Below, in pieces: positions 1-64,000 of a stretch of 64,000 nucleotides of DNA (the first letter of the stretch is position 1; every line of letters begins with the position of its first letter). The notes below the pieces were generated by a model, which was not told where the DNA came from, did not search any database, and worked only from the letters and a program-made list of their open reading frames with translations. The position numbers and the translations under genes were made by a program. This DNA is from Acuticoccus sediminis (GTDB lineage: Bacteria > Pseudomonadota > Alphaproteobacteria > Rhizobiales > Amorphaceae), in assembly GCF_003258595.1 (NCBI RefSeq), contig NZ_QHHQ01000010.1, positions 62,001 to 126,000 of the forward strand, given 5' to 3'.

Positions 1-701
1 GCCAGCGCCCCTTCCGGTTCGAGGGCGACAGCGGTACGAGCTACGTCGCCGACGCCGTGATCCTCGCGACCGGCGCCCAGGCCAAGTGGCTCGGGCTGCC
101 GTCGGAGGAGCAGTTCAAGGGCTACGGCGTGTCCGCGTGCGCCACATGCGACGGGTTCTTCTACCGCGGCAAGAAGGTCCTCGTGGTCGGTGGCGGCAAC
201 ACCGCCGTTGAGGAGGCCCTCTACCTGACCCATCACGCCGACAAGGTGACGCTCGTTCATCGCAGGGACAGTCTGCGTGCCGAAAAGATCCTCCAGGATC
301 GCCTGTTCGCGCATCCGAAGATCGACGTGATCTGGAACGCCGAGATCGCCGAGGTCGAGGGTGCGCACGATCCTCTCGGCGTCACCGGCGCCACGCTGCG
401 GGACACGGTGACGGGCGAGGAGCGCAAGGTCGAGGTGGACGGCGTCTTCGTCGCCATCGGCCACGCCCCGCAGACGGAGCTGATCAAGGACCAGCTTCGG
501 CTCCGCTCGTCCGGGTATGTCTGGACCGCGCCCGACTCCACCGCGACGTCGGTCGACGGTGTCTTCGCGGCGGGCGACGTGACGGACGAGATCTTCCGTC
601 AGGCCGTTACGGCGGCTGGCATGGGTTGCATGGCGGCGTTGGAGGCCGAGCGCTGGCTCGCCGCCAACCCGGCACGGCAGAACGAAACACTCGCGGCCTG
701 A
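1..701 (+). CDS. trxB: Thioredoxin-disulfide reductase, C-terminal part (5' end outside window)
   Basis: Reduces thioredoxin with NADPH through FAD and a redox-active disulfide in the cytoplasm. The open frame runs in from the left edge (first whole codon at base 3), so the N-terminal FAD-binding region is missing. Visible are the CATC active-site disulfide (bases 138-149), the NADPH-binding [12 protein letters not shown] stretch followed by the HRR pair that favours NADP, and the C-terminal [13 protein letters not shown] motif. A GTG at 57 is only an internal Val codon. A LysR gene follows on the same strand 40 bp later, a common arrangement beside trxB in Hyphomicrobiales. The identification is secure; only completeness is lacking. 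Confidence 0.97.
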
Positions 702-741
702 GGCCGCCACGCCCCCGAGCGGGCCTTGAAGGCAAGACAAG

Positions 742-1635
742 ATGGACTGGGACAAGCTGCGGGTTTTCCATTCTGCTGCGCGCAAAGGGAGCTTCACGCA
801 CGCCGGAGAGGAACTCGGCATCAGTCAGTCGGCGGTCAGCCGTCAGGTGCATGCGCTCGAGCAACAGGTCGGCGTCGCCCTCTTCCACCGGCACGCCCGC
901 GGGCTGCTGCTGACGGAACAGGGCGAGAAGCTCTTCCGCACGACGAGCGGCATTGCGCGTGAGCTGCAGGCGGTCGAGGGGGCGCTGGTCGACTCCCGCG
1001 ACCGGCCGCGCGGCGTGCTGCGCGTGACGACCACGATGGGCCTCGGCACGACGTGGCTCTCCTCGCGCATCGCCGACTTCGTGGAGACCTACCCCGAAGT
1101 CCAGCTCCTGATGATCTTCGACGACAACGAGCTCGACATCGGCATGCGCGAGGCGGACATCGCCATCCGCTGGCGTCAGCCGACGCAGCCGGACCTCGTC
1201 CAGCGCCGCCTCTTCACGGTGCACTTCCACGTGTACGCCTCGAACGGCTACATCGCGAAGTACGGCGCGCCGGGGACGCTGGACGAGCTGGATGGCCACC
1301 GCCTGGTGACCTTCGGGCCGAACCCTCCGGGCTACCTGCGCGAGCTCAACTGGCTGGAGATCGCCGGCCGCTCGGCGGACGATCCGCGGCCGGCGAACGT
1401 GCGCATCTCCAACATGCCGGCGATGAAGAACGCGATCGCGGCGGGCGCCGGCATCGGCGTCCTGCCGGACTTCATCGTCGAGCGCGACGCCGACGACCTG
1501 GTGCGGCTCGACCTCGGGGCCGAGGCGCCGACCTACGACCTCTACTTCGTCTATGCCGAGGAGTTGCGCTCGTCGGCCCGCGTCCAGGCCTTCCGCGACT
1601 TCATCGTGGAAAAGGCGGAGGGATGGCGGTTCTGA
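742..1635 (+). CDS. LysR-family transcriptional regulator
   Basis: A 297-residue DNA-binding regulator of normal LysR length. The winged helix-turn-helix occupies about residues 2-60, with the recognition segment GISQSAVSRQVHALEQ near residues 26-41. The effector-binding domain spans about residues 90-290. The ATG at 742 follows a purine-rich GAAGGCAAGACAAG stretch. It lies 40 bp after trxB and its last 13 bases overlap the next gene, so the three may be cotranscribed. LysR genes next to trxB recur in alphaproteobacteria, but the effector and targets cannot be read from the sequence. Confidence 0.93.
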   Translation: MDWDKLRVFHSAARKGSFTHAGEELGISQSAVSRQVHALEQQVGVALFHRHARGLLLTEQGEKLFRTTSGIARELQAVEGALVDSRDRPRGVLRVTTTMGLGTTWLSSRIADFVETYPEVQLLMIFDDNELDIGMREADIAIRWRQPTQPDLVQRRLFTVHFHVYASNGYIAKYGAPGTLDELDGHRLVTFGPNPPGYLRELNWLEIAGRSADDPRPANVRISNMPAMKNAIAAGAGIGVLPDFIVERDADDLVRLDLGAEAPTYDLYFVYAEELRSSARVQAFRDFIVEKAEGWRF

Positions 1636-2393
1636 CCGCCACCACCGCGGGGACGGACGCCGGCGCCGAGCCCGCACGGGCCGCCGGGGCACGCCGGCGC
1701 GTCGCATGGCTCGACGCGGCGCGCGGCGTCGCGATCGTCGCCATGGTCCTCTACCACGGCTCGTTCGACCTCCTGTTCTTCGGCTACGTCGACTGGCCGG
1801 TGACGTCGCACCCGCTGTGGCGCGCCTTCGCGGCCGGGATCGCGTCGACCTTCCTGTTCCTCGTCGGTGTCAGCCTGGTCGCCGCGCATGGCAACGGAAT
1901 CCGCTGGCGGCCCTTCCTGAAGCGCCTCGCATGGGTCGTCGCCGGCGCGGCGGCGGTCACCATCGGGACGGCCTTCGCGATGCCGATGCCGATCTACTTC
2001 GGCATCCTGCACGCCATCGCCCTCTTCAGCGTGCTGGCGCTGCCGTTCGTGCGCGCGCCCGTGGCCCTGACGGCGGCCGTCGCGGCCGTCGTCTTCGTGC
2101 TTCCGCACGTATGGCGCGACGCGCTCTTCTACGCCCCGTGGGCCTACCCGTTCGGCCTCGCCCCGCACATGCCGGTGACGTTCGACTACGAACCGATCTT
2201 CCCCTGGTTCGCGGTGACGCTTCTCGGCGTGGTGGCGGGACGCCTCGTGCGGCTGGTGCCGGGCGAGAAGCCCGTCGGGCCGGTCTGGCGCAGGATCGCC
2301 GTGCTGGGGCGCTGGAGCTTCCCGATCTACCTGCTACACCAACCTGTGTTGTTCGGGGCACTGATGGGGATCGCGATGCTGACCCGGCCCTGA
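1623..2393 (+). CDS. DUF1624 / heparan-alpha-glucosaminide N-acetyltransferase-type membrane protein
   Basis: A 256-residue integral membrane protein. The N-terminal motif RVAWLDAARGVAIVAMVLYH is typical of the DUF1624 (HGSNAT-like) acyltransferase family. About seven hydrophobic segments follow, and the protein ends in a PIYLLHQPVLFG helix, the LLHQP motif seen in this and related acyltransferase families. The ATG at 1623 overlaps the end of the LysR gene by 13 bp; earlier in-frame starts would lie inside that gene. Family members are thought to acylate envelope sugars, but the substrate here is unknown. Confidence 0.85.
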   Translation: MAVLTATTAGTDAGAEPARAAGARRRVAWLDAARGVAIVAMVLYHGSFDLLFFGYVDWPVTSHPLWRAFAAGIASTFLFLVGVSLVAAHGNGIRWRPFLKRLAWVVAGAAAVTIGTAFAMPMPIYFGILHAIALFSVLALPFVRAPVALTAAVAAVVFVLPHVWRDALFYAPWAYPFGLAPHMPVTFDYEPIFPWFAVTLLGVVAGRLVRLVPGEKPVGPVWRRIAVLGRWSFPIYLLHQPVLFGALMGIAMLTRP

Positions 2394-2469
2394 GGCCCTG
2401 TTCATCCGAGGTTGGCACGGCCTACGCTATGGACGCTTCGTGTTCCGAGCCTTGGAAAGTCCTTCCCTT

Positions 2470-2811
2470 ATGGTGCCGCACTGCGCCCGGCTCTTGGTGG
2501 CTCTGGCCATCGTGACGGCACTGCTGACGACGTCGCCGGCCGATGCCGGGCCGCTGCCGGGCTTCGCACCGGAGGTCGGGGCGGGCGTCGAGCTGGTCCA
2601 GGGCTATTGCGGGCGGCAGAATTTCGTCTGCCAGCGCAACTTCGGCCAGGGCCGCCGCTACCGCCGCTGCATGGCCCGGAGCGGCTGCGCGGTGCGGGGC
2701 GGCGGAAACGGCGGCGGCAACCGCTGCGAGGCGCGCGCCCGCTTCTGCGCCCGGCGCTTCCAGAACGGATCGCGCCAGTTCAACCGGTGCATGCGCCGCG
2801 GCGGCTGCTGA
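2470..2811 (+). CDS. Small exported Cys/Arg-rich protein with a duplicated four-cysteine module
   Basis: A 113-residue protein (123 if the upstream in-frame GTG at 2440 is used). The ATG at 2470 puts a clean signal peptide first: MVPHCARL, a hydrophobic core, and an Ala-rich cleavage site near ADAGPLPG. The mature part contains two copies of the spacing C-x6-C-x12/13-C-x5-C, the first starting at GYCGRQNFVC and the second at RCEARARFC. A Gly-rich linker separates them and both are rich in Arg. Eight paired cysteines after a signal peptide suggest a disulfide-bonded periplasmic or secreted protein. I do not recognise the family. The gene stands alone between the DUF1624 gene and uvrB. Confidence 0.7.
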   Translation: MVPHCARLLVALAIVTALLTTSPADAGPLPGFAPEVGAGVELVQGYCGRQNFVCQRNFGQGRRYRRCMARSGCAVRGGGNGGGNRCEARARFCARRFQNGSRQFNRCMRRGGC

Positions 2812-2883
2812 AATCCGGCCGACACGCTGAATAACGCGACTCGTGCGGCGCCACGCATTGGAGGTCGCGGCCGGCTGTGCCAT

Positions 2884-5796
2884 ATGGTGCTGACGGCGCA
2901 AGGGAGCGGACCTGTGGAACGCACGCGCAAATCAGATCAGACAGGCTCGATCGAGACGTGGGCGAACGAGCTTGGAACGGACGACGCCGGCCTCCCGGAG
3001 AGCGACGGCGCCGAACCCGCACGCGCGCCCGCCTCCAGGGCCGGGAACGGGACCAAGGCCCCCGCGAAGGCTGCCACGGCGAAATCCGCCAAGTCCGGCG
3101 GCAAGACCGCGAAGGGCGCCAAGACCGAGGGTAAGACCCGCGCCAAGGGGAGCGCCGCATCCGGCCGCACCTCGCGCGGGACGTCGATGGGCGGCAAGGC
3201 CTCGGCCCGTGACCGCGCCGCGTCCGGCCTCAACCCGGTCGCCGGCCTCGACATCGCGCTGGAAGACGCCGAGGCGCTGCCCGACAGCGGCGCCACCGCG
3301 ACCGTCGCCGCGCTCGAAAGCCTCATCCAGAACGGCCGGCCGGAGTTCCGCGCCGGCGAATGGACTCCGCACCGCCCGCCCCGGCCGGACAAGTCCGAGG
3401 GCGGGGTCCCGCTGGACCTCGTCTCCGAGTACGAGCCCAAGGGCGACCAGCCGCAGGCCATCGCCGAGCTCGTCGAGGGACTGAAGCAGGAGGACAAGAC
3501 GCAGGTTCTCCTCGGCGTCACCGGCTCCGGCAAGACCTACACGATGGCCAAGGTCATCGAGGAGTTGCAGCGTCCCGCGCTGGTGCTGGCGCCGAACAAG
3601 ACGCTGGCGGCCCAGCTCTACGGCGAGTTCAAGTCCTTCTTCCCGAACAACGCCGTCGAGTATTTCGTCTCCTACTACGACTATTACCAGCCCGAGGCGT
3701 ACGTGCCGCGGACGGACACGTACATCGAGAAGGAATCGTCGATCAACGAGCAGATCGACCGGATGCGCCACTCCGCGACGCGCGCCCTGCTGGAGCGGGA
3801 CGACGTGATCATCGTCGCGTCCGTGTCGTGCATCTACGGTATCGGCTCGGTCGAGACCTATACGGCGATGACGTTCTCCATCCAGGTGGGCGAGCGTCTC
3901 GACCAGCGGCAGCTTCTGGCCGACCTCGTGGCGCTGCAATACAAGCGCTCCGACGCCAACTTCATCCGCGGCACCTTCCGCGTGCGCGGCGACACGGTCG
4001 AGATCTTCCCGGCGCACTACGAGGACCGGGCCTGGCGCGTGTCCCTCTTCGGCGACGAGGTGGAGTCGATCACCGAGTTCGACCCACTGACGGGCCGGAA
4101 GTCCGAGGAGATGGAGCTCGTCAAGGTCTACGCGAACTCGCACTACGTCACGCCGCGGCCGACGCTGCAGCAGGCGATGAGGTCCATCAAGGAGGAGCTG
4201 CGGCACCGCCTGGTGGAACTGAACAACGCCGGCCGCCTCCTCGAGGCGCAGCGGCTGGAGCAGCGCACGCGGTTCGACCTCGAGATGCTGGAGGCGACGG
4301 GCGTTTGCAACGGCATCGAGAACTATTCGCGCTACCTGACGGGCCGCAAGCCCGGCGAGCCGCCCCCCACCCTCTTCGAGTACCTGCCCGACAACGCCAT
4401 CGTCTTCCTCGACGAGAGCCACGTGACGGTGCCGCAGATCGGCGCCATGTACAAAGGTGACTTCCGCCGCAAGGCGACGCTCGCCGAGTACGGCTTCCGC
4501 CTGCCCTCCTGCATGGACAACCGCCCGCTGCGGTTCGAGGAATGGGACATGATGCGCCCGCAGTCCGTCGCCGTCTCCGCCACCCCCAGCGGGTGGGAGA
4601 TGGAGGAGGCGGGCGGCGTCTTCGTCGAGCAGGTCATCCGCCCGACGGGCCTCATCGACCCGCCGGTGGAGATCCGCCCGGCCAAGCACCAGGTCGACGA
4701 CGTGCTCGGCGAGATCCGCGAGGTGGCGGACAAGGGCTATCGCACGCTCGTCACCACGCTGACCAAGCGCATGGCCGAGGACCTCACCGAGTACCTGCAC
4801 GACAACGGCGTGCGCGTGCGCTACATGCACTCAGACATCGACACGATCGAGCGCATCGAGATCATCCGCGACCTCAGGCTCGGCACCTTCGACGTGCTGG
4901 TCGGCATCAACCTCCTGCGCGAGGGGCTCGACATCCCCGAGTGCGGCCTTGTGGCGATCCTCGACGCCGACAAGGAAGGCTTCCTGCGATCCGAAACGTC
5001 GCTCATCCAGACCATCGGCCGCGCGGCGCGCAACGTCGACGGCAAGGTGATCCTGTACGCCGACCACATGACGGGCTCGATGGAGCGCGCCATCGGCGAG
5101 ACCAACCGGCGCCGCGAGAAGCAGCTCGCCTACAACGAGGAAAACGGCATTACGCCGGAGTCGGTGAAGCGGTCCATCGGCGACATCCTGGAGAGCCTCT
5201 ACGAGCGCGACCACGTGCGCGTCGACAAGGGGATGGCCGAGGCCGCCCACGGCGCCATCGGCCACAACATGGCGGTCACGGTCGAGGACCTCGAGCGGCG
5301 CATGCGCGAGGCGGCGGCGAACCTCGAGTTCGAGGAGGCGGCGCGCCTTCGCGACGAGATCCAGCGCCTGCAGAAGACCGAGCTCATGCTCTCGGCGGAC
5401 CCGATGGCGCGCCAGCGGGACATCGAGATGTCGGCCGGCCGCTACTCGGGCGAGCGCGACTACAACGCCTCGGCGACGCTCAAGACCCGCGCCAAAAAGC
5501 CGGACCTCGACAACATGGGTCCCGGCACCGACCGAGGTCGCGTCCGCCGCGCCCCGCTCCTCGACGGCGTCGAGGACGAGCGCGACCTGCCCCCCACCCG
5601 CGCGCGAAAAAACAATCTCGACGAGATGACAGTGAAGCGCACGGAGAAGTACAAGGCCAAGGCGCCGCCGCCGAAGCCGGACGACGACCCCGGCGTCGTC
5701 CTGCGCCACAAGGTCGGCGTGGGCAGCTACGAAGACCCCGCCGACGAGAAGCGGCGCGGACGGCGCAAGAGGAAGACCGGGCGGCCGGGAAACTAG
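2884..5796 (+). CDS. uvrB: UvrABC system protein B with long N- and C-terminal extensions
   Basis: Damage-verification helicase of nucleotide excision repair. The core begins near residue 174 ([15 protein letters not shown]). Walker A GVTGSGKT is near residue 211, followed by the [12 protein letters not shown] beta-hairpin region. Walker B DESH is near residue 510 and the QTIGRAARN helicase motif near residue 708. A C-terminal UVR motif that binds UvrC lies at about residues 798-833. At 970 residues it is far longer than the usual 670-700. The N-terminal 170 residues are rich in Ala, Lys, Gly and Thr, resembling a histone-H1-like tail, and the last 130 are charged. Alphaproteobacterial UvrB proteins often carry such tails. 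The gene is monocistronic as far as can be seen. Confidence 0.97.
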
Positions 5797-5829
5797 CCGC
5801 GCGGCCATCGCCTCGGCCACCGCCCCCGC

Positions 5830-5847
5830 GACCCGGGGGAACGGGTC
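5830..5847 (+). terminator. Short GC hairpin downstream of uvrB
   Basis: GACCCG (5830-5835) and CGGGTC (5842-5847) pair around a six-base loop, 34 bases after the uvrB stop. No T-run follows, so termination here would need Rho or another factor. It could also be chance in GC-rich DNA. Confidence 0.3.
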
Positions 5848-5896
5848 ATGTCGAAGCAACCGTTGTCATTGAATCGTTTCGGTACGTGAGGCGCCG

Positions 5897-6211
5897 ATGA
5901 GCACGCACACCACCCAGACCCCTGAGCTCGAAGTCATCACGAAGCTCAAGGCGGAACCGCCGAAGCTGCACAAGGTGCTGCTCCTCAACGATGACTACAC
6001 GCCGCGCGAGTTCGTCGTGCGGGTGCTGAAGGCCGTCTTCCGCATCGGCGGCGAGACGGCCTACACCATCATGATGACCGCCCACCAGAAGGGCTCGTGC
6101 GTGGTGAGCGTGTACCCGGCGCAGATCGCCGAGACCAAGGCCAACGAGGCGAACGCGATGAGCCAGGACGCCGGCCACCCGCTGCAGTTCACCACCGAGC
6201 CCGAGGAATAG
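5897..6211 (+). CDS. clpS: ClpS adaptor of the Clp protease, ClpS2-type
   Basis: A 104-residue adaptor that delivers N-degron substrates to ClpAP. The family core is intact: LLLNDDYTPREFVVRVLKAVF, then MMTAHQKG, then AETKANEAN, ending FTTEPEE. The position held by Met40 in E. coli ClpS, next to NDDYTP and part of the N-end residue gate, is Arg here. That Arg and the TTEPEE tail are, as I recall them, hallmarks of the second alphaproteobacterial paralogue, ClpS2, which has narrower residue specificity. clpA does not follow, unlike the usual clpS1-clpA pairing, which also fits ClpS2. The paralogue assignment rests on motif recall, not on an alignment. Confidence 0.95.
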   Translation: MSTHTTQTPELEVITKLKAEPPKLHKVLLLNDDYTPREFVVRVLKAVFRIGGETAYTIMMTAHQKGSCVVSVYPAQIAETKANEANAMSQDAGHPLQFTTEPEE

Positions 6212-6273
6212 GCCCGCCGACCGGATTGTTTTTCAGCGACCGGCTCTTTTCAGGGTAAATCATTGAAAGCTAA

Positions 6274-6316
6274 CGAGAAATCCCGGTCCCGCCGTCGAGG
6301 CGGCCGGGATTTCTCG
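6274..6316. terminator. Long perfect inverted repeat downstream of clpS
   Basis: CGAGAAATCCCGG (6274-6286) pairs perfectly with CCGGGATTTCTCG (6304-6316). Inside it CCGCC (6289-6293) pairs with GGCGG (6299-6303) around a GTCGA loop, giving a two-stage stem of 18 base pairs. It starts 62 bases after the clpS stop. There is no clear T-run on either side, so it may be a Rho-independent-like or RNA-stabilising 3' hairpin, or a protein-binding dyad. Confidence 0.5.
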
Positions 6317-6347
6317 CGTCTCCATGTCCGTGATGGAGGGGAACTGC

Positions 6348-6375
6348 GCACCCTGTGATCTCTAGCACAGGGTGC
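6348..6375. promoter_or_regulatory. 10-bp perfect dyad upstream of the His/Tyr-rich exported protein
   Basis: GCACCCTGTG (6348-6357) and CACAGGGTGC (6366-6375) form a perfect inverted repeat separated by eight bases (ATCTCTAG). It lies 68 bases before the next ATG, where an operator or a leader hairpin could sit. The binding factor is unknown. Confidence 0.4.
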
Positions 6376-6443
6376 CGGCGGGATGTCCCCCATCTCATGG
6401 TTGTCGCCGGGACAGACCGGCCTCGAACAACACGGAGACAGAC

Positions 6444-6743
6444 ATGACCATCAAGACCGCCATCCTCGCCGCCGTGATCGGGCTCGCCACCGTCACCGGC
6501 GCCAACGCCGCCTACTCCGCCCCGCTGGGCGCCCCCGCCGCGCAGGCGGACGCCGGGATCACCCTGGCCGGCTATCACGGCCACGGCTATGGCCACAAGT
6601 ACCATCACCGCAAGTACTACAAGCAGCACGTCTACTTCGAGAAGCACTGCTACAAGAAGAAGTACAAGGTCTACAGCCACCACCACCACGGCTACGTCTA
6701 CAAGTTCAAGACCGTGTGCTACAAGCAGCCGGTGTACTACTAA
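6444..6743 (+). CDS. Small exported His/Tyr/Lys-rich protein
   Basis: A 99-residue protein. The ATG at 6444 follows a GGAGA ribosome-binding site at 6434-6438. Residues 1-22 form a signal peptide (MTIKTAILAAVIGLATVTGANA). The mature C-terminal half is dominated by His, Tyr and Lys: HGHGYGHKYHHRKYYKQH, later HHHHGYVYK, with two Cys in CYKKK and CYKQP contexts, ending PVYY. The composition suggests metal or polyanion binding in the periplasm or at the cell surface, but this is inference. Small HY-rich exported proteins are common in Hyphomicrobiales and mostly uncharacterised. It is monocistronic, with a strong terminator directly after it. Confidence 0.75.
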   Translation: MTIKTAILAAVIGLATVTGANAAYSAPLGAPAAQADAGITLAGYHGHGYGHKYHHRKYYKQHVYFEKHCYKKKYKVYSHHHHGYVYKFKTVCYKQPVYY

Positions 6744-6749
6744 GCGGGA

Positions 6750-6770
6750 GGGGCCTTCGGGCCCCTTTTT
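6750..6770 (+). terminator. Intrinsic terminator of the His/Tyr-rich gene
   Basis: GGGGCC (6750-6755), TTCG tetraloop, GGCCCC (6760-6765), then TTTTT. A textbook Rho-independent terminator starting seven bases after the stop codon, on the + strand only. Confidence 0.92.
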
Positions 6771-6813
6771 GCGTGGCCCGGCGGCATGGAGCGGCGCGTC
6801 CCGTGCGCCCCGC

Positions 6814-7551
6814 CTACGCCTGGTCCGCCCGCGCCACCGCCCGCAGCACGGCGCGGACGAAGCGCTCCCGCTCCGGCGGCAGCGGCTTGTTCGCCAGCGC
6901 CGCGACATGCGCGGCGAGGAAGTAGCCCGTCAGGCGGAAGCCGTCCGCCAGCGTCGCCGCATCGCACAGCGCGTCGCTCGTCAGGAAGGCCGGGAGCGGC
7001 AGCATCCGGTCCGCGTAGCGCGCGCCAGGCCCCCTGCCCACCGCCCGCCCCGTGCGCGGCGAGACGTAGACGAGGTCCTCCGTCGCCCCCGTCGCCGCGC
7101 AGTGGCTGAGGTCGAGGCCGAAGCCGAACTCGTCCAGCACGATCAGCTCGAACCGCACCCCCGCCTCCCCCGCCGCGCGCGGCAGCGCGAAGGCTTCGAT
7201 CAGCGCGTTGGCGGCCGCGTAGAGGCGCGGATGCGGATCGCGCTCCGGCAGGAAGGCGAGGAGCGAGGCGATGGAGCCGATCCCGAACGCGCCCCAGGCG
7301 CTGTCCATCACCAGCCCCGCGCGAGCCTCGATCAGCTCCAGCGCGAAGGTGCCGAGCTGGTCCTCCAGCCGTCCGCGCCACGTCACCTCGACGCGGTTGC
7401 CCGGCTGCACCAGCGCACGCATCGTCTTGGAGCGCGCGCCGCGCACGAGGCCGGAGGCCCGCCCCTCGTTCGGCGTCAGCACCTCAATGATCTTGGAACT
7501 TTCGCCGAGCGGGCGCGCGGAGAGGATGAGGGCCTCGTCCTTCCACTCCAT
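6814..7551 (-). CDS. recO: DNA repair protein RecO
   Basis: A 245-residue recombination mediator that helps load RecA on SSB-coated DNA in the RecFOR pathway. The N-terminal OB fold is recognisable from MEWKDEALILSARPLGESSKI and the GLVRGARSK segment (residues 1-80). The C-terminal helical domain follows. It is the last gene of the rpoZ-to-recO minus-strand operon, starting 33 bp after era. The order rnc-era-recO is widely conserved in proteobacteria. Confidence 0.95.
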   Translation of the reverse strand: MEWKDEALILSARPLGESSKIIEVLTPNEGRASGLVRGARSKTMRALVQPGNRVEVTWRGRLEDQLGTFALELIEARAGLVMDSAWGAFGIGSIASLLAFLPERDPHPRLYAAANALIEAFALPRAAGEAGVRFELIVLDEFGFGLDLSHCAATGATEDLVYVSPRTGRAVGRGPGARYADRMLPLPAFLTSDALCDAATLADGFRLTGYFLAAHVAALANKPLPPERERFVRAVLRAVARADQA

Positions 7552-7584
7552 CAGCGCGCCGCCCGGACCATGCGCGTCCCCCGC

Positions 7585-8601
7585 TCAGCGGGAGAAGTCG
7601 AGGCCCATCACGCGGTAACGCTCGGGATCGTCGGTCCACCGCGGACGCACCTTGACGAACAGGAAGAGGTGAACGGGCGCGCCGACCAGCTTGGAGATCT
7701 CGTATCGCGCGGACATCGAGATGGCGCGGATGGTCTTGCCCTTCTCGCCGAGCACGATCTTCTTCTGCCCGTCACGCTCGACGAAGATCGCCTGCTCGAT
7801 GCGCACGGACCCGTTGCGCAGGCTCTTCCACGTCTCTGTCTCGACGGTCGCCGAATAGGGCAGCTCGTCGTGGAGGCGCAGGGTGAGCTGCTCGCGCGTG
7901 ATCTCGGCCGCGAGCTGGCGCATCGGGATGTCGGAGATCTGGTCTTCCGGGTAGAGCCACGGCCCCTTCGGCACGGAGAGGGCGAGGTGGCGTGACAGGT
8001 CGTCGACGCCGTCGCCGGTCTGCGCGGAGATCATGTAGGTGTCGTCGAAGCGGGTGATCTCGTTGGCCGCCTGGGCGAGCGACAGGAGCGCCGGCGGGTC
8101 CACCAGGTCGACCTTGGTGAGCACCAGCGTCTTCGGCTGGCGCACCTCGGTGAGCTCCTCCAGGATCTTGGCGTTCGCTTCGGTGATGCCGCGCTTGGCG
8201 TCGATCAGCAGGCAGACGCGGTCGGCGTCGTAGGCGTGCGTCCAGGCGGTCTTGACCATCGCCCGGTCGAGCCGACGCTTCGGCGCGAAGATGCCGGGCG
8301 TGTCCACCAGGATGATCTGCGCCGTGTCGGCCATGACGATGCCGCGCACGATGGCGCGCGTCGTCTGCACCTTGTGGGTGACGATCGAGACTTTCGCGCC
8401 CACCAGGGCGTTGACGAGCGTCGACTTGCCCGCGTTGGGCGCGCCGATCAGCGCGATGATACCGCAGCGCTGCTGGTCCATCGGGATGGACGGCGCGTCG
8501 GGCATGTCCGCGGCTGCGGGCGGGGCTTCGACCGCCTCCACGGCTGCGGGGTCGTTCTCGGAGGCAGCGTCATCGGCGGCCGGCTTGGGTTCGTCGGCCA
8601 C
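7585..8601 (-). CDS. era: GTPase Era
   Basis: GTPase that binds the 3' end of 16S rRNA during 30S assembly. G1 is GAPNAGKS (residues 53-60), G3 DTPGIF, G4 TKVD, G5 SAQTG, and the KH domain carries VLGEKGKTIRAISMSAR. The first 45 residues are an acidic, Ala-rich extension not found in E. coli Era. The start is a GTG placed directly after the rnc stop (TAAGTG), with GGGAG about ten bases upstream, which supports the extended form. Internal Met codons at residues 33 and 41 are alternative starts. Translation is probably coupled to rnc. Confidence 0.96.
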   Translation of the reverse strand: MADEPKPAADDAASENDPAAVEAVEAPPAAADMPDAPSIPMDQQRCGIIALIGAPNAGKSTLVNALVGAKVSIVTHKVQTTRAIVRGIVMADTAQIILVDTPGIFAPKRRLDRAMVKTAWTHAYDADRVCLLIDAKRGITEANAKILEELTEVRQPKTLVLTKVDLVDPPALLSLAQAANEITRFDDTYMISAQTGDGVDDLSRHLALSVPKGPWLYPEDQISDIPMRQLAAEITREQLTLRLHDELPYSATVETETWKSLRNGSVRIEQAIFVERDGQKKIVLGEKGKTIRAISMSARYEISKLVGAPVHLFLFVKVRPRWTDDPERYRVMGLDFSR

Positions 8602-9300
8602 TTATGAGGGCTCCCGTTGAGACAGACGTAAAAGTGCGGCGCGGGCGGCGTTCTGCTCGGCCTCGCGCTTGGAGCCGCCCTCCCCTTCGGCGAGGACCTC
8701 CTCGCCGTTCACCACCTCGATGACGAAGTGCGGCGCGTGGTCGGGGCCGGTGCGGACCTTCAGGCGGTAGACGGGCGGACGGCCGCCCTCGGCCTGCAGG
8801 CGCTCCTGCAGGCTGGTCTTGGCATCGCGGTCGATGCCCTTGTCGTCGAGGAGCGGCCCCCAGACCCTGAGGATCGCGGCCTCGGCGGCGGCGAACCCGG
8901 CGTCGAGGAAGATCGCGGCGAGCACGGCCTCGCAGGCGTCGGCGAGGATCGCGGCCTTGCGCCGGCCGCCGGCCTGCGCCTCCGCCGCGCCGAGGCGCAG
9001 CGCATCGTCGATGCCGAGGAGGAGCGCGCGGTCGGCGCAGGTTTCCTTGCGCACCAGCGCGTTGAGCCGGCGGGCGAGGTCGCCTTCGTCGGCGGCCGGG
9101 TCGCGGCGGTAGAGCTCCGCCGCGATGGTGAGGCCGAGGACGCGGTCGCCCACGAATTCCAGCCGCTGGTAGTTCGGGCCGCGGCCGTTGGCGTGGACGC
9201 TGGCGTGGTTCAGGGCCTCGATCAGGACGGTCCGGTCGGCGAAATTGTGCCCCAACCGAAGCTCAAGCGTGTCGAGCGTCTCGTCAGACCGTTGGGCCAC
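8602..9300 (-). CDS. rnc: Ribonuclease III
   Basis: A 232-residue double-strand-specific endonuclease for rRNA and mRNA processing. The catalytic signature reads RLEFVGDRVLGL, the RNase III consensus with Arg in place of the usual Ser as is common in alphaproteobacteria. The second acidic cluster is ADACEAVLAAIFLDAGF. A dsRNA-binding domain fills the C-terminal 70 residues, ending in GGSKREAEQNAARAALL. The stop codon abuts the era start, and lepB lies 12 bp upstream. Confidence 0.97.
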   Translation of the reverse strand: MAQRSDETLDTLELRLGHNFADRTVLIEALNHASVHANGRGPNYQRLEFVGDRVLGLTIAAELYRRDPAADEGDLARRLNALVRKETCADRALLLGIDDALRLGAAEAQAGGRRKAAILADACEAVLAAIFLDAGFAAAEAAILRVWGPLLDDKGIDRDAKTSLQERLQAEGGRPPVYRLKVRTGPDHAPHFVIEVVNGEEVLAEGEGGSKREAEQNAARAALLRLSQREPS

Positions 9301-9312
9301 CGAAGTTGTCTC

Positions 9313-10068
9313 CTACAGGGTTGTGAATATGCGGTCCCACCGGACGGCCCACGGCCAATTCCAGATCTGCCAAATGGGAGTCCCCTCGCCGATTGAGAAG
9401 AAGATAACTTCGGCGCGACCCACAAAATTCTCGAACGGCACGTATCCGACGCCGGACTGGCTGCGGCTGTCGGTCGAGTTGTCCCGATTGTCGCCCATCA
9501 TGAAGTAATGGTCCGCGGGGACGGTGTAGACCTGCGTGTTGTCGAACAGGCTGTTGGGGCTGGAATCCAACACCTCGTACGTCACCCCGTTCGGCAGGGT
9601 CTCCTCGTAGCGCTCGGCCCGGACCTCGCGCCCGTTGGCGCCGACTTCGACATAGTCCGAAAGCCGGCGGCGGGGGACGGCGACGTCGTTGATGTAGAGG
9701 ATACCCTCGCGCACCTGGATCCGGTCGCCCGGCAGACCGATGACGCGCTTGATGTAGTCCGTCGCGTTGTCGCGCGGGAGCTTGAAGACGGCGACGTCGC
9801 CACGCTCCGGCTTGGAGGCGAGGACGCGGCCCGACATCGGAATGAATCCGAACGGGACCGAATACCGCGAATACCCGTACGAATATTTCGAAACAAAGAG
9901 ATAATCGCCCACCAGCAGGGTGTCGACCATCGAGGCAGACGGGATATTGAACGGCTGGAACAGGAACGTCCGGATCACCAACGCGATCAGAAGTGCCTGA
10001 ACGATGACCTTGATCAACTCGTACAGGCTGCCCTCGCCATCCGACGTCTTTTCTTTCGCCACGCTCAT
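9313..10068 (-). CDS. lepB: Signal peptidase I
   Basis: A 251-residue inner-membrane protease that removes signal peptides. One N-terminal transmembrane helix (about residues 18-36) anchors a periplasmic catalytic domain. The nucleophile is Ser46 in IPSASMVDTLL. The general base is Lys107 in DYIKRVIGLPGD, and the late box is MMGDNRDNSTDSR. The position between acpS and rnc is the standard alphaproteobacterial order. Confidence 0.96.
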   Translation of the reverse strand: MSVAKEKTSDGEGSLYELIKVIVQALLIALVIRTFLFQPFNIPSASMVDTLLVGDYLFVSKYSYGYSRYSVPFGFIPMSGRVLASKPERGDVAVFKLPRDNATDYIKRVIGLPGDRIQVREGILYINDVAVPRRRLSDYVEVGANGREVRAERYEETLPNGVTYEVLDSSPNSLFDNTQVYTVPADHYFMMGDNRDNSTDSRSQSGVGYVPFENFVGRAEVIFFSIGEGTPIWQIWNWPWAVRWDRIFTTL

Positions 10069-10191
10069 CGAAACCCCTTGTGCGGCGCGTACTCAACACG
10101 CCCTTCGCCGCCGGGCGGCACGAACCCTTCGCTCTTAGAGCGTCAGGCACTGTCAAGCAATCGACGGTCAACGCTCGGCGCTGGCCACCAG

Positions 10192-10590
10192 TTACCGAGG
10201 AATGGCCTCGATCACCACGAAAGCCTGCGCCAGGGGGTGATCGTCGGTCATGGTGAGATGGATCGCCGGGACATGTCCGTCGGGGATCATCGCATTCAGT
10301 CGGCTGAGCGCACCGCCGGAGAGGTGCAGCGTCGGCTGGCCGGACTTCAGGTTAACCACGCCCATCTCACGCCAGGCAACCCCCATGCGGATGCCTGAGC
10401 CGAGCGCCTTCGAGCACGCCTCCTTGGCGGCGAAGCGTTTGGCGTAGGTCGCGGCGGGCTGGACGCGCCGCTCGGCCTTGGCCCGTTCGATCTCGGTGAA
10501 GACGCGTTGCGTGAAGCGGTCGCCGAACCGGTCCAGCGTCTTCTGGATGCGACGAATGTCGATGAGGTCCGAGCCGATGCCGATGATCAC
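10192..10590 (-). CDS. acpS: Holo-[acyl-carrier-protein] synthase
   Basis: A 132-residue phosphopantetheinyl transferase that activates ACP with coenzyme A. The GTG start at 10590 gives [15 protein letters not shown] with the Mg-binding Asp8. Glu57 in [11 protein letters not shown] is the second metal ligand. The start overlaps the stop of the upstream DUF2062 gene by four bases (GTGA), so translation is coupled. The pdxJ gene that often precedes acpS in alphaproteobacteria is absent. Confidence 0.95.
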
Positions 10591-11225
10591 TTCTCGCCCT
10601 CGTGCTCGATCTCCCTGATCCGCTCCGAGGGCGCGATCAGGTCCGCAGGGGTGATCTCCACCGGGTGCATGCGGCGGTTGTGGGCGGCGGCCGCGAGGCG
10701 GGCGGCCCGCAGCGACTGCGACATCATCACGGTCGAGCGCACCAGCAGGTAGAACCCGCCGCCGATGACCGCGCCCATCACAGCGCCGCCGACGAACATC
10801 GGCTTCAGCGTCGGCCAGATGGTGTCGAAGGACTGGGTCAGGAGGTCGAAGGAGATCTCGAGGTCGCCGGGGTGGACCGCGCTCGGCGAGGGGCCGAGGA
10901 TCAGTTCGCCGAGCTGAAAGGAGCTCAGCCAGATCAGCGGGAACGTCAGCGGGTTCCCGACGGCGGTGCCGAAGGCGGCCGCGATCAGCGAGCCGCCGAC
11001 GACCCAGGCGAGCGCGAACGACAGCAGGAAGTGGAAGCCGACCAGCGGCGTGCACGATGCGAACGCGCCGGCCGCGACTCCCGCGGCGATGGCATGGGGG
11101 GAGGCTTCGAGACGCAGGACGCGATGCTTGTAGTAGCGGAACGATCGTCCGAACGACCGACGTGGCCAGGCCGCAATCCGCAGTCGCTCACGAAATGACG
11201 GCCGTGCCCTGCGGGCGAACAGCAT
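10587..11225 (-). CDS. DUF2062 domain membrane protein
   Basis: A 212-residue protein with two or three hydrophobic segments. The conserved DUF2062 core includes [22 protein letters not shown] and the [15 protein letters not shown] motif. A further hydrophobic helix sits near residues 145-175, before a charged C-terminus. Its function is unknown. It lies between rsh and acpS and overlaps acpS by four bases. In many relatives pyrE is found between these two genes; it is missing here. Confidence 0.88.
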
Positions 11226-11269
11226 GAAACCTCCTCCGAACCCGACGGACCGCGCCCCGAGAGGCTGGC

Positions 11270-13396
11270 TTAATGGCTGGTGCGTGCTGCCTCGGCCACC
11301 GTCGTCAGCCCCCGCAACCTGTCGAGTACCCGTGACAGATGCGCGGAATCACGCACCTCGATATGGAGGCTCAGCTCACGATAATCAGGGGTCTTCATTA
11401 CGACAGTGAGTTCGCCGAGATCAGCGTCCTCGGATTCGAGCGCTTCGGCGATCTCTGCGAACACGGTTGGCCGGTTCGACGCGACGACCCGGACAGCAGC
11501 TGTATAGAGCGTCCCCGCGGCGCCGGAAAGATCCCACGACACGTCGACCCAGCAGTGCGGGTCCGCAGCGACCGCGGCCATCGCCTCGTTGGCCCCTGCG
11601 GGGTAGATCGTCACACCCTCCCCCGGCTGCAGGATGCCGACGATGCGGTCGCCCGGGATCGTCGGGTGCAGGGGGGCGAAGGTGATGGGCAGGTCCTCGG
11701 CATGGCCGCGGATCTTCACGGCCGCGCCGTTCTTGCCGAGCACCGGCGGCACGCCATCGTCCGGCTCGTAACCCAGCGCCAGCAGCGCTTCGCCCGCGGA
11801 GATCTGGCTGCTGCCGATGGCGTAGGCGATGCTGTCGGCGTCGGAATGGCCCAGCCGCTCCGCCGCAAGGGCGAGCGAGGGCTGGTCGGTGAGCCCGCGG
11901 CGGACGACCTCGTTCTCGAACAGCTGGCGGCCGAGGCGGACGAACTTGCGCCGGTCCTGCTCGCGGTTGGCGCGGCGGATGGCGGCGCGCGCCTTGCCGG
12001 TGACGGCGAGAGCATGCCAGGCGGAGGGCGGATGCGCGCCCTCCTTGCAGAGGATCTCCACCTCGTCGCCGTTCTGCAGCGGCGTCACCAGCGGGCGCGG
12101 GTGGCCGTTGATGCGGCAGCCGGTACAGGTGTTTCCGACGTCGGTGTGGACCTGGTATGCGAAGTCGATGGGTGTGGCGCCCGGCGGCAGGGCGATGAGC
12201 TTGCCCCGCGGGGTGAAGCAGTAGACCCGGTCCTGGAACAGCTCGAGCTTGGTGTGCTCCAGGAATTCCGCCGAGGAGCCCCCGTCGGACAGCAGCTCGA
12301 TGGTGTGGCGCAGCCAGGCGTAGGCTTCCGAATCGCGGGCCAGCTCGCCGTGGCGGGGCGAGGTGCCGTCCTTGTAGAAGGCGTGCGCGGCGATGCCGTA
12401 CTCGGCGAGGCGGTGCATCTCGTGGGTGCGGATCTGCAGCTCAATGCGCTGCTTGCGCGGACCCACCAGCGTGGTGTGGATCGAACGGTAGCCGTTCTGC
12501 TTCGGCGTCGAGATGTGGTCCTTGAAGCGGCCCGGGACCGACTGCCAGATCGTGTGCACCACGCCGAGCGCGGCGTAGCAGTCCGCCGTCGTGTCGACCA
12601 GGATGCGGAAGCCGTAGATATCCGACAGGTGGTCGAAGTTGATCGACTTGCGCTGCATCTTGGCGAAGATCGAATAGGGCTTCTTCTCCCGCCCGGTGAC
12701 CACGGCGGCGAGGTCGTTGAGCCGCAGCCGCTCGGAGAGCTCGGACTCGATCTCGGCCAGGATGGACCCGACGGCGGCGCGGCGCTCGGCGAGCTTGGCC
12801 TCGATGACGGCCGCCTCCTCCGGATGGAGGACGTGGAAGGCGAGGTGCTCAAGCTCCTCGCGCATCCAGAAGATGCCCATCTTCCCGGCGAGCGGGGCGT
12901 AGACCTCCATCGTCTCCTGGGCGATGCGGCCGCGCTTGTGCACCGGCACCCAGTGGATGGTGCGCATGTTGTGCAGCCGGTCGGCGAGCTTGACGAGGAG
13001 GACCCGCACGTCGTCGGCGACGGCCAGGAGGAGCTTGCGCAGGTTCTCGCCCTGCTTGTCGGCCTGGCTGACGAAGTCGAGCCGGCCGATCTTGGTGAGG
13101 CCCTCGACGAGCTTGCCGATGCGCGGTCCGAAGAGCTGATCGATCTCGGCGCGGGTCGCGTCGGTGTCCTCGATCGTGTCGTGCAGGAGCGCGGTCGCGA
13201 TGGTGGAGTCGTCGAGACGCATCTGCGTCAGGATCGCCGCGACTTCGAGGGGGTGGGAGAAGTACGGGTCGCCGGAAGCGCGCTTCTGGCCGCCGTGCTT
13301 GGTCATCGAGTAGACGTAGGCGCGGTTCAGGAGCGCCTCGTCCACGTTCGGATTGTAGGCCGCGACTCGCTCGACCAGTTCGTACTGCCGCATCAT
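11270..13396 (-). CDS. rsh: Bifunctional (p)ppGpp synthetase/hydrolase (RelA/SpoT homologue)
   Basis: A 708-residue stringent-response enzyme. The N-terminal HD hydrolase has YFSHPLEVAAIL and LLHDTIED. The synthetase domain contains RFKDHISTPKQNGYRSIHT; the RFKD loop is the form found in bifunctional enzymes. A TGS domain (PIDFAYQVHTDVG) and a C-terminal ACT domain follow. The start is set at the MMRQYELVERV methionines (13396), as in family members. An in-frame ATG at 13519 would add 41 residues of unusual composition, and an RNA hairpin in that segment suggests it is leader. It is downstream of rpoZ. Confidence 0.95.
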   Translation of the reverse strand: MMRQYELVERVAAYNPNVDEALLNRAYVYSMTKHGGQKRASGDPYFSHPLEVAAILTQMRLDDSTIATALLHDTIEDTDATRAEIDQLFGPRIGKLVEGLTKIGRLDFVSQADKQGENLRKLLLAVADDVRVLLVKLADRLHNMRTIHWVPVHKRGRIAQETMEVYAPLAGKMGIFWMREELEHLAFHVLHPEEAAVIEAKLAERRAAVGSILAEIESELSERLRLNDLAAVVTGREKKPYSIFAKMQRKSINFDHLSDIYGFRILVDTTADCYAALGVVHTIWQSVPGRFKDHISTPKQNGYRSIHTTLVGPRKQRIELQIRTHEMHRLAEYGIAAHAFYKDGTSPRHGELARDSEAYAWLRHTIELLSDGGSSAEFLEHTKLELFQDRVYCFTPRGKLIALPPGATPIDFAYQVHTDVGNTCTGCRINGHPRPLVTPLQNGDEVEILCKEGAHPPSAWHALAVTGKARAAIRRANREQDRRKFVRLGRQLFENEVVRRGLTDQPSLALAAERLGHSDADSIAYAIGSSQISAGEALLALGYEPDDGVPPVLGKNGAAVKIRGHAEDLPITFAPLHPTIPGDRIVGILQPGEGVTIYPAGANEAMAAVAADPHCWVDVSWDLSGAAGTLYTAAVRVVASNRPTVFAEIAEALESEDADLGELTVVMKTPDYRELSLHIEVRDSAHLSRVLDRLRGLTTVAEAARTSH

Positions 13397-13421
13397 CGGC
13401 CGTTGCGGCCCTTCCGCTGTC

Positions 13422-13445
13422 CCCCCAGAAAACGTTAGCTGGGGG
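13422..13445 (-). promoter_or_regulatory. Leader hairpin between rpoZ and rsh
   Basis: CCCCCAG (13422-13428) and CTGGGGG (13439-13445) pair perfectly around a ten-base loop, 26 bases before the chosen rsh start. It could set the rpoZ:rsh ratio by attenuating or stabilising the transcript. If rsh really starts at 13519 the hairpin is coding sequence. Confidence 0.4.
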
Positions 13446-13540
13446 TGGGACGGCTGCGCTGCAATACGCGTCTGGACCTCGCCAGCGTGAACGTCGTTGC
13501 CGGTCAGGGTCCGCAGCATCGTCGGGTCTGGTGCCTCCGA

Positions 13541-13927
13541 TTAGACCTCTTCGGTCCGCTCCGGCGGCACGAGCGTCTCCATCGCGCGGAGAAGCTCGTC
13601 CTCGGACATGGAATTGAAGGTCTGGTCGATGGAATCCTCGGCACCGGAGGACTGCTGGATGGCAGCCTGCGACGGCACCTCGGCCTCGGGCTCGTCCACT
13701 TCGACGTTCTTCTGGAGGGAGTGGATCAACTCCTCCTTAAGATCTTCGGGGTGAAGTCGCTGGTCAGCGATTTCGCGAAGGGCGACCACCGGGTTCTTGT
13801 CGTTGTCACGATCGACCATAATGGGTGAACCGGACGAGATCATGCGGGCACGGTGGGCCGCCAGCAGAACCAGCTCGAAGCGGTTCTCCACTTTGTCGAC
13901 GCAATCTTCCACTGTAACGCGCGCCAT
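13541..13927 (-). CDS. rpoZ: RNA polymerase omega subunit
   Basis: A 128-residue assembly subunit of RNA polymerase. The start [20 protein letters not shown] and the following [11 protein letters not shown] are the diagnostic omega core. The acidic C-terminal half (DEPEAEVPS to PPERTEEV) is variable and typical of alphaproteobacteria. GGAG sits about seven bases before the ATG at 13927. It is the first gene of the minus-strand rsh-to-recO operon and faces the NYN gene divergently. Confidence 0.95.
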
Positions 13928-14018
13928 GGCGGACTCCGAAATGAGTTGACAAGAAGGGTGTCCCGATACCAAGCACACTCGACCGACGCAAGCGTCATGT
14001 TGTAGCATCATGTGTCAT

Positions 14019-14040
14019 GGGGAGGGGCGGTCCCCTTTTT
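14019..14040 (+). terminator. Terminator-like hairpin in the rpoZ/NYN divergent region
   Basis: GGGGA (14019-14023) pairs with TCCCC (14031-14035) and TTTTT follows directly. It reads on the + strand, 82 bases before the NYN ATG, although no + strand gene precedes it. It could attenuate the NYN transcript or end a short RNA. Confidence 0.45.
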
Positions 14041-14121
14041 GGCCCCTATTTGTGTGATAGCAGTGCTTCCGCATTCCCGGACCAGTGCGTCGCCTTGAAC
14101 ATATGAACAGAAAGACCCCGA

Positions 14122-14715
14122 ATGTTCGACCCCCGAGAGAAGATCGCTCTCTTTATTGACGGCGCCAATTTGTATAGCGCCGCGCGATCGCTTGGATTCG
14201 ATATTGATTATAAGCGATTGCTCTCCGTCTTTGGTGAGAAGGGGTATCTCCTTCGCGCCTACTACTACACTGCACTCGCCGAGGATCAGGAATTCTCGAC
14301 GCTCCGCCCGCTGATCGACTGGCTCGACTACAACGGTTATTCCGTCGTGACGAAACCGTTGAAGGAATTCTACGATCAGAGCGGCCGCCGGAAGGTCAAA
14401 GGCAACATGGACATCGAGCTGGTCATCGATGCCATGGAACTGGCCGACCAGGTCGACCACATCGTGCTCTTTTCCGGGGATGGCGACTTCCGTCGCCTCG
14501 CCGAGGCGCTCCAGCGCAAGGGCAAGAAGTTCAGCGTCGTGTCGACGCTGCAGACCCAGCCGCCGATGATCGCCGACGACCTGCGCCGCCAGTCCGACCA
14601 CTTCATCGAGCTGGCCGACCTGCAGGCCCAGATCGGGCGCGACCCGTCCGAACGCAATCCGCGCCCCGAGCGTGAACGCGTGACCGCCGAACGTCACGTC
14701 CATCCGACGGCTTGA
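14122..14715 (+). CDS. NYN domain (LabA/DUF88-type) protein, putative ribonuclease
   Basis: A 197-residue NYN/PIN-like protein. The acidic pocket residues appear in ALFIDGANLYSAA, in KGNMDIELVIDAMEL and in FSGDGDFRRLAEAL. That order and spacing match the predicted Mg-dependent RNA nucleases of this family. The last 30 residues are charged and probably disordered. The gene is divergent from rpoZ, as in many Hyphomicrobiales, and overlaps the UDG gene by four bases (TTGA). A role in RNA processing is inferred from the fold only. Confidence 0.88.
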   Translation: MFDPREKIALFIDGANLYSAARSLGFDIDYKRLLSVFGEKGYLLRAYYYTALAEDQEFSTLRPLIDWLDYNGYSVVTKPLKEFYDQSGRRKVKGNMDIELVIDAMELADQVDHIVLFSGDGDFRRLAEALQRKGKKFSVVSTLQTQPPMIADDLRRQSDHFIELADLQAQIGRDPSERNPRPERERVTAERHVHPTA

Positions 14716-15401
14716 GGCCCGGATCGTCGGACCAGCCGCGGGATCCGGATCGGAATTGTCCGCTCTGCCCGCGGCTCGTCGCCTACCGTGAAGAACAGAG
14801 GGCCCTCGAGCCCGACTGGCACAACGCGCCCGTCCCGACCTTCGGGGACACGGGCGCGCGCCTCCTCGTGGTCGGCCTCGCCCCCGGCCGCACCGGTGCG
14901 AACCGCACCGGACGCCCGTTCACGGGCGACTACGCCGGCGTCCTCCTCTACGCTGCCCTCTCCGCCGCCGGCTTTGCCAACGGCCGCTTCGACGCACGCC
15001 CGGACGACGGCCTCGTCCTGACCGACGCCGCCGTCACCAACGCCGTGCGCTGCGTGCCGCCGCAGAACAAGCCGACCACGGCCGAGATCCGCGCCTGCGC
15101 GCCCTTCCTCAGCGCGACGCTCGCCGCCCTTCCCCAGGTCGAGGTCGTCCTGGCGCTCGGCCGCATCGCCCACGACGCGGTGCTGCGGACCATCGGCGCC
15201 CGCCTGTCCGCACATCCCTTCAAGCACGGGGCGGTCCACAGCACCGCGTGCGGCCTGAAGGTGGCCGACAGCTACCACCCCTCCCGCTACAACGTGAACA
15301 CCGGCGTCCTGACGGACGCGATGTTCCACGCGGTGCTCGCCAACGTCCGCACCCTGGTCGACGGAACCGAGGACGGCAGCGCCGCCATCGCCGCGCGCTG
15401 A
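14712..15401 (+). CDS. Family 5 (UdgB-type) uracil-DNA glycosylase
   Basis: A 229-residue base-excision repair glycosylase. N-terminal CPLCPRL supplies cysteines for the 4Fe-4S cluster. The active-site loop GLAPGRTGANRTGRPFTGD is the family 5 version, which lacks the catalytic Asp or Asn of other UDGs. The C-terminal HPSRYNVNTGVLT is the family 5 leucine-loop motif. The TTG start overlaps the upstream stop. Family 5 enzymes remove uracil and some other deaminated or oxidised bases. It is a second UDG-fold protein in the window besides UdgX. Confidence 0.9.
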   Translation: MRPGSSDQPRDPDRNCPLCPRLVAYREEQRALEPDWHNAPVPTFGDTGARLLVVGLAPGRTGANRTGRPFTGDYAGVLLYAALSAAGFANGRFDARPDDGLVLTDAAVTNAVRCVPPQNKPTTAEIRACAPFLSATLAALPQVEVVLALGRIAHDAVLRTIGARLSAHPFKHGAVHSTACGLKVADSYHPSRYNVNTGVLTDAMFHAVLANVRTLVDGTEDGSAAIAAR

Positions 15402-15436
15402 GCGGACCGGCGGGCCACCGAACGACGGGCTGAATC

Positions 15437-15456
15437 GGGGCGCGCGAAGGCGCCCC
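15437..15456 (+). terminator. GC hairpin after the UDG gene
   Basis: GGGGCGC (15437-15443) and GCGCCCC (15450-15456) pair around a GCGAAG loop, 36 bases after the stop. No T-run follows. A second dyad, GCATGA-CAG-TCATGC, lies at 15504-15518. Confidence 0.35.
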
Positions 15457-15576
15457 CCGTCGCCTCCCGCACCGGCGTATTTCAGGAATGCACGAAGCGT
15501 CCGGCATGACAGTCATGCAGCGCTGGCGGACAGGCGGCGGAACCGCTACCGGACCCAGTCGACGCTTCTGAAACGC

Positions 15577-15608
15577 AAAGCGGCCCGCCGGTGAGGCGGG
15601 CCGCTTTT
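15577..15608. terminator. Bidirectional terminator between UDG and polysaccharide export genes
   Basis: AAAGCGGCCCGCC (15577-15589) pairs perfectly with GGCGGGCCGCTTT (15595-15607), leaving a T-run on both strands. It sits between two converging genes and can stop transcription from each. Confidence 0.9.
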
Positions 15609-15695
15609 CTGTTCCGATCGTCCGTCCCGCGCCGTCGGCGGCGGTCCGAAGCGCTGATGGACACCGGCCCGGGGGCGGGCCGGCGCACCCGGCCG

Positions 15696-16832
15696 TTATC
15701 TGCCAAACCTGGTGCTGAGTGTCAGGCCCGTGATGACCTGCTGCACCGCCGGCTCGATGATCGTGAGGAACTTGTTGAACTCGACCGAGGGGTGCGTGGA
15801 CACGTAGAGCAGGTCCTCGTCGCGCAGCTCGAACGTCTGCATCAGGAAGAAGCTCTTCGGATCCTTCAGGTTGAGGCGGTAGACCACCGGCACCATCGTG
15901 CCAGCGTGCGCCACGCTGGCCCGGTCGGAGAGCTGCTTGGCGATGGAGTCGGGCTCGAAGCGGAAGAGGAAGATGCCGCGCGCGTCCGCCTGCAGGTCGT
16001 TGAGGCCGCCGGCCTTCGCCAGACCCTCGGCAAGCGTTACGCGGCGCGCCTCGAACGGGATCTCGGATTTCGTCGTGGTGGCGCCGTAGACCGTATAGCT
16101 GCGCGGCGCTGCGGCGAGGAGGATCGTGTCGCCCGGCTGGACGGCGACGTTGTCCTCCGGGTTGTCGAACAGGTCCTCCATGTCGGCGCTGGCGACCTTG
16201 GAGCCGCGCCGCAGGATGATCCGCGTCTGGAAGGTCGGGATCTTCGAACCGCCCGCCGCCGCGATCACGTCCAGCACGCGGAAGCCGGAGACCGGCACCG
16301 GGACCTTACCGCCGGAGCCGACCTCGCCCAGGATGGTCACCGTATTGACCACGCTGTTGGCGACGAGGACCTGGACCTGCGGCTGGATCGCCTTGTCCTG
16401 CAGCGCCTCCTCGATGGAGACGCGCAGCGACTTCGGCGTGCGCCCGGCGGCCTGCATCGTGCCGACGTAGGGGACGAACACCTGACCGTCGTTGTCGATC
16501 ACCGAGGTGATGGAGGTCGCCTTGGAGTTTTCCGAGGAGAACAGGCCGTCCGCGCCGGCCTCGAAGATGTTGACGGTGATCTGGTCGCCGATGGCGAGGC
16601 GCACCTGCGCGTCCCCGAAGTCGACCCGGTAGAAGGAGGAGAAGCCCTTGGCGCGGTACTGGCCGGTGACGTTCGCCACGTGCTCGTTGATGTCGACGAC
16701 GACGTACGAGGCCGGGGGCCCGTTCTCCGGCTGGGTGTCCATGATGACGTTGGCAGAGGGGCCGCTCGACGGCACAGCGCCGCAGCCAGCGAGAGCTGCC
16801 ACACAGGCCAGCGCTATCCACCTCAGCATCAT
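15696..16832 (-). CDS. Outer-membrane polysaccharide export lipoprotein (KpsD/BexD/Wza-like)
   Basis: A 378-residue lipoprotein. The signal peptide ends in the lipobox LAGC near residue 16. A poly_export domain (about residues 75-165) starts near FGDAQVRLAIGDQITVNIFEAG, followed by SLBB-type segments (TVTILGEVGSGGKVPVPVSGFRVLDVIAAAGG and a second one around PRSYTVYGAT). Such proteins form the outer-membrane exit pore for capsular polysaccharide. It lies downstream of the KpsE-like and ATPase genes on the minus strand, after a 230-bp spacer that may hold its own promoter. Confidence 0.9.
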   Translation of the reverse strand: MMLRWIALACVAALAGCGAVPSSGPSANVIMDTQPENGPPASYVVVDINEHVANVTGQYRAKGFSSFYRVDFGDAQVRLAIGDQITVNIFEAGADGLFSSENSKATSITSVIDNDGQVFVPYVGTMQAAGRTPKSLRVSIEEALQDKAIQPQVQVLVANSVVNTVTILGEVGSGGKVPVPVSGFRVLDVIAAAGGSKIPTFQTRIILRRGSKVASADMEDLFDNPEDNVAVQPGDTILLAAAPRSYTVYGATTTKSEIPFEARRVTLAEGLAKAGGLNDLQADARGIFLFRFEPDSIAKQLSDRASVAHAGTMVPVVYRLNLKDPKSFFLMQTFELRDEDLLYVSTHPSVEFNKFLTIIEPAVQQVITGLTLSTRFGR

Positions 16833-17063
16833 CGAGAGGTCCCCGTTCCGTACACAACACCGAAACGCTTAACACCGTCATTGACCTATGGGGACCGCTA
16901 TTGATCCTCGGAAGCCAACATCCAGACAGAACGTGGCATCCGCGCAACATGGATCAGTAGTGCCGAGATGATTTTCTCCCCGCCTGTCACAAAAGCAGAA
17001 GAACCCTGGGAACTATAGTTAATACCGCGTTGCCAAAGCGCTCGAACAGAGCATCAGGTCCGG

Positions 17064-18422
17064 TTACGTGATTCGGTCTCGGATGGCTGCGGCGATCAAA
17101 ATACAGAAGCCCCAGATCAGGAAGCACGTGACGCCAACGATCGCGACCCACCGCAATGCTTCCGGATAGGTCGCCTCTTCTGGCGCCTCACCTCGAACGA
17201 AAACGCTGAGATAGCGCTGTTGCTTCAGCGCCTCGATGCGCGCGGCCTCCAGCGTCTCGTAGGAGGACTGGTACTGGTTGAGGGCGAACTCGCGCTCAGC
17301 CACCAGTTCCTCGTACCGCGAGAGGCGCTCGGTCAGGACCTGGTCGTCGTTCACCACGTCGCCCTGGTCGGCGATGGCGACGCGACGCCGCTCGGCCTCG
17401 ATCTGCTGCCGCAGCGCGTCGATCTGGTTGCGCACGTAGATGACGCGGGGCGAGTTGTCGCTCATCGTCGAGCGCAGCGCGGTCAGCAGCGATTCGAGCT
17501 TGGCGACCTCCGACTCGAGATTGCCGACCACGGACTGGCGGGTCTCGGCGGTCTTCTCCGGGCTGATTTCCTGGGTATCGCCCCGGAAGGCCGCCACCGC
17601 CTTGCGGGCGTCCGCATAGCGCGTCTCGGCGAGGTCGACCTCGCGCTGGGCCGCGCGCACGCTGTCCTCGCGGGCCCGGAGCGAGATCTCGTTGACGAGG
17701 TCCTCGGACTTCTCGATCACCTTGCGCGTGATCGCCTCCGCGTCGCCGGGCCGGAAGGCGCGCACGGTCAGCGTCAGGATCCCGGTCTCGAGGTCGTATT
17801 CGACCGAGGCCATCATGTTCCAGTATTTGACGAGATTCTCGATCGGAATGGTCGGGTCGAGGCGGTAGTACGGGTCGGCCGAGGGGCGGCTGTAGACCTC
17901 GAGGAAGTTCGCCTCGGAGATCAGCGACTGCACCATGGCGCGCGACAGGATGTACTCCTGGACGATGAAGCTGTCCGCGATCTCGGTGCCGACCGAGCCG
18001 CCGGCGGCCGCGAACAGGCCCGCGCCGTCCATCGCGCCGCTGGAATCGGCCGAGCCGCGCACCGAGAACAGGCTGTTCGTCGCGTACTGCGGGCTCGCCA
18101 TGAAGACGTAGAAGCCGGCGACGATGATCGCCGGCAGGATGACGCACAGGCCGAAGCTCCACCGCGCGATGTGCGCGAACCGGGACGTCGTCTTGGCAAG
18201 CTGGACTCGGGGCGGAAGCGCGAAGACCTGGACCGGCGGCGGCGGAGCGGGGGCCGGCGCCTCCTCGCGCAGATCAGGGAGGGTCTCGGCGTCGTCCTCG
18301 GGCTCGACCGGAACAGGGGCGTGACGACGCTCGGCCAGGCGGCGCTGGCGGCGCTCCGTACGTGTCATGCGTGTTCCGCGGCGGTCCCCGTCAGGCAGGG
18401 GAACGAGGGTGTTGTTGGTCAT
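17064..18422 (-). CDS. Capsule polysaccharide export inner-membrane protein (KpsE/CtrB/BexC-like)
   Basis: A 452-residue polysaccharide co-polymerase/adaptor type protein. A Pro/Ala-rich cytoplasmic tail (residues 1-70) precedes a transmembrane helix (about 88-110). A large periplasmic domain with a coiled coil (about 230-390, many Glu/Arg heptads such as SLRAREDSVRAAQREVDLAE) follows, then a C-terminal helix near residues 425-447 and RDRIT. This topology matches KpsE, which bridges the inner-membrane transporter and the outer-membrane pore. It starts six bases after the ATPase gene stop, so the two are cotranscribed. Confidence 0.9.
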   Translation of the reverse strand: MTNNTLVPLPDGDRRGTRMTRTERRQRRLAERRHAPVPVEPEDDAETLPDLREEAPAPAPPPPVQVFALPPRVQLAKTTSRFAHIARWSFGLCVILPAIIVAGFYVFMASPQYATNSLFSVRGSADSSGAMDGAGLFAAAGGSVGTEIADSFIVQEYILSRAMVQSLISEANFLEVYSRPSADPYYRLDPTIPIENLVKYWNMMASVEYDLETGILTLTVRAFRPGDAEAITRKVIEKSEDLVNEISLRAREDSVRAAQREVDLAETRYADARKAVAAFRGDTQEISPEKTAETRQSVVGNLESEVAKLESLLTALRSTMSDNSPRVIYVRNQIDALRQQIEAERRRVAIADQGDVVNDDQVLTERLSRYEELVAEREFALNQYQSSYETLEAARIEALKQQRYLSVFVRGEAPEEATYPEALRWVAIVGVTCFLIWGFCILIAAAIRDRIT

Positions 18423-18428
18423 AAAGCC

Positions 18429-19286
18429 CTACATGACATCCACGGCAACGGACTCGTCATCGCTGTCGTCGTCCTTGTCGTCCTGGCCCGCAAACGGGTT
18501 CGGGTTCTCCGGCACCGGGAGAACCAAATACATCTCGATCGCCTTCGCCACATCCTCGAACTGGAACAATCGTCCATTATACAAGATATAAGCCAGATCG
18601 CAGTTGCCCGGGATCTGGCGGGGATCCGTGACGGTGGCGATGTAATCCCGGGCGGTGACGGCGGCCAGCATCGCTTCGAGCCGCTCGTTCGGCTTCCCGA
18701 ACATCGCGGCCCGGAGCGGACCGTCGATGATGTGGCAATCGAAATCGGCGATCAGAAAGAGCATCAGCCCGATCCGACGCTTCATGATAGCCGGGAGACT
18801 CTTGACGCGTTCGTGCAGCTGGCTCTGCTGGAAATTGCAAATCTCACACGTCGCGCCCATCAGATAGGTCGGATCGACGTGCAACACCCTCGCAACGAAC
18901 AACAAATTTTGCCGCAATGTCAATTTTTGGTCGAGGAAGCCGCTGTACGACACCGCCCACGAGAGCCGCGAATTGACGACCACCCGGCCGGTGTGGACCG
19001 AGCGGCGCTTCAGCATCACGTCGATCATGACGGTCTTGCCCGAGCCCTTGTGGCCGAGCACCGCGATGCGCCGCTGCTTCGGGAACGTCGCCGTCAGGTC
19101 CTTGAAGACCGCGTAGCGGCTGGTCTTCGACTTCATGATGACGGTGCACCTGTCGATCGCGACATGGCACTCGTCCGCATCGATGAACGACTGCGCGGCC
19201 TGCAGGTCCTCGTCGGAGATGTACGAGATCCGCTCGTCACGTGCCCGTGCGGCCTCGTCGAAAGAGACGACGTTCGTCTCAGCCAT
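18429..19286 (-). CDS. KpsT-like ABC ATPase with degenerate catalytic motifs
   Basis: A 285-residue nucleotide-binding protein that aligns by eye with capsule exporter ATPases such as KpsT. Walker A is intact (GHKGSGKT, residues 79-86). The other motifs are not. The ABC signature reads LPAIM where KpsT has an SSGM-type sequence. Walker B reads FDCHIIDG, with Gly in place of the catalytic Glu, and the H-loop His is lost (YIATVTDP). An N-terminal extension of about 50 residues and an acidic tail (DDKDDDSDDE) are extra. The ATG at 19286 follows GGAGAGG. No KpsM-like permease is in the window. It probably binds ATP but should hydrolyse it poorly. Confidence 0.78.
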   Translation of the reverse strand: MAETNVVSFDEAARARDERISYISDEDLQAAQSFIDADECHVAIDRCTVIMKSKTSRYAVFKDLTATFPKQRRIAVLGHKGSGKTVMIDVMLKRRSVHTGRVVVNSRLSWAVSYSGFLDQKLTLRQNLLFVARVLHVDPTYLMGATCEICNFQQSQLHERVKSLPAIMKRRIGLMLFLIADFDCHIIDGPLRAAMFGKPNERLEAMLAAVTARDYIATVTDPRQIPGNCDLAYILYNGRLFQFEDVAKAIEMYLVLPVPENPNPFAGQDDKDDDSDDESVAVDVM

Positions 19287-19939
19287 GACCTCTCCAACGC
19301 ATGTGGGTGGGCGCGGCCGACCGCATTTCCACCATACTCGACGGCCAACCGGCCGGGGATGTCCTTTGCGACGGGGCCACGCCAGCGCGGCGGCACCGTC
19401 TGTTCGATCCGGCGTCCGCGCCCCGTGGTCAGGGCGCGCCGCCTCGGTCCCTCTGGCGGCATGGCCCGCACCGGCGAGGCGCCGCGATCTCGTGGGAGGC
19501 TCGGCCTCCGCCGCCCGTTCCGGGCGCAAAACCCGCCTTCGAAAGGCGCCGCCGCAGCGCAAGACGCCGGCTGGACGATGCCGCCGTCTCTCGCACGACT
19601 GGGGCAGCCGCTCCAGCCATCATCCGGCAGAGCGGCCCTGCAATCCTGGGTGGGCGGAGCGACGTCCGCAGCACCACCGCACCGACAAATAGCGATTTTC
19701 CGCAGCAGCGCAAAGTCGCTCGCCGCCGGCGCCGTCGATCGTGATCGCCGCAGCGGTGGAAAACCCAGTGCGCGCAGGCCCCTACCGCCCGCCGCGCGGC
19801 CGGCGGCAAAAGCGGTGCACGGCGCGGCCGTGTCAGACCGCCCGCCATGGCAACCGCTTCGACGCGCCGGATTCGCCGCCGCGGGCTGTTCGGCCCGATT
19901 GGGACTTGACCCCGCCCCCTTCGGCATGACCTTGACCGC
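19287..19939. other. 653-bp stretch without a convincing gene
   Basis: Several open frames cross this region on both strands, but their translations are Arg/Ala/Pro-rich, show no family motif and lack a good ribosome-binding site. It must hold the promoters of the divergent export cluster and the HAD gene. A weak dyad, AGCGATTTT with AAAGTCGCT, lies around 19688-19721. Confidence 0.5.
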
Positions 19940-20629
19940 ATGACCCTCGACCCGACACTGCGCCTCGTCCTCTTCGACTGCGACGGAACCCTCGTCGACA
20001 GCGGCTCCGTCATCGTCTCGTCCATGCAGGGCGCCTTCCGCAGCGAGGGCCTGCCGCCGCCGCCGGACGAGGAGGTGCGGGCCATCATCGGCCTCTCGCT
20101 GCCGCGCGCGGTCGCCGTCCTCGCCGCCCGCCACCCGGAAGCGCCGGTGGACATCCTCGTCGCCAGCTACAAGACCGCCTACCGCGACCAGGCGCTCGCC
20201 ACGACCGGCCTCGAGCCGACCTTCCCCGGCACGCTCGAGGCGCTCGCCGCGATCTCCGGCGACTCGACGCTGCTGGGCGTCGTCACCGGCAAGTCGCGCC
20301 GCGGCCTCGACCGCGTCCTCGCCGAGCACGGCATCACCGATCGCTTCGCCGTCACCGTCACCGCCGACGACGCCGCGTCCAAGCCCGCGCCTGAGATGGT
20401 GCTGAAGGCCCTCGCGGCGACCGGCGCCGAGGCGCGCAACGCCGTCGTCATCGGCGACACGGTGTTCGACATCGAGATGGCGCGGAGCGCCGGCGCCGCG
20501 GCCATCGGCGTCGCCTGGGGCTACCACCCCGCGCCGGACCTCACGTCCGCGGGCGCTGCGGTCATCGCCCAGTCGATGGCCGAGCTCCCCGCCCTCGTCG
20601 AGGCCGTCCTCGCCGGGACCATGACATGA
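19940..20629 (+). CDS. HAD-superfamily hydrolase, phosphoglycolate phosphatase-like
   Basis: A 229-residue HAD phosphatase. Motif I is LFDCDGTLVDS with the nucleophilic Asp and acid/base Asp. Motif II is the Thr in VVTGKS, motif III the Lys in AASKPAPEM, and motif IV GDTVFDIEMA. An inserted helical cap after motif I places it with the Gph/PGMB group. It overlaps the ATP12 gene by four bases (ATGA), a conserved pairing in alphaproteobacteria. The true substrate cannot be read from the sequence, and a second Gph-like gene lies at 47.3 kb. Confidence 0.88.
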   Translation: MTLDPTLRLVLFDCDGTLVDSGSVIVSSMQGAFRSEGLPPPPDEEVRAIIGLSLPRAVAVLAARHPEAPVDILVASYKTAYRDQALATTGLEPTFPGTLEALAAISGDSTLLGVVTGKSRRGLDRVLAEHGITDRFAVTVTADDAASKPAPEMVLKALAATGAEARNAVVIGDTVFDIEMARSAGAAAIGVAWGYHPAPDLTSAGAAVIAQSMAELPALVEAVLAGTMT

Positions 20630-21369
20630 CGGGCCGCGACACCACCCCGCGCCCGCCGGAACCCATCCGCCGCTTCTACAAGGAGGCGACCGTCGCGCCG
20701 CACGCCGGCGGCGAGGCGCGGATCCTCCTCGACAACCGCCCGGTCCGCACCCCGGCCAAGGCGCACCTCGCGGCGCCGCCGTCGATCGCGGAGCGCATCG
20801 CGGCGGAGTGGAACGCCCAGGGCGACTACATCCTTCCCATCTCGATGCCGATGACGCGCCTCGCCAACACCGCGATCGACGGCGTCACCGCCGCGCTCGA
20901 CCCGGTGAAGGACGACATCGCCAAGATGGCGCAGAGCGATCTCGTCATGTACCGGGCCGACTTCCCCGCCGGTCTCGTCGCCGAGCAGAAGGCGCACTGG
21001 GACCCGGTCGTCGCGTTCGCGGAGGACGCGCTCGGCGTGCGCATCATGCTGGCGGAGGGAATCATGCCGGTCGAGCAGGACCCGCGGCTGAGCGAGGGGG
21101 TACGCCGACGCCTTCCCGCCACGCCGCTGCCGCTCGCCGCGTTCCACCAGCTCACGACGCTGACCGGCAGCGCCCTCACCACTCTCGCCTTCACCGAGGC
21201 GCTGCTCGACTTCGAGCGCGCGTGGCAGGTGGCGCATGTGGACGAGGACTGGAACATCCGGGAGTGGGGCGAGGACGCCGAGGCCGCCGCGCGCCGCGCC
21301 CAGCGCCGCAAGGATGCCGAGGCCGCCGCCTTCGTGCTCCGCCCGGAGGCCGTGCCGGCCGCGTCCTGA
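20626..21369 (+). CDS. ATP12-family F1-ATPase assembly chaperone
   Basis: A 247-residue homologue of mitochondrial ATP12, which binds the F1 alpha subunit before assembly. The N-terminal RRFYKEATV and ILLDNRPVRTPAK segments and the middle NTAIDG and DLVMYRAD blocks are characteristic. The C-terminal half holds the conserved helices around AFTEALLDFERAWQVAHVDEDWNIREWGEDAEA. It is translationally coupled to the HAD gene upstream. Length and motifs match alphaproteobacterial members. Confidence 0.9.
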   Translation: MTGRDTTPRPPEPIRRFYKEATVAPHAGGEARILLDNRPVRTPAKAHLAAPPSIAERIAAEWNAQGDYILPISMPMTRLANTAIDGVTAALDPVKDDIAKMAQSDLVMYRADFPAGLVAEQKAHWDPVVAFAEDALGVRIMLAEGIMPVEQDPRLSEGVRRRLPATPLPLAAFHQLTTLTGSALTTLAFTEALLDFERAWQVAHVDEDWNIREWGEDAEAAARRAQRRKDAEAAAFVLRPEAVPAAS

Positions 21370-21403
21370 CGGCCCCGGCCACTTGTCACGCCCTTCAATA
21401 AGC

Positions 21404-21417
21404 GCTTGAAAACAAGC
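21404..21417. promoter_or_regulatory. Dyad upstream of pccB
   Basis: GCTTG (21404-21408) and CAAGC (21413-21417) flank AAAA, 68 bases before the pccB ATG. A short perfect dyad in promoter position that could be an operator; the factor is unknown. Confidence 0.25.
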
Positions 21418-21484
21418 ACTGGCGGCCAGCCCGCCACAAATCCAGCAAGCGGCCAAGCCGCCACGACATAGACGGAGGAGCCGC

Positions 21485-23017
21485 ATGAAGGACGTGTTGA
21501 TCGAGCTCGAACGGCGCCGCGACGAAGCCCGCGCCGGCGGCGGGGCGAAGCGCATCACCGCGCAGCACGAGCGCGGCAAGCTCACCGCCCGCGAACGGCT
21601 TGAGGTCCTTCTCGACGAAAACTCCTTCGAAGAGTTCGACATGTTCGTCGAACACCGCTGCACCGACTTCGGCATGGATTCGCAGAAGTACCCCGGCGAC
21701 GGCGTCGTCACCGGCTGGGGTACCATCAACGGCCGCCAGGTGTTCGTCTTCGCCAAGGACTTCACCGTCTTCGGCGGCTCGCTCTCCTGGACCCATGCCG
21801 AGAAGATCATGAAGGTGCAGGACATGGCGGTGCGCAACCGCGCCCCCATCATCGGCCTCTTCGACGCCGGCGGCGCGCGCATCCAGGAAGGCGTCGCGGC
21901 GCTCGGCGGCTACGGCGAGGTGTTCCAGCGCAACGTGCTCGCCTCGGGCGTCATCCCGCAGATCTCGGTCATCATGGGCCCCTGCGCGGGCGGCGACGTC
22001 TACTCCCCGGCGATGACGGACTTCATCTTCATGGTCCGCGGCACGTCCTACATGTTCGTGACCGGCCCCGAGGTGGTGAAGACCGTCACCAACGAGACGG
22101 TGACGGCCGAGGAGCTCGGCGGCGCCGACGTCCACACCACGCGCTCGTCCGTCGCCGACGGCGCCTACGACGACGACATCGCCTGTCTCATCGACGTGCG
22201 CCGCCTCGTCGACATTCTGCCCGCCTCCAACGTCGCGACGGCGCCGGTCCTTCCGACCGAGGACCCCTGGGACCGCATCGAGATGAGCCTCGACACGCTC
22301 ATCCCCGACAGCCCCACCGCCCCCTACGACATGAAGGAGCTGCTGGAGAAGGTCGCCGACGAGGGCAGCCTTTTCGAGATCCAGGCCGCCTTCGCGAAGA
22401 ACATCATCACGAGCTTCGGCCGCATCGAGGGCAAGACGGTCGGCTTCGTCGCCAACCAGCCGCTGACGCTGGCGGGCGTTCTCGACTCGGACGCCTCGCG
22501 CAAGGCCGCCCGCTTCGTGCGCTTCTGCGACGCCTTCAACATTCCGATCGTCACCTTCGTCGACGTCCCCGGCTTCCTTCCGGGCACTGCGCAGGAGTAC
22601 GGCGGCCTCATCAAGCACGGCGCCAAGCTCCTCTTCGCCTACGCCGAGGCGACGGTGCCGAAGGTCACGCTCATCACCCGCAAGGCCTACGGCGGCGCCT
22701 ACGACGTCATGGCGTCCAAGCACCTGCGAGGTGACATCAACTACGCCTGGCCGACCGCCGAGATCGCCGTGATGGGGCCGAAGGGCGCCGCGGAGATCCT
22801 CTACCGCGCCGACCGCGACAATCCCGAGGCGCTCGCCAAGCGCATCAAGGAGTACGAGGACCGCTTCGCCAACCCGTTCGTCGCCGCCGAACGCGGCTTC
22901 ATCGACGAGGTGATCCTGCCGCACTCCACGCGGCGCCGCATCGCCCGCGCGCTGCGCCTCCTGCAGGAGAAGCGGCTGGAGAACCCCTGGCGCAAGCACG
23001 ACACGATCCCCCTTTGA
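21485..23017 (+). CDS. pccB: Propionyl-CoA carboxylase beta subunit (carboxyltransferase)
   Basis: A 510-residue biotin-dependent carboxyltransferase that moves CO2 from carboxybiotin to propionyl-CoA, giving methylmalonyl-CoA. The N- and C-terminal crotonase-like domains are both complete. Landmarks are [23 protein letters not shown], the oxyanion-type [16 protein letters not shown], and in the second half [18 protein letters not shown] and [14 protein letters not shown]. The ATG follows GGAGGAGCCGC. The matching alpha subunit gene lies 3.1 kb downstream on the same strand, with four unrelated genes between them. Acetyl-CoA or methylcrotonyl-CoA as substrate is less likely from the motifs. 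Confidence 0.93.
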
Positions 23018-23074
23018 GGCCGGATCACCCGGCCGCACGGGCCCGGATCGGCGCGAGATGATCGGGCGCGAACG

Positions 23075-23875
23075 ATGAGCGACACCGTGACGATCCTGCC
23101 GTCCGACGCCGTGGGCGGGGACCCGCAGGCGGCGGGCGCGCTGCGCGGCGCCGCAGCGCTGGTCGCGGGCGGCAGCGGCCGGCTCGGCCGGCTCGTCGCG
23201 CTCGGCCTCGCGCGCGAGGGCGCCGCCGTCGCCGTCGGCTACCGCACCGGCGACAAGCGGGCGGCCGCCGTGGTCGACGCGGTCACCGGAGCCGGCGGCC
23301 GCGCCATCGCCGTCCCACTCGACCAGACGGACGAGGCCTACGTCAGCACCGCCGTGGAGACCACGGCGCACTTCCTCGGCGGCGTCGACATCCTGGTGAA
23401 CGCGGCCGGCATCGCGCATGGTCGCAAGCCGGTCGCCGCCGGCGACCTCGACGCGCTGACCCCGCTCCTGTGGGACCAGCTGATGACGGTGAACCTGCGC
23501 GGCCCCTATCTCCTCGCCCGCGCCGCCGCGCCGTACCTTCGCGCCTCGCGGTGGGGCCGGATCGTCAACGTCGGCGCGCACATCGGCCCGGATGCCGCCG
23601 GCTCGGCCGCGGCCTGCGCGACGAGCATCGCGAGCGTCGCCTCGCTCACCCGCTTCCTCGCCGCCGCGCTGGCGCCGGACGTCGCCGTCCACTGCGTCGC
23701 ACCGGCGCTAAAGACCGTGCCGGACCCGGCCGATGCGGCCGGCGGCAGCACGCGCCCGGGCACTGCGCCCCAAACTCCGAGCGGTCTCGACGAGGTCGCG
23801 CGCCGGGTTCTGGCCCACTGCCTCGGCGAAGATCGGGCGGGCGAGACGTCCGTGTTCGGTGCCGTCACCCGCTGA
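23075..23875 (+). CDS. SDR-fold protein lacking the catalytic Ser-Tyr-Lys residues
   Basis: A 266-residue Rossmann protein of the short-chain dehydrogenase family. The cofactor loop GGSGRLGRL and DILVNAAGIA are conserved. Aligning the SLTRFLAAAL helix with ordinary SDRs puts Cys where the catalytic Tyr should be and Ile where the Lys should be (ACATSIASVASLTR). The strand that normally carries the Ser reads IVNVGAHIG. The frame is intact and normal in length. It is probably a cofactor-binding pseudoenzyme or uses other chemistry. It lies 57 bp after pccB and faces the acyltransferase gene. Confidence 0.85.
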   Translation: MSDTVTILPSDAVGGDPQAAGALRGAAALVAGGSGRLGRLVALGLAREGAAVAVGYRTGDKRAAAVVDAVTGAGGRAIAVPLDQTDEAYVSTAVETTAHFLGGVDILVNAAGIAHGRKPVAAGDLDALTPLLWDQLMTVNLRGPYLLARAAAPYLRASRWGRIVNVGAHIGPDAAGSAAACATSIASVASLTRFLAAALAPDVAVHCVAPALKTVPDPADAAGGSTRPGTAPQTPSGLDEVARRVLAHCLGEDRAGETSVFGAVTR

Positions 23876-23884
23876 CCGGTCAGC

Positions 23885-24880
23885 CTACCAGCGCACGGGG
23901 CTCCCGACGGCGGCGTCCCCGGCGTCGACCGCCTCGATCGCCGCCAGCACCTCCGGAAGGTCGCCCGGCACGTTCAGCATCACGGTCCCCGGCGGCACGA
24001 TGTCCGGACGCCCGAGCGACCCGCGCGGGGTCAGGCGGACGGTGACACGCCCCGGGGCAAACTGCTGAAGCCGCTCCATGATCGCCGGAACGTCGAAATA
24101 GCCGGTGATCGACTGGCCGATCACCTCCCGAACGCCCGCCTCGTCCGTCACCGGCTCCTCGCGGGAGGCCGAGATGAACGGAATTTTCGGCGCGGACACC
24201 GGATGCGTGGCGAAACAGGCCTCGAACGCCTCCCGCGCCGGCTGGATGGCGTCGGTGTGCCAGGGAGCCTCCGACGGCTGCGGGATCCAGCGCCAGCCCA
24301 TCTCGCGCGCGAGCCAGGCCGCTTCGGAGAGGGCGGGCTCGAACCCGGAGACGAGGAAGACGTCCGGCGCCAGAATGCCGGCGAGCTGGATCGCTCCGAG
24401 GTCCGACACCTCGTCGCAGAGGTCGCGCGCGCCGTCCGCCCCGGAGCCGATCAGGAGACCGGTGCCGCCGCGCGGCAGCTTCGCCGCCAGCTCGCCCTGG
24501 ACCCGCCCGCGCTCGCAGGCGAGGCGCATCATCGTCTCGAAGTCCAGCGCCCCGGTGGCGTAGGCGACCATCATCTCCCCGAGGCTGAGGCCCCCGACGG
24601 CCGCAGGCTCCGGCAGCCCGTGGCGCCGCGCATAGTCGAGCGCGATCGCGGCGGCGAGCGGGTGCCCGACGGTCTGCACCTCGACGCGGCTGTGCACACG
24701 GGGATCGCGATGGGTGGTGAGCGCGATCAGGTCGCGCCCGACGATCTCGGTCGCCCACTCGTACTGCTCGCGCGCTTCACGGTCGGCGCTGGCGAAGCGG
24801 AGCGCCATGTCCCAGGCCGGCCGCCCACGCCCGGTGAAGAACAACGTGTACCTTGCAGACGTGGTTTGCGCGTCGGTCAT
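23885..24880 (-). CDS. Divergent FabD-like acyl(malonyl)transferase
   Basis: A 331-residue protein with the malonyl-CoA:ACP transacylase fold. The nucleophile elbow is GLSLGEMMVAYATGAL, so the Ser is present but the usual preceding His (GHSxG) is Leu. The catalytic His region APWHTDAIQPAREAF is conserved. The N-terminal motif reads FTGRGRP where FabD has a GQGxQ-type sequence. The start MTDAQTTSARYTLFF was preferred over an earlier TTG at 24964. It is not in a fab cluster, so a role beside ordinary fatty acid synthesis is possible. It converges on the SDR gene, with nine bases between the stops. Confidence 0.8.
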   Translation of the reverse strand: MTDAQTTSARYTLFFTGRGRPAWDMALRFASADREAREQYEWATEIVGRDLIALTTHRDPRVHSRVEVQTVGHPLAAAIALDYARRHGLPEPAAVGGLSLGEMMVAYATGALDFETMMRLACERGRVQGELAAKLPRGGTGLLIGSGADGARDLCDEVSDLGAIQLAGILAPDVFLVSGFEPALSEAAWLAREMGWRWIPQPSEAPWHTDAIQPAREAFEACFATHPVSAPKIPFISASREEPVTDEAGVREVIGQSITGYFDVPAIMERLQQFAPGRVTVRLTPRGSLGRPDIVPPGTVMLNVPGDLPEVLAAIEAVDAGDAAVGSPVRW

Positions 24881-25028
24881 TCCCACCTGCCAAGTCGTTG
24901 TCTTGTCCGCGGTCGAATCACTGTGCCCCGCAGGACGCATAAGTTTTACCCCATGCCGGTGCAAAAAACACGTCCGGCCGGTGACGGCGGCCCCGCCGCC
25001 GGCCGCCGTGCCCGGCCCTCGCGCAGTC

Positions 25029-25754
25029 CTATAGGGCGCTCAGGACGAGGAAGGCGAGCGGCACCAGGAGCGCCGTGAGCGCACCGTTGAGTGCCATCCC
25101 GATCCCGGCGAAGGCGCCGGCGATGGGGTCCACCTGGAAGGCGCGCGCGGTGCCGATCCCGTGCGCCGCCACCCCGGCCGCGAAGCCGCGCGCCCGCATG
25201 TCCTTCATGCCGAGGAGGTTCATCAGCGGCGTCACGGCGACGGCGCCGATGATGCCGGTCAGGATCACAAGCACCGCCGTCAGCGCGGGAATGCCGCCCA
25301 GCGCGTCGGCGATGCCCATCGCGATCGGCGTCGTCACCGACTTCGGCGCCAGCGAGGCGAGGACGTCCGCCGGCAGCCCCAGCGCCCAGCCGACGGTCAG
25401 CGCGCACACCACGGCGGTGACCGAGCCCGCCAGCAGCGCCGCCGCGATCGGCTTGGCGGACCGGCGCACTAGCGCCCGGTTCTGCACCAGCGGCACCGCC
25501 AGCGCGACGGTGGCCGGGCCGAGCATGAAGTGCACGAACTGCGCGCCCTCGAAATAGGTGGGAAACGGCGTGCCGGTCGCCTGCAGCAGGCCGATCACCA
25601 GGAGCGCCGACACCACCACCGGGTTGGCGAGCGGGTGTCGCCCCACCGACGCGGCGAGGCGGTCCGCTAGGGCGTAGGCGATGACAGTCACCGTCAGCCA
25701 GGTGAGCGGCTCCTCGGAGAGGTAGACCCAGAGGAGGGAGACATCCTCGGTCAT
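25029..25754 (-). CDS. lrgB: LrgB/CidB-family membrane protein
   Basis: A 241-residue polytopic membrane protein of the LrgB family. It has about seven hydrophobic segments. The conserved late part contains APKSVTTPIAMGIADALGG and the AAHGIGTARAF motif. LrgB partners LrgA; in Gram-positive bacteria the pair affects murein hydrolase activity, while pyruvate or glycolate transport is reported for homologues. The start overlaps the lrgA stop by four bases (ATGA). Confidence 0.9.
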   Translation of the reverse strand: MTEDVSLLWVYLSEEPLTWLTVTVIAYALADRLAASVGRHPLANPVVVSALLVIGLLQATGTPFPTYFEGAQFVHFMLGPATVALAVPLVQNRALVRRSAKPIAAALLAGSVTAVVCALTVGWALGLPADVLASLAPKSVTTPIAMGIADALGGIPALTAVLVILTGIIGAVAVTPLMNLLGMKDMRARGFAAGVAAHGIGTARAFQVDPIAGAFAGIGMALNGALTALLVPLAFLVLSAL

Positions 25755-26086
25755 TCGCCGGCCATCCAGCGGAAGGTGAGCGCCGCCGCCGTCAGCGCCA
25801 TCACGGTCGAGACGACGAGCGCGGCGACGAGCGCGAAGCCGTACTCCATGAAGAGCTCGCGGTGCTCGATCACCCCCACCGCCGCCGGTACGAAGAGCAG
25901 CGACAGGTTGGAGAGGATGGCGCGTGCGGTGCCGTCCATGGTCTGGCTGACGCGGCCGCGAACGAGGAGCCCGACGCCGAGCAGCGCCGCGCCGACCACC
26001 GGTCCGGGCACCGGCAGTCCGACCAGACGCACGAAAATCTCGCCCAGGAGCTGACACCCGAGCAGCAGGGCGATGGCATTGATCAT
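25751..26086 (-). CDS. lrgA: LrgA/CidA-family membrane protein
   Basis: A 111-residue holin-like membrane protein with four hydrophobic helices. The PVPGPVVGAALLGVGLL segment and the LLFVPAAVGVI helix are diagnostic for CidA/LrgA. It is the first gene of a two-gene operon with lrgB and is divergent from pccA, 77 bp away. A LysR or LytR regulator that often accompanies this pair is not adjacent. Confidence 0.9.
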   Translation of the reverse strand: MINAIALLLGCQLLGEIFVRLVGLPVPGPVVGAALLGVGLLVRGRVSQTMDGTARAILSNLSLLFVPAAVGVIEHRELFMEYGFALVAALVVSTVMALTAAALTFRWMAGE

Positions 26087-26163
26087 AGGGGCCTCGTTTG
26101 ATTTGGGTTTCTGCCCAGTATGCGGCTACAACCCATCCAACACGATCGGCTGAAGGGACGGAA

Positions 26164-28142
<1,979 letters not shown>

Positions 28143-28143
<1 letters not shown>

Positions 28144-28415
28144 TGGCGACGCGCTTCCTCATCGCCGGCCGGGTGCAGGGCGTCGGTTACCGCGCCTGGC
28201 TGCAGGAGGAGGCGAAGCGCCGTGGCCTTCGCGGCACGGTGCGCAATCTCGCCGACGGCCGGGTGGAGGCCGTCGTCATCGGCAGCTACGAGGAGACCGA
28301 CGCGCTCCTCAGCGCCTGCCGCCAGGGGCCGCCGATGGCGACGGTGACGGGCATCGGCCTCGACCCGGTGGCCGACCCGGGCGTCGAGGACTTCGTCGTC
28401 CTGCCCACCGGCTGA
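28143..28415 (+). CDS. Acylphosphatase
   Basis: A 90-residue enzyme that hydrolyses carboxyl-phosphate bonds. The P-loop motif GRVQGVGYRAWLQEEA carries the catalytic Arg, and GTVRNLADGRVEAVV holds the catalytic Asn. Length and motifs are typical of the family. Its ATG shares the last base of the pccA stop (TGATG), so translation is coupled. Pairing with a carboxylase whose intermediate is carboxyphosphate is suggestive but unproven. Confidence 0.9.
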
Positions 28416-28624
28416 CAGGAACGGCGCAGCGTCCGGGCGCCGGGTGGCCGCGCCGCTAGATGTCGCCGACGCCGCCCTGCAGGATGCGGCCCCCCGGCAG
28501 GAGCGCGGCAGGAACGCGGCCCGCTCCCCGCCGCGGTGCTGGCCGAAACGAGCGTGCCGCCACCCGCCCGGAACGGCGCACCCACCCGGCCGGATCGCGG
28601 CGCTCGCCAGATGGGAGACAACGC

Positions 28625-29026
28625 ATGCGGATTCTGGAAACCGCGCTCTACGCGGAGAACCTCGAAGAGACGGCAGCCTTCTACGAGACCGTGCTGGGGC
28701 TCGAGAGGTTCGCCGAGGTGGAGGGCCGGCATGTCTTCTTCCGGCTCGACGGCAGCGTCCTGCTGCTCTTCAAGCCGTCGGCGACGGCGGTGCCGCCCGC
28801 GCCTGACGCGCTCCCGGTCCCGGCGCACGGGACGGCGGGGCCCGGCCATGCCTGCTTCGCGGCGCCCGGGGGCGACCTCGACCGCTGGCACCAGCGCCTG
28901 ATTGCCGCCGGGGTCGCGGTGGAGAGCGCGTTCACGTGGCCTCAGGGAGGCCGCTCGGTCTATTTTCGCGACCCGGCCGGCAACTCGATCGAGTTTGCCG
29001 AGCCGCGGATCTGGGGCCTCTCCTGA
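28625..29026 (+). CDS. VOC-family (glyoxalase/bleomycin-resistance fold) protein
   Basis: A 133-residue single-domain VOC protein. The pattern LETALYAENLEETAAFYETVLGL at the N-terminus and VYFRDPAGNSIEFAEP at the C-terminus is diagnostic. The final Glu is a likely metal ligand. GGGAGAC precedes the ATG at 28625 by five bases, which decides this start over earlier in-frame codons. The substrate is not predictable. It stands alone between the acylphosphatase and the convergent PDH E2 gene. Confidence 0.85.
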   Translation: MRILETALYAENLEETAAFYETVLGLERFAEVEGRHVFFRLDGSVLLLFKPSATAVPPAPDALPVPAHGTAGPGHACFAAPGGDLDRWHQRLIAAGVAVESAFTWPQGGRSVYFRDPAGNSIEFAEPRIWGLS

Positions 29027-29080
29027 CGCTGCTCGGGCGAGGCCGTTCCGGGTCGAGCGAGCCCGCTCGCAGGAGCGGGA

Positions 29081-30463
29081 TCAGACCAGGAGGCGCATCG
29101 GCTGCTCGATGTAGCCGGCGAAGGACTGCAGCACTTCCGCGCCGAGGGCGCCGTCGACCGCGCGGTGGTCGACCGAGAGCGTGACGGTCATCACGGTGGC
29201 GATGGCGAGGGCCCCGTCCTTCACCACCGGCCGCTGCTCGCCCGCGCCGACGGCGAGGATCGAGCCGTGCGGCGGGTTGATGACGGCGGCGAAGTCCTTG
29301 ATCCCGAACATGCCGAGGTTGGAGACGGCGGTCGAGCCGCCCTGGTACTCGGACGGCTGGAGCTTCTTGTCCCGCGCGCGCTTGGCGAGGTCCTTCATCT
29401 CGTTGGAGATGACCGACAGGGTCTTCGTGTCGGCCTTCCTCACCACCGGGGTGATGAGGCCGTCCGGGATCGCCACGGCGACGCCGACGTCGACGCCGGT
29501 GTGGATCAGGCGGGACGCGGAGGTGAAGGTGGCATTCGCCATCGGCACGTCGCGGAGCGCGAGCGCCATCGCCTTGATGACGAAGTCGTTGACCGAGAGC
29601 TTGTAGGCGGGCTTGCCGTCGCCGTCCTTCGGCGCGGCCCCATTGAGGTCGCCACGCAGCTTCAGGAGGGCGTCGAGCTCGACGTCGCGCGTCAGGTAGA
29701 AGTGCGGGACGGTCTGCTTGGACTCGGTCAGGCGGCGGGCGATCGTCTTGCGCATGCCGTCGTGCGGGATCTCCTTGTAGGTCCCGGCCTCGAACATCGC
29801 CTTGATCTGGTCGTCGGTCATGCCGACGGGAGCGCCGGTGGGCGACGGGGCCTTCGCGGCGGGCGCCTCGGCCGGCTTGGCGGCGGGGGCCGCGGCGGGA
29901 GCCTTGCCGGCGGCGGCGGTGCCGGAGGTCTTCGCCTTCTCGACGTCGGCCTTGACGATGCGGCCGTGCGGGCCCGTGCCGGCGACGGCGGAGAGGTCGA
30001 TGCCCCCCTCCCTGGCGAGCCGGCGGGCGAGCGGAGAGGCGAAGACGCGGTCGCCGTCATGGGAGACCGGCCCGGCGCCGTTGGACGCGGGCGCGGGGCT
30101 CGCTTCGGCCTTGGCCGGCGCGGGCGCCTCGCTCTTCGGCTCCTCGGCCTTGGTCTCGCTGCTCTTCGCCTCGCTCTTGGCGGGGCCGGACGGGACGGAC
30201 CCGAGGTCCGCCGCGGACTCGCCCTCGCCGAGCAGGATCGCGATGGTGTCGTTCACGGGAACGTCGGCGGTCCCTTCGGCGACGACGATCTTGCCGACGG
30301 TTCCTTCATCGACGGCCTCCACTTCCATGGTGGCCTTGTCGGTTTCGATTTCTGCGATGATGTCGCCGGCGGAGACGGTGTCGCCTTCCTTGACGAGCCA
30401 TTTCGCGAGCGTTCCCGCCTCCATCGTAGGCGACAAAGCCGGCATCAAGATCGGGGTAGGCAT
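29081..30463 (-). CDS. pdhC: Pyruvate dehydrogenase complex E2 (dihydrolipoamide acetyltransferase)
   Basis: A 460-residue E2 core. A single lipoyl domain ([15 protein letters not shown], lipoylated Lys near residue 43) is followed by a Pro/Ala linker, an E1/E3-binding domain ([29 protein letters not shown], about residues 140-175) and an acetyltransferase domain. The catalytic HRAVDGA lies near residue 432. The motif [16 protein letters not shown] identifies pyruvate rather than 2-oxoglutarate dehydrogenase E2. The usual neighbours for E1 alpha, E1 beta and E3 are absent, so it is an isolated copy here. Confidence 0.92.
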
Positions 30464-30628
30464 GGCGCGTCCTCAAAGTTGTCGCTTGAACGCGCCGGAA
30501 CGCCTCCCCGCGCGTCGGCTGGACTGTTGGACAAGCGGCGCGTGAATGCAAGGCGCCGAAACACCGCAAATGCCTAGTGACGCGCCAAGGTTTCAGTGTA
30601 TGGCCCGGACAACGACCGCGAGGCCCCG

Positions 30629-31843
30629 ATGCGCATCCTCTTCCTGCACAATAATTTTCCTGGTCAGTACCGCCGGATCGCCAACCACCTGAAGTCGATC
30701 GATGGCGTCGAGATGCTGGCCGGAACTCTGGCAAGCAACCAGCAAGATATCGGGATCAAGAAGATCCCCTACGAGCTGCACCGGGACGTGGCCAAGGGCA
30801 TCCACCCGACGCTCGTCACCGCGGAACGCGCCGTTTTGACCGGGCAGGCCGCCTTCAAGGCCCTCTATCCCCTGAAGAACCAGGGTTGGGAGCCGGACCT
30901 CGTGTGCGCGCACTCCGGCTGGGGACCGTCGCTCCTCATCAAGGAGCTGTGGCCGAAGACGAAGATGCTGAGCCTCTACGAGTGGTACTACAACGCCCGG
31001 GGCAGCGACGCGGACTTCCTGGAGCCGATCAACCACGACGCCGCGGCCCGCGCCCACTTCAAGAATATCCCCATCCTGCTCGACATCGCGTCGATGGACT
31101 GGGGCAGCTCGCCGACGCGCTGGCAGCACAGCCAGTTCCCGAAGCACCTGACGCACAACATGTCGATCCTGCACGAGGGGGTCGACTGCGACTACTTCCG
31201 GCCCGGTCCCGATTCGGTGACGGTCGGCGAGCGCACGTTCACCGCCGAGGACGAGGTGATCACCTACGTGGCACGGGGGATGGAGCCCTACCGCGGTTTT
31301 CCACAGTTCATGGAAGCCGTGGCGAAGCTGCAGCAACGCCGGCCAAACCTCCACGTTCTGATCGCCGGCAACGACCGGACCGCGTACGGCAAGACCCGCA
31401 AGGACGGAAAGACGCACCGCGAGCACGCGCTGGAGACGCTCGACCTCGATCTGGACCGGATCCACTTCCTGGGCCTGGTGCCGCTGAAAACCTTGCGTTC
31501 CATGTTTAGAATCACGAAAGCGCACGTCTATTTGACGGTTCCGTTCGTGCTGTCGTGGTCATTGCTGGAAGCCATGGCGTCCGGCGCGCCGATCGTCGGG
31601 TCGGACACTCAGCCGTTGCATGAAGTTGTGGATGATAAACGCAACGGTCTTCTGACGCCGTTCTTCGATTCGAACCGCCTCGCCGACGTGTTGGAACGCG
31701 TCTTGCGTCAGGACGTGGACCGGGCAAGCCTCACGAAAGCTGCTCGACGCACGATCACGGAACGCTATGCGCTTCCCGTGATCCTCCCGAAGCAATGGGG
31801 GCTGATGCAGGCAGTGGCGAAGGGTGAACGGCCCAAAGTGTGA
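30629..31843 (+). CDS. Family 4 glycosyltransferase
   Basis: A 404-residue GT-B glycosyltransferase. The N-terminal acceptor domain starts MRILFLHNNFPGQYRRIA, a pattern of the Glyco_trans_4_3 group. The nucleotide-sugar domain has YVARGMEPYRGFPQFMEAVA and the late LSWSLLEAMASGAPIVGSDT, with the usual E-x7-E spacing replaced by family-specific residues. The ATG at 30629 is preferred over a GTG at 30596. It stands alone and is divergent from pdhC. It may build the polysaccharide handled by the 15.7-19.3 kb export genes, but nothing links them directly. Confidence 0.88.
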   Translation: MRILFLHNNFPGQYRRIANHLKSIDGVEMLAGTLASNQQDIGIKKIPYELHRDVAKGIHPTLVTAERAVLTGQAAFKALYPLKNQGWEPDLVCAHSGWGPSLLIKELWPKTKMLSLYEWYYNARGSDADFLEPINHDAAARAHFKNIPILLDIASMDWGSSPTRWQHSQFPKHLTHNMSILHEGVDCDYFRPGPDSVTVGERTFTAEDEVITYVARGMEPYRGFPQFMEAVAKLQQRRPNLHVLIAGNDRTAYGKTRKDGKTHREHALETLDLDLDRIHFLGLVPLKTLRSMFRITKAHVYLTVPFVLSWSLLEAMASGAPIVGSDTQPLHEVVDDKRNGLLTPFFDSNRLADVLERVLRQDVDRASLTKAARRTITERYALPVILPKQWGLMQAVAKGERPKV

Positions 31844-32059
31844 CGTAGAAGACTTTAAGGGGGGCTGCCGCCGACGAATATCCGTCGGTGGAAGCGCAAC
31901 ATCCAAAGGGATGATGGGCGACGGGCCAGACCGGTCGCACCTTATCCTCGTCGAATGCGCAACTCGTAAACTGAAGATGTAACGGACTAATGACAGCAAA
32001 CATGCCGTAGGCGGCCAGTCTCCGGAAGGGCGGTCGCCAGCGACAGAAGGAGAATCCTG

Positions 32060-32362
32060 ATGCGCAAATTCGCTCTCTTCGCCCCCCTCGCCGCCCTTGC
32101 TTTCGTCGGCGCGGCTGAAAGCGCGGATGCCAAGACCGTCTGCAAGGAACGCGCGGAGATGATCCAGATCCTCTCGCGCAAGTTCAACGAACACCAGCGT
32201 TCGTTCGGCCTTCAGAACGACCGTCGCGTGCTCGAACTCTATGCGTCCGCGGACGGCACCTGGACCGCGATCCTGTCCATGCCGAACGGCAAGTCCTGCG
32301 TCGTCGCCGCCGGCGAGGCCTGGACCATCCTTCCCCCGATGCCGTCGGGCGAGCCGGCCTGA
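32060..32362 (+). CDS. Small exported protein of unknown function
   Basis: A 100-residue protein with a signal peptide ending near ESADA (residue 24). The mature part has the pattern VCKERAEMIQILSRKFNE, then LELYASADGTWTAILSMPNGKSCVVAAGEAW. One Cys lies near each end, so a single disulfide is possible. Proteins with this CKER...MPNG.SC...AGEAW layout recur in alphaproteobacteria and are uncharacterised as far as I know. AGAAGGAGAA precedes the ATG. Confidence 0.8.
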   Translation: MRKFALFAPLAALAFVGAAESADAKTVCKERAEMIQILSRKFNEHQRSFGLQNDRRVLELYASADGTWTAILSMPNGKSCVVAAGEAWTILPPMPSGEPA

Positions 32363-32375
32363 CCCGACCGGCCAT

Positions 32376-32400
32376 CCGGCCCGATGAACGGGCCGGTTTA
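32376..32400 (+). terminator. Probable terminator after the small exported protein
   Basis: CCGGCCC (32376-32382) and GGGCCGG (32390-32396) flank GATGAAC, followed by TTTA. It starts 13 bases after the stop codon. Confidence 0.6.
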
Positions 32401-32477
32401 CTGCCCTTGACTTGCACCGTTGCATAGCTGCGGCGAAGGTCCTACGGCTCCTTGTCAATAAACGCGAGGAGGACGCC

Positions 32478-33227
32478 GTGAGCGTTGAGGGCAAAATCAT
32501 CTTGGTGACGGGCGCAAGCCAGGGCATTGGCAAGGCCTGCGCGCTCACTCTGGCCAGGCACGGCGCGAAGGTCGTCGCCGCGGCCCGCAGCGAAGACAAG
32601 CTGAAGGCCGTCGCCGCCGAGGCCGAAGGCACCATCCTTCCGGTCGCCTGCGACGCGACCGACGAAGCGTCCGTCAACGCCATGTTCGAGCGGATCAAAT
32701 CGGAATTCGGCCGGCTCGACGTGCTGTTCAACAACGCCGGCGCCAACGTTCCCGGCGCCAACTTCGGCGACGTGACGTACGCCGACTGGCGCAAGGTCGT
32801 CGGCGTCAACCTCGACGGTTGCTTCCTGGTGGCGAACGGCGCCTACCGGATGATGCGCGACCAGTCGCCGATGGGCGGGCGGATCATCAACAACGGCTCG
32901 ATCTCGGCCTATGCGCCGCGTCCGGGCTCGGTGGCCTACACCGCCTCGAAGCACGGCATCAGCGGCCTCACCAAGACGATCAGCCTCGACGGCCGCAAGT
33001 ACGACATCGCCTGCAGCCAGATCGACATCGGCAACGCGCAGACCGACATGGCCTCGCGCATGGCCCAGGGCGTGCCCCAGGCGAACGGCGAGATCGCGGC
33101 CGAGCCGCTCATGGACGTCCAGGTCGTCGCCGACACGATCGTCTACATGGCGGGGCTGGACCTGTCCGCGAACGCGCAGTTCCTCACCATCATGGCGACG
33201 AAGATGCCGTTCGTCGGCCGCGGCTGA
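32478..33227 (+). CDS. Short-chain dehydrogenase/reductase
   Basis: A 249-residue classical SDR. The cofactor loop is GASQGIGKA, the structural motif NNAGAN, the catalytic Ser lies in NNGSISAYAPRPGS and the pair YTASKHG supplies Tyr and Lys. The GTG at 32478 follows GAGGAGG, a strong ribosome-binding site, so the earlier ATG is rejected. The substrate is unknown. It is transcribed alone, ahead of the convergent lipoprotein and L,D-transpeptidase genes. Confidence 0.9.
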   Translation: MSVEGKIILVTGASQGIGKACALTLARHGAKVVAAARSEDKLKAVAAEAEGTILPVACDATDEASVNAMFERIKSEFGRLDVLFNNAGANVPGANFGDVTYADWRKVVGVNLDGCFLVANGAYRMMRDQSPMGGRIINNGSISAYAPRPGSVAYTASKHGISGLTKTISLDGRKYDIACSQIDIGNAQTDMASRMAQGVPQANGEIAAEPLMDVQVVADTIVYMAGLDLSANAQFLTIMATKMPFVGRG

Positions 33228-33285
33228 CGGGCGCGCATACCGCGCCCGGCCTGACCCGGAGCGGGCGCCTCGCGGCGCCCTCCCC

Positions 33286-33597
33286 TTACGCGATGCTTTC
33301 GATCACGCCCTGATCGGTGACCACGCAGGACGCCTGGCCGCCACCCACGCTCAGCAAGACCGTGTAGCGGCCCGGCGCCGTCTGCGACGAGGAGATCGGC
33401 AGCACCTCGCCGGACGCGCCTAGGCGCGTCTGCGCCTCGGAGGCGCACATCAGCTGCAGGTCGGCCGGCGCCGTCACCACGGTCTGACGCACCGACCCCG
33501 AGGAGGCCGCCGGCGTCGATCCCGTCGACGATGACTGGCAGGCGCACAGACCGAGCGCACAGCCCGCAATCACCAATCCAAGCTTGACCATTGGCAA
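33286..33597 (-). CDS. Small predicted lipoprotein
   Basis: A 103-residue protein with a hydrophobic signal peptide ending in GLCAC, a lipobox with the modified Cys near residue 20. A Ser/Thr/Gly-rich linker follows. The globular part contains LMCASEAQTRLG and GGQASCVVTDQGVI, where two cysteines could form a disulfide. It is the last gene on the minus strand after the L,D-transpeptidase, only six bases away, so it is probably in that operon. No function is known. Confidence 0.75.
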   Translation of the reverse strand: MPMVKLGLVIAGCALGLCACQSSSTGSTPAASSGSVRQTVVTAPADLQLMCASEAQTRLGASGEVLPISSSQTAPGRYTVLLSVGGGQASCVVTDQGVIESIA

Positions 33598-33603
33598 GTT
33601 CCC

Positions 33604-34257
33604 TTAAACGCCGCGATAGAGGGCGGCACCCTGCATCAACACGATGACCTTCGCGCCGACCTCGACACGGCTGTAGAGGTCGATGACGTCCTCGTTGTTC
33701 ATGCGGATGCAGCCTGACGAGATGTCGAGGCCGATCGACCACGGCTCGGTGGTGCCGTGGATGCGGTAGATCGTGTCCCGCCCGCCCTCGTAGAGGTAGA
33801 GCGCCCGCGCGCCGAGCGGGTTTTCCGGGCCGCCCGGCATGCCGTTGGCGTACTTCGCCGCCTTCGGGTCGCGCGCCACCATCTCCGGCGGGGGCGTCCA
33901 CACCGGCCACTCCTGCATCCGGCCGACGTTCACGATGCCGGCCCAGCCGAAGCCCTCGCGCCCGACGCCGATGCCGTAGCGGATCGCCTTGAAGTCACCG
34001 AGCACGAGGTAGAGGAAGTGCCGGTTGCCGTCGATGACGATCGTCCCCGGCTTCTCGGCCGTGCGGAAGGTCACGACCTGGCGGCGGAAGTCACTCGGCA
34101 CCTGGCCGTGCTGGCGGTAGTACTGGATCGCCTTGGAGGGATCGTACGACACCCACTTCCTGCTGGTCGGATCGAAAACCTCCGTCGCGTGCGCGGCCCC
34201 CAGCGCGACCAACAGGCCCGCAGCCGCCACGCCGATTCGGGCGAATTTCGATCTCAT
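33604..34257 (-). CDS. L,D-transpeptidase (YkuD/ErfK family)
   Basis: A 217-residue periplasmic cross-linking enzyme for peptidoglycan or for attaching proteins to it. A signal peptide occupies residues 1-24. The YkuD motif reads HGTTEPWSIGLDISSGCIRM, with the catalytic Cys in SSGC; the His usually before the Gly is Ser, a variant common in Hyphomicrobiales. The start overlaps the stop of the substrate-binding protein gene by four bases (ATGA), so the two are translated together. The lipoprotein gene follows closely. Confidence 0.92.
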   Translation of the reverse strand: MRSKFARIGVAAAGLLVALGAAHATEVFDPTSRKWVSYDPSKAIQYYRQHGQVPSDFRRQVVTFRTAEKPGTIVIDGNRHFLYLVLGDFKAIRYGIGVGREGFGWAGIVNVGRMQEWPVWTPPPEMVARDPKAAKYANGMPGGPENPLGARALYLYEGGRDTIYRIHGTTEPWSIGLDISSGCIRMNNEDVIDLYSRVEVGAKVIVLMQGAALYRGV

Positions 34258-35198
34258 TGCGTCCACTCCGCGATCTTGTCTGCGTTCGTCTCGACCCACT
34301 CTTTCGCGACGGTGGCCGGGTCGCGGCCGTCCACGTCGATCGCGTAGCTCATCGCCTCGGCGTCGGCGTCGGTCAGCGCCATCTTGTTGAGGAAGGCGAC
34401 GATCTTCGGCTGGTACTCGGCAAAGTCGGTCGCGTAGCCGATGTGGTAGTACGCCGTCTCCCACGCCGACGAGGCCTGCGAGTTCGTCAGCCACGCGGGG
34501 TCCTCCTCGGGAGAGAGGACGTGCCAGGTGGACGGGTCGTGCGCCGGCTCGTCGAGCGTCACGATGTCGTGCAGCGCGTGCACGTGGTGCGGCGAGTAGC
34601 AGTAGAAGACGATCGGCGTGTCGAGGGCCTCCGCGGCGTCCACCGCCGCCATCGCCATGTCCTCCGGCATCGTGAGGAGCATCATCGTCTGGTCGTAGCC
34701 GTAGCTCCGGGCACGCAGGCGCTCGATGCGCGTCGCCGACCACTCGAAGTCGCCGATCCACATCTCGCCCTTGCCGTCGCCGTCGGTGTCGAAGTTCGCG
34801 GCCATCTCCGGGTTGGCGAGGTCGGCGACGCTGGAGATCCCCGTCTGCTCGACCGTGCCGCGGGTGGTGCAGATGTTCTGCGTCGCCGCGACCCGGGCCG
34901 GCGCCAGGGTCAGCGTCTTCAGCTCGTCGGTATACTTCTTGACGTCGACCGACGAGTTCGGGAGCCAGATCTCCGGGTGAATGTCGACTTCACCGCGGTC
35001 GATGGCGTCGAACAGCTGCACCGTCCCGATCGGCCGCAGCTTCACCGCCACGTCGTACTTCGCGGCCAGAACGTCGCCGATGATGTTCGCGGTGACCTGC
35101 GCCGTGGGCCAGTCCGGTACGCCTATCACCACGGTCGTTTGGGCCGCGGCAGGGGCCGTCCAGGCCAAAACCCCCGCCAAAGCTAACACCCGCCGCAT
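34254..35198 (-). CDS. Betaine/choline-type ABC substrate-binding protein (OpuAC family)
   Basis: A 314-residue periplasmic binding protein. The signal peptide ends near AAAAQ (residue 20). The mature protein begins TTVVIGVPDWPTAQ and has HPEIWLPNS and YCYSPHHVHAL segments typical of the OpuAC/ProX group, with several Trp and Tyr residues that could cage a quaternary amine. No permease or ATPase gene is near, which is unusual. Its stop is overlapped by the L,D-transpeptidase. The ligand is inferred from family only. Confidence 0.87.
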   Translation of the reverse strand: MRRVLALAGVLAWTAPAAAQTTVVIGVPDWPTAQVTANIIGDVLAAKYDVAVKLRPIGTVQLFDAIDRGEVDIHPEIWLPNSSVDVKKYTDELKTLTLAPARVAATQNICTTRGTVEQTGISSVADLANPEMAANFDTDGDGKGEMWIGDFEWSATRIERLRARSYGYDQTMMLLTMPEDMAMAAVDAAEALDTPIVFYCYSPHHVHALHDIVTLDEPAHDPSTWHVLSPEEDPAWLTNSQASSAWETAYYHIGYATDFAEYQPKIVAFLNKMALTDADAEAMSYAIDVDGRDPATVAKEWVETNADKIAEWTQ

Positions 35199-35397
35199 GG
35201 TCGCCTCCCCGTCAGCAGGCGCATGAGCACCTGGTTTTTAAAACTCAGACGACCATGCATGCCGATTCACAAGGCGCAAACCATAGCGGGAACTGACTGA
35301 GAATGTGTGACCAAACTTCAACAGACGGTATGCCGCAGTTTACCGCCGGACCGCACTGCCCTTATTAGGAACAAATTGTGAACTTGAAGGATTGGGC

Positions 35398-36738
35398 ATG
35401 CCGTCCGCGACAGGTCGAAGCCGCAGCCTCAGGGAAAAGCTCGCGATTCTCGCGGATGCGGCGAAATACGACGCCTCCTGCGCGTCGTCCGGCACGACGA
35501 AGCGCAACGCCAGGGCGTCCGGCGGCATCGGGTCGACGGAAGGGTCGGGGATCTGCCATGCCTACGCCCCGGACGGGCGGTGCATCTCCCTCCTGAAGCT
35601 GCTGCTCACCAACGCCTGCATTTACGACTGCGCCTACTGCATCAACCGCGTCTCGAGCCGGATCGAGCGCGAGGCGTTCACGCCCGAGGAGGTCGTCGAC
35701 CTCACCCTCGCCTTCTACCGCCGCAACTACATCGAGGGGCTCTTCCTCTCGTCCGGCATCATCCGCTCCGCCGACCATACGATGGAGCAGCTCGTGCGCG
35801 TGGCGAAGACGCTCCGCGTCACCCACGGCTTCCAGGGCTACATCCACCTCAAGACGATCCCGGACGCCTCGGCGGAGCTGATCGACGAGGCGGGACGCTG
35901 GGCGGACCGCCTCTCCATCAACATCGAGCTCCCCACCGAGCGCGGCCTCAGGTCCTTCGCGCCGGAGAAGAGCGGGCGGGTCATCAAATCGTCGATGGCC
36001 GCCCTGCGAACCGGGATCGACGCCTCCCGCGAGACGCCGCGGCGGGGTGGCCGGCACCGCCCGCCGCGCTTCGCGCCCGCCGGCCAGTCGACGCAGATGA
36101 TCGTCGGCGCGGACGGGGCGAGCGACCTCACGATCCTCACCACCAGCCGGACCCTCTACACCTCCTACGACCTGCGCCGGGTGTACTACAGCGCCTTCTC
36201 GCCGATCCCCGACGCCTCCTCCGCGCTGCCGCCGTCGCCGCCGCCGCTGGTGCGCGAGCACCGGCTCTACCAGGCCGACTGGCTGACGCGCTTCTACGGC
36301 TTCGAGCTCGCCGACCTCGAGCGGGCCACCGACGGCGGGATGCTCGACCTCGAGATCGACCCCAAGCTCGCCTGGGCGCTCGCCCACCGCGACCGCTTCC
36401 CCGTCGACCTCAACCGCGCCCCAAGGGAGATGCTGCTGCGCGTGCCCGGTCTCGGAGTGAAGGCCGTGGACGCGATCCTGCGTACCCGCCGCCACCGCCG
36501 CATGCGCTTCGAGGACCTCACCCGCCTCACGCCCACCGCGCGCAAGGCGAAGCCGTTCATCGCGCTGGAGGGGTGGCAGCCGGCCCGCCTCCTCGACGCG
36601 GCGGATCTTCGCGCCCGCTTCGTCAGGCCCGCCGCGCAGCTCGACCTCTTCGCGGCGGCCCCCGCCCCGGTCTCTGGCCCGGACTCTGCCCCGGTCTCTG
36701 CAACGGTCTCTGCCGCGGCCGCTGCCGCGACGCCATGA
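35398..36738 (+). CDS. Putative DNA modification/repair radical SAM protein
   Basis: A 446-residue radical SAM protein of the type annotated as putative DNA modification/repair (TIGR03916). The cluster motif CIYDCAYC (CxxxCxxC) lies near residue 79. A C-terminal helix-hairpin-helix-like stretch (LLRVPGLGVKAVDAILRTRRHRR) could bind DNA. GAAGG precedes the ATG at 35398 by seven bases. The last 30 residues are a low-complexity Ala/Pro/Ser/Val tail. It overlaps the UdgX-fusion gene by four bases, the constant partner of this family. The substrate is unknown. Confidence 0.92.
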   Translation: MPSATGRSRSLREKLAILADAAKYDASCASSGTTKRNARASGGIGSTEGSGICHAYAPDGRCISLLKLLLTNACIYDCAYCINRVSSRIEREAFTPEEVVDLTLAFYRRNYIEGLFLSSGIIRSADHTMEQLVRVAKTLRVTHGFQGYIHLKTIPDASAELIDEAGRWADRLSINIELPTERGLRSFAPEKSGRVIKSSMAALRTGIDASRETPRRGGRHRPPRFAPAGQSTQMIVGADGASDLTILTTSRTLYTSYDLRRVYYSAFSPIPDASSALPPSPPPLVREHRLYQADWLTRFYGFELADLERATDGGMLDLEIDPKLAWALAHRDRFPVDLNRAPREMLLRVPGLGVKAVDAILRTRRHRRMRFEDLTRLTPTARKAKPFIALEGWQPARLLDAADLRARFVRPAAQLDLFAAAPAPVSGPDSAPVSATVSAAAAAATP

Positions 36739-38222
36739 CCGCCGCACGCGCCGCCGCGTCCGGTCGCTGGCACGTCGCGCTGAACCACCCCGCCGACTTC
36801 GCGACCTTCCGCGTCGCCGCCCGCACCCTCACCGCGCATGGGATCTCCTCGCGCGATGTCGACTGGTCGGTCGGCGCGCCGGACGGCGGGCTCTTCGGCG
36901 CGCCCCGTTCGGTGGACGAGTTGCCGCCCCCGCCGGCCGAGCGCATCCCCCGCGCTCCCCGCGCCTTCGTCGACCTTGCCGAGCGGCTCGTCTGCCACCG
37001 GGACATCGAGCGCTTCCACCTCGCCCACCGCCTGCTGGAGCGGTTCGCCGGGGAGCCACGCCTCCTCGAGATTGCCAGCGACCCGGACGTCGCGGCGGCG
37101 CGGACGATGGCCAAGAACGTCGACCGCTGCGCGCACAAGATGAAGGCCTTCGTCCGCTTTCGCGAGACCACGGACGCCGACGGCACGCCGCGCTACGTCG
37201 CGTGGTTCGAGCCGGAGCATCATACGCTTGACCGCACCGCCCCCTTCTTCGTGCGCCGCTTCCCGGGGATGCGCTGGTCGATCCTCACCCCCACCCGCTC
37301 CGCCCACTGGGACGGCGAGACGCTGACCCTCGCCGAGGGCGCCTCGCGCGAGGTGGCGCCGGACGGGGACGTCAACGAGGAGCTCTGGCGCACCTACTTC
37401 GGCGCGATCTTCAACCCGGCACGGCTGAAGGTGAACGCGATGCGCTCTGAGATGCCGAAGCGCTACTGGAAAAACATGCCCGAGGGCGACATGATCGCGC
37501 CCCTCATCCGCTCGGCGACCGAGCGGACGGACGGCATGGTCGCCGCGCCGACGCGTGCCCCGGTCCGCTCCACCCGCCTCGCCCGCGAGCAGGAGCGCGA
37601 GGAGGCCGAGATCGCGGCGCTGACGGACAACATCACCTCGCTGGCGGACCTGAGGCGGGCCGCCTCCCGCTGCCAGCTCTGCCCCCTCCACGCGCCGGCG
37701 ACGCAGACCGTCCACGGCGAGGGCGATCCGAACGCGCCGCTCATGTTCGTCGGCGAGCAGCCCGGCGACCAGGAGGACCTCGCCGGCCTGCCCTTCGTCG
37801 GCCCCGCCGGCCAGCTCTTCGACCGGGCGCTCGAGGCCGCCGGGATCGACCGATCGCGTGTCTTCGTCACCAACGCGGTGAAGCATTTCAAATTCGAGCC
37901 GCGCGGGAAGCGGCGGATCCACAAGACGCCCGGCGCCTCGGAGGTCTATGCCTGCAAGGTGTGGCTGGACGCGGAGCGGGCGCTCGTCAGGCCGGCGCTG
38001 ACCGTCGCTCTCGGGGCGACGGCGGCGCGGGCGCTGTCAGGCGGACCGGTCCGGATCGGCGACGTCCGGGGGAAGCTGATGAACTGGGCCGATGGTGCTC
38101 GCGGATTTGTGACCGTCCATCCGTCGTATCTCCTGCGACTCACGGACCCGGATGCGAAACAGGCGAAGCTTGAAGAATTCATAGCTGACCTGTCACGAGT
38201 GCGTGAACTGACCCCCCTATGA
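36735..38222 (+). CDS. TIGR03915-type domain fused to UdgX uracil-DNA-binding glycosylase
   Basis: A 495-residue two-domain protein. Residues 1-270 match the TIGR03915-type putative DNA-metabolism domain (RFRETTDADGTPRYVAWFEPEHH, FNPARLKVNAM, MPKRYWKNMPEG). Residues about 290-495 are a family 4-like UDG: CQLCPL for the Fe-S cluster, FVGEQPGDQEDLAGLPFVGPAG and the HPSYLLR end. The insertion RGKRRIHKTP is the UdgX signature; in characterised UdgX the His forms a covalent bond to DNA at the uracil site. Together with the coupled radical SAM gene it forms a predicted DNA repair or modification unit. Confidence 0.93.
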   Translation: MTAARAAASGRWHVALNHPADFATFRVAARTLTAHGISSRDVDWSVGAPDGGLFGAPRSVDELPPPPAERIPRAPRAFVDLAERLVCHRDIERFHLAHRLLERFAGEPRLLEIASDPDVAAARTMAKNVDRCAHKMKAFVRFRETTDADGTPRYVAWFEPEHHTLDRTAPFFVRRFPGMRWSILTPTRSAHWDGETLTLAEGASREVAPDGDVNEELWRTYFGAIFNPARLKVNAMRSEMPKRYWKNMPEGDMIAPLIRSATERTDGMVAAPTRAPVRSTRLAREQEREEAEIAALTDNITSLADLRRAASRCQLCPLHAPATQTVHGEGDPNAPLMFVGEQPGDQEDLAGLPFVGPAGQLFDRALEAAGIDRSRVFVTNAVKHFKFEPRGKRRIHKTPGASEVYACKVWLDAERALVRPALTVALGATAARALSGGPVRIGDVRGKLMNWADGARGFVTVHPSYLLRLTDPDAKQAKLEEFIADLSRVRELTPL

Positions 38223-38369
38223 GGGTTGCGATCCGGGGCCCATCGCCGCTCAGTCAGGCTGAGTTCATTAAGCCTATGCAACGGTCGCGGGTGTCACTCG
38301 TTGTCGAGGATGTCTAAGCGCCGTATCTAGTAGTTGCGTTTGGTGAAAACCGAATTTTGGGGACCTTCC

Positions 38370-39869
38370 ATGCGCCTACTGATAGCGGCCATAATTGCAG
38401 TACTTTTCGTCGGTGAAGCGGCGGCACAATCCTGCAACTCCCTTCGCAAGCAGTTGGCCGCCGCTGAGAGCGGAAGTGGCAACGTGTCGCGCCTTCAGGC
38501 GCAGCACAAAGCCTACCGATGCGATCTGCCGAGCCGCTTCGGACGCCATCAGGCGTGCGCCGGGATCGATGCGCGGCTTCGCGACGCGCGCAGCGGCGGG
38601 AACAGTCGGCAGATCGCGTCGCTGCAGCGCCGGGTGAACGACGCCTGCTCGACGCGCGTCGTCCAGCAGCGCGAACGCGCCCCGCAGCAGAGCACGATGA
38701 TGATCGGCGGCCGCGTCGTCACGGGCGTCCACACCGAGGGTCGCCGGCGCGGCGGCGGCTTCTTCTCCAACCTCTTCGGCGGCGACCGCAACCAGGACGT
38801 GGAGTACGTTCGCGGCGAGCCCGCCAGGGGCGTCGAGCGGCTGGACCTCGGCGAGGCCCGGCCTGCGCGCAACCGCGCGGCGTCGTCTGACGGGACCGAC
38901 GCCTACACCACCCTCGCCACCACGTCGGGCGGCCGCAGCAAGGGCAACCTCCGCGTCGGCAACTCACGCACGGTATGCGTGCGGCTGTGTGACGGGTTCT
39001 ATTTCCCGATCAACAACAACTCCCACTCGGACAATTACTACGACGAGCTCGCCATGTGCGTCGGCCGCTGCCCCGGCGCCGACGTCTCGCTCTACGCGCA
39101 CAGCAACGGCTCCCCGGTGGAGAGCATGCGCTCGACGATGACGGGCGAGCGCTACGTCAACCTTCCGACCGCGTTCTCCTACCGCAAGCAGATCGTCCCC
39201 GGCTGCGGCTGCCAGCCGATGTCCACCGGCGCGCCCGACGACGCGACCGTCGACCAGGTCGTCGCGTCCATGAAGAGCGAGGCCGTGGTGACCGCGTCCG
39301 CCGCGACGGCAACGGCGACCGACGCCACGCAGAGCGCCGACTGGACCCCCTATCAGGCGATCTACGACGAGACCGGCAAGCCCCTGCCCCCGCTGAAGAC
39401 CGACCGCAACTCCGAGCCGCCTGAGCGGCTGATGGGCCTCAGCCTGCCCGAGTACACCCCGCGCAAGCGTTCCGGCTCGGCGACGAGCGTGGCGATGGAC
39501 GGGTCGGACGACTTCCGCGACGTGGGCCCGCAGTTCTACTCCGAGAACGGCCCGGTGACGCCGATCGTCGCCACCAGGACGCGCGCGACGGGTTTCATGA
39601 CGACGGCGGTGACGGTGATCCCGCTCGGCACCACCACCCCGCGCAACGGCACGCCGGCTGCGGTCTCCCCGGCGGCCATCTCGGGCGGTACCGTCGCCGA
39701 GACACCGGCCCTGGAAGAAGCCGTCGATGCGCCGGCGGAGCTGGAATCCGCCGCGGTCGACACAGCGAGCGCGGTCGCCGTGTCCGCGGTCCCGGCGGCC
39801 GCGACGCAGGCCGCACCGCTCCATGCGGTGCCCCGCCCGAACCACTTCCGCGTCCGCACCGGCGGCTGA
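38370..39869 (+). CDS. DUF2865 exported protein
   Basis: A 499-residue protein with signal peptide MRLLIAAIIAVLFVGEAAAQ. The N-terminal helical region (LRKQLAAAES...RLQAQHKAY) has Cys residues. The DUF2865 core, roughly residues 190-310, holds TVCVRLCDGFYFPINNNS, ELAMCVGRCPGADVSLYAH and QIVPGCGCQP, with six cysteines. The C-terminal third is Ala/Thr/Val-rich and probably unstructured. The ATG at 38370 is chosen because it gives a normal signal peptide. DUF2865 proteins are largely restricted to Hyphomicrobiales and their function is unknown. Confidence 0.87.
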   Translation: MRLLIAAIIAVLFVGEAAAQSCNSLRKQLAAAESGSGNVSRLQAQHKAYRCDLPSRFGRHQACAGIDARLRDARSGGNSRQIASLQRRVNDACSTRVVQQRERAPQQSTMMIGGRVVTGVHTEGRRRGGGFFSNLFGGDRNQDVEYVRGEPARGVERLDLGEARPARNRAASSDGTDAYTTLATTSGGRSKGNLRVGNSRTVCVRLCDGFYFPINNNSHSDNYYDELAMCVGRCPGADVSLYAHSNGSPVESMRSTMTGERYVNLPTAFSYRKQIVPGCGCQPMSTGAPDDATVDQVVASMKSEAVVTASAATATATDATQSADWTPYQAIYDETGKPLPPLKTDRNSEPPERLMGLSLPEYTPRKRSGSATSVAMDGSDDFRDVGPQFYSENGPVTPIVATRTRATGFMTTAVTVIPLGTTTPRNGTPAAVSPAAISGGTVAETPALEEAVDAPAELESAAVDTASAVAVSAVPAAATQAAPLHAVPRPNHFRVRTGG

Positions 39870-39885
39870 CGCGCGGCCCGGCTCA

Positions 39886-39908
39886 CCGGCCGTCGCCGCG
39901 ACGGCCGG
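39886..39908 (+). terminator. Perfect GC hairpin after the DUF2865 gene
   Basis: CCGGCCGTCG (39886-39895) pairs with CGACGGCCGG (39899-39908) around a CCG loop, 16 bases after the stop. No T-run follows, so termination strength is uncertain. Confidence 0.45.
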
Positions 39909-40047
39909 ACCTCGCCGTCTCGCGTTCCAACGCACCGCATCCACGCGATTTTGCACAGTGGCCAGGGAAGCCTGACCGCCCGGCTAGCAGGACCGGCATG
40001 GAGCGCGCTTGACGTGCGTGAACGGACGGTGCCGCCCGGAACGACCT

Positions 40048-41403
40048 TCAGCCAGCCCGGGCGAGCGCGGCCTCGAGCCGGCGTGCGGTGGCGTCGCGGC
40101 CGAGGAGCAGGAAGAACGGGCCGAGCTCGGGCCCCTTCTCCTCGCCGGTCAACGCGAGGCGCAGCGGCATGAAGAGAGCCTTGCCCTTCGCGCCCGTCGC
40201 CGCCTTCACCGCACTGGTCCAGCCCTTGAACGTCCCCTCGTCCCACGGCTCGGCCGGGAGCGCCTGGAGCGCGGCCTCGAGCACCGGACGGTCGGCGCTG
40301 CCCGGCTGCACCGCCGCCGGCCCGTCGCGCAGGATCGCGATCCACGGACCGATGTCCCGCCGCCGGCCGAGGTTTCCGCGCAGCGCCGCCCAGACCGCGG
40401 GGTCCGTCACGCCGTAGGTCTCGGCGAGCCACGGAGCGACGGCCTCGAACGGCATCTCGTGCAGCAGCGCGGCGTTGAGGCGCTCCACGTCGGCGGGGTC
40501 GAACGTCGCCGGCCCGCGCGAGATCGAGGCGAGGTCCGCCCGGGCGCACAGCGCCGCGAGGTCGGCCACCGGCTCCACCGGGTGCGACGTTCCGGTCAGC
40601 ACCGCGAGCGAGGCGACCGCCATCGGCTCCACCTCCTCCGCCCGCAGCCGGGTCAGAGACAGCGGATTGTCCCGCTTCGACAGCGGCTCGCCGTCGGCGC
40701 GGGTCAGCAGATTGTGGTGGCCGAAGTCCGGCGCCGCGGCGCCCAGCGCCTCGAAGATCGCGATCTGTACGCCTGTGTTGGTGATGTGGTCCTCGCCGCG
40801 CACGACGAGGGTGACGCCCATGTCGATATCGTCGACCACGGAGGTCAGGGTGTAGAGGTAGGTCCCGTCCTCGCGAACAAGGACCGGGTCGGAGATCGAG
40901 TCGAGGTTGACCATCTGCTCGCCGCGGCAGCGGTCGTCCCAGGTCCGCGCCCCGTCCGGCAGCCGGAAGCGCCAGTGCGGACGGCGCCCCTCCGCCTCGT
41001 ATGCCGCCTTCTCGCCGGGCGTCAGCGCGAGGCCGGCGCGGTCGTAGACGGGCGGGCGGCCACGGGCGCGCTGCAGCGCGCGCTTGCGCTCCAGCTCCTC
41101 CGGCGTCTCGTAGCAGGCGTAGAGCGCCCCCGCCGCGCGCAGCCGGTCGGCGGCGGCGTCGTAGAAGGCCAGCCGCTCGGACTGCCGCTCCAGCCGCGAC
41201 GGCTCGATACCGAGCCATGCGAGGTCCGCCTCGATCGCCGCGGCGTACTCCGCCCGGGACCGCTCCACGTCCGTGTCGTCGAAGCGCAGGATGAAGCTGC
41301 CGCCGGTCTGCACGGCGACGGCGTAGTTGTAGAGCGCCGTTCGGGCGTTACCGATGTGGATCTCGCCGGTCGGCGACGGTGCAAAGCGGACGGTTTCAGG
41401 CAT
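40048..41403 (-). CDS. gltX: Glutamate--tRNA ligase (GluRS2 type)
   Basis: A 451-residue class I aminoacyl-tRNA synthetase. The signature [16 protein letters not shown] carries the HIGH-like motif and the second ATP motif is PLSKRDN. The catalytic domain ends around residue 280, and the shortened anticodon-binding part fits alphaproteobacterial GluRS2. Many alphaproteobacteria have two GluRS, one of which may charge tRNA-Gln for GatCAB. ATG at 41403 was chosen; a GTG directly before it is also possible. It overlaps the upstream NadE-like gene by eight bases. Confidence 0.93.
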
Positions 41404-42919
41404 CACGATATCGGTTGGTGATCGGGTAGCGTCGGTCTCCGGCCGGCCGGGGTGCCAGCCGCAGACGGGGTGTCGAGCGGCGCCGCATGACCTCGCCGTC
41501 GGCCACCCTCTCGGCCACCCATCGCACGGATCTAGCCTCGTAGCCGTCCTTAACCAGCTCGTCCACGCTGGCGTCGCCGTCGAGGAGCTCGGTCAGGATC
41601 CGGTCGAGCAGGTCGTCGTTCGCCGGCGCTCCCTCGAGGCCGCACGGCGCCTCGATCAGCGCCGCGGCGACCACCGGTCCCTCCGGCCCCTGCGCGCCGT
41701 CCGGGCGGGTGGCGTTGCGCCACCGGGCGAGCGCCTTCACCTCGCTGCGGCAGAGCTCGGCCATCGGGTTCACGCCGCGGCCGACCGGCCCGGCGCCCAG
41801 CGCGACGGTCGACGAGCTGGCCGAGCGCACGATGAGCCCGCCCGTGCCGACCGCCTCCAGCACCGCGTCCGCCATGCCCCGGCGCAGCACCGCGCCGTCC
41901 GCGGCGCCGAAGTCGCCGGAGGGTAGCGCCAGCCGGCGGCACGCGAGGCCGAAGGGCGCGGCGACGCCGGTCTCGTCGAAGGCGACCGCCTCGACCCGGT
42001 CGGCGCCCACCGCGTCGACTGAGATGGCGGCGGCGACGGCGGACTCCACGTCGTCCTCCAGCGCCAAGACGATCCGGTCCGCGCGCTTGAGGCGCACCAG
42101 GTCGCGCAGGCCCAGCACCGACGCCGACCAGATCGCGGCCTCCCCGTCAGGCAACGCGATCCGCTCGCCCGGTTCCAGCGTCCACCCGTCGTACGACCGG
42201 CGGAAGACGAGCCGCGCCGAGGTGGAGGTGAAGGCCGGGAGCTGATGCGTCAGCCGGCGGTCCGCCCCCAGCGCAAACGACGCACCGTCGAAGACGTATT
42301 CGTCGCGCCCGCCGACCGCGTTCACCACCACCAGCGGCAATTCGCTCTCGACCACCCGGGCGACGGCGATGTTGAGCCGCCGGTCCGCCTCGTAGGGCGT
42401 GTAGGGCGAGGCGACCGGCGCGATGAGGATCTCCGCCCCCGTCTCGGCGAGGCACTCCACCACGTCCGCGCCGAGGAGGTCCTCGCCGATGGGAAGGCCG
42501 ATGCGCACCCCGGCGATGTCCACCGGCCCCGGCATGTCCGCCGAGGCGAAGGCGCGCGACTCGTCGAACGGCCCCGCGTCGACCTCAACCTTGTGGCGCA
42601 CCTTGTCGACGCGGCCGTTCTGCAGGATGGCGCAGGCGTTGGTGAGGCGCCCCTCCTCCAGCCAGGGGGTGCCGATGGCGACGGCCGGGCCGTCGGCGAG
42701 CGCCGCCGCCAGTGCCTCCACCTCGGTCATCGCCTGCTCGGCGAAACCGTGGCGCCGGGCGAGGTCCCAAAGCGGGGCGCCGGAGAGGAACAGCTCGGGA
42801 AAGACCACCAGATCGGCCCTGGCGCTTCGGCAGGCCGCTTCGGCCATGGCGCAGTTGCCGGGAAGGTCGCCCAGCACGGGATCGAGCTGCTGGATCGAGA
42901 CGGTAAAGGTGTCGCGCAT
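41396..42919 (-). CDS. NadE-like protein with both active sites degenerate
   Basis: A 507-residue protein that matches glutamine-dependent NAD+ synthetase along its length: an N-terminal nitrilase-type glutaminase domain ([16 protein letters not shown]) and a C-terminal synthetase domain ending [11 protein letters not shown]. The glutaminase Cys is replaced (LPIGEDL for PICED). The synthetase P-loop SGGIDS is ALEDDVES. The TTGNKSE block is RSASSST, and about 40 residues are missing compared with active enzymes of about 550. Ligand residues such as the Lys of RHKVEVD remain. It cannot be an ordinary NAD+ synthase. It overlaps gltX, so both are translated together. Confidence 0.85.
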
Positions 42920-43249
42920 CAGGTCCTGTCAGGTCATCGGCATCGCGGGCCGGTGCCGCGCTCCTTAGCCTGATCTCCCTGCCGGACGAAAGGCGGCGGC
43001 GCGCCGCGACCACCGGCATGCCCCCTGGCCGCGCCTGCGACGACACCTCGCGGACCGACCGGCGCCGCGCGAGGGGACCGGCGAGACGGCGACGGTCCGC
43101 AGGGCACGCGCGGCCATCCGGCGACAGCCCGGCAGCGGGGACGCGCGTTCGCCGCCTTCGCTGTGACTGTTCACGCAGCGCGTCGGCCCGCGCGGGCCGG
43201 CCGCCAGAACGAAGGGGCGGAGCCGGAGCCCCGCCGCCGTTTCCCGCCT
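42920..43249. other. 330-bp stretch without a gene
   Basis: Between the divergently placed starts and stops of the NadE-like and DAHP synthase genes, both on the minus strand. It holds GC-rich sequence with short self-complementary GCGGCGCGCCGC around 42989-43000 but no credible frame. The promoter of the NadE-like/gltX pair is expected here. Confidence 0.5.
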
Positions 43250-44650
43250 TTACGCCGCCTTGCGGGCGGTGCGGTCGCGCTTCTCGGCCTGGAGGTTCTC
43301 GGCCATCAGGAACGCCAGCTCGATCGCCTGCTCCGCGTTGAGGCGCGGGTCGCAGTGCGTGTGATAGCGGTCCGAAAGCGTCTCCTCCGTCACCGCGCGG
43401 GCGCCGCCGGTGCACTCGGTGACGTTGGTGCCGGTCATCTCGATGTGGATGCCGCCGGCGTGCGTGCCTTCCGCCCGGTGCACTGCGAAGAAGGACTGCA
43501 CCTCCTTCAGGATCCGGTCGAACGGACGGGTCTTGAAGCCGGCCGCCGAGATGGTGTTGCCGTGCATCGGGTCGCACGACCAAACCACCTTCTTGCCCTC
43601 GCGCTCCACCGCGCGGATCAGCGCCGGCAGGTGGTCGAGCACCTTGTCCGCGCCGAAGCGGCAGATCAGCGTCATCCGGCCCGCCTCGTTGTGCGGGTTG
43701 AGGATGTCGAGCAGCTCCAGCAGGCCGTCCGGCGACAACGACGGGCCGCACTTGAGGCCCAGCGGGTTGTTGACGCCACGGCAGTACTCGACGTGCGCAT
43801 GGTCCGGCTGGCGGGTGCGATCGCCGATCCAGATCATGTGGCCGGAGGTCGAGTAATAATCGCCGGTCAGCGAGTCGACGCGGGTGAACGCCTGCTCATA
43901 GCCCAGCAGCAGAGCCTCGTGGGAGGTGTAGAGCTCGGTCGACTGAAGCTGCGGCGTCGACTCGGCGGAGACGCCGCAGGCGCGCATGAACTCGAGCGCC
44001 TCGGTGATCCGATCGGCCAAGGCACGATAGCGATGGCCCTGAGGCGAGTCCTCCACGAAGCCCAGCATCCAGGAGTGGACGTTGTCGAGGTTCGCGTAGC
44101 CGCCCTGGGCGAAGGCACGCAGGAGGTTGAGCGTCGCGGCGGACTGCCGGTAGGCCATCTCCATCCGCTGCGGATCCGGGGTGCGCCCCTCCGGCGTGAA
44201 GGCGATGTCGTTGACGATGTCGCCCTTGTAGGACGGCAGCTCCAGCCCGTCGCGCTTCTCCATCGGCGACGACCGCGGCTTGGCGAACTGCCCTGCGATG
44301 CGGCCGACCTTGGTCACCGACGACGCCGACCCGTAGGTCAGGACGACGGCCATCTGCAGGAAGACGCGGAAGAAATCGCGGATGCCGTCCGGGTGATGCT
44401 CGGCGAACGCCTCGGCGCAGTCACCGCCCTGGAGCAGGAAACCACGACCCTCGGAGATCTCGGCAAGCTCGGCCTTGAGCGCGCGTGCCTCACCTGCAAA
44501 AACGAGCGGCGGCCAGGACGCAAGGCGTGTCTCCACGGCTTCCAGAGCCGCGGCATCGGGATAGTCAGGGATCTGCTTGACCGGTTTGGAACGCCAGCTG
44601 GACGGACTCCAGCCTGGCGCGCTGTGGCGAAGCGGTGTCTCGTTTTTCAT
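43250..44650 (-). CDS. 3-deoxy-7-phosphoheptulonate synthase, class II
   Basis: A 466-residue DAHP synthase of the plant/class II type, the first step of the shikimate pathway. Recognisable blocks are [32 protein letters not shown], the metal-binding Cys at [17 protein letters not shown] and [16 protein letters not shown]. The length fits the family. Class II enzymes are standard in alphaproteobacteria. It is a single-gene unit on the minus strand, 18 bases before the GGCT-like gene stop in the opposite reading order. Confidence 0.96.
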
Positions 44651-44668
44651 GGCGCTTACCCAACACGT

Positions 44669-45235
44669 TCAGGGAAGCGCTTCATCCGTCGACATGAACG
44701 TGGCGTCAACCATTCTTAGCATCCGATCGCTCAAGTCGCGCTCGTTTTCGGTCAACTGTTGTGCACGTGGGTAACGGGGTGCCGCACGATCGTCTAAAAT
44801 CGGGACATGCCACCCGTCGGTGGTGGCCATGAAGCGCTCCACCCCGGCCTCGCCGAATTCCCTCAGGAAACCCTGGATGACCACGTCGACGTAGGACAGG
44901 TGGACCGGGTTGCCGGCATCGCCGAACCGGTCCGCCTCCGCGTTGGCGCGAAAGATCAGCGCACCGGCGCCCAGCGCCTCGGCCGCGAGGGCGTCGTAGC
45001 GATATTCGCGCGCGTCGATCACCGGGCGGTAGTCGTCGTCGAAAGTGACGAGAAGGCCCTCGATCGTGTCGTCGCCCGGTACCACCGAGAGCGCGCAGAC
45101 GCCGCCCGCATGGGCGACGCTGCTGGCCCGCCACGCCCGGCGCCACCCCTTCAGGCTGACCGGCTCCGCCGAGACGTGCGGCGGAAGCGTGTTGCGGTTG
45201 ACCAGCGAGCCGTAGCCGAAGACCGAAAACGTCAC
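44669..45235 (-). CDS. Gamma-glutamylcyclotransferase-like fold protein
   Basis: A 188-residue protein beginning FSVFGYGSLVN, the substrate-loop motif of the GGCT/ChaC-like superfamily. The middle LKGWRRAWRAS and the later DDYRPVIDAREYRY also fit this fold. The GTG start overlaps the glutathione reductase stop by four bases (GTGA). That pairing suggests glutathione or gamma-glutamyl metabolism, but the catalytic Glu could not be placed with confidence. Confidence 0.75.
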   Translation of the reverse strand: MTFSVFGYGSLVNRNTLPPHVSAEPVSLKGWRRAWRASSVAHAGGVCALSVVPGDDTIEGLLVTFDDDYRPVIDAREYRYDALAAEALGAGALIFRANAEADRFGDAGNPVHLSYVDVVIQGFLREFGEAGVERFMATTDGWHVPILDDRAAPRYPRAQQLTENERDLSDRMLRMVDATFMSTDEALP

Positions 45236-46614
45236 GCTGCCTTCCGCCTCAGCTGCGCAGACGGGGTGCGCATCGTCACCAGCTCCTCGGCGGCGGTCGG
45301 GTGCACCGCGACGGTCGCGTCGAAGTCGGCCTTGGTGGCGCCCATCTTCACGGCGATGCCGAGGAGCTGCGCCATCTCGCCCGCCCCATGGCCGACGACG
45401 TGGACGCCGAGCACCTTGTCGGTCTCCGCATCGACCAGCACCTTCATCAGCATCCGCTCGTCACGGCCCGAGAGGGTGGCGAGCATGGGCCGGAAGGAGG
45501 CGCGGTAGACGTCGACCGCGTCGAACGCCTCGGCCGCCTCCGCCTCGGTCAGGCCGACGGTGCCGATCTCCGGCTGCGAGAAGACCGCCGTCGGGATCAG
45601 GGTGTGGTCGACGTGCCGGGGCGTGTTGCCGAACACGGTGTCGGCGAAGGCATGCCCCTCGCGGATCGCCACCGGCGTGAGGTTCACGCGGTTCGTGACG
45701 TCGCCGATCGCGTAGATCGACGGCACCGAGGAGCGGCTCTCGTAATTGACCTTCACGGCGCCGACGGCGTCTAGCTCGACGCCGGCGTTCTCGAGCCCCA
45801 GCCCCTCGGTCGCCGGGCGGCGGCCGGTGGCAAAGAGGATCTCGTCCGCCACGAGGGACTTGCCGGTCGACAGGTCCGCCGTGATCCCGTCCGCGTCCTT
45901 CGTGAGCTTGGTGAAGATCGCGTCGAACTCGAACCTGACGCCGCGCTTCTCCATCTCGGAACGCACGCAGGCTCGGACCTCGTCGTCGAACCCGCGCAGG
46001 ATTTCCGGCCCGCGGTAGACGAGCGTCGTATCCGCGCCGAGGCCGTTGAAGATCCCCGCGAACTCGACCGCGATGTAGCCGCCGCCGGCGATCACCACGC
46101 GGCGCGGCATCTTCTTCAGGTAGAACACCTCGTTCGAGGTGATGACGTGCTCGATGCCCGACAGGCTCATGTCGAGCCAGGGCGTCCCGCCCGTGGCGAC
46201 GAGGATGATCCGCGCCGTGACGACGCGGTCCTCGGCGCAGATGCGCACCTGGTGCGGCCCTTCCACGACGGCGCGGCTCTGGAACAGCTCGGCGCCGGAG
46301 GCGGTCAGGTTGCGGATGTAGATCGCGTTCAGCCGGTCGATCTCGGCATCCTTGTGCGCGATGAGGGTCGTCCAGTCGAACGTCGCCTCGGGCACGGTCC
46401 AGCCGTAGCCCTTCGCGTCCTCGAACGCCTCGGAGAAGGCGCTCGCGTAGACCATCAGCTTCTTCGGCACGCAGCCGCGGATGACGCAGGTTCCGCCGAC
46501 GCGATGCTCTTCCGCAACGGCGACCTTGGCGCCGTACTGCGCGGCGATGCGCGCCGCGCGGACCCCGCCGGAGCCCGCGCCGATGACGAAGAGATCGTAG
46601 TCGAACTCGGGCAC
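45232..46614 (-). CDS. gor: Glutathione-disulfide reductase
   Basis: A 460-residue FAD flavoenzyme that reduces GSSG with NADPH. The redox disulfide is GGTCVIRGCVPKKL near residues 41-54. The N-terminal FAD loop is VIGAGSGGVRAARIA, the NADP site is GGGYIAVEFAGIFNGLGADTTLVYRG with the Arg that favours NADP, and the C-terminal partner His is in AVHPTAAEELVT. It overlaps the GGCT-like gene downstream and follows the DUF2059 gene by four bases, all on the minus strand. Confidence 0.96.
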   Translation of the reverse strand: MPEFDYDLFVIGAGSGGVRAARIAAQYGAKVAVAEEHRVGGTCVIRGCVPKKLMVYASAFSEAFEDAKGYGWTVPEATFDWTTLIAHKDAEIDRLNAIYIRNLTASGAELFQSRAVVEGPHQVRICAEDRVVTARIILVATGGTPWLDMSLSGIEHVITSNEVFYLKKMPRRVVIAGGGYIAVEFAGIFNGLGADTTLVYRGPEILRGFDDEVRACVRSEMEKRGVRFEFDAIFTKLTKDADGITADLSTGKSLVADEILFATGRRPATEGLGLENAGVELDAVGAVKVNYESRSSVPSIYAIGDVTNRVNLTPVAIREGHAFADTVFGNTPRHVDHTLIPTAVFSQPEIGTVGLTEAEAAEAFDAVDVYRASFRPMLATLSGRDERMLMKVLVDAETDKVLGVHVVGHGAGEMAQLLGIAVKMGATKADFDATVAVHPTAAEELVTMRTPSAQLRRKAA

Positions 46615-46618
46615 GGCC

Positions 46619-47140
46619 TTAAAGCGCGCCCGCCGCGACGAGGCGCTTGCGGGCCTCTTCCAGCATCTGCTCGGACAGCTCCTGCTCCCACTGGCGCGCG
46701 GCGCCGACGCTGAGCGCGGTGATGCTGGGCGTCAGCTCGACGAACTTGCGGCCGGTGTCGCTCTCGAAGAACGCCTTCATCTCCTGAAGCTCCTCGGTCG
46801 TGAAGCGGCGGGCCCAGACCTGCTGGATCGTCTTGGCGAGGTCGACGCGGCGCGGGGCGAACTCGAGGGCGACCTGCAGGACGACGTCCTCCACCTCGCG
46901 CGCGATGCTCGGGTTGTTGCGGGTGAAGACGTTCTGAACCTGGGCGGCGATCCGCGGCAGGATATCGTCGAAGGACTGGGCCGATTCGGTCAGGTCGACG
47001 ACGTCCTGCGCGAGCGCCAACTGCTCCGGCGTGACGTTGACGTTCTCTCCGCCGGCCGCGGGGGCCGTGGCATTCTGCGCGTAGGCCGGCGCAATGGCGA
47101 GGGAAAGACCAATGGCGGCAGCAAGTGCAAGAGCACGCAT
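46619..47140 (-). CDS. DUF2059 exported protein
   Basis: A 173-residue protein with a cleavable signal peptide (AIGLSLAIAPAYAQ, residues 9-22). DUF2059 covers about residues 90-160, with FTTEELQEMKAFFESDTGRKF as its typical stretch. Function unknown, periplasmic location likely. It is the first gene of the minus-strand gor group and faces the gph gene divergently, with 132 bp between starts. Confidence 0.88.
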   Translation of the reverse strand: MRALALAAAIGLSLAIAPAYAQNATAPAAGGENVNVTPEQLALAQDVVDLTESAQSFDDILPRIAAQVQNVFTRNNPSIAREVEDVVLQVALEFAPRRVDLAKTIQQVWARRFTTEELQEMKAFFESDTGRKFVELTPSITALSVGAARQWEQELSEQMLEEARKRLVAAGAL

Positions 47141-47272
47141 CGTGGGACCCCTAACGGTCTACTGGCGATTTACCGGGCGCTTGAAGCAAGTCGCAGCCCA
47201 ACTTGCAAGCCATCCATGCTCTTGGCGTGACGGTGCGCCACGGTTATCCCGTCACGAAAGCGGAGACGTGAC

Positions 47273-47950
47273 GTGAACGGATTGGCGGTTTTCGACCTCG
47301 ACGGGACGCTGGTGGACACAGCTCCCGACCTCATCGACACCTGCAATGTCGTGCTGGGCCGGCGCGGCGTTCCGGCCATCGCGGGCGACATTCTGCGCCC
47401 GCACATCAGCATGGGCGCCCGCGCGATGATCGCCGCCGCGCTGCATGATGCCGGGATCACCATGAGCGATCCGGACCTCGATTCGGCCTACGAGGATTTC
47501 CTCGGCCACTACGCCGAGCGCATCGCCGAGCTGAGCCGCCCCTTCCCGGAACTCCTCGCCGCCCTCGACACGCTGGACGCCGCCGGCGTCGGCCTCGCCG
47601 TGTGCACCAACAAGCGGGAGCAGATGGCGAAGACCCTCCTCGGCGCGCTCGAGCTCGCGCCCCGCTTCCGCTTCATCGCCGGCATCGACACCTTCTCGGT
47701 CTCCAAGCCGCATCCGGGCCACCTGACGTCGACCGTCGAGGCAGCCGGCGGCACGATCGAGCGGACCGTCTTCGTGGGCGACAGCGACGTCGACTACAAG
47801 ACGGCGCGCGCGGCCGGGGTCCCGTTCGTCGGCCTCGCCTACGGCTACTCCAACGTCCCGATGGCCGAGCTCGGCCCCGACCGGCTGATGCAGCGGGAGG
47901 AGGACGTCGGCGCCGCGATCCTCGGCCTCATGCGCGCCCCGGCGGGCTGA
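47273..47950 (+). CDS. gph: Phosphoglycolate phosphatase-type HAD hydrolase
   Basis: A 225-residue HAD enzyme. Motif I is VFDLDGTLVDTAPDL, motif II the Thr in VCTNKREQMA, motif III the Lys in SVSKPHPGHL and motif IV GDSDVDYKTA. The cap and the TAPDL following motif I are typical of Gph, which removes 2-phosphoglycolate. The GTG start follows CGGAGACGTGAC. It converges on the thioesterase gene, with four bases between stops. Confidence 0.9.
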   Translation: MNGLAVFDLDGTLVDTAPDLIDTCNVVLGRRGVPAIAGDILRPHISMGARAMIAAALHDAGITMSDPDLDSAYEDFLGHYAERIAELSRPFPELLAALDTLDAAGVGLAVCTNKREQMAKTLLGALELAPRFRFIAGIDTFSVSKPHPGHLTSTVEAAGGTIERTVFVGDSDVDYKTARAAGVPFVGLAYGYSNVPMAELGPDRLMQREEDVGAAILGLMRAPAG

Positions 47951-47954
47951 CGCC

Positions 47955-48776
47955 TCAGGCCGGGAGCGACTGCAGGACGTCGGGGATCGGCACGGAGCGG
48001 CGCGTCGCGAAGTCGAGGATCATCACCCGAACGTCGCCGCGGGCGATGACCTTGCCGGTGCGCACGTCGTCCACCTGGTGCAGGAGCGCCATCGACTTCG
48101 GCGCGACGTCGGGGATCCAGGAGATCTGCCGCAGAACCGCACCCGGCTCGACCGTCCCGAACACGGTCAGCTTGCTCTCCACCGCGATGCGGCCCCAGTT
48201 GCGCTCGGCCATGAAGGCGCTGCCCATCCCGGCGAAGGCCCAGACGTGGGCACCGGCGTCGCTGAACCCGCTGATGAACTCGAACGACCGGTAGCGACCC
48301 ACGGCGTCGAACGAACGCGGGTCCGCCACGCGGATATTGGAGAGCGTCGCCGCGCCCCGCTCCAGCCTGGCGACCGCGTCGGCGGGCTCGGCCGGCTCCA
48401 GCGGCACGCTGCGCGGCATCGCCGCGGCCACCTCCTCCGCCGGGACGCCGCCGATTCCGGCGAGGCCGTCCACCTGGTCGAGCGCGGTCGCGGCGGTTTC
48501 ACCGGTCTCGGGGTTCTCCAGGAGGTGGACGATCCGCCCGTTCGCCGGACCGCCGATCACGCGGCCGGACCGCACCCGCGTCATGGCGTCGGCCCGCAGC
48601 TCGCGGTGGAAGCGGACGTGGCGGCTCTTGACGGTGACCGAAGGATGGCCGGTCAGCGCCGCCAGCATCTCCAGCGCCTCGTCGAAGCGCTTTGCGTAGT
48701 AGCGGACGTTCAGGTGGTCGTTCGTGTCGCATTCCCACTTCTCGACGTATCCAACGTGCGTGCTGACGAGCGCCAT
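47955..48776 (-). CDS. Double hot-dog acyl-CoA thioesterase-like protein
   Basis: A 273-residue protein with two hot-dog repeats. The first contains WECDTNDHLNVRYYAKRFDEAL, the second RSFEFISGFSDAGAHVWAFAG and RQISWIPDVAPKSMALLHQVDD. The DxNxHxN pattern is the 4HBT active-site type. AAGGA precedes the ATG. The gene diverges from the dehydrogenase gene over a 192-bp region that holds a TTAATCA-N3-AATTAA motif. It probably hydrolyses a CoA ester in the same pathway; the chain type is unknown. Confidence 0.82.
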   Translation of the reverse strand: MALVSTHVGYVEKWECDTNDHLNVRYYAKRFDEALEMLAALTGHPSVTVKSRHVRFHRELRADAMTRVRSGRVIGGPANGRIVHLLENPETGETAATALDQVDGLAGIGGVPAEEVAAAMPRSVPLEPAEPADAVARLERGAATLSNIRVADPRSFDAVGRYRSFEFISGFSDAGAHVWAFAGMGSAFMAERNWGRIAVESKLTVFGTVEPGAVLRQISWIPDVAPKSMALLHQVDDVRTGKVIARGDVRVMILDFATRRSVPIPDVLQSLPA

Positions 48777-48896
48777 CTATCGAACGGTCCTTTTCTGGGG
48801 GGCTGCGCGGAGCGCGCCACATTTCCGGCCCCCGAGGCATATGGACCGCGGCGCCGTTCGTCGACCCTCGCTGGGCTTCCGGACACGGCCCAGATC

Positions 48897-48912
48897 TTAA
48901 TTAATTGATTAA
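48897..48912 (-). promoter_or_regulatory. Candidate operator, copy 1: TTAATCA-N3-AATTAA
   Basis: On the minus strand this reads TTAATCAATTAATTAA. The same motif with three different central bases occurs at 51469-51484, also in a divergent region of the same acyl-CoA island. It lies 56 bases before the dehydrogenase ATG and 120 before the thioesterase ATG. AT-rich islands are rare in this GC-rich DNA. Confidence 0.5.
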
Positions 48913-48968
48913 CTTGCGGGCGGAAATGCGGTACTCCGGGGCAGCGACAATCATCGGAGGACCCCAAC

Positions 48969-49754
48969 ATGAAGATCGACGGGTCGGTGGCGGCCATCAT
49001 CACGGGCGGGGCGTCGGGGCTCGGCGCCGCGACGGCTCGCGCCCTCGCGGTCCGGGGCGCCAAGGTGACGCTCTTCGACCTCAATGCCGCCAGGGGCGAG
49101 GCGCTGGCCGCCGAGATCGGCGGCACCTTCGCCAAGGTCGACGTCGCCGACGAGGCGAGCGCCATCGCCGGGTTCGAGGCGGCGCGGTCCGCCCACGGGC
49201 AGGAGCGCATCCTCATCAACTGCGCCGGGATCGGCAGCGGGGCGCAGCGCACCGCCAGCATCGACCGCGAGAGCGGGAAGCCGACGCGCTTTCCCACCGA
49301 CCGGTTCGAGAAGGTCATCGCGGTGAACCTCGTCGGCACCTTCCGCTGCATCGCGCTCGCCGCGGAGGGCATGCTCACGCTGGACCCGCTCGAGCACGGG
49401 GAGCGCGGCGCGATCGTCAACACCGCGTCGGTGGCCGCCGAGGACGGACAAATCGGCCAGGTCGCCTATACGGCATCGAAGGCCGGCATCGTCGGGATGA
49501 CGCTTCCGATCGCGCGCGACCTCTCCAACGCGGGGATCCGCGTCAACACGATCCTTCCCGGCATCTTCGACACGCCGCTCCTCGCCTCCGCGCCGGAGAA
49601 GGTGCGGACGGCGCTCTCCGCGTCGGTCCCCTTCCCGCAGCGGCTCGGCGACCCGGACGAATACGCCCAGCTCGCCCTGACGATGATCGAGTGCAGCTAC
49701 TTCAACGGCGAGGACGTCCGTCTCGACGGCGCGATCCGCATGTCGCCCCGCTAG
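48969..49754 (+). CDS. SDR, type II 3-hydroxyacyl-CoA dehydrogenase-like
   Basis: A 261-residue SDR. The cofactor loop GGASGLGAAT, NCAGIG, catalytic Ser in NTASVAAEDGQIGQ and YTASKAG are all present. The length and the FDLNAARGEALAAEIGG segment that follows the Asp at the NAD site resemble HSD17B10 / type II 3-hydroxyacyl-CoA dehydrogenases. GGAGGA precedes the ATG. It is divergent from the thioesterase and probably acts in beta-oxidation of the carboxylate handled by the neighbouring acyl-CoA synthetase. Confidence 0.87.
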   Translation: MKIDGSVAAIITGGASGLGAATARALAVRGAKVTLFDLNAARGEALAAEIGGTFAKVDVADEASAIAGFEAARSAHGQERILINCAGIGSGAQRTASIDRESGKPTRFPTDRFEKVIAVNLVGTFRCIALAAEGMLTLDPLEHGERGAIVNTASVAAEDGQIGQVAYTASKAGIVGMTLPIARDLSNAGIRVNTILPGIFDTPLLASAPEKVRTALSASVPFPQRLGDPDEYAQLALTMIECSYFNGEDVRLDGAIRMSPR

Positions 49755-49880
49755 GACCGGCGCGGCCTGCCCGTCCCCGGCCGGGCGTGGGCGAAGCGGC
49801 CGGCCCCGCGACGGCACCGGCGGAACGTCGACCGCTTGGGGGAGACCCGCCCGCCGCGCCGAGACCGCGAACCGTCCCGG

Positions 49881-51440
49881 TCAGGCGAGCGCGCCGGAGG
49901 GGGCGCGTGCCGCCGCCTTGTACTCCTCCTTGAGGATGCGCTTCATCAGCTTGCCGGTCGGCGTGCGGGGGAGCTGGTCGCGGAAGTCGATCGAGCGCGG
50001 CGCCTTGAGGGAGGAGATGCGGCTGCGCACGTAGGCGATCAGCTCGGCTTCCATGTCCGGCCCCGGGTGGGCGCCGTCCTGGAGCTGCACCACCGCTTTC
50101 ACCGCCTCGCCTAGGTCCTCGTTGGGCACGCCGAAGACCGCGGCATCCGCCACCGCCGGATGGCAGATGAGGATGTCCTCGGTCTCCTGCGGATAGATGT
50201 TCACGCCGCCGGAGATGATCATGTAGTCGGCCCGGTCCGACAGGTAGAGGTAGCCCTCCTCGTCGACACTGCCGATGTCGCCCAGGGTGCCGCAGCCCGG
50301 CCGCAGGAAGGCCGCCTCCGTCTTGTCGGCGTCGCCCCGGTAGACGAAGTCGCGGCCGGAGTCGAAGTAGACCCGGCCGATCTGCCCCGGAGGGAGCTCG
50401 TGCCCGTCCCCGTCGGCGATGACGATGCTGCCGATCAGGCTGCGCCCGACGGTACCGGGGTGCTTCAGCCACGCCTCGCTGTCCACCACGGTGACGCCGT
50501 TCCCCTCGGTCCCGGCGTAGTACTCGAGGATGACCGGCCCCCACCAGGCGATCATTCGCTCCTTGATCTCCACCGGGCAGGGCGCCGCCGCGTGGATCGC
50601 GCAGCGCAGACTGGACACGTCCGCCGCCGCGCGCACCTCCTCGGGCAGCTTGAGGAGCCGGACGAACATGGTCGGGACGAGCTGCGTGTGCGTCACGCGG
50701 TGCTCCTCGACGAGGCGAAGGAACGCTTCCGGGTCGAACTTCTCCATCACGATGGTGGTGGCGCCGATGTTGGCGGCGGTCCGCGTGAAGCGGAGCGGCG
50801 CGGCATGGTAGAGCGGGGCGGGCGAGAGGTAGACCGACGCGGCCGTCATCCCGCCCATCGTCTCGCACAGCAGCGTCAGCAGCGGGTTCACCGTGTCGAT
50901 CGGTCCGGGCTCGTGCTCGAGGACGATCCCCTTGGGGCGCCCGGTCGTGCCGGACGAATAGAGGAGGTCCGCCCCGCAGCACTCGTCCGCGATCGGCGTC
51001 TCCGGCTCGCGGTCGCAGAGCTCGCGCCAGGTCGGGGCTCCCGACGGGTCGTGCGCTCCGGCGATGACGATCGCAACTTCGGGCTGCAGGCGCTCTCTGA
51101 GACTCGGGACCAGGTTCGCGTACGCCTCGGACAGAAAGAGGATTTTCGCCCCGCAGTCGTTGACGATATAGCCGGCCTCGTCGGCGCCGAGGTGACGGCT
51201 GACGGCGGTGTAGAGGACACCTGAGCGGTGCGCCGCCCACATCACCTCGAAGAACTCGAGCCTGTTCTCCATCAGGATGGCGATGTTCCCGCCGGCGCCA
51301 ACGCCCATCCGCCGCAACAGGTGAGCGCCCTGATTCGACCGTGATTCCAGTTGCTTGTAGGTCAGGCTCGCACCCGACCCCGCCATCAGATAGGCGACCT
51401 TGTCCGGCGTGGTGCGGGCGTGAAACGACGGGTGTTTCAA
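49881..51440 (-). CDS. AMP-forming acyl-CoA synthetase
   Basis: A 519-residue adenylate-forming ligase. The phosphate loop is YSSGTTGRPKGI, the core motif EYYAGTEGNGVT, the hinge region YLSDRADYMIISGGVNIYPQE and the catalytic C-terminal Lys PRTPTGKLMKR. A TTG at 51440 was chosen: AGGGGAGGGG lies just upstream and the protein then begins KHPSFHARTTPDK, as in relatives. The ATG at 51464 has no ribosome-binding site but remains possible. The gene diverges from the ABC importer, suggesting that it activates the imported carboxylate. Confidence 0.9.
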   Translation of the reverse strand: MKHPSFHARTTPDKVAYLMAGSGASLTYKQLESRSNQGAHLLRRMGVGAGGNIAILMENRLEFFEVMWAAHRSGVLYTAVSRHLGADEAGYIVNDCGAKILFLSEAYANLVPSLRERLQPEVAIVIAGAHDPSGAPTWRELCDREPETPIADECCGADLLYSSGTTGRPKGIVLEHEPGPIDTVNPLLTLLCETMGGMTAASVYLSPAPLYHAAPLRFTRTAANIGATTIVMEKFDPEAFLRLVEEHRVTHTQLVPTMFVRLLKLPEEVRAAADVSSLRCAIHAAAPCPVEIKERMIAWWGPVILEYYAGTEGNGVTVVDSEAWLKHPGTVGRSLIGSIVIADGDGHELPPGQIGRVYFDSGRDFVYRGDADKTEAAFLRPGCGTLGDIGSVDEEGYLYLSDRADYMIISGGVNIYPQETEDILICHPAVADAAVFGVPNEDLGEAVKAVVQLQDGAHPGPDMEAELIAYVRSRISSLKAPRSIDFRDQLPRTPTGKLMKRILKEEYKAAARAPSGALA

Positions 51441-51468
51441 GGCCACCCCTCCCCTCGGCATCATGATT

Positions 51469-51484
51469 TTAATCAGAAAATTAA
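51469..51484 (+). promoter_or_regulatory. Candidate operator, copy 2: TTAATCA-N3-AATTAA
   Basis: TTAATCAGAAAATTAA, identical to the 48897 copy in 13 of 13 fixed positions. It lies in the divergent region between the acyl-CoA synthetase and the importer, 29 bases before the chosen TTG start. Confidence 0.5.
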
Positions 51485-51692
51485 CTCAACTTCCCGACCG
51501 CGCCAATCGGCCCGATATTAAATTAAACGCATAATGAATTTTTTTTGCGAACCCACGTTCCGCATATTGACAGGCTTACCGGAGCGTGTGGTTATGTCTG
51601 CCCTAAGGGGCCGGTTCCAAAGGGATCGGCCGACAAGAGATAGGCTCGCAAAGAGCCAGGACGTTCCGCGAGGGACTTGGGGGCCAGGGAGT

Positions 51693-52484
51693 ATGGGGGA
51701 CCGAGCGCCCGCTGACGGCGACCCGATCCTGCGTGTCGACGGCGTGACCGTCCGCTTCGGCGGCGTCGTCGCGCTCGACGGCGTCAGCTTCGACCTGAAG
51801 CGCGGCGAAGTCCTCGGCCTGATCGGCCCGAACGGGGCGGGCAAGACCACCCTCTTCAACTGCCTCTCGCGCCTCTACACCCCGAAGTCAGGTTCGATCA
51901 CCTTCGAGGGGATCGACATTCTGGCCCATCCGGCGCACCGCATCGCCCGCTTCGGCATGGGCCGCACGTTCCAGAACGTCGCGGCCTTCTCCACCCTCTC
52001 GGTGTTCGACAACATCCGCATCGGCGCCCACTCGCGCGGCGTCTCCGATCCGCTGAGCGACGGGCTGCGCCTCCCCCGCTGCCGGCGCAACGAGGACGCC
52101 GTGTTCGAGGCCGCCAGCGACATCGTCGACATTCTCTCGCTGGGGAGCGTCGCCGACCTTCCGATCGCCGGCCTCCCGTTCGGCGTCCAGAAGCGTGTGG
52201 AGCTGGCGCGCGCGCTCGCCGCCAGGCCGACCCTGCTGCTGCTGGACGAGCCCGCGGCGGGGCTGAACCACGACGAGATCGGGGAGCTCGCCTCCCTCAT
52301 CCGCCAGATCCGCGACGACCTCGGCATCACAGTGCTCCTGGTGGAGCATCACATGGGGCTCGTCATGTCGGTGTCGGACACGGTGGTGGTGCTGAACTTC
52401 GGCCGCAAGATCGCCGAGGGCGCGCCGGACGCGGTGCAGCAGAACCCGGCCGTGATCGAGGCCTACCTCGGTCACGCGGCATGA
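51693..52484 (+). CDS. livG: Branched-chain amino acid-type ABC importer ATPase (LivG-like)
   Basis: A 263-residue ATPase. Walker A GPNGAGKT (near residue 45), signature LPFGVQKRVELARAL, Walker B LLLLDEPAAGLNHDE and H-loop LLVEHHMG are intact. The LivG feature GMGRTFQNVAAFSTLSVFDN is present. ATG at 51693 fits the family length; the 53 residues before it are a poor match. It is the first gene of a five-gene importer operon and overlaps livF by four bases. Such importers also carry carboxylates, which its acyl-CoA neighbours make more likely here. Confidence 0.93.
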   Translation: MGDRAPADGDPILRVDGVTVRFGGVVALDGVSFDLKRGEVLGLIGPNGAGKTTLFNCLSRLYTPKSGSITFEGIDILAHPAHRIARFGMGRTFQNVAAFSTLSVFDNIRIGAHSRGVSDPLSDGLRLPRCRRNEDAVFEAASDIVDILSLGSVADLPIAGLPFGVQKRVELARALAARPTLLLLDEPAAGLNHDEIGELASLIRQIRDDLGITVLLVEHHMGLVMSVSDTVVVLNFGRKIAEGAPDAVQQNPAVIEAYLGHAA

Positions 52485-53191
52485 CCGCCCTCCTCTCCGT
52501 CACCGGGCTCGAGGCCACGTACGGGCCGGTGAAGGCGCTCCACGGCATCGACTTCGAGGTGAAGGAGGGCGGCGTGACCGCGCTCCTCGGCGCCAACGGC
52601 GCGGGCAAGACGACGACGCTGCGCGCCATCTGCCGCATGGTGAAGACCCGCGGCGACATCCTGTTCGACGGCGCGTCGATCACCCGCAAGGCGACCGAGG
52701 ACGTCGTGCGGCTGCGCATCGCCCACGTCCCCGAGGGGCGCGGCACGTTCACCACGCTCTCGGTCGAGGAGAACCTCCAGCTCGGCGCTATGACCCGCCC
52801 GGCGCCGGGGATCGCGGCCGACATCGAGCGCATCTACGCCTACTTCCCCCGCCTCAGGGAGCGGCGGGCGCAGCAGGCGGGTTCGCTCTCCGGCGGCGAG
52901 CAGCAGATGCTGGCGATCGGCCGCGCGCTGATGCTTCGCCCCCGCCTGATGCTGCTCGACGAGCCGTCCTTCGGCCTCGCCCCGCTCATCACGCAGGAGC
53001 TCTTCGCCATCCTCGCCACGGTCAAGCGGGAGGAGAACGTCTCCATGCTGGTGGTCGAGCAGAACGCGAACCTCGCGCTCGACATCGCCGACGAGGCCTA
53101 CCTCTTCGAGACCGGCCGCGTAGTGATGTCCGGTCCCGCCGAGACCATCCGCCAGGACGAGGGGATCCGCCGTGCCTACCTCGGGTTCTAA
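52481..53191 (+). CDS. livF: Branched-chain amino acid-type ABC importer ATPase (LivF-like)
   Basis: A 236-residue second ATPase of the importer. Walker A GANGAGKTTTLRAI, Q-loop region HVPEGRGTFTTLSVEENLQLG, signature SLSGGEQQMLAIGRAL and Walker B LMLLDEPSFGLAP are canonical for LivF. It starts inside the livG stop codon region (ATGA), so the two are translated in balance. Confidence 0.94.
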   Translation: MTALLSVTGLEATYGPVKALHGIDFEVKEGGVTALLGANGAGKTTTLRAICRMVKTRGDILFDGASITRKATEDVVRLRIAHVPEGRGTFTTLSVEENLQLGAMTRPAPGIAADIERIYAYFPRLRERRAQQAGSLSGGEQQMLAIGRALMLRPRLMLLDEPSFGLAPLITQELFAILATVKREENVSMLVVEQNANLALDIADEAYLFETGRVVMSGPAETIRQDEGIRRAYLGF

Positions 53192-53323
53192 CCCTCCCCG
53201 GGCCTGCCCGAGGGGCCGGCGGCCCAAGGCGCGGCACGCCCCCCGCGCCCGGCGCCACACGCGGCAGTGCCGGCCCCGCCGCACGCCGCCGCGCCGGCCG
53301 CACGACAAGGATCGGGAGACCTG

Positions 53324-54235
53324 ATGGACCTCTTCGTTGCCCAAGTCCTCGCCGGGATCGCCACGGGCGCGATCTACGCCTGCGTCGCGCTTGCGGTGGT
53401 GATGATCTATCAGGCGATCCACCACCTGAACTTCGGTCAGGGGGAGATGGCGATGTTCTCCACCTACATCGCCTGGCAGCTGATGCAGTGGTTCGGCGCC
53501 GAATCCGGCGGCACGCTCCTCAGCCTGCCGCTCTACATCCTCGCCTTCGTGCTGACGGTCGCGATCTCCATCGCCGGCGGCTTCCTCGTCGAGCGCACGG
53601 TCTTCGCGCCGATCCGAAACGCCCCCGTCCTCTCCCACGTCGCGGTGTTCGTGGCGCTGTTCCTCATCTTCAATTCGCTCGCCGGCGAGATCTGGCAGCA
53701 CACCATCAAGCCGTTCCCGACCCCGTTCGGCAACGGGCCGCTGACCGAGGGCGGCCTCGTCTCGCGCCACGACGCGGGGATGGTCGCCGTGACACTCGTC
53801 GTCCTGCTCGCACTGGCGCTCTTCTTCCAGTTCACGCGGGCGGGGCTCGCCATGCGCGCCTCGGCGGCGAACCCGGTATCGGCACGGCTCGTCGGCATCC
53901 GCGTCGGCATGATGACGGCGCTCGGCTGGGGGATGGCGTCCGGCGTCGGCGCGATCGCCGGGATGCTCATCGCCCACAAGGTGTTCCTGGAGCCGAACAT
54001 GATGCTCTCCATCCTGCTCTACGGCTTCGCCGGGGCGGTGCTCGGCGGGCTCACCTCGCCGGGCGGGGCGGTGCTGGGCGGCTTCCTCGTCGGCATCGTC
54101 GAGAACCTCGCGGGGACGTACATCCCCGTCGTCGGCGCGGAGCTTAAGCTGCCCATCGCGCTGGCGCTCATCGTGGTGGTTCTCGTCGTCAAGCCGACCG
54201 GCCTCTTCGGCCAGCGCCTCGTGCAGAGGGTCTGA
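53324..54235 (+). CDS. livH: Branched-chain amino acid-type ABC importer permease (LivH-like)
   Basis: A 303-residue permease with about eight hydrophobic segments. AGIATGAIYACVALAVVMIY and the NFGQGEMAMFSTYIAWQL cytoplasmic loop near the N-terminus are typical of LivH. GAVLGGLTSPGGAVLGGFLVGIVENLAG is the conserved late loop. The ATG at 53324 follows CGGGAGAC. It is three bases ahead of livM. Confidence 0.93.
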   Translation: MDLFVAQVLAGIATGAIYACVALAVVMIYQAIHHLNFGQGEMAMFSTYIAWQLMQWFGAESGGTLLSLPLYILAFVLTVAISIAGGFLVERTVFAPIRNAPVLSHVAVFVALFLIFNSLAGEIWQHTIKPFPTPFGNGPLTEGGLVSRHDAGMVAVTLVVLLALALFFQFTRAGLAMRASAANPVSARLVGIRVGMMTALGWGMASGVGAIAGMLIAHKVFLEPNMMLSILLYGFAGAVLGGLTSPGGAVLGGFLVGIVENLAGTYIPVVGAELKLPIALALIVVVLVVKPTGLFGQRLVQRV

Positions 54236-54238
54236 GCG

Positions 54239-55303
54239 ATGGACCAGACCACGTCCCGCCTCACACCCGAGACCGCGGCCGCCTCCACGTCCGCCACGCG
54301 CCGTGCCAGGGCACGCCGGCGCAGCCTCGGCGGGATGGCGGCGACCCTCGTCGTCCTCGCGGTCTTCGTCGCCCTGCCGTTCCTGCTCTCGAACTTCGGC
54401 GTCTCGACGCTGACGAAGGTGCTGATCTATTCGCTGGCGATCCTCGGCCTCAACCTCCTCACCGGGATCAACGGGCAGTTCTCGCTCGGCCACGGCGCCT
54501 TCTTCGCCATCGGCGCCTACACCACCGCCATCCTCATGGTCCACTTCGGCGTCCCCTACCCGCTGACGCTGCCGGTGGCGGCGGTGGTGACGTTCGCCAT
54601 CGGCGTCGCCTTCGGGCTGCCGGCGCTTCGGCTGGAGAACATCTACCTGGCGCTCGCCACCTTCGCGCTCGCCGTCGCGACCCCGCAGATCCTGAAGCTC
54701 TCGCCCCTCGAGGCGTGGACCGGCGGCGTGCAGGGCCTGCAGTACTACGCGATGAAGCCGAAGGTGCCGCTCGGCCTGCCGCTCAGCGCCAACCAGTACA
54801 TGTACTTCTTCGTGCTCCTCGTGTGCGTCCTCGTCTACTGGTTCGCGCACAACCTCGTGACGAGCCGCACCGGACGCGCCTTCATGGCGATCCGCGACAA
54901 CCCGATCGCGGCGCGGTCGATGGGCGTCGACGTCTCCAGGTACAAGGCGACCTGCTTCGGGATCTCGGCGATGATCGCCGGGCTCGCGGGGAGCCTCACC
55001 GCCATCTACCTGCCGTTCGTGGCGCCCGACAGCTTCACCTTCACGCTCTCCATCGCGCTCTTCGTCGGCATGGTGGTGGGCGGCGTCGGCTGGCTGCCGG
55101 GGGCGATCTTCGGCGGGCTCTTCGTGGTCTACGCGCCCAACGTCGCCCAGGAGGTCGCCACCAAGGGCCTCGCCGGCGCCGTCTACGGGCTGATCCTCAT
55201 CCTTCTCATCTACCTCGCCCCGCAGGGGATCGGCGGTCTCGTCCGCTCCTCGCTGCGGCGGCTCAGGCACCTCAACGACAAAGGCCCCGCGAGCGGGCAC
55301 TGA
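54239..55303 (+). CDS. livM: Branched-chain amino acid-type ABC importer permease (LivM-like)
   Basis: A 354-residue permease with a basic N-terminal tail (residues 1-35, RRARARRRSLGG) and about nine hydrophobic segments. The LivM signatures GINGQFSLGHGAFFAIGAY and TSRTGRAFMAIRDNPIAARSMGVDVSRYKA are present. It pairs with LivH to form the membrane channel. The substrate-binding protein gene follows 14 bases later. Confidence 0.93.
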   Translation: MDQTTSRLTPETAAASTSATRRARARRRSLGGMAATLVVLAVFVALPFLLSNFGVSTLTKVLIYSLAILGLNLLTGINGQFSLGHGAFFAIGAYTTAILMVHFGVPYPLTLPVAAVVTFAIGVAFGLPALRLENIYLALATFALAVATPQILKLSPLEAWTGGVQGLQYYAMKPKVPLGLPLSANQYMYFFVLLVCVLVYWFAHNLVTSRTGRAFMAIRDNPIAARSMGVDVSRYKATCFGISAMIAGLAGSLTAIYLPFVAPDSFTFTLSIALFVGMVVGGVGWLPGAIFGGLFVVYAPNVAQEVATKGLAGAVYGLILILLIYLAPQGIGGLVRSSLRRLRHLNDKGPASGH

Positions 55304-55317
55304 CTAGGGAGCGAACG

Positions 55318-56526
55318 ATGATCCTGACCCCCACTCGTCGCGGCGTGCTCAAGGGCGGTGCCGCAATCGCTGCGTCCTCGATGCTGCCGCTGCCGGCCAT
55401 CGCCAAGGGGCAGACGATCAAGATCGGCAACACGATGCCGTATTCGGGACCGGCCTCCGCATACGGGCAGATCGGCATGACCATCGGCCACTACATCGAG
55501 AAGCTGAACGCCGACGGCGGGGTGAAGGGCGTCAAGTTCGAGTGGGTCTCCTACGACGACGGCTACAGCCCGCCGAAGACCTTCGAGCAGACCCAGCGCC
55601 TGGTGGAGTCGGACGAGGTCCACTTCCTGATGTCGAGCCTCGGCACCCCGACGGTCTCGGCGATCAACGACTACACCAACGCGATGGAGATCCCGCTCCT
55701 CTTCGTCTCCTCCGGCGCCTCGAAGTGGGGCCACCCGGAGACGCACCCGTGGACGATGGGCTGGCAGCCGGACTACGTCTCGGAGGGCCGCATCTACGGC
55801 CGGTACGTGCTCAGCGAGGCGCCGGGCGGCAAGGTCGGCATCCTCTACCAGAACGACGACTACGGGAAGGACTACGTCAACGGCTTCAAGGAGGCCCTCG
55901 GCGACAAGGTCTCGATGATCGTCGCCGAGGAGCCCTACGAGGTCTCCGACCCGACGGTCGACAGCCAGATCATCAAGCTGAAGTCGGCCGGGGCGGACAT
56001 CTTCCTCAACATCACGACACCGAAGTTCGCGGCGCAGGCGATCCGCAAGGTGGCCGAGCTCGGCTGGAAGCCGCTGCACCTCCTCAACAACGTCTCGCAG
56101 TCGGTCGGCGCCGTGCTGAAGCCGGCGGGCCTCGACAACTCGAAGGACATCGTCTCGGCCTCCTACGCGAAGGATCCCACCGATCCGGCGATGAAGGACG
56201 ACGAGACGATGCTGGCGATGCACGCCTTCCTCGACCAGTACTACCCGGACGCCGACCGCGCCTCCTCCTTCACCGTGTTCGGGTACGGCCACGGCCTCAC
56301 GCTGGAGCACCTCTTCAACCAGCTCGGCGACGACCTCTCGCGCGAGGCGATCATGAGCGCGGCGGCGAACCTCGACTTCAAGCTCGGCACGCTCCGCCCC
56401 GGCGTCACGATCAAGACGAGCGAGACGGATTTCTACCCGATCCAGAGCATGTGGCTGACGCGGTTCGACGGCAACTCGTGGGTGGCCTTCGGCGACGTCC
56501 TTTCCGGCGCCGCGCAGGGCTCCTGA
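55318..56526 (+). CDS. ABC substrate-binding protein, LivK-like, with Tat-type signal
   Basis: A 402-residue periplasmic binding protein. The N-terminus MILTPTRRGVLKGGAAIAAS is a twin-arginine signal, unusual for this family, ending near PAIAKG. The mature part has the Peripla_BP_6 pattern: IKIGNTMPYSGPASAYG, KFEWVSYDDGYSPPKTFEQT, VHFLMSSLGTPT and KVGILYQNDDYGKDYV. It closes the importer operon. The ligand cannot be read from the sequence; with the acyl-CoA neighbours an aromatic or aliphatic carboxylate is a fair guess. Confidence 0.92.
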   Translation: MILTPTRRGVLKGGAAIAASSMLPLPAIAKGQTIKIGNTMPYSGPASAYGQIGMTIGHYIEKLNADGGVKGVKFEWVSYDDGYSPPKTFEQTQRLVESDEVHFLMSSLGTPTVSAINDYTNAMEIPLLFVSSGASKWGHPETHPWTMGWQPDYVSEGRIYGRYVLSEAPGGKVGILYQNDDYGKDYVNGFKEALGDKVSMIVAEEPYEVSDPTVDSQIIKLKSAGADIFLNITTPKFAAQAIRKVAELGWKPLHLLNNVSQSVGAVLKPAGLDNSKDIVSASYAKDPTDPAMKDDETMLAMHAFLDQYYPDADRASSFTVFGYGHGLTLEHLFNQLGDDLSREAIMSAAANLDFKLGTLRPGVTIKTSETDFYPIQSMWLTRFDGNSWVAFGDVLSGAAQGS

Positions 56527-56855
56527 CCCCGCGCCACCCGGACCCGGGACCCGGCACACGCCGTCCCCGCCGCCATCGTCCGCACCGGCGACGCGACGGG
56601 CCGGTGCCGGGTCAAGATGCCGCCCGGAGCCACGCGCAGCGCCCCGCGCGAGCATGGCGAGGACGGCGTCTTGACGCGGTGCCGGGCCGTCCCAGCCTCG
56701 GACCAGCCATTCGGGTCAGTCAGCCGCCCCTTCGCGGCTGTCTGATCCGAACGGCTGCCCGCCGGCGAGGCGGGGGAGCGCGAGGGGGAACGCCCTCGCA
56801 CCGCCGTGCCCGCTCGTCCGGGCGCCCGCGCCGTCGCTCTCCCAGCGCCGCCGGC
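56527..56855. other. 329-bp gap between converging importer and ligA genes
   Basis: No credible gene. GC-rich repeats of CCCGGGACCCGG type occur near 56540-56560, and a long imperfect hairpin lies at 56713-56748. The gap separates the end of the + strand importer operon from the minus-strand ligA. Confidence 0.5.
56713..56748. terminator. Long hairpin between the binding-protein gene and ligA
   Basis: TCAG-T-CAGCCGC (56716-56727) pairs with GCGGCTG-T-CTGA (56734-56745) with a single T-T mismatch and a CCCTTC loop, extended outwards by three pairs including a G-T wobble. It has no T-run. Placed between converging genes, it may stop both transcripts or protect their ends. Confidence 0.45.
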
Positions 56856-59923
<3,068 letters not shown>

Positions 59924-60127
59924 GCAACGAACCTCCAACCCGAGCGGAACCCGCAACCCCTCCTTATGCGAACGCTCGAACGGATGGTTCGATGACCGTC
60001 TGCCCCGTATGTCGGATACTTCCCCGGATGGAGGGGGGAGGCGCGGGCCGAGCCTGACCGACCTCTACCCTCGCCCCCGCGCGGCGGCAAGGCGCGACCG
60101 CAGTCCGTTCACCGCCGGCCACGGCCG

Positions 60128-61780
60128 CTACGCCTCGATCAGCTTGGTGGCGGCGGCACGGGCCTCGTCGGTGACGGTCGCGCCGGCGAGCATGCGGGCG
60201 ATCTCCTCGCGCCGCGCCGCGAGGTCGAGGATCCGCACGGCGGTCGCGGTCTGCGACCCGTTGGAGGACTTTGCGATCAGCAGGTGGTGGTCCGCCCGGG
60301 CCGCGACCTGCGGCGCATGGGTGATCGAGACCACCTGCAGATTGTCCGCGAGGCGCGCCATGCGAGAGCCGATGGCGTCGGACACGGCGCCGCCGACGCC
60401 GGTGTCGATCTCGTCGAAGATGAGGGTCGAGGCGGAGCCCTTGTCGGCGAGGCAGACCTTGAGCGCCAGGAGGAAGCGCGACAGCTCGCCGCCCGAGGCG
60501 ACCTTCATGATCGGCCCTTCCGGCGAGCCGGGGTTGGTCTTCACGTGGAAGGCGATCTGGTCGAGCCCCTCGGGGCCGGGGTTCGCGGCCTCGCGGCGCA
60601 CGATGAAGCGGGCCTTGTCGAGCTTCAGCGGCCCGAGCTCGGCGGCGACGGCGGCCTCCAGCGCCTCGGCGGCGACGGCCCGACGGTCGGAGAGCCCCTC
60701 GGCGGCGCTGCGGTAGGCCTTCTCCGCGGTGGTGACGGCCTGGGTGAGGATGTCGCTGCGCGCCTCCCCGGCGTCGAGGTCGGCGAGCTCGTCGGCCATG
60801 CGGCTCGCGAGGTCGGCGAGGTCGTCCACCGAGACCTTGTACTTGCGCGACGCGGCGCGAAGCGCGAACAGCCGCTCCTCCAGCTCGACCATCTGCTGCG
60901 GGTCGAAGTCGAGCGAGCGCTGCGCGTCGGCTATGGTGCTTCGCGCCTCCTCGAGAGCGTCGAGCGCCGCGGCGAGGGCGTCCATCACCGGGTTGAGCTG
61001 ATCCTCGGCACCGGCCGCCTTGCGTTCGAGCTTGCGCAGAACGCCGGCGAGCGTCGGGATGGGCGACTTCGAGCCCTCCAGGGAGGACGCCGCCTCCTCG
61101 AGGTCGGTCGCGACCTTCTCGGCCGCGCCCATGGCCTGGCGGTGGGACGAGAGCCGCTCCTCCTCACCCGGCTCGGGGTCGAGCTTGCTGAGCTCGTCGA
61201 CCGAGGCGCGCAGGAAGTCCGCCTCCTCGCGCGCCTTCTCGAGCGCGGCCTCGTGCTCGGCTAGGGCGGCCTCCGCATCCTTCAGCGTCTGCCACAGGAC
61301 CGAGACGTGCGTCGCCTCGCCGGCGAGCCCGCCGAACGCGTCGAGCAGGCGGCGGTGGGAGGCGGGCGACATCAGCGCGCGGTCGGCGTGCTGGCCGTGC
61401 ACCTCGACCAGCAGCGGCGCAAGGTCGCGCAGGAGGCCGACGCTCACCGGCTGGTCGTTGACGAAGGCGCGGGCCTTGCCGTCGCTGGACAGGACGCGGC
61501 GCACGTTGAGCGTATCGTCGCGCGGAATGCCCAGCTCGTCGAGGATGGCGCAGGCGGGATGGGTGGGCGCGATGGCGAAGCTCGCGGCGACTGAGCCGGA
61601 GGTCTCACCCGTGCGCACGAGCTTGCCGTCCGCCTTCGCCCCGAGGGCGAGCGCCAGCGCATCGAGGAGGATGGACTTGCCCGCGCCGGTCTCGCCGGTG
61701 AGGACGGTGAAGCCCGCCTCCAGATCGAGATCCAGCGCTTCGATCAGAACGATATTTCGAACGATCAGCCGTGAGAGCAC
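60128..61780 (-). CDS. recN: DNA repair protein RecN
   Basis: A 550-residue SMC-like protein for double-strand break repair. N-terminal Walker A GETGAGKS lies at residues 30-37 and the ABC-type signature SGGELSRFLLALK near residue 440. Walker B LIFDEIDTGVGG and H-loop VSITHAPQVAA follow. The middle 200 residues are a Glu/Arg-rich coiled coil. It is downstream of bamD on the minus strand, the standard alphaproteobacterial order (lpxC-bamD-recN). Confidence 0.97.
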   Translation of the reverse strand: MLSRLIVRNIVLIEALDLDLEAGFTVLTGETGAGKSILLDALALALGAKADGKLVRTGETSGSVAASFAIAPTHPACAILDELGIPRDDTLNVRRVLSSDGKARAFVNDQPVSVGLLRDLAPLLVEVHGQHADRALMSPASHRRLLDAFGGLAGEATHVSVLWQTLKDAEAALAEHEAALEKAREEADFLRASVDELSKLDPEPGEEERLSSHRQAMGAAEKVATDLEEAASSLEGSKSPIPTLAGVLRKLERKAAGAEDQLNPVMDALAAALDALEEARSTIADAQRSLDFDPQQMVELEERLFALRAASRKYKVSVDDLADLASRMADELADLDAGEARSDILTQAVTTAEKAYRSAAEGLSDRRAVAAEALEAAVAAELGPLKLDKARFIVRREAANPGPEGLDQIAFHVKTNPGSPEGPIMKVASGGELSRFLLALKVCLADKGSASTLIFDEIDTGVGGAVSDAIGSRMARLADNLQVVSITHAPQVAARADHHLLIAKSSNGSQTATAVRILDLAARREEIARMLAGATVTDEARAAATKLIEA

Positions 61781-61834
61781 GAGGGTCCTCTTGGCATGAA
61801 CGCCGCCCGGTGCGGGCGAGCGGTCACCGCCGAT

Positions 61835-62656
61835 TTAAAGAACGTTGAAGCCGTCGAATGCGCGGCTGATCCAGCTCGTCTTGTTCTCGTCCGGCGAGAA
61901 GCCGCCGTTCTGGAGAAGCGAATACGCGTCCTTGTACCAGCGGCTGTTCGGGAAGTTGTGGCCCAGCACGGCGGCCGCGGTCTGCGCCTCCTGCGTCACG
62001 CCGAGAGCATAGTAGGATTCGGTGAGGCGGAACAGCGCCTCCTCGATCTGGTCCGTCTGCTGGTATTTCTCGACCACCACGCGGAAGCGGTTGATCGCCG
62101 CGAGGTTCTCGTTCCGCTCAAGGTAGTAGCGGCCGATCTCCATCTCGTGTCCGGCGAGCTGGTTCTGCGCGGCGCGGTACTTGCGGCGGCCGTCGTCGGT
62201 GTATTCGGAGTCGGGATACTTGTCGATCAGGGTCTTGAACGCGTCGAGGGCCCGCTCGGTCCCCTCCTGGTCTCGCGTCACGTCCGGGATTTGCTTGTAG
62301 TAGGACATGGCGAGGATGTACTGCGCGTAGGCGGCGTCCTCGCTCCCCGGATGGAGGGCGATGTAGCGCTTGGCGGCGATCGCCGCGTCCGTGTAGCGGC
62401 CGCGCGAGTAGCTGGCGAAGGCCTGCATGACCTGCGCCTTGCGACCGAGCTCGGAATAGGGGTGGAGGCGCTCGACCTCCTCGAACTTGAGGGCGGCGGT
62501 CTGGTAGTCGCCCTCGTTCATGAGGACGAGGGCTTCGTTGTAGAGCTCGTCCGCAGGACGGTCCTCGAAGTCCAGCTCGGTGACGCGGTTACCGCACGCA
62601 CCCAGGCCAACGACGAGGATCAGGGCCGCGAGCGGCCGTGCGAAACGCATCACCAT
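61835..62656 (-). CDS. bamD: Outer membrane assembly lipoprotein BamD
   Basis: A 273-residue BAM-complex lipoprotein. The signal peptide ends in the lipobox GLGAC near residue 22. Five TPR-like helical repeats make up the rest, including YNEALVLMNEGDYQTAALKFEEVE and YTDAAIAAKRYIALHPGSEDAAYAQYILAMSYY. ATG at 62656 has GGAG nine bases upstream; a Met two codons later is also possible. It works with BamA in the outer membrane and follows lpxC. Confidence 0.95.
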   Translation of the reverse strand: MVMRFARPLAALILVVGLGACGNRVTELDFEDRPADELYNEALVLMNEGDYQTAALKFEEVERLHPYSELGRKAQVMQAFASYSRGRYTDAAIAAKRYIALHPGSEDAAYAQYILAMSYYKQIPDVTRDQEGTERALDAFKTLIDKYPDSEYTDDGRRKYRAAQNQLAGHEMEIGRYYLERNENLAAINRFRVVVEKYQQTDQIEEALFRLTESYYALGVTQEAQTAAAVLGHNFPNSRWYKDAYSLLQNGGFSPDENKTSWISRAFDGFNVL

Positions 62657-62765
62657 CGTAGAACTCCACACCTCTACAGGCCACCTGATACCAACACCGG
62701 CCGGCGATGGCCAACATCCTCCCGCAAGCGCTCACAAGCGTGACCATCGTCCTGCGGCATCTGTT

Positions 62766-63617
62766 TCAATTTGGCAACAATTGAAAGTTTTCCGCTCGCG
62801 CGAACAGCTTGTCGAGCAGCGCATAGTTCAGCCGGTGGCCGCCCCGGTGACTGCGGTAGAGCCCCAGGATGGGCGCCTCCGCGAGGGCGAGGTCGCCCAC
62901 CGCGTCCAGCAGCTTGTGCCGTGCGAACTCGTCGGCGAAGCGCAGCCCTTCCGGGTTCACCACCGTCGCGCCGTCCACCGCGACCGCGTTGTCGAGCGAG
63001 GCGCCGCGCCCGAACCCCCGGCGGCGCAGGCGCTTGATGTCCTTCAGCCGACCGAACGTGCGCGCTGGCGCGACCTCGGCGCCGTAGTCCCCCGCGGCGA
63101 AGTCGAACAGGGCCCGCTGCTCGCCGATCGCGGCGTCGGCAAAGTCGATCCCGACGTCGAAGCGGCGCGACGGGAACGGCAGGAGCGATGCGAAACCGCG
63201 CCCGATGCGCACGGAAACCGGTTGCAGCACCCTGACCGCCCGGCCCCCTTCGACCGGCTCCGACGCATCGGCGAGCGCGGCGAGGAACGGGGCGGCGCTG
63301 CCGTCGAGGATCGGCACCTCCGGCCCGTCGATCTCCACCTCGGCGGCCCAGATGCCGAGGGCGGACATCGCGCTCATGAAGTGTTCGACGGTCGCGACCG
63401 ACGTCTCGTCGCTGCGGATCACGGTCTGGAGCTGCGTCGCGGCGACGTGGCGCCAGCTCGCGGTGACGGTGCCGCCGGTGTCCGTCCGGTGGAAGCGCAC
63501 GCCGTCCTCACCGGGGTTCACGACGCACGCGACGTCAGCGCCCGTGTGGACGCCGACGCCGCGGAAGGTGACCGGCCGCACGAGGCGGCGGGCCGGAGGT
63601 GCATATTCGTCGACCAT
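62766..63617 (-). CDS. lpxC: UDP-3-O-acyl-N-acetylglucosamine deacetylase
   Basis: A 283-residue Zn enzyme for the committed step of lipid A synthesis. The zinc ligands are the His in TVEHFMSA and the His and Asp in RHKLLDAVGDLAL; the catalytic His is in RGGHRLNYAL. The start MVDEYAPPARR is short compared with E. coli. It is preceded on the minus strand by ftsZ, 88 bp away. Confidence 0.96.
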   Translation of the reverse strand: MVDEYAPPARRLVRPVTFRGVGVHTGADVACVVNPGEDGVRFHRTDTGGTVTASWRHVAATQLQTVIRSDETSVATVEHFMSAMSALGIWAAEVEIDGPEVPILDGSAAPFLAALADASEPVEGGRAVRVLQPVSVRIGRGFASLLPFPSRRFDVGIDFADAAIGEQRALFDFAAGDYGAEVAPARTFGRLKDIKRLRRRGFGRGASLDNAVAVDGATVVNPEGLRFADEFARHKLLDAVGDLALAEAPILGLYRSHRGGHRLNYALLDKLFARAENFQLLPN

Positions 63618-63705
63618 GCGCCCCTTCTATACGATCGCGCGGCCGGGCCAGAGACCCCGCCGCGCGGTTCACTCATGCGTCCTGCCGGCCTTGCGGCCGA
63701 CGGGA

Positions 63706-64000
63706 TCAGTTGGCCTGGCGGCGCAGGAAGGCCGGGATCTCGAGCTGGTCCTCGTCCGACGAACGCTGGGCGGGACGCTGGCGGGAGACGGGCTCCTCCT
63801 CACGGCGCTGGCGGCGGGCCTGGGCCTCGGGACGCTGGCGCATGCGGCGCTGCTGACGCGGCGCCTCCTCGACCTCGTCCTCGTAGGCGGGCTCGGGCGC
63901 CGGCAGGCGGGCGAGTTCCTGGCGCTGGGCGCGAACCTGCTGGCGGCGGCGCTGGGCGCGCGGCTCGACCGGCGCGAACTCGGCGTCCTCGTCATCTTCG
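63706..64000 (-). CDS. ftsZ: Cell division protein FtsZ, C-terminal end (rest outside window)
   Basis: Only the last 97 codons are visible. The final residues, DEDQLEIPAFLRRQAN before the stop at 63706, are the conserved C-terminal peptide that binds FtsA, ZipA-like and other partners. The preceding stretch is an Arg/Gln/Glu-rich variable linker (for example RMRQRPEAQARRQRREEEP). The globular GTPase domain lies beyond the right edge. Position upstream of lpxC is the usual order of the division cluster. Confidence 0.9.
   Translation of the reverse strand, partial: EDDEDAEFAPVEPRAQRRRQQVRAQRQELARLPAPEPAYEDEVEEAPRQQRRMRQRPEAQARRQRREEEPVSRQRPAQRSSDEDQLEIPAFLRRQAN

Follow-up and report, generated by a model that had tools for sequence, protein, structure and literature searches.

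A short NadE homologue stripped of both active sites in Acuticoccus sediminis, probably kept by selection as a protein-binding pseudoenzyme

The gene at 41396..42919 (minus strand) of the window, a 64,000-nucleotide stretch of Acuticoccus sediminis contig NZ_QHHQ01000010.1 (positions 62,001 to 126,000 of the forward strand), encodes a 507-residue homologue of the short, dimeric-type NAD synthetase NadE2 (PRK13981). It is very probably a selectively maintained pseudoenzyme. Our best explanation as a whole, a pseudoenzyme kept by selection for a protein-binding role, perhaps docking of a PII protein, is probable.

According to the original prediction, the 507-codon frame is intact, the glutaminase Cys has become Gly (PIGED), the synthetase P-loop SGGIDS reads EDDVES and the TTGNKSE block reads RSASSST. 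The frame indeed encodes a full-length short NadE homologue, and alignment with active relatives bore out all three replacements; the loss of both working sites in a full-length frame, as judged from this alignment, can be regarded as confirmed. The nucleophile Cys (PICED in the active relatives) is replaced by Gly145, whose GGC codon is at 42485..42487 (minus strand; coordinates computed from the residue number). The assignment to NadE2 is based on the intact frame, on profile matches and on the fold match to NadE crystal structures. Pfam matches to CN_hydrolase (1.5e-15) and NAD_synthase (1e-6) place a nitrilase-like and an NAD synthase domain in one chain, as is characteristic of the short NadE family, and the score with the short-NadE model NF010588/PRK13981 was 305.7 bits, below the cut-off of 479. 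The nitrilase-like (glutaminase) domain comprises residues 1-245 (42185..42919, minus strand; alignment and codon model) and the synthetase-like domain residues 258-507 (41399..42148, minus strand; alignment, structure model and codon model). Of the Cys-Glu-Lys glutaminase triad of functional glutamine-dependent NAD synthetases, described in the available part of PMC6946656, Glu42 and Lys110 are retained, as is the second Glu of the site (Glu120), and the Cys is gone; two conserved Tyr positions and one conserved Trp position of the site are also altered. The synthetase-like domain has neither the SGGxDS P-loop nor the TTGNKSE motif of functional NAD synthetases, and loops are deleted from it.

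A structure of the window protein predicted from 30 sequences had a mean pLDDT of 81.2 and a pTM of 0.84, with low-confidence parts in the C domain (residues 333-344 and much of 480-507, pLDDT <50). The best solved relatives were 4f4h, 3n05 and 5kha, with TM values to the query of 0.77-0.86. The rmsd was 6.5-6.9 Å for 3n05 and ~14 Å for 4f4h and 5kha, the latter value being taken to reflect a different domain placement. A pseudoenzyme is recognized by the absence of conserved catalytic residues from a retained fold and by purifying selection at the protein level; the former is indicated for the window protein by its sequence and predicted structure, and the latter was found for the window's clade and for the Cys-less copies of family f103 (see below).

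A search for a second complete nadE, one of the checks proposed with the original prediction, identified in the window genome (G000; 7.76 Mb in 44 contigs) a separate, intact NadE of the long, octameric type (NF002730, 1044.7 bits). This protein matches the M. tuberculosis enzyme 3dla over its full length (882 bits) and has the motifs YPELC, PKAFLPNY, EICEDVW, SGGLDS and GTGDLSE in place. Long NadE was found in four of the ten genomes of the same family, f1 (G000, G004, G002 and G009), and in the other six (G001, G003 and G005-G008) the short NadE is of the active type and no long NadE scored over the cut-off. G000 and G004 combine the long NadE with a dead short NadE; no short NadE was detected at 1e-10 in G002 and G009. 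The short NadE of G004 is 70% identical to the window protein and has AGGVDA as P-loop, RAGSATA for TTGNKSE and the same Gly at the nucleophile position, and the substitution is thus shared by one sister species. In the gltX2 tree G000 and G004 are set apart from the rest with a support of 85, and these two together with G002 with a support of 100. As the P-loops of G000 and G004 differ, the loss of the synthetase site may partly postdate the split of the two species; the glutaminase changes are common to both and thus predate the tips. The slot of nadE is empty in the two genomes without a detected short NadE: in the G002 stretch (L168) neither anything nadE-like nor aroF was found upstream of gltX2, and in G009 (L180) a different frame of ~263 aa lies between aroF and gltX2.

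Selection was estimated, as had also been proposed, with a codon branch model (GY94 type, F3x4, own script) from eight short NadEs, using the two tips G000 and G004 as foreground. The tip omega of the N (glutaminase) domain was 0.053 vs a background of 0.049 (2dlnL 0.06; 155 vs omega 1), that of the C (synthetase) domain 0.195 vs 0.027 (2dlnL 25.5; 70 vs omega 1) and that of the whole protein 0.115 vs 0.038 (2dlnL 19.9; 213 vs omega 1). For the G000/G004 pair alone, the values were 0.048 (N, dS 2.27), 0.182 (C, dS 1.55) and 0.102 (whole, dS 1.85), to be read as those of a clade of only two species whose dS (~1.6-2.3) is near saturation. For the same tips, the neighbouring genes gave 0.064 (gltX2) and 0.034 (aroF). 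Stem-branch omega values were discarded because dS ran to 35 (whole protein) and 38 (C domain). The glutaminase domain is constrained as in the active enzymes, and the synthetase domain is relaxed yet constrained. The rejection of omega 1 in the window's clade shows that purifying selection acts on the protein sequence and speaks against decay. Taking into account the separate complete NadE, the Cys loss shared with G004 and the purifying selection, a pseudoenzyme stands better than a decaying gene. Of the predicted "new, binding or regulatory role", this much was upheld, in the form of a presumed non-catalytic binding; the sensing of ligands for GluRS2 was not, for the following reasons.

The fate of individual residues was followed in eight Cys-less groups at 183 columns conserved to at least 95% in 62 active proteins (G028 as reference numbering). 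Columns kept by less than half of the members in every group were Tyr55, Asn123, Tyr124, Cys154, Trp158 and Lys186 in the N domain, and Met322, Met389, Met398, Glu407, Ser409, Tyr412, Tyr416, Gln474 and Lys535 in the C domain. In our own mapping by spacing, the counterparts of Tyr55, Tyr124 and Cys154 in the M. tuberculosis enzyme would be Tyr58, Tyr127 and Cys176, all three placed in the glutaminase site in the available part of PMC6946656. Among six representatives, 14/48 glutaminase-site positions were retained vs 276/372 in the rest of the N domain, and 16/66 synthetase-motif positions vs 268/612 in the rest of the C domain (p = 1.6e-9 and 0.0023, indicative values, as the site sets were self-chosen and not independent). 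Relief of backbone strain might explain why the position of the nucleophile holds Gly or Ala in every case. With the pocket residues lost and the fold retained, the evidence speaks against a sensor of glutamine, NAD or ATP, and the old ligand sites are unlikely to serve for sensing.

The downstream gene, gltX2, codes for a second glutamyl-tRNA synthetase (40048..41403, minus strand, with ATG start); a higher-scoring gltX is located elsewhere in the window genome (G000:C4). The predicted eight-base overlap with the pseudo-NadE gene holds for the ATG at 41403 and becomes 11 bases if the GTG at 41406, also a possible start, is used. The upstream gene (43250..44650, minus strand), which we take to be a DAHP-synthase-like gene (aroF), is the upstream neighbour of nadE in several relatives as well. 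That the pseudo-NadE is a regulator or subunit of GluRS2 would agree with the overlap and with the operon-like order in the window and in G004, but the nadE-gltX2 junction with its 8-base overlap is present also in the active relatives G003, G005 and G006 and is therefore inherited, and G002 and G009 possess gltX2 with no short NadE detected. Moreover, gltX2 is not adjacent to nadE in G084, G135, G276 and the f103 stretches read. These observations make a partnership with GluRS2 very unlikely, and operon coupling to gltX2 was rejected as a general cause of retention. In other lineages in which both genes were seen in the fetched stretch, gltX2 is ~0.3 to 2.8 kb from the Cys-less nadE, and in several of the f103 stretches fetched it was not seen.

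Short NadEs were then surveyed in genomes with a long NadE. In the sample of the window's order (397 genomes), 61 had a long NadE; short NadEs scoring 779-829 bits occurred in 18 of these, and degenerate ones in five (G000, G004, G084 of f35, G135 of f14 and G276 of f11). In the class sample (385 genomes), 25 had a long NadE, 22 of them new, and among these 22 an active-type short NadE was found in five and a Cys-less one in two f103 genomes, G741 (510 bits, over the cut-off) and G447 (468). Altogether, the 83 long-NadE genomes comprise 23 with an active-type short NadE (all 23 read), seven with a Cys-less one and 53 in which no short NadE was recognizable by HMM score. The Cys is present in 137 of 144 aligned rows, a census that counts a few genes twice (e.g. 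L018 as reference and as L029/L198). The seven Cys-less rows, those of G000, G004, G084, G135, G276, G741 and G447, are also the only seven without SGG[IVL]DS, a coincidence not attributable to chance; the Cys is replaced by Gly in six and by Ala in one. As Cys-less copies outside f1 and f103 were sought only in known long-NadE genomes, their association with long NadE is partly by design; the counter-sample consists of the 26 short NadEs that were read in genomes without it, each of which has the Cys. A scan of GTDB found the Cys in all 80 loci among the matches listed, from which near relatives may be missing, and plasmid searches yielded distant matches only. In f14, motifs are intact in seven of eight genomes and altered in G135 only. 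Two other genes drew attention. In G253 (C1:3814961-3816950), which also has a full-scoring short NadE, the long NadE gave two matches that lie in different open frames, possibly the reverse situation with the long NadE being lost. L075 (G366), a short NadE that otherwise matches well, has one in-frame TGA, which may stem from a sequencing error or mark a recent loss.

In an N-domain tree of 53 sequences, the Cys-less proteins of the order each grouped with active ones of their own or another family: G276 with G019 of f11 (support 93), G135 with G022 of f14 (74) and G084 (f35) with f50 (82). Within f103, two Cys-less clades are present, with supports of 100 and 97. Constrained N-domain trees of a 38-sequence set were compared by the AU test, which rejected a single origin of 11 Cys-less representatives (p 0.00196) as well as of the five Cys-less sequences of the window's order (p 0.00273). 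Supports were weaker in this set (G135 69, G084 73), and G276, the longest branch, moved to f103 (29). We count six origins (f1, f35, f14, f11, f103 g192 + G447 and f103 g398 + G851), and five to six appears a fair estimate from these trees, given that rejection of one origin does not by itself prove six and that several placements are modestly supported.

Family f103 was searched in 82 genomes not selected for long NadE, 72 of which had a match at 1e-60, and motifs were read in 58 sequences; these come from 53 genomes and include one gene twice. Twenty-five sequences lacked the Cys and had altered motifs: 17 full-length ones of g192, G447, G799, G816 and five of g398. In the 17 g192 copies, Glu-Lys-Cys is mostly Ala-Gln-Gly (Glu absent in 16/17, Lys in 17/17), the P-loop is TGGLDS or near and the second synthetase motif mostly STADRTD or near. 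The g398 copies have Ala for Cys in G741, G852, G853 and G854, and Gly with an intact SGGLDS in G851. Because the changes in the synthetase motifs (TGGLDS, TDG[IV]DS) are milder, loss of the glutaminase is clear in f103 and loss of an ammonia-dependent synthetase is not. The Cys-less copies L291 (G799, with an in-frame TAG) and L296 (G816) are shortened, and decay thus occurs in f103, too. In a further gene, L256 (G791), the only change is Cys to Gly (PIGED, codon GGC), with SGGIDS, STGNKSE, Glu, Lys and Glu intact; from its sequence it looks like a first step, a NadE without glutaminase nucleophile; a sequencing error might also explain it.

The 17 Cys-less g192 species gave M0 omega values of 0.133 (N) and 0.129 (C), and 17 active-type g192 rows (including L256) 0.069 (N) and 0.053 (C). 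The constraint in this clade is the same for both domains and about half as strong as in the active set, so that it is the window's clade that is characterized by a preference for the glutaminase domain. For the four g398 copies omega was 0.060 (N) and 0.085 (C), with omega 1 rejected (2dlnL 335 and 369). Among the Cys-less carriers of f103, long NadE was shown in G741 and G447 only. Ten g192 carriers have a second short NadE (the 'b' copy, 40-41% identity). Motifs were intact in the three g192 'b' copies read and in a like copy of G788. These three share 89-91% identity with a gene on plasmid pAB510d of Azospirillum sp. B510 (L302), and it is this ~90% identity of three copies that is meant when g192 is called Azospirillum-like. 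The B510 gene lies between nicotinamide-nucleotide adenylyltransferase/Nudix and nicotinate phosphoribosyltransferase genes, and the two 'b' copies checked (L293 and L295) have kept these neighbours. A second short NadE thus occurs in an NAD salvage-like cluster in species whose other short NadE is Cys-less.

These data bear on what else the dead NadEs could be. An old gene drifting since the long NadE took over, in slow decay and not yet broken, would account for the relaxed C domain, for the failure to detect a short NadE in G002 and G009 and for the visible decay of the copies in G276, G084, G799 (in-frame TAG) and G816. However, omega is far below 1 in both domains and in the N domain indistinguishable from that of active enzymes, the frame is open in both species at a dS of ~1.9, and elsewhere Cys-less clades of 17 and four species are held at omega 0.06-0.13; a relic is therefore unlikely. 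Slightly less likely still is a prozyme, i.e. a dead NadE that acts as a bound regulator of the cell's active NadE. It has a precedent in the trypanosomatid prozymes, as far as the available parts of PMC5201418 and PMC3663545 describe them, and an active NadE is at hand in the long NadE of the window species, of G004 and of the other cases of the order (which were sought only among long-NadE genomes) and in the active-type 'b' copies read in f103. The partner would have to vary, however, from a long NadE in f1, f35, f14, f11, G741 and G447 to a second short NadE in the ten g192 genomes, and 53 of 83 long-NadE genomes do without a detected short NadE.

A changed enzyme, either one in which the old scaffold serves a new reaction or, for f103, a synthetase that depends on ammonia, could also explain the strong constraint, the Glu, Lys and second Glu kept in the nitrilase site of the window protein and the mildness of the synthetase-motif changes of f103. 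Against this, the Cys nucleophile is absent from all these proteins, the g192 proteins have lost the Lys throughout and the Glu with one exception, EDDVES and RSASSST stand in place of the ATP motifs of the window protein, and ligand-site residues are those least retained. We regard such an enzyme as highly improbable.

A selectively kept pseudoenzyme could have arisen as follows. In the ancestor of the window species and G004, the long octameric-type NadE would have taken over NAD synthesis, freeing the native short NadE upstream of gltX2 from catalysis. The freed protein would then have retained its fold but lost the nucleophile Cys (to Gly), the synthetase motifs and aromatic residues in the glutamine site. 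Since the glutaminase-like domain is kept at full strength, a non-catalytic, protein-binding function most likely resides there. If this function was already present in active short NadEs, several lineages could have kept such a protein independently; its role is dispensable, as no short NadE was detected in G002, G009 and the 53 long-NadE genomes mentioned above. By analogy, the binding partner might be PII (GlnB/GlnK/GlnZ), although this we consider rather doubtful. In Azospirillum brasilense GlnZ binds NadE2 and relieves its feedback inhibition, according to the part of PMC7196632 available. GlnZ also binds NadE1, and NadE without glutaminase domain was not fished; the contact of GlnZ with the glutaminase domain is the authors' speculation (PMC7646526, available in part). 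The dead NadE would then bind PII as a decoy or scaffold and make no NAD itself. The full-strength constraint on the glutaminase domain in the window's clade agrees with this idea, which is an agreement and not a test of it.

More generally, the active dimeric NadE may have a second, non-catalytic job in its glutaminase-like fold, possibly PII docking, which the approximately six independently arisen pseudoenzymes in Alphaproteobacteria would expose; upon takeover by another NadE the gene would be either lost or stripped to that job. We put this forward tentatively, as a serious possibility that falls somewhat short of an even chance. NAD synthetase makes an essential cofactor, and in M. tuberculosis the enzyme itself is essential according to the available text of PMC6946656. 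If selection repeatedly keeps dead copies where another enzyme provides the catalysis, a second role of the active enzyme is probable. Such a role would be invisible to an ordinary knockout, and the dead copies, which separate it from catalysis, make it testable. Homology-based annotation may class such genes among the NAD synthases.

A literature search, with most subscription journals outside its reach, found no NadE pseudoenzyme, and a word search of the available part of a paper on the NAD synthetase family (PMC3376133) did not find 'inactive' or 'nonfunctional'. The pseudoenzyme is known in kind; what is unusual is its repeated origin and the strength of the constraint. The window protein shares the two-domain fold and the sequence family of NadE2 (PRK13981; 4f4h, 3n05, 5kha), and the NadE2 of active relatives likewise lies upstream of gltX2. 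It differs from NadE2 in having no nucleophile Cys, no SGGIDS and no TTGNKSE, in scoring below the family cut-off and in its length, which is ~40 aa less than in active relatives from the genus. The NadE2 of A. brasilense is of the same short type and, according to the sources cited above, has documented binding to a protein (PII), but this NadE2 is active, whereas the window protein is dead and its binding to PII is proposed only by analogy. Prozymes and other pseudoenzymes, as described in the available parts of PMC10211241, PMC5201418 and PMC3663545, are dead relatives of enzymes in which, as here, the fold is kept. In contrast to trypanosomatid prozymes, which activate their own paralogue, the active enzyme of the window cell is the other type of NadE, and unlike in these cases, Cys-less NadE copies arose more than once.
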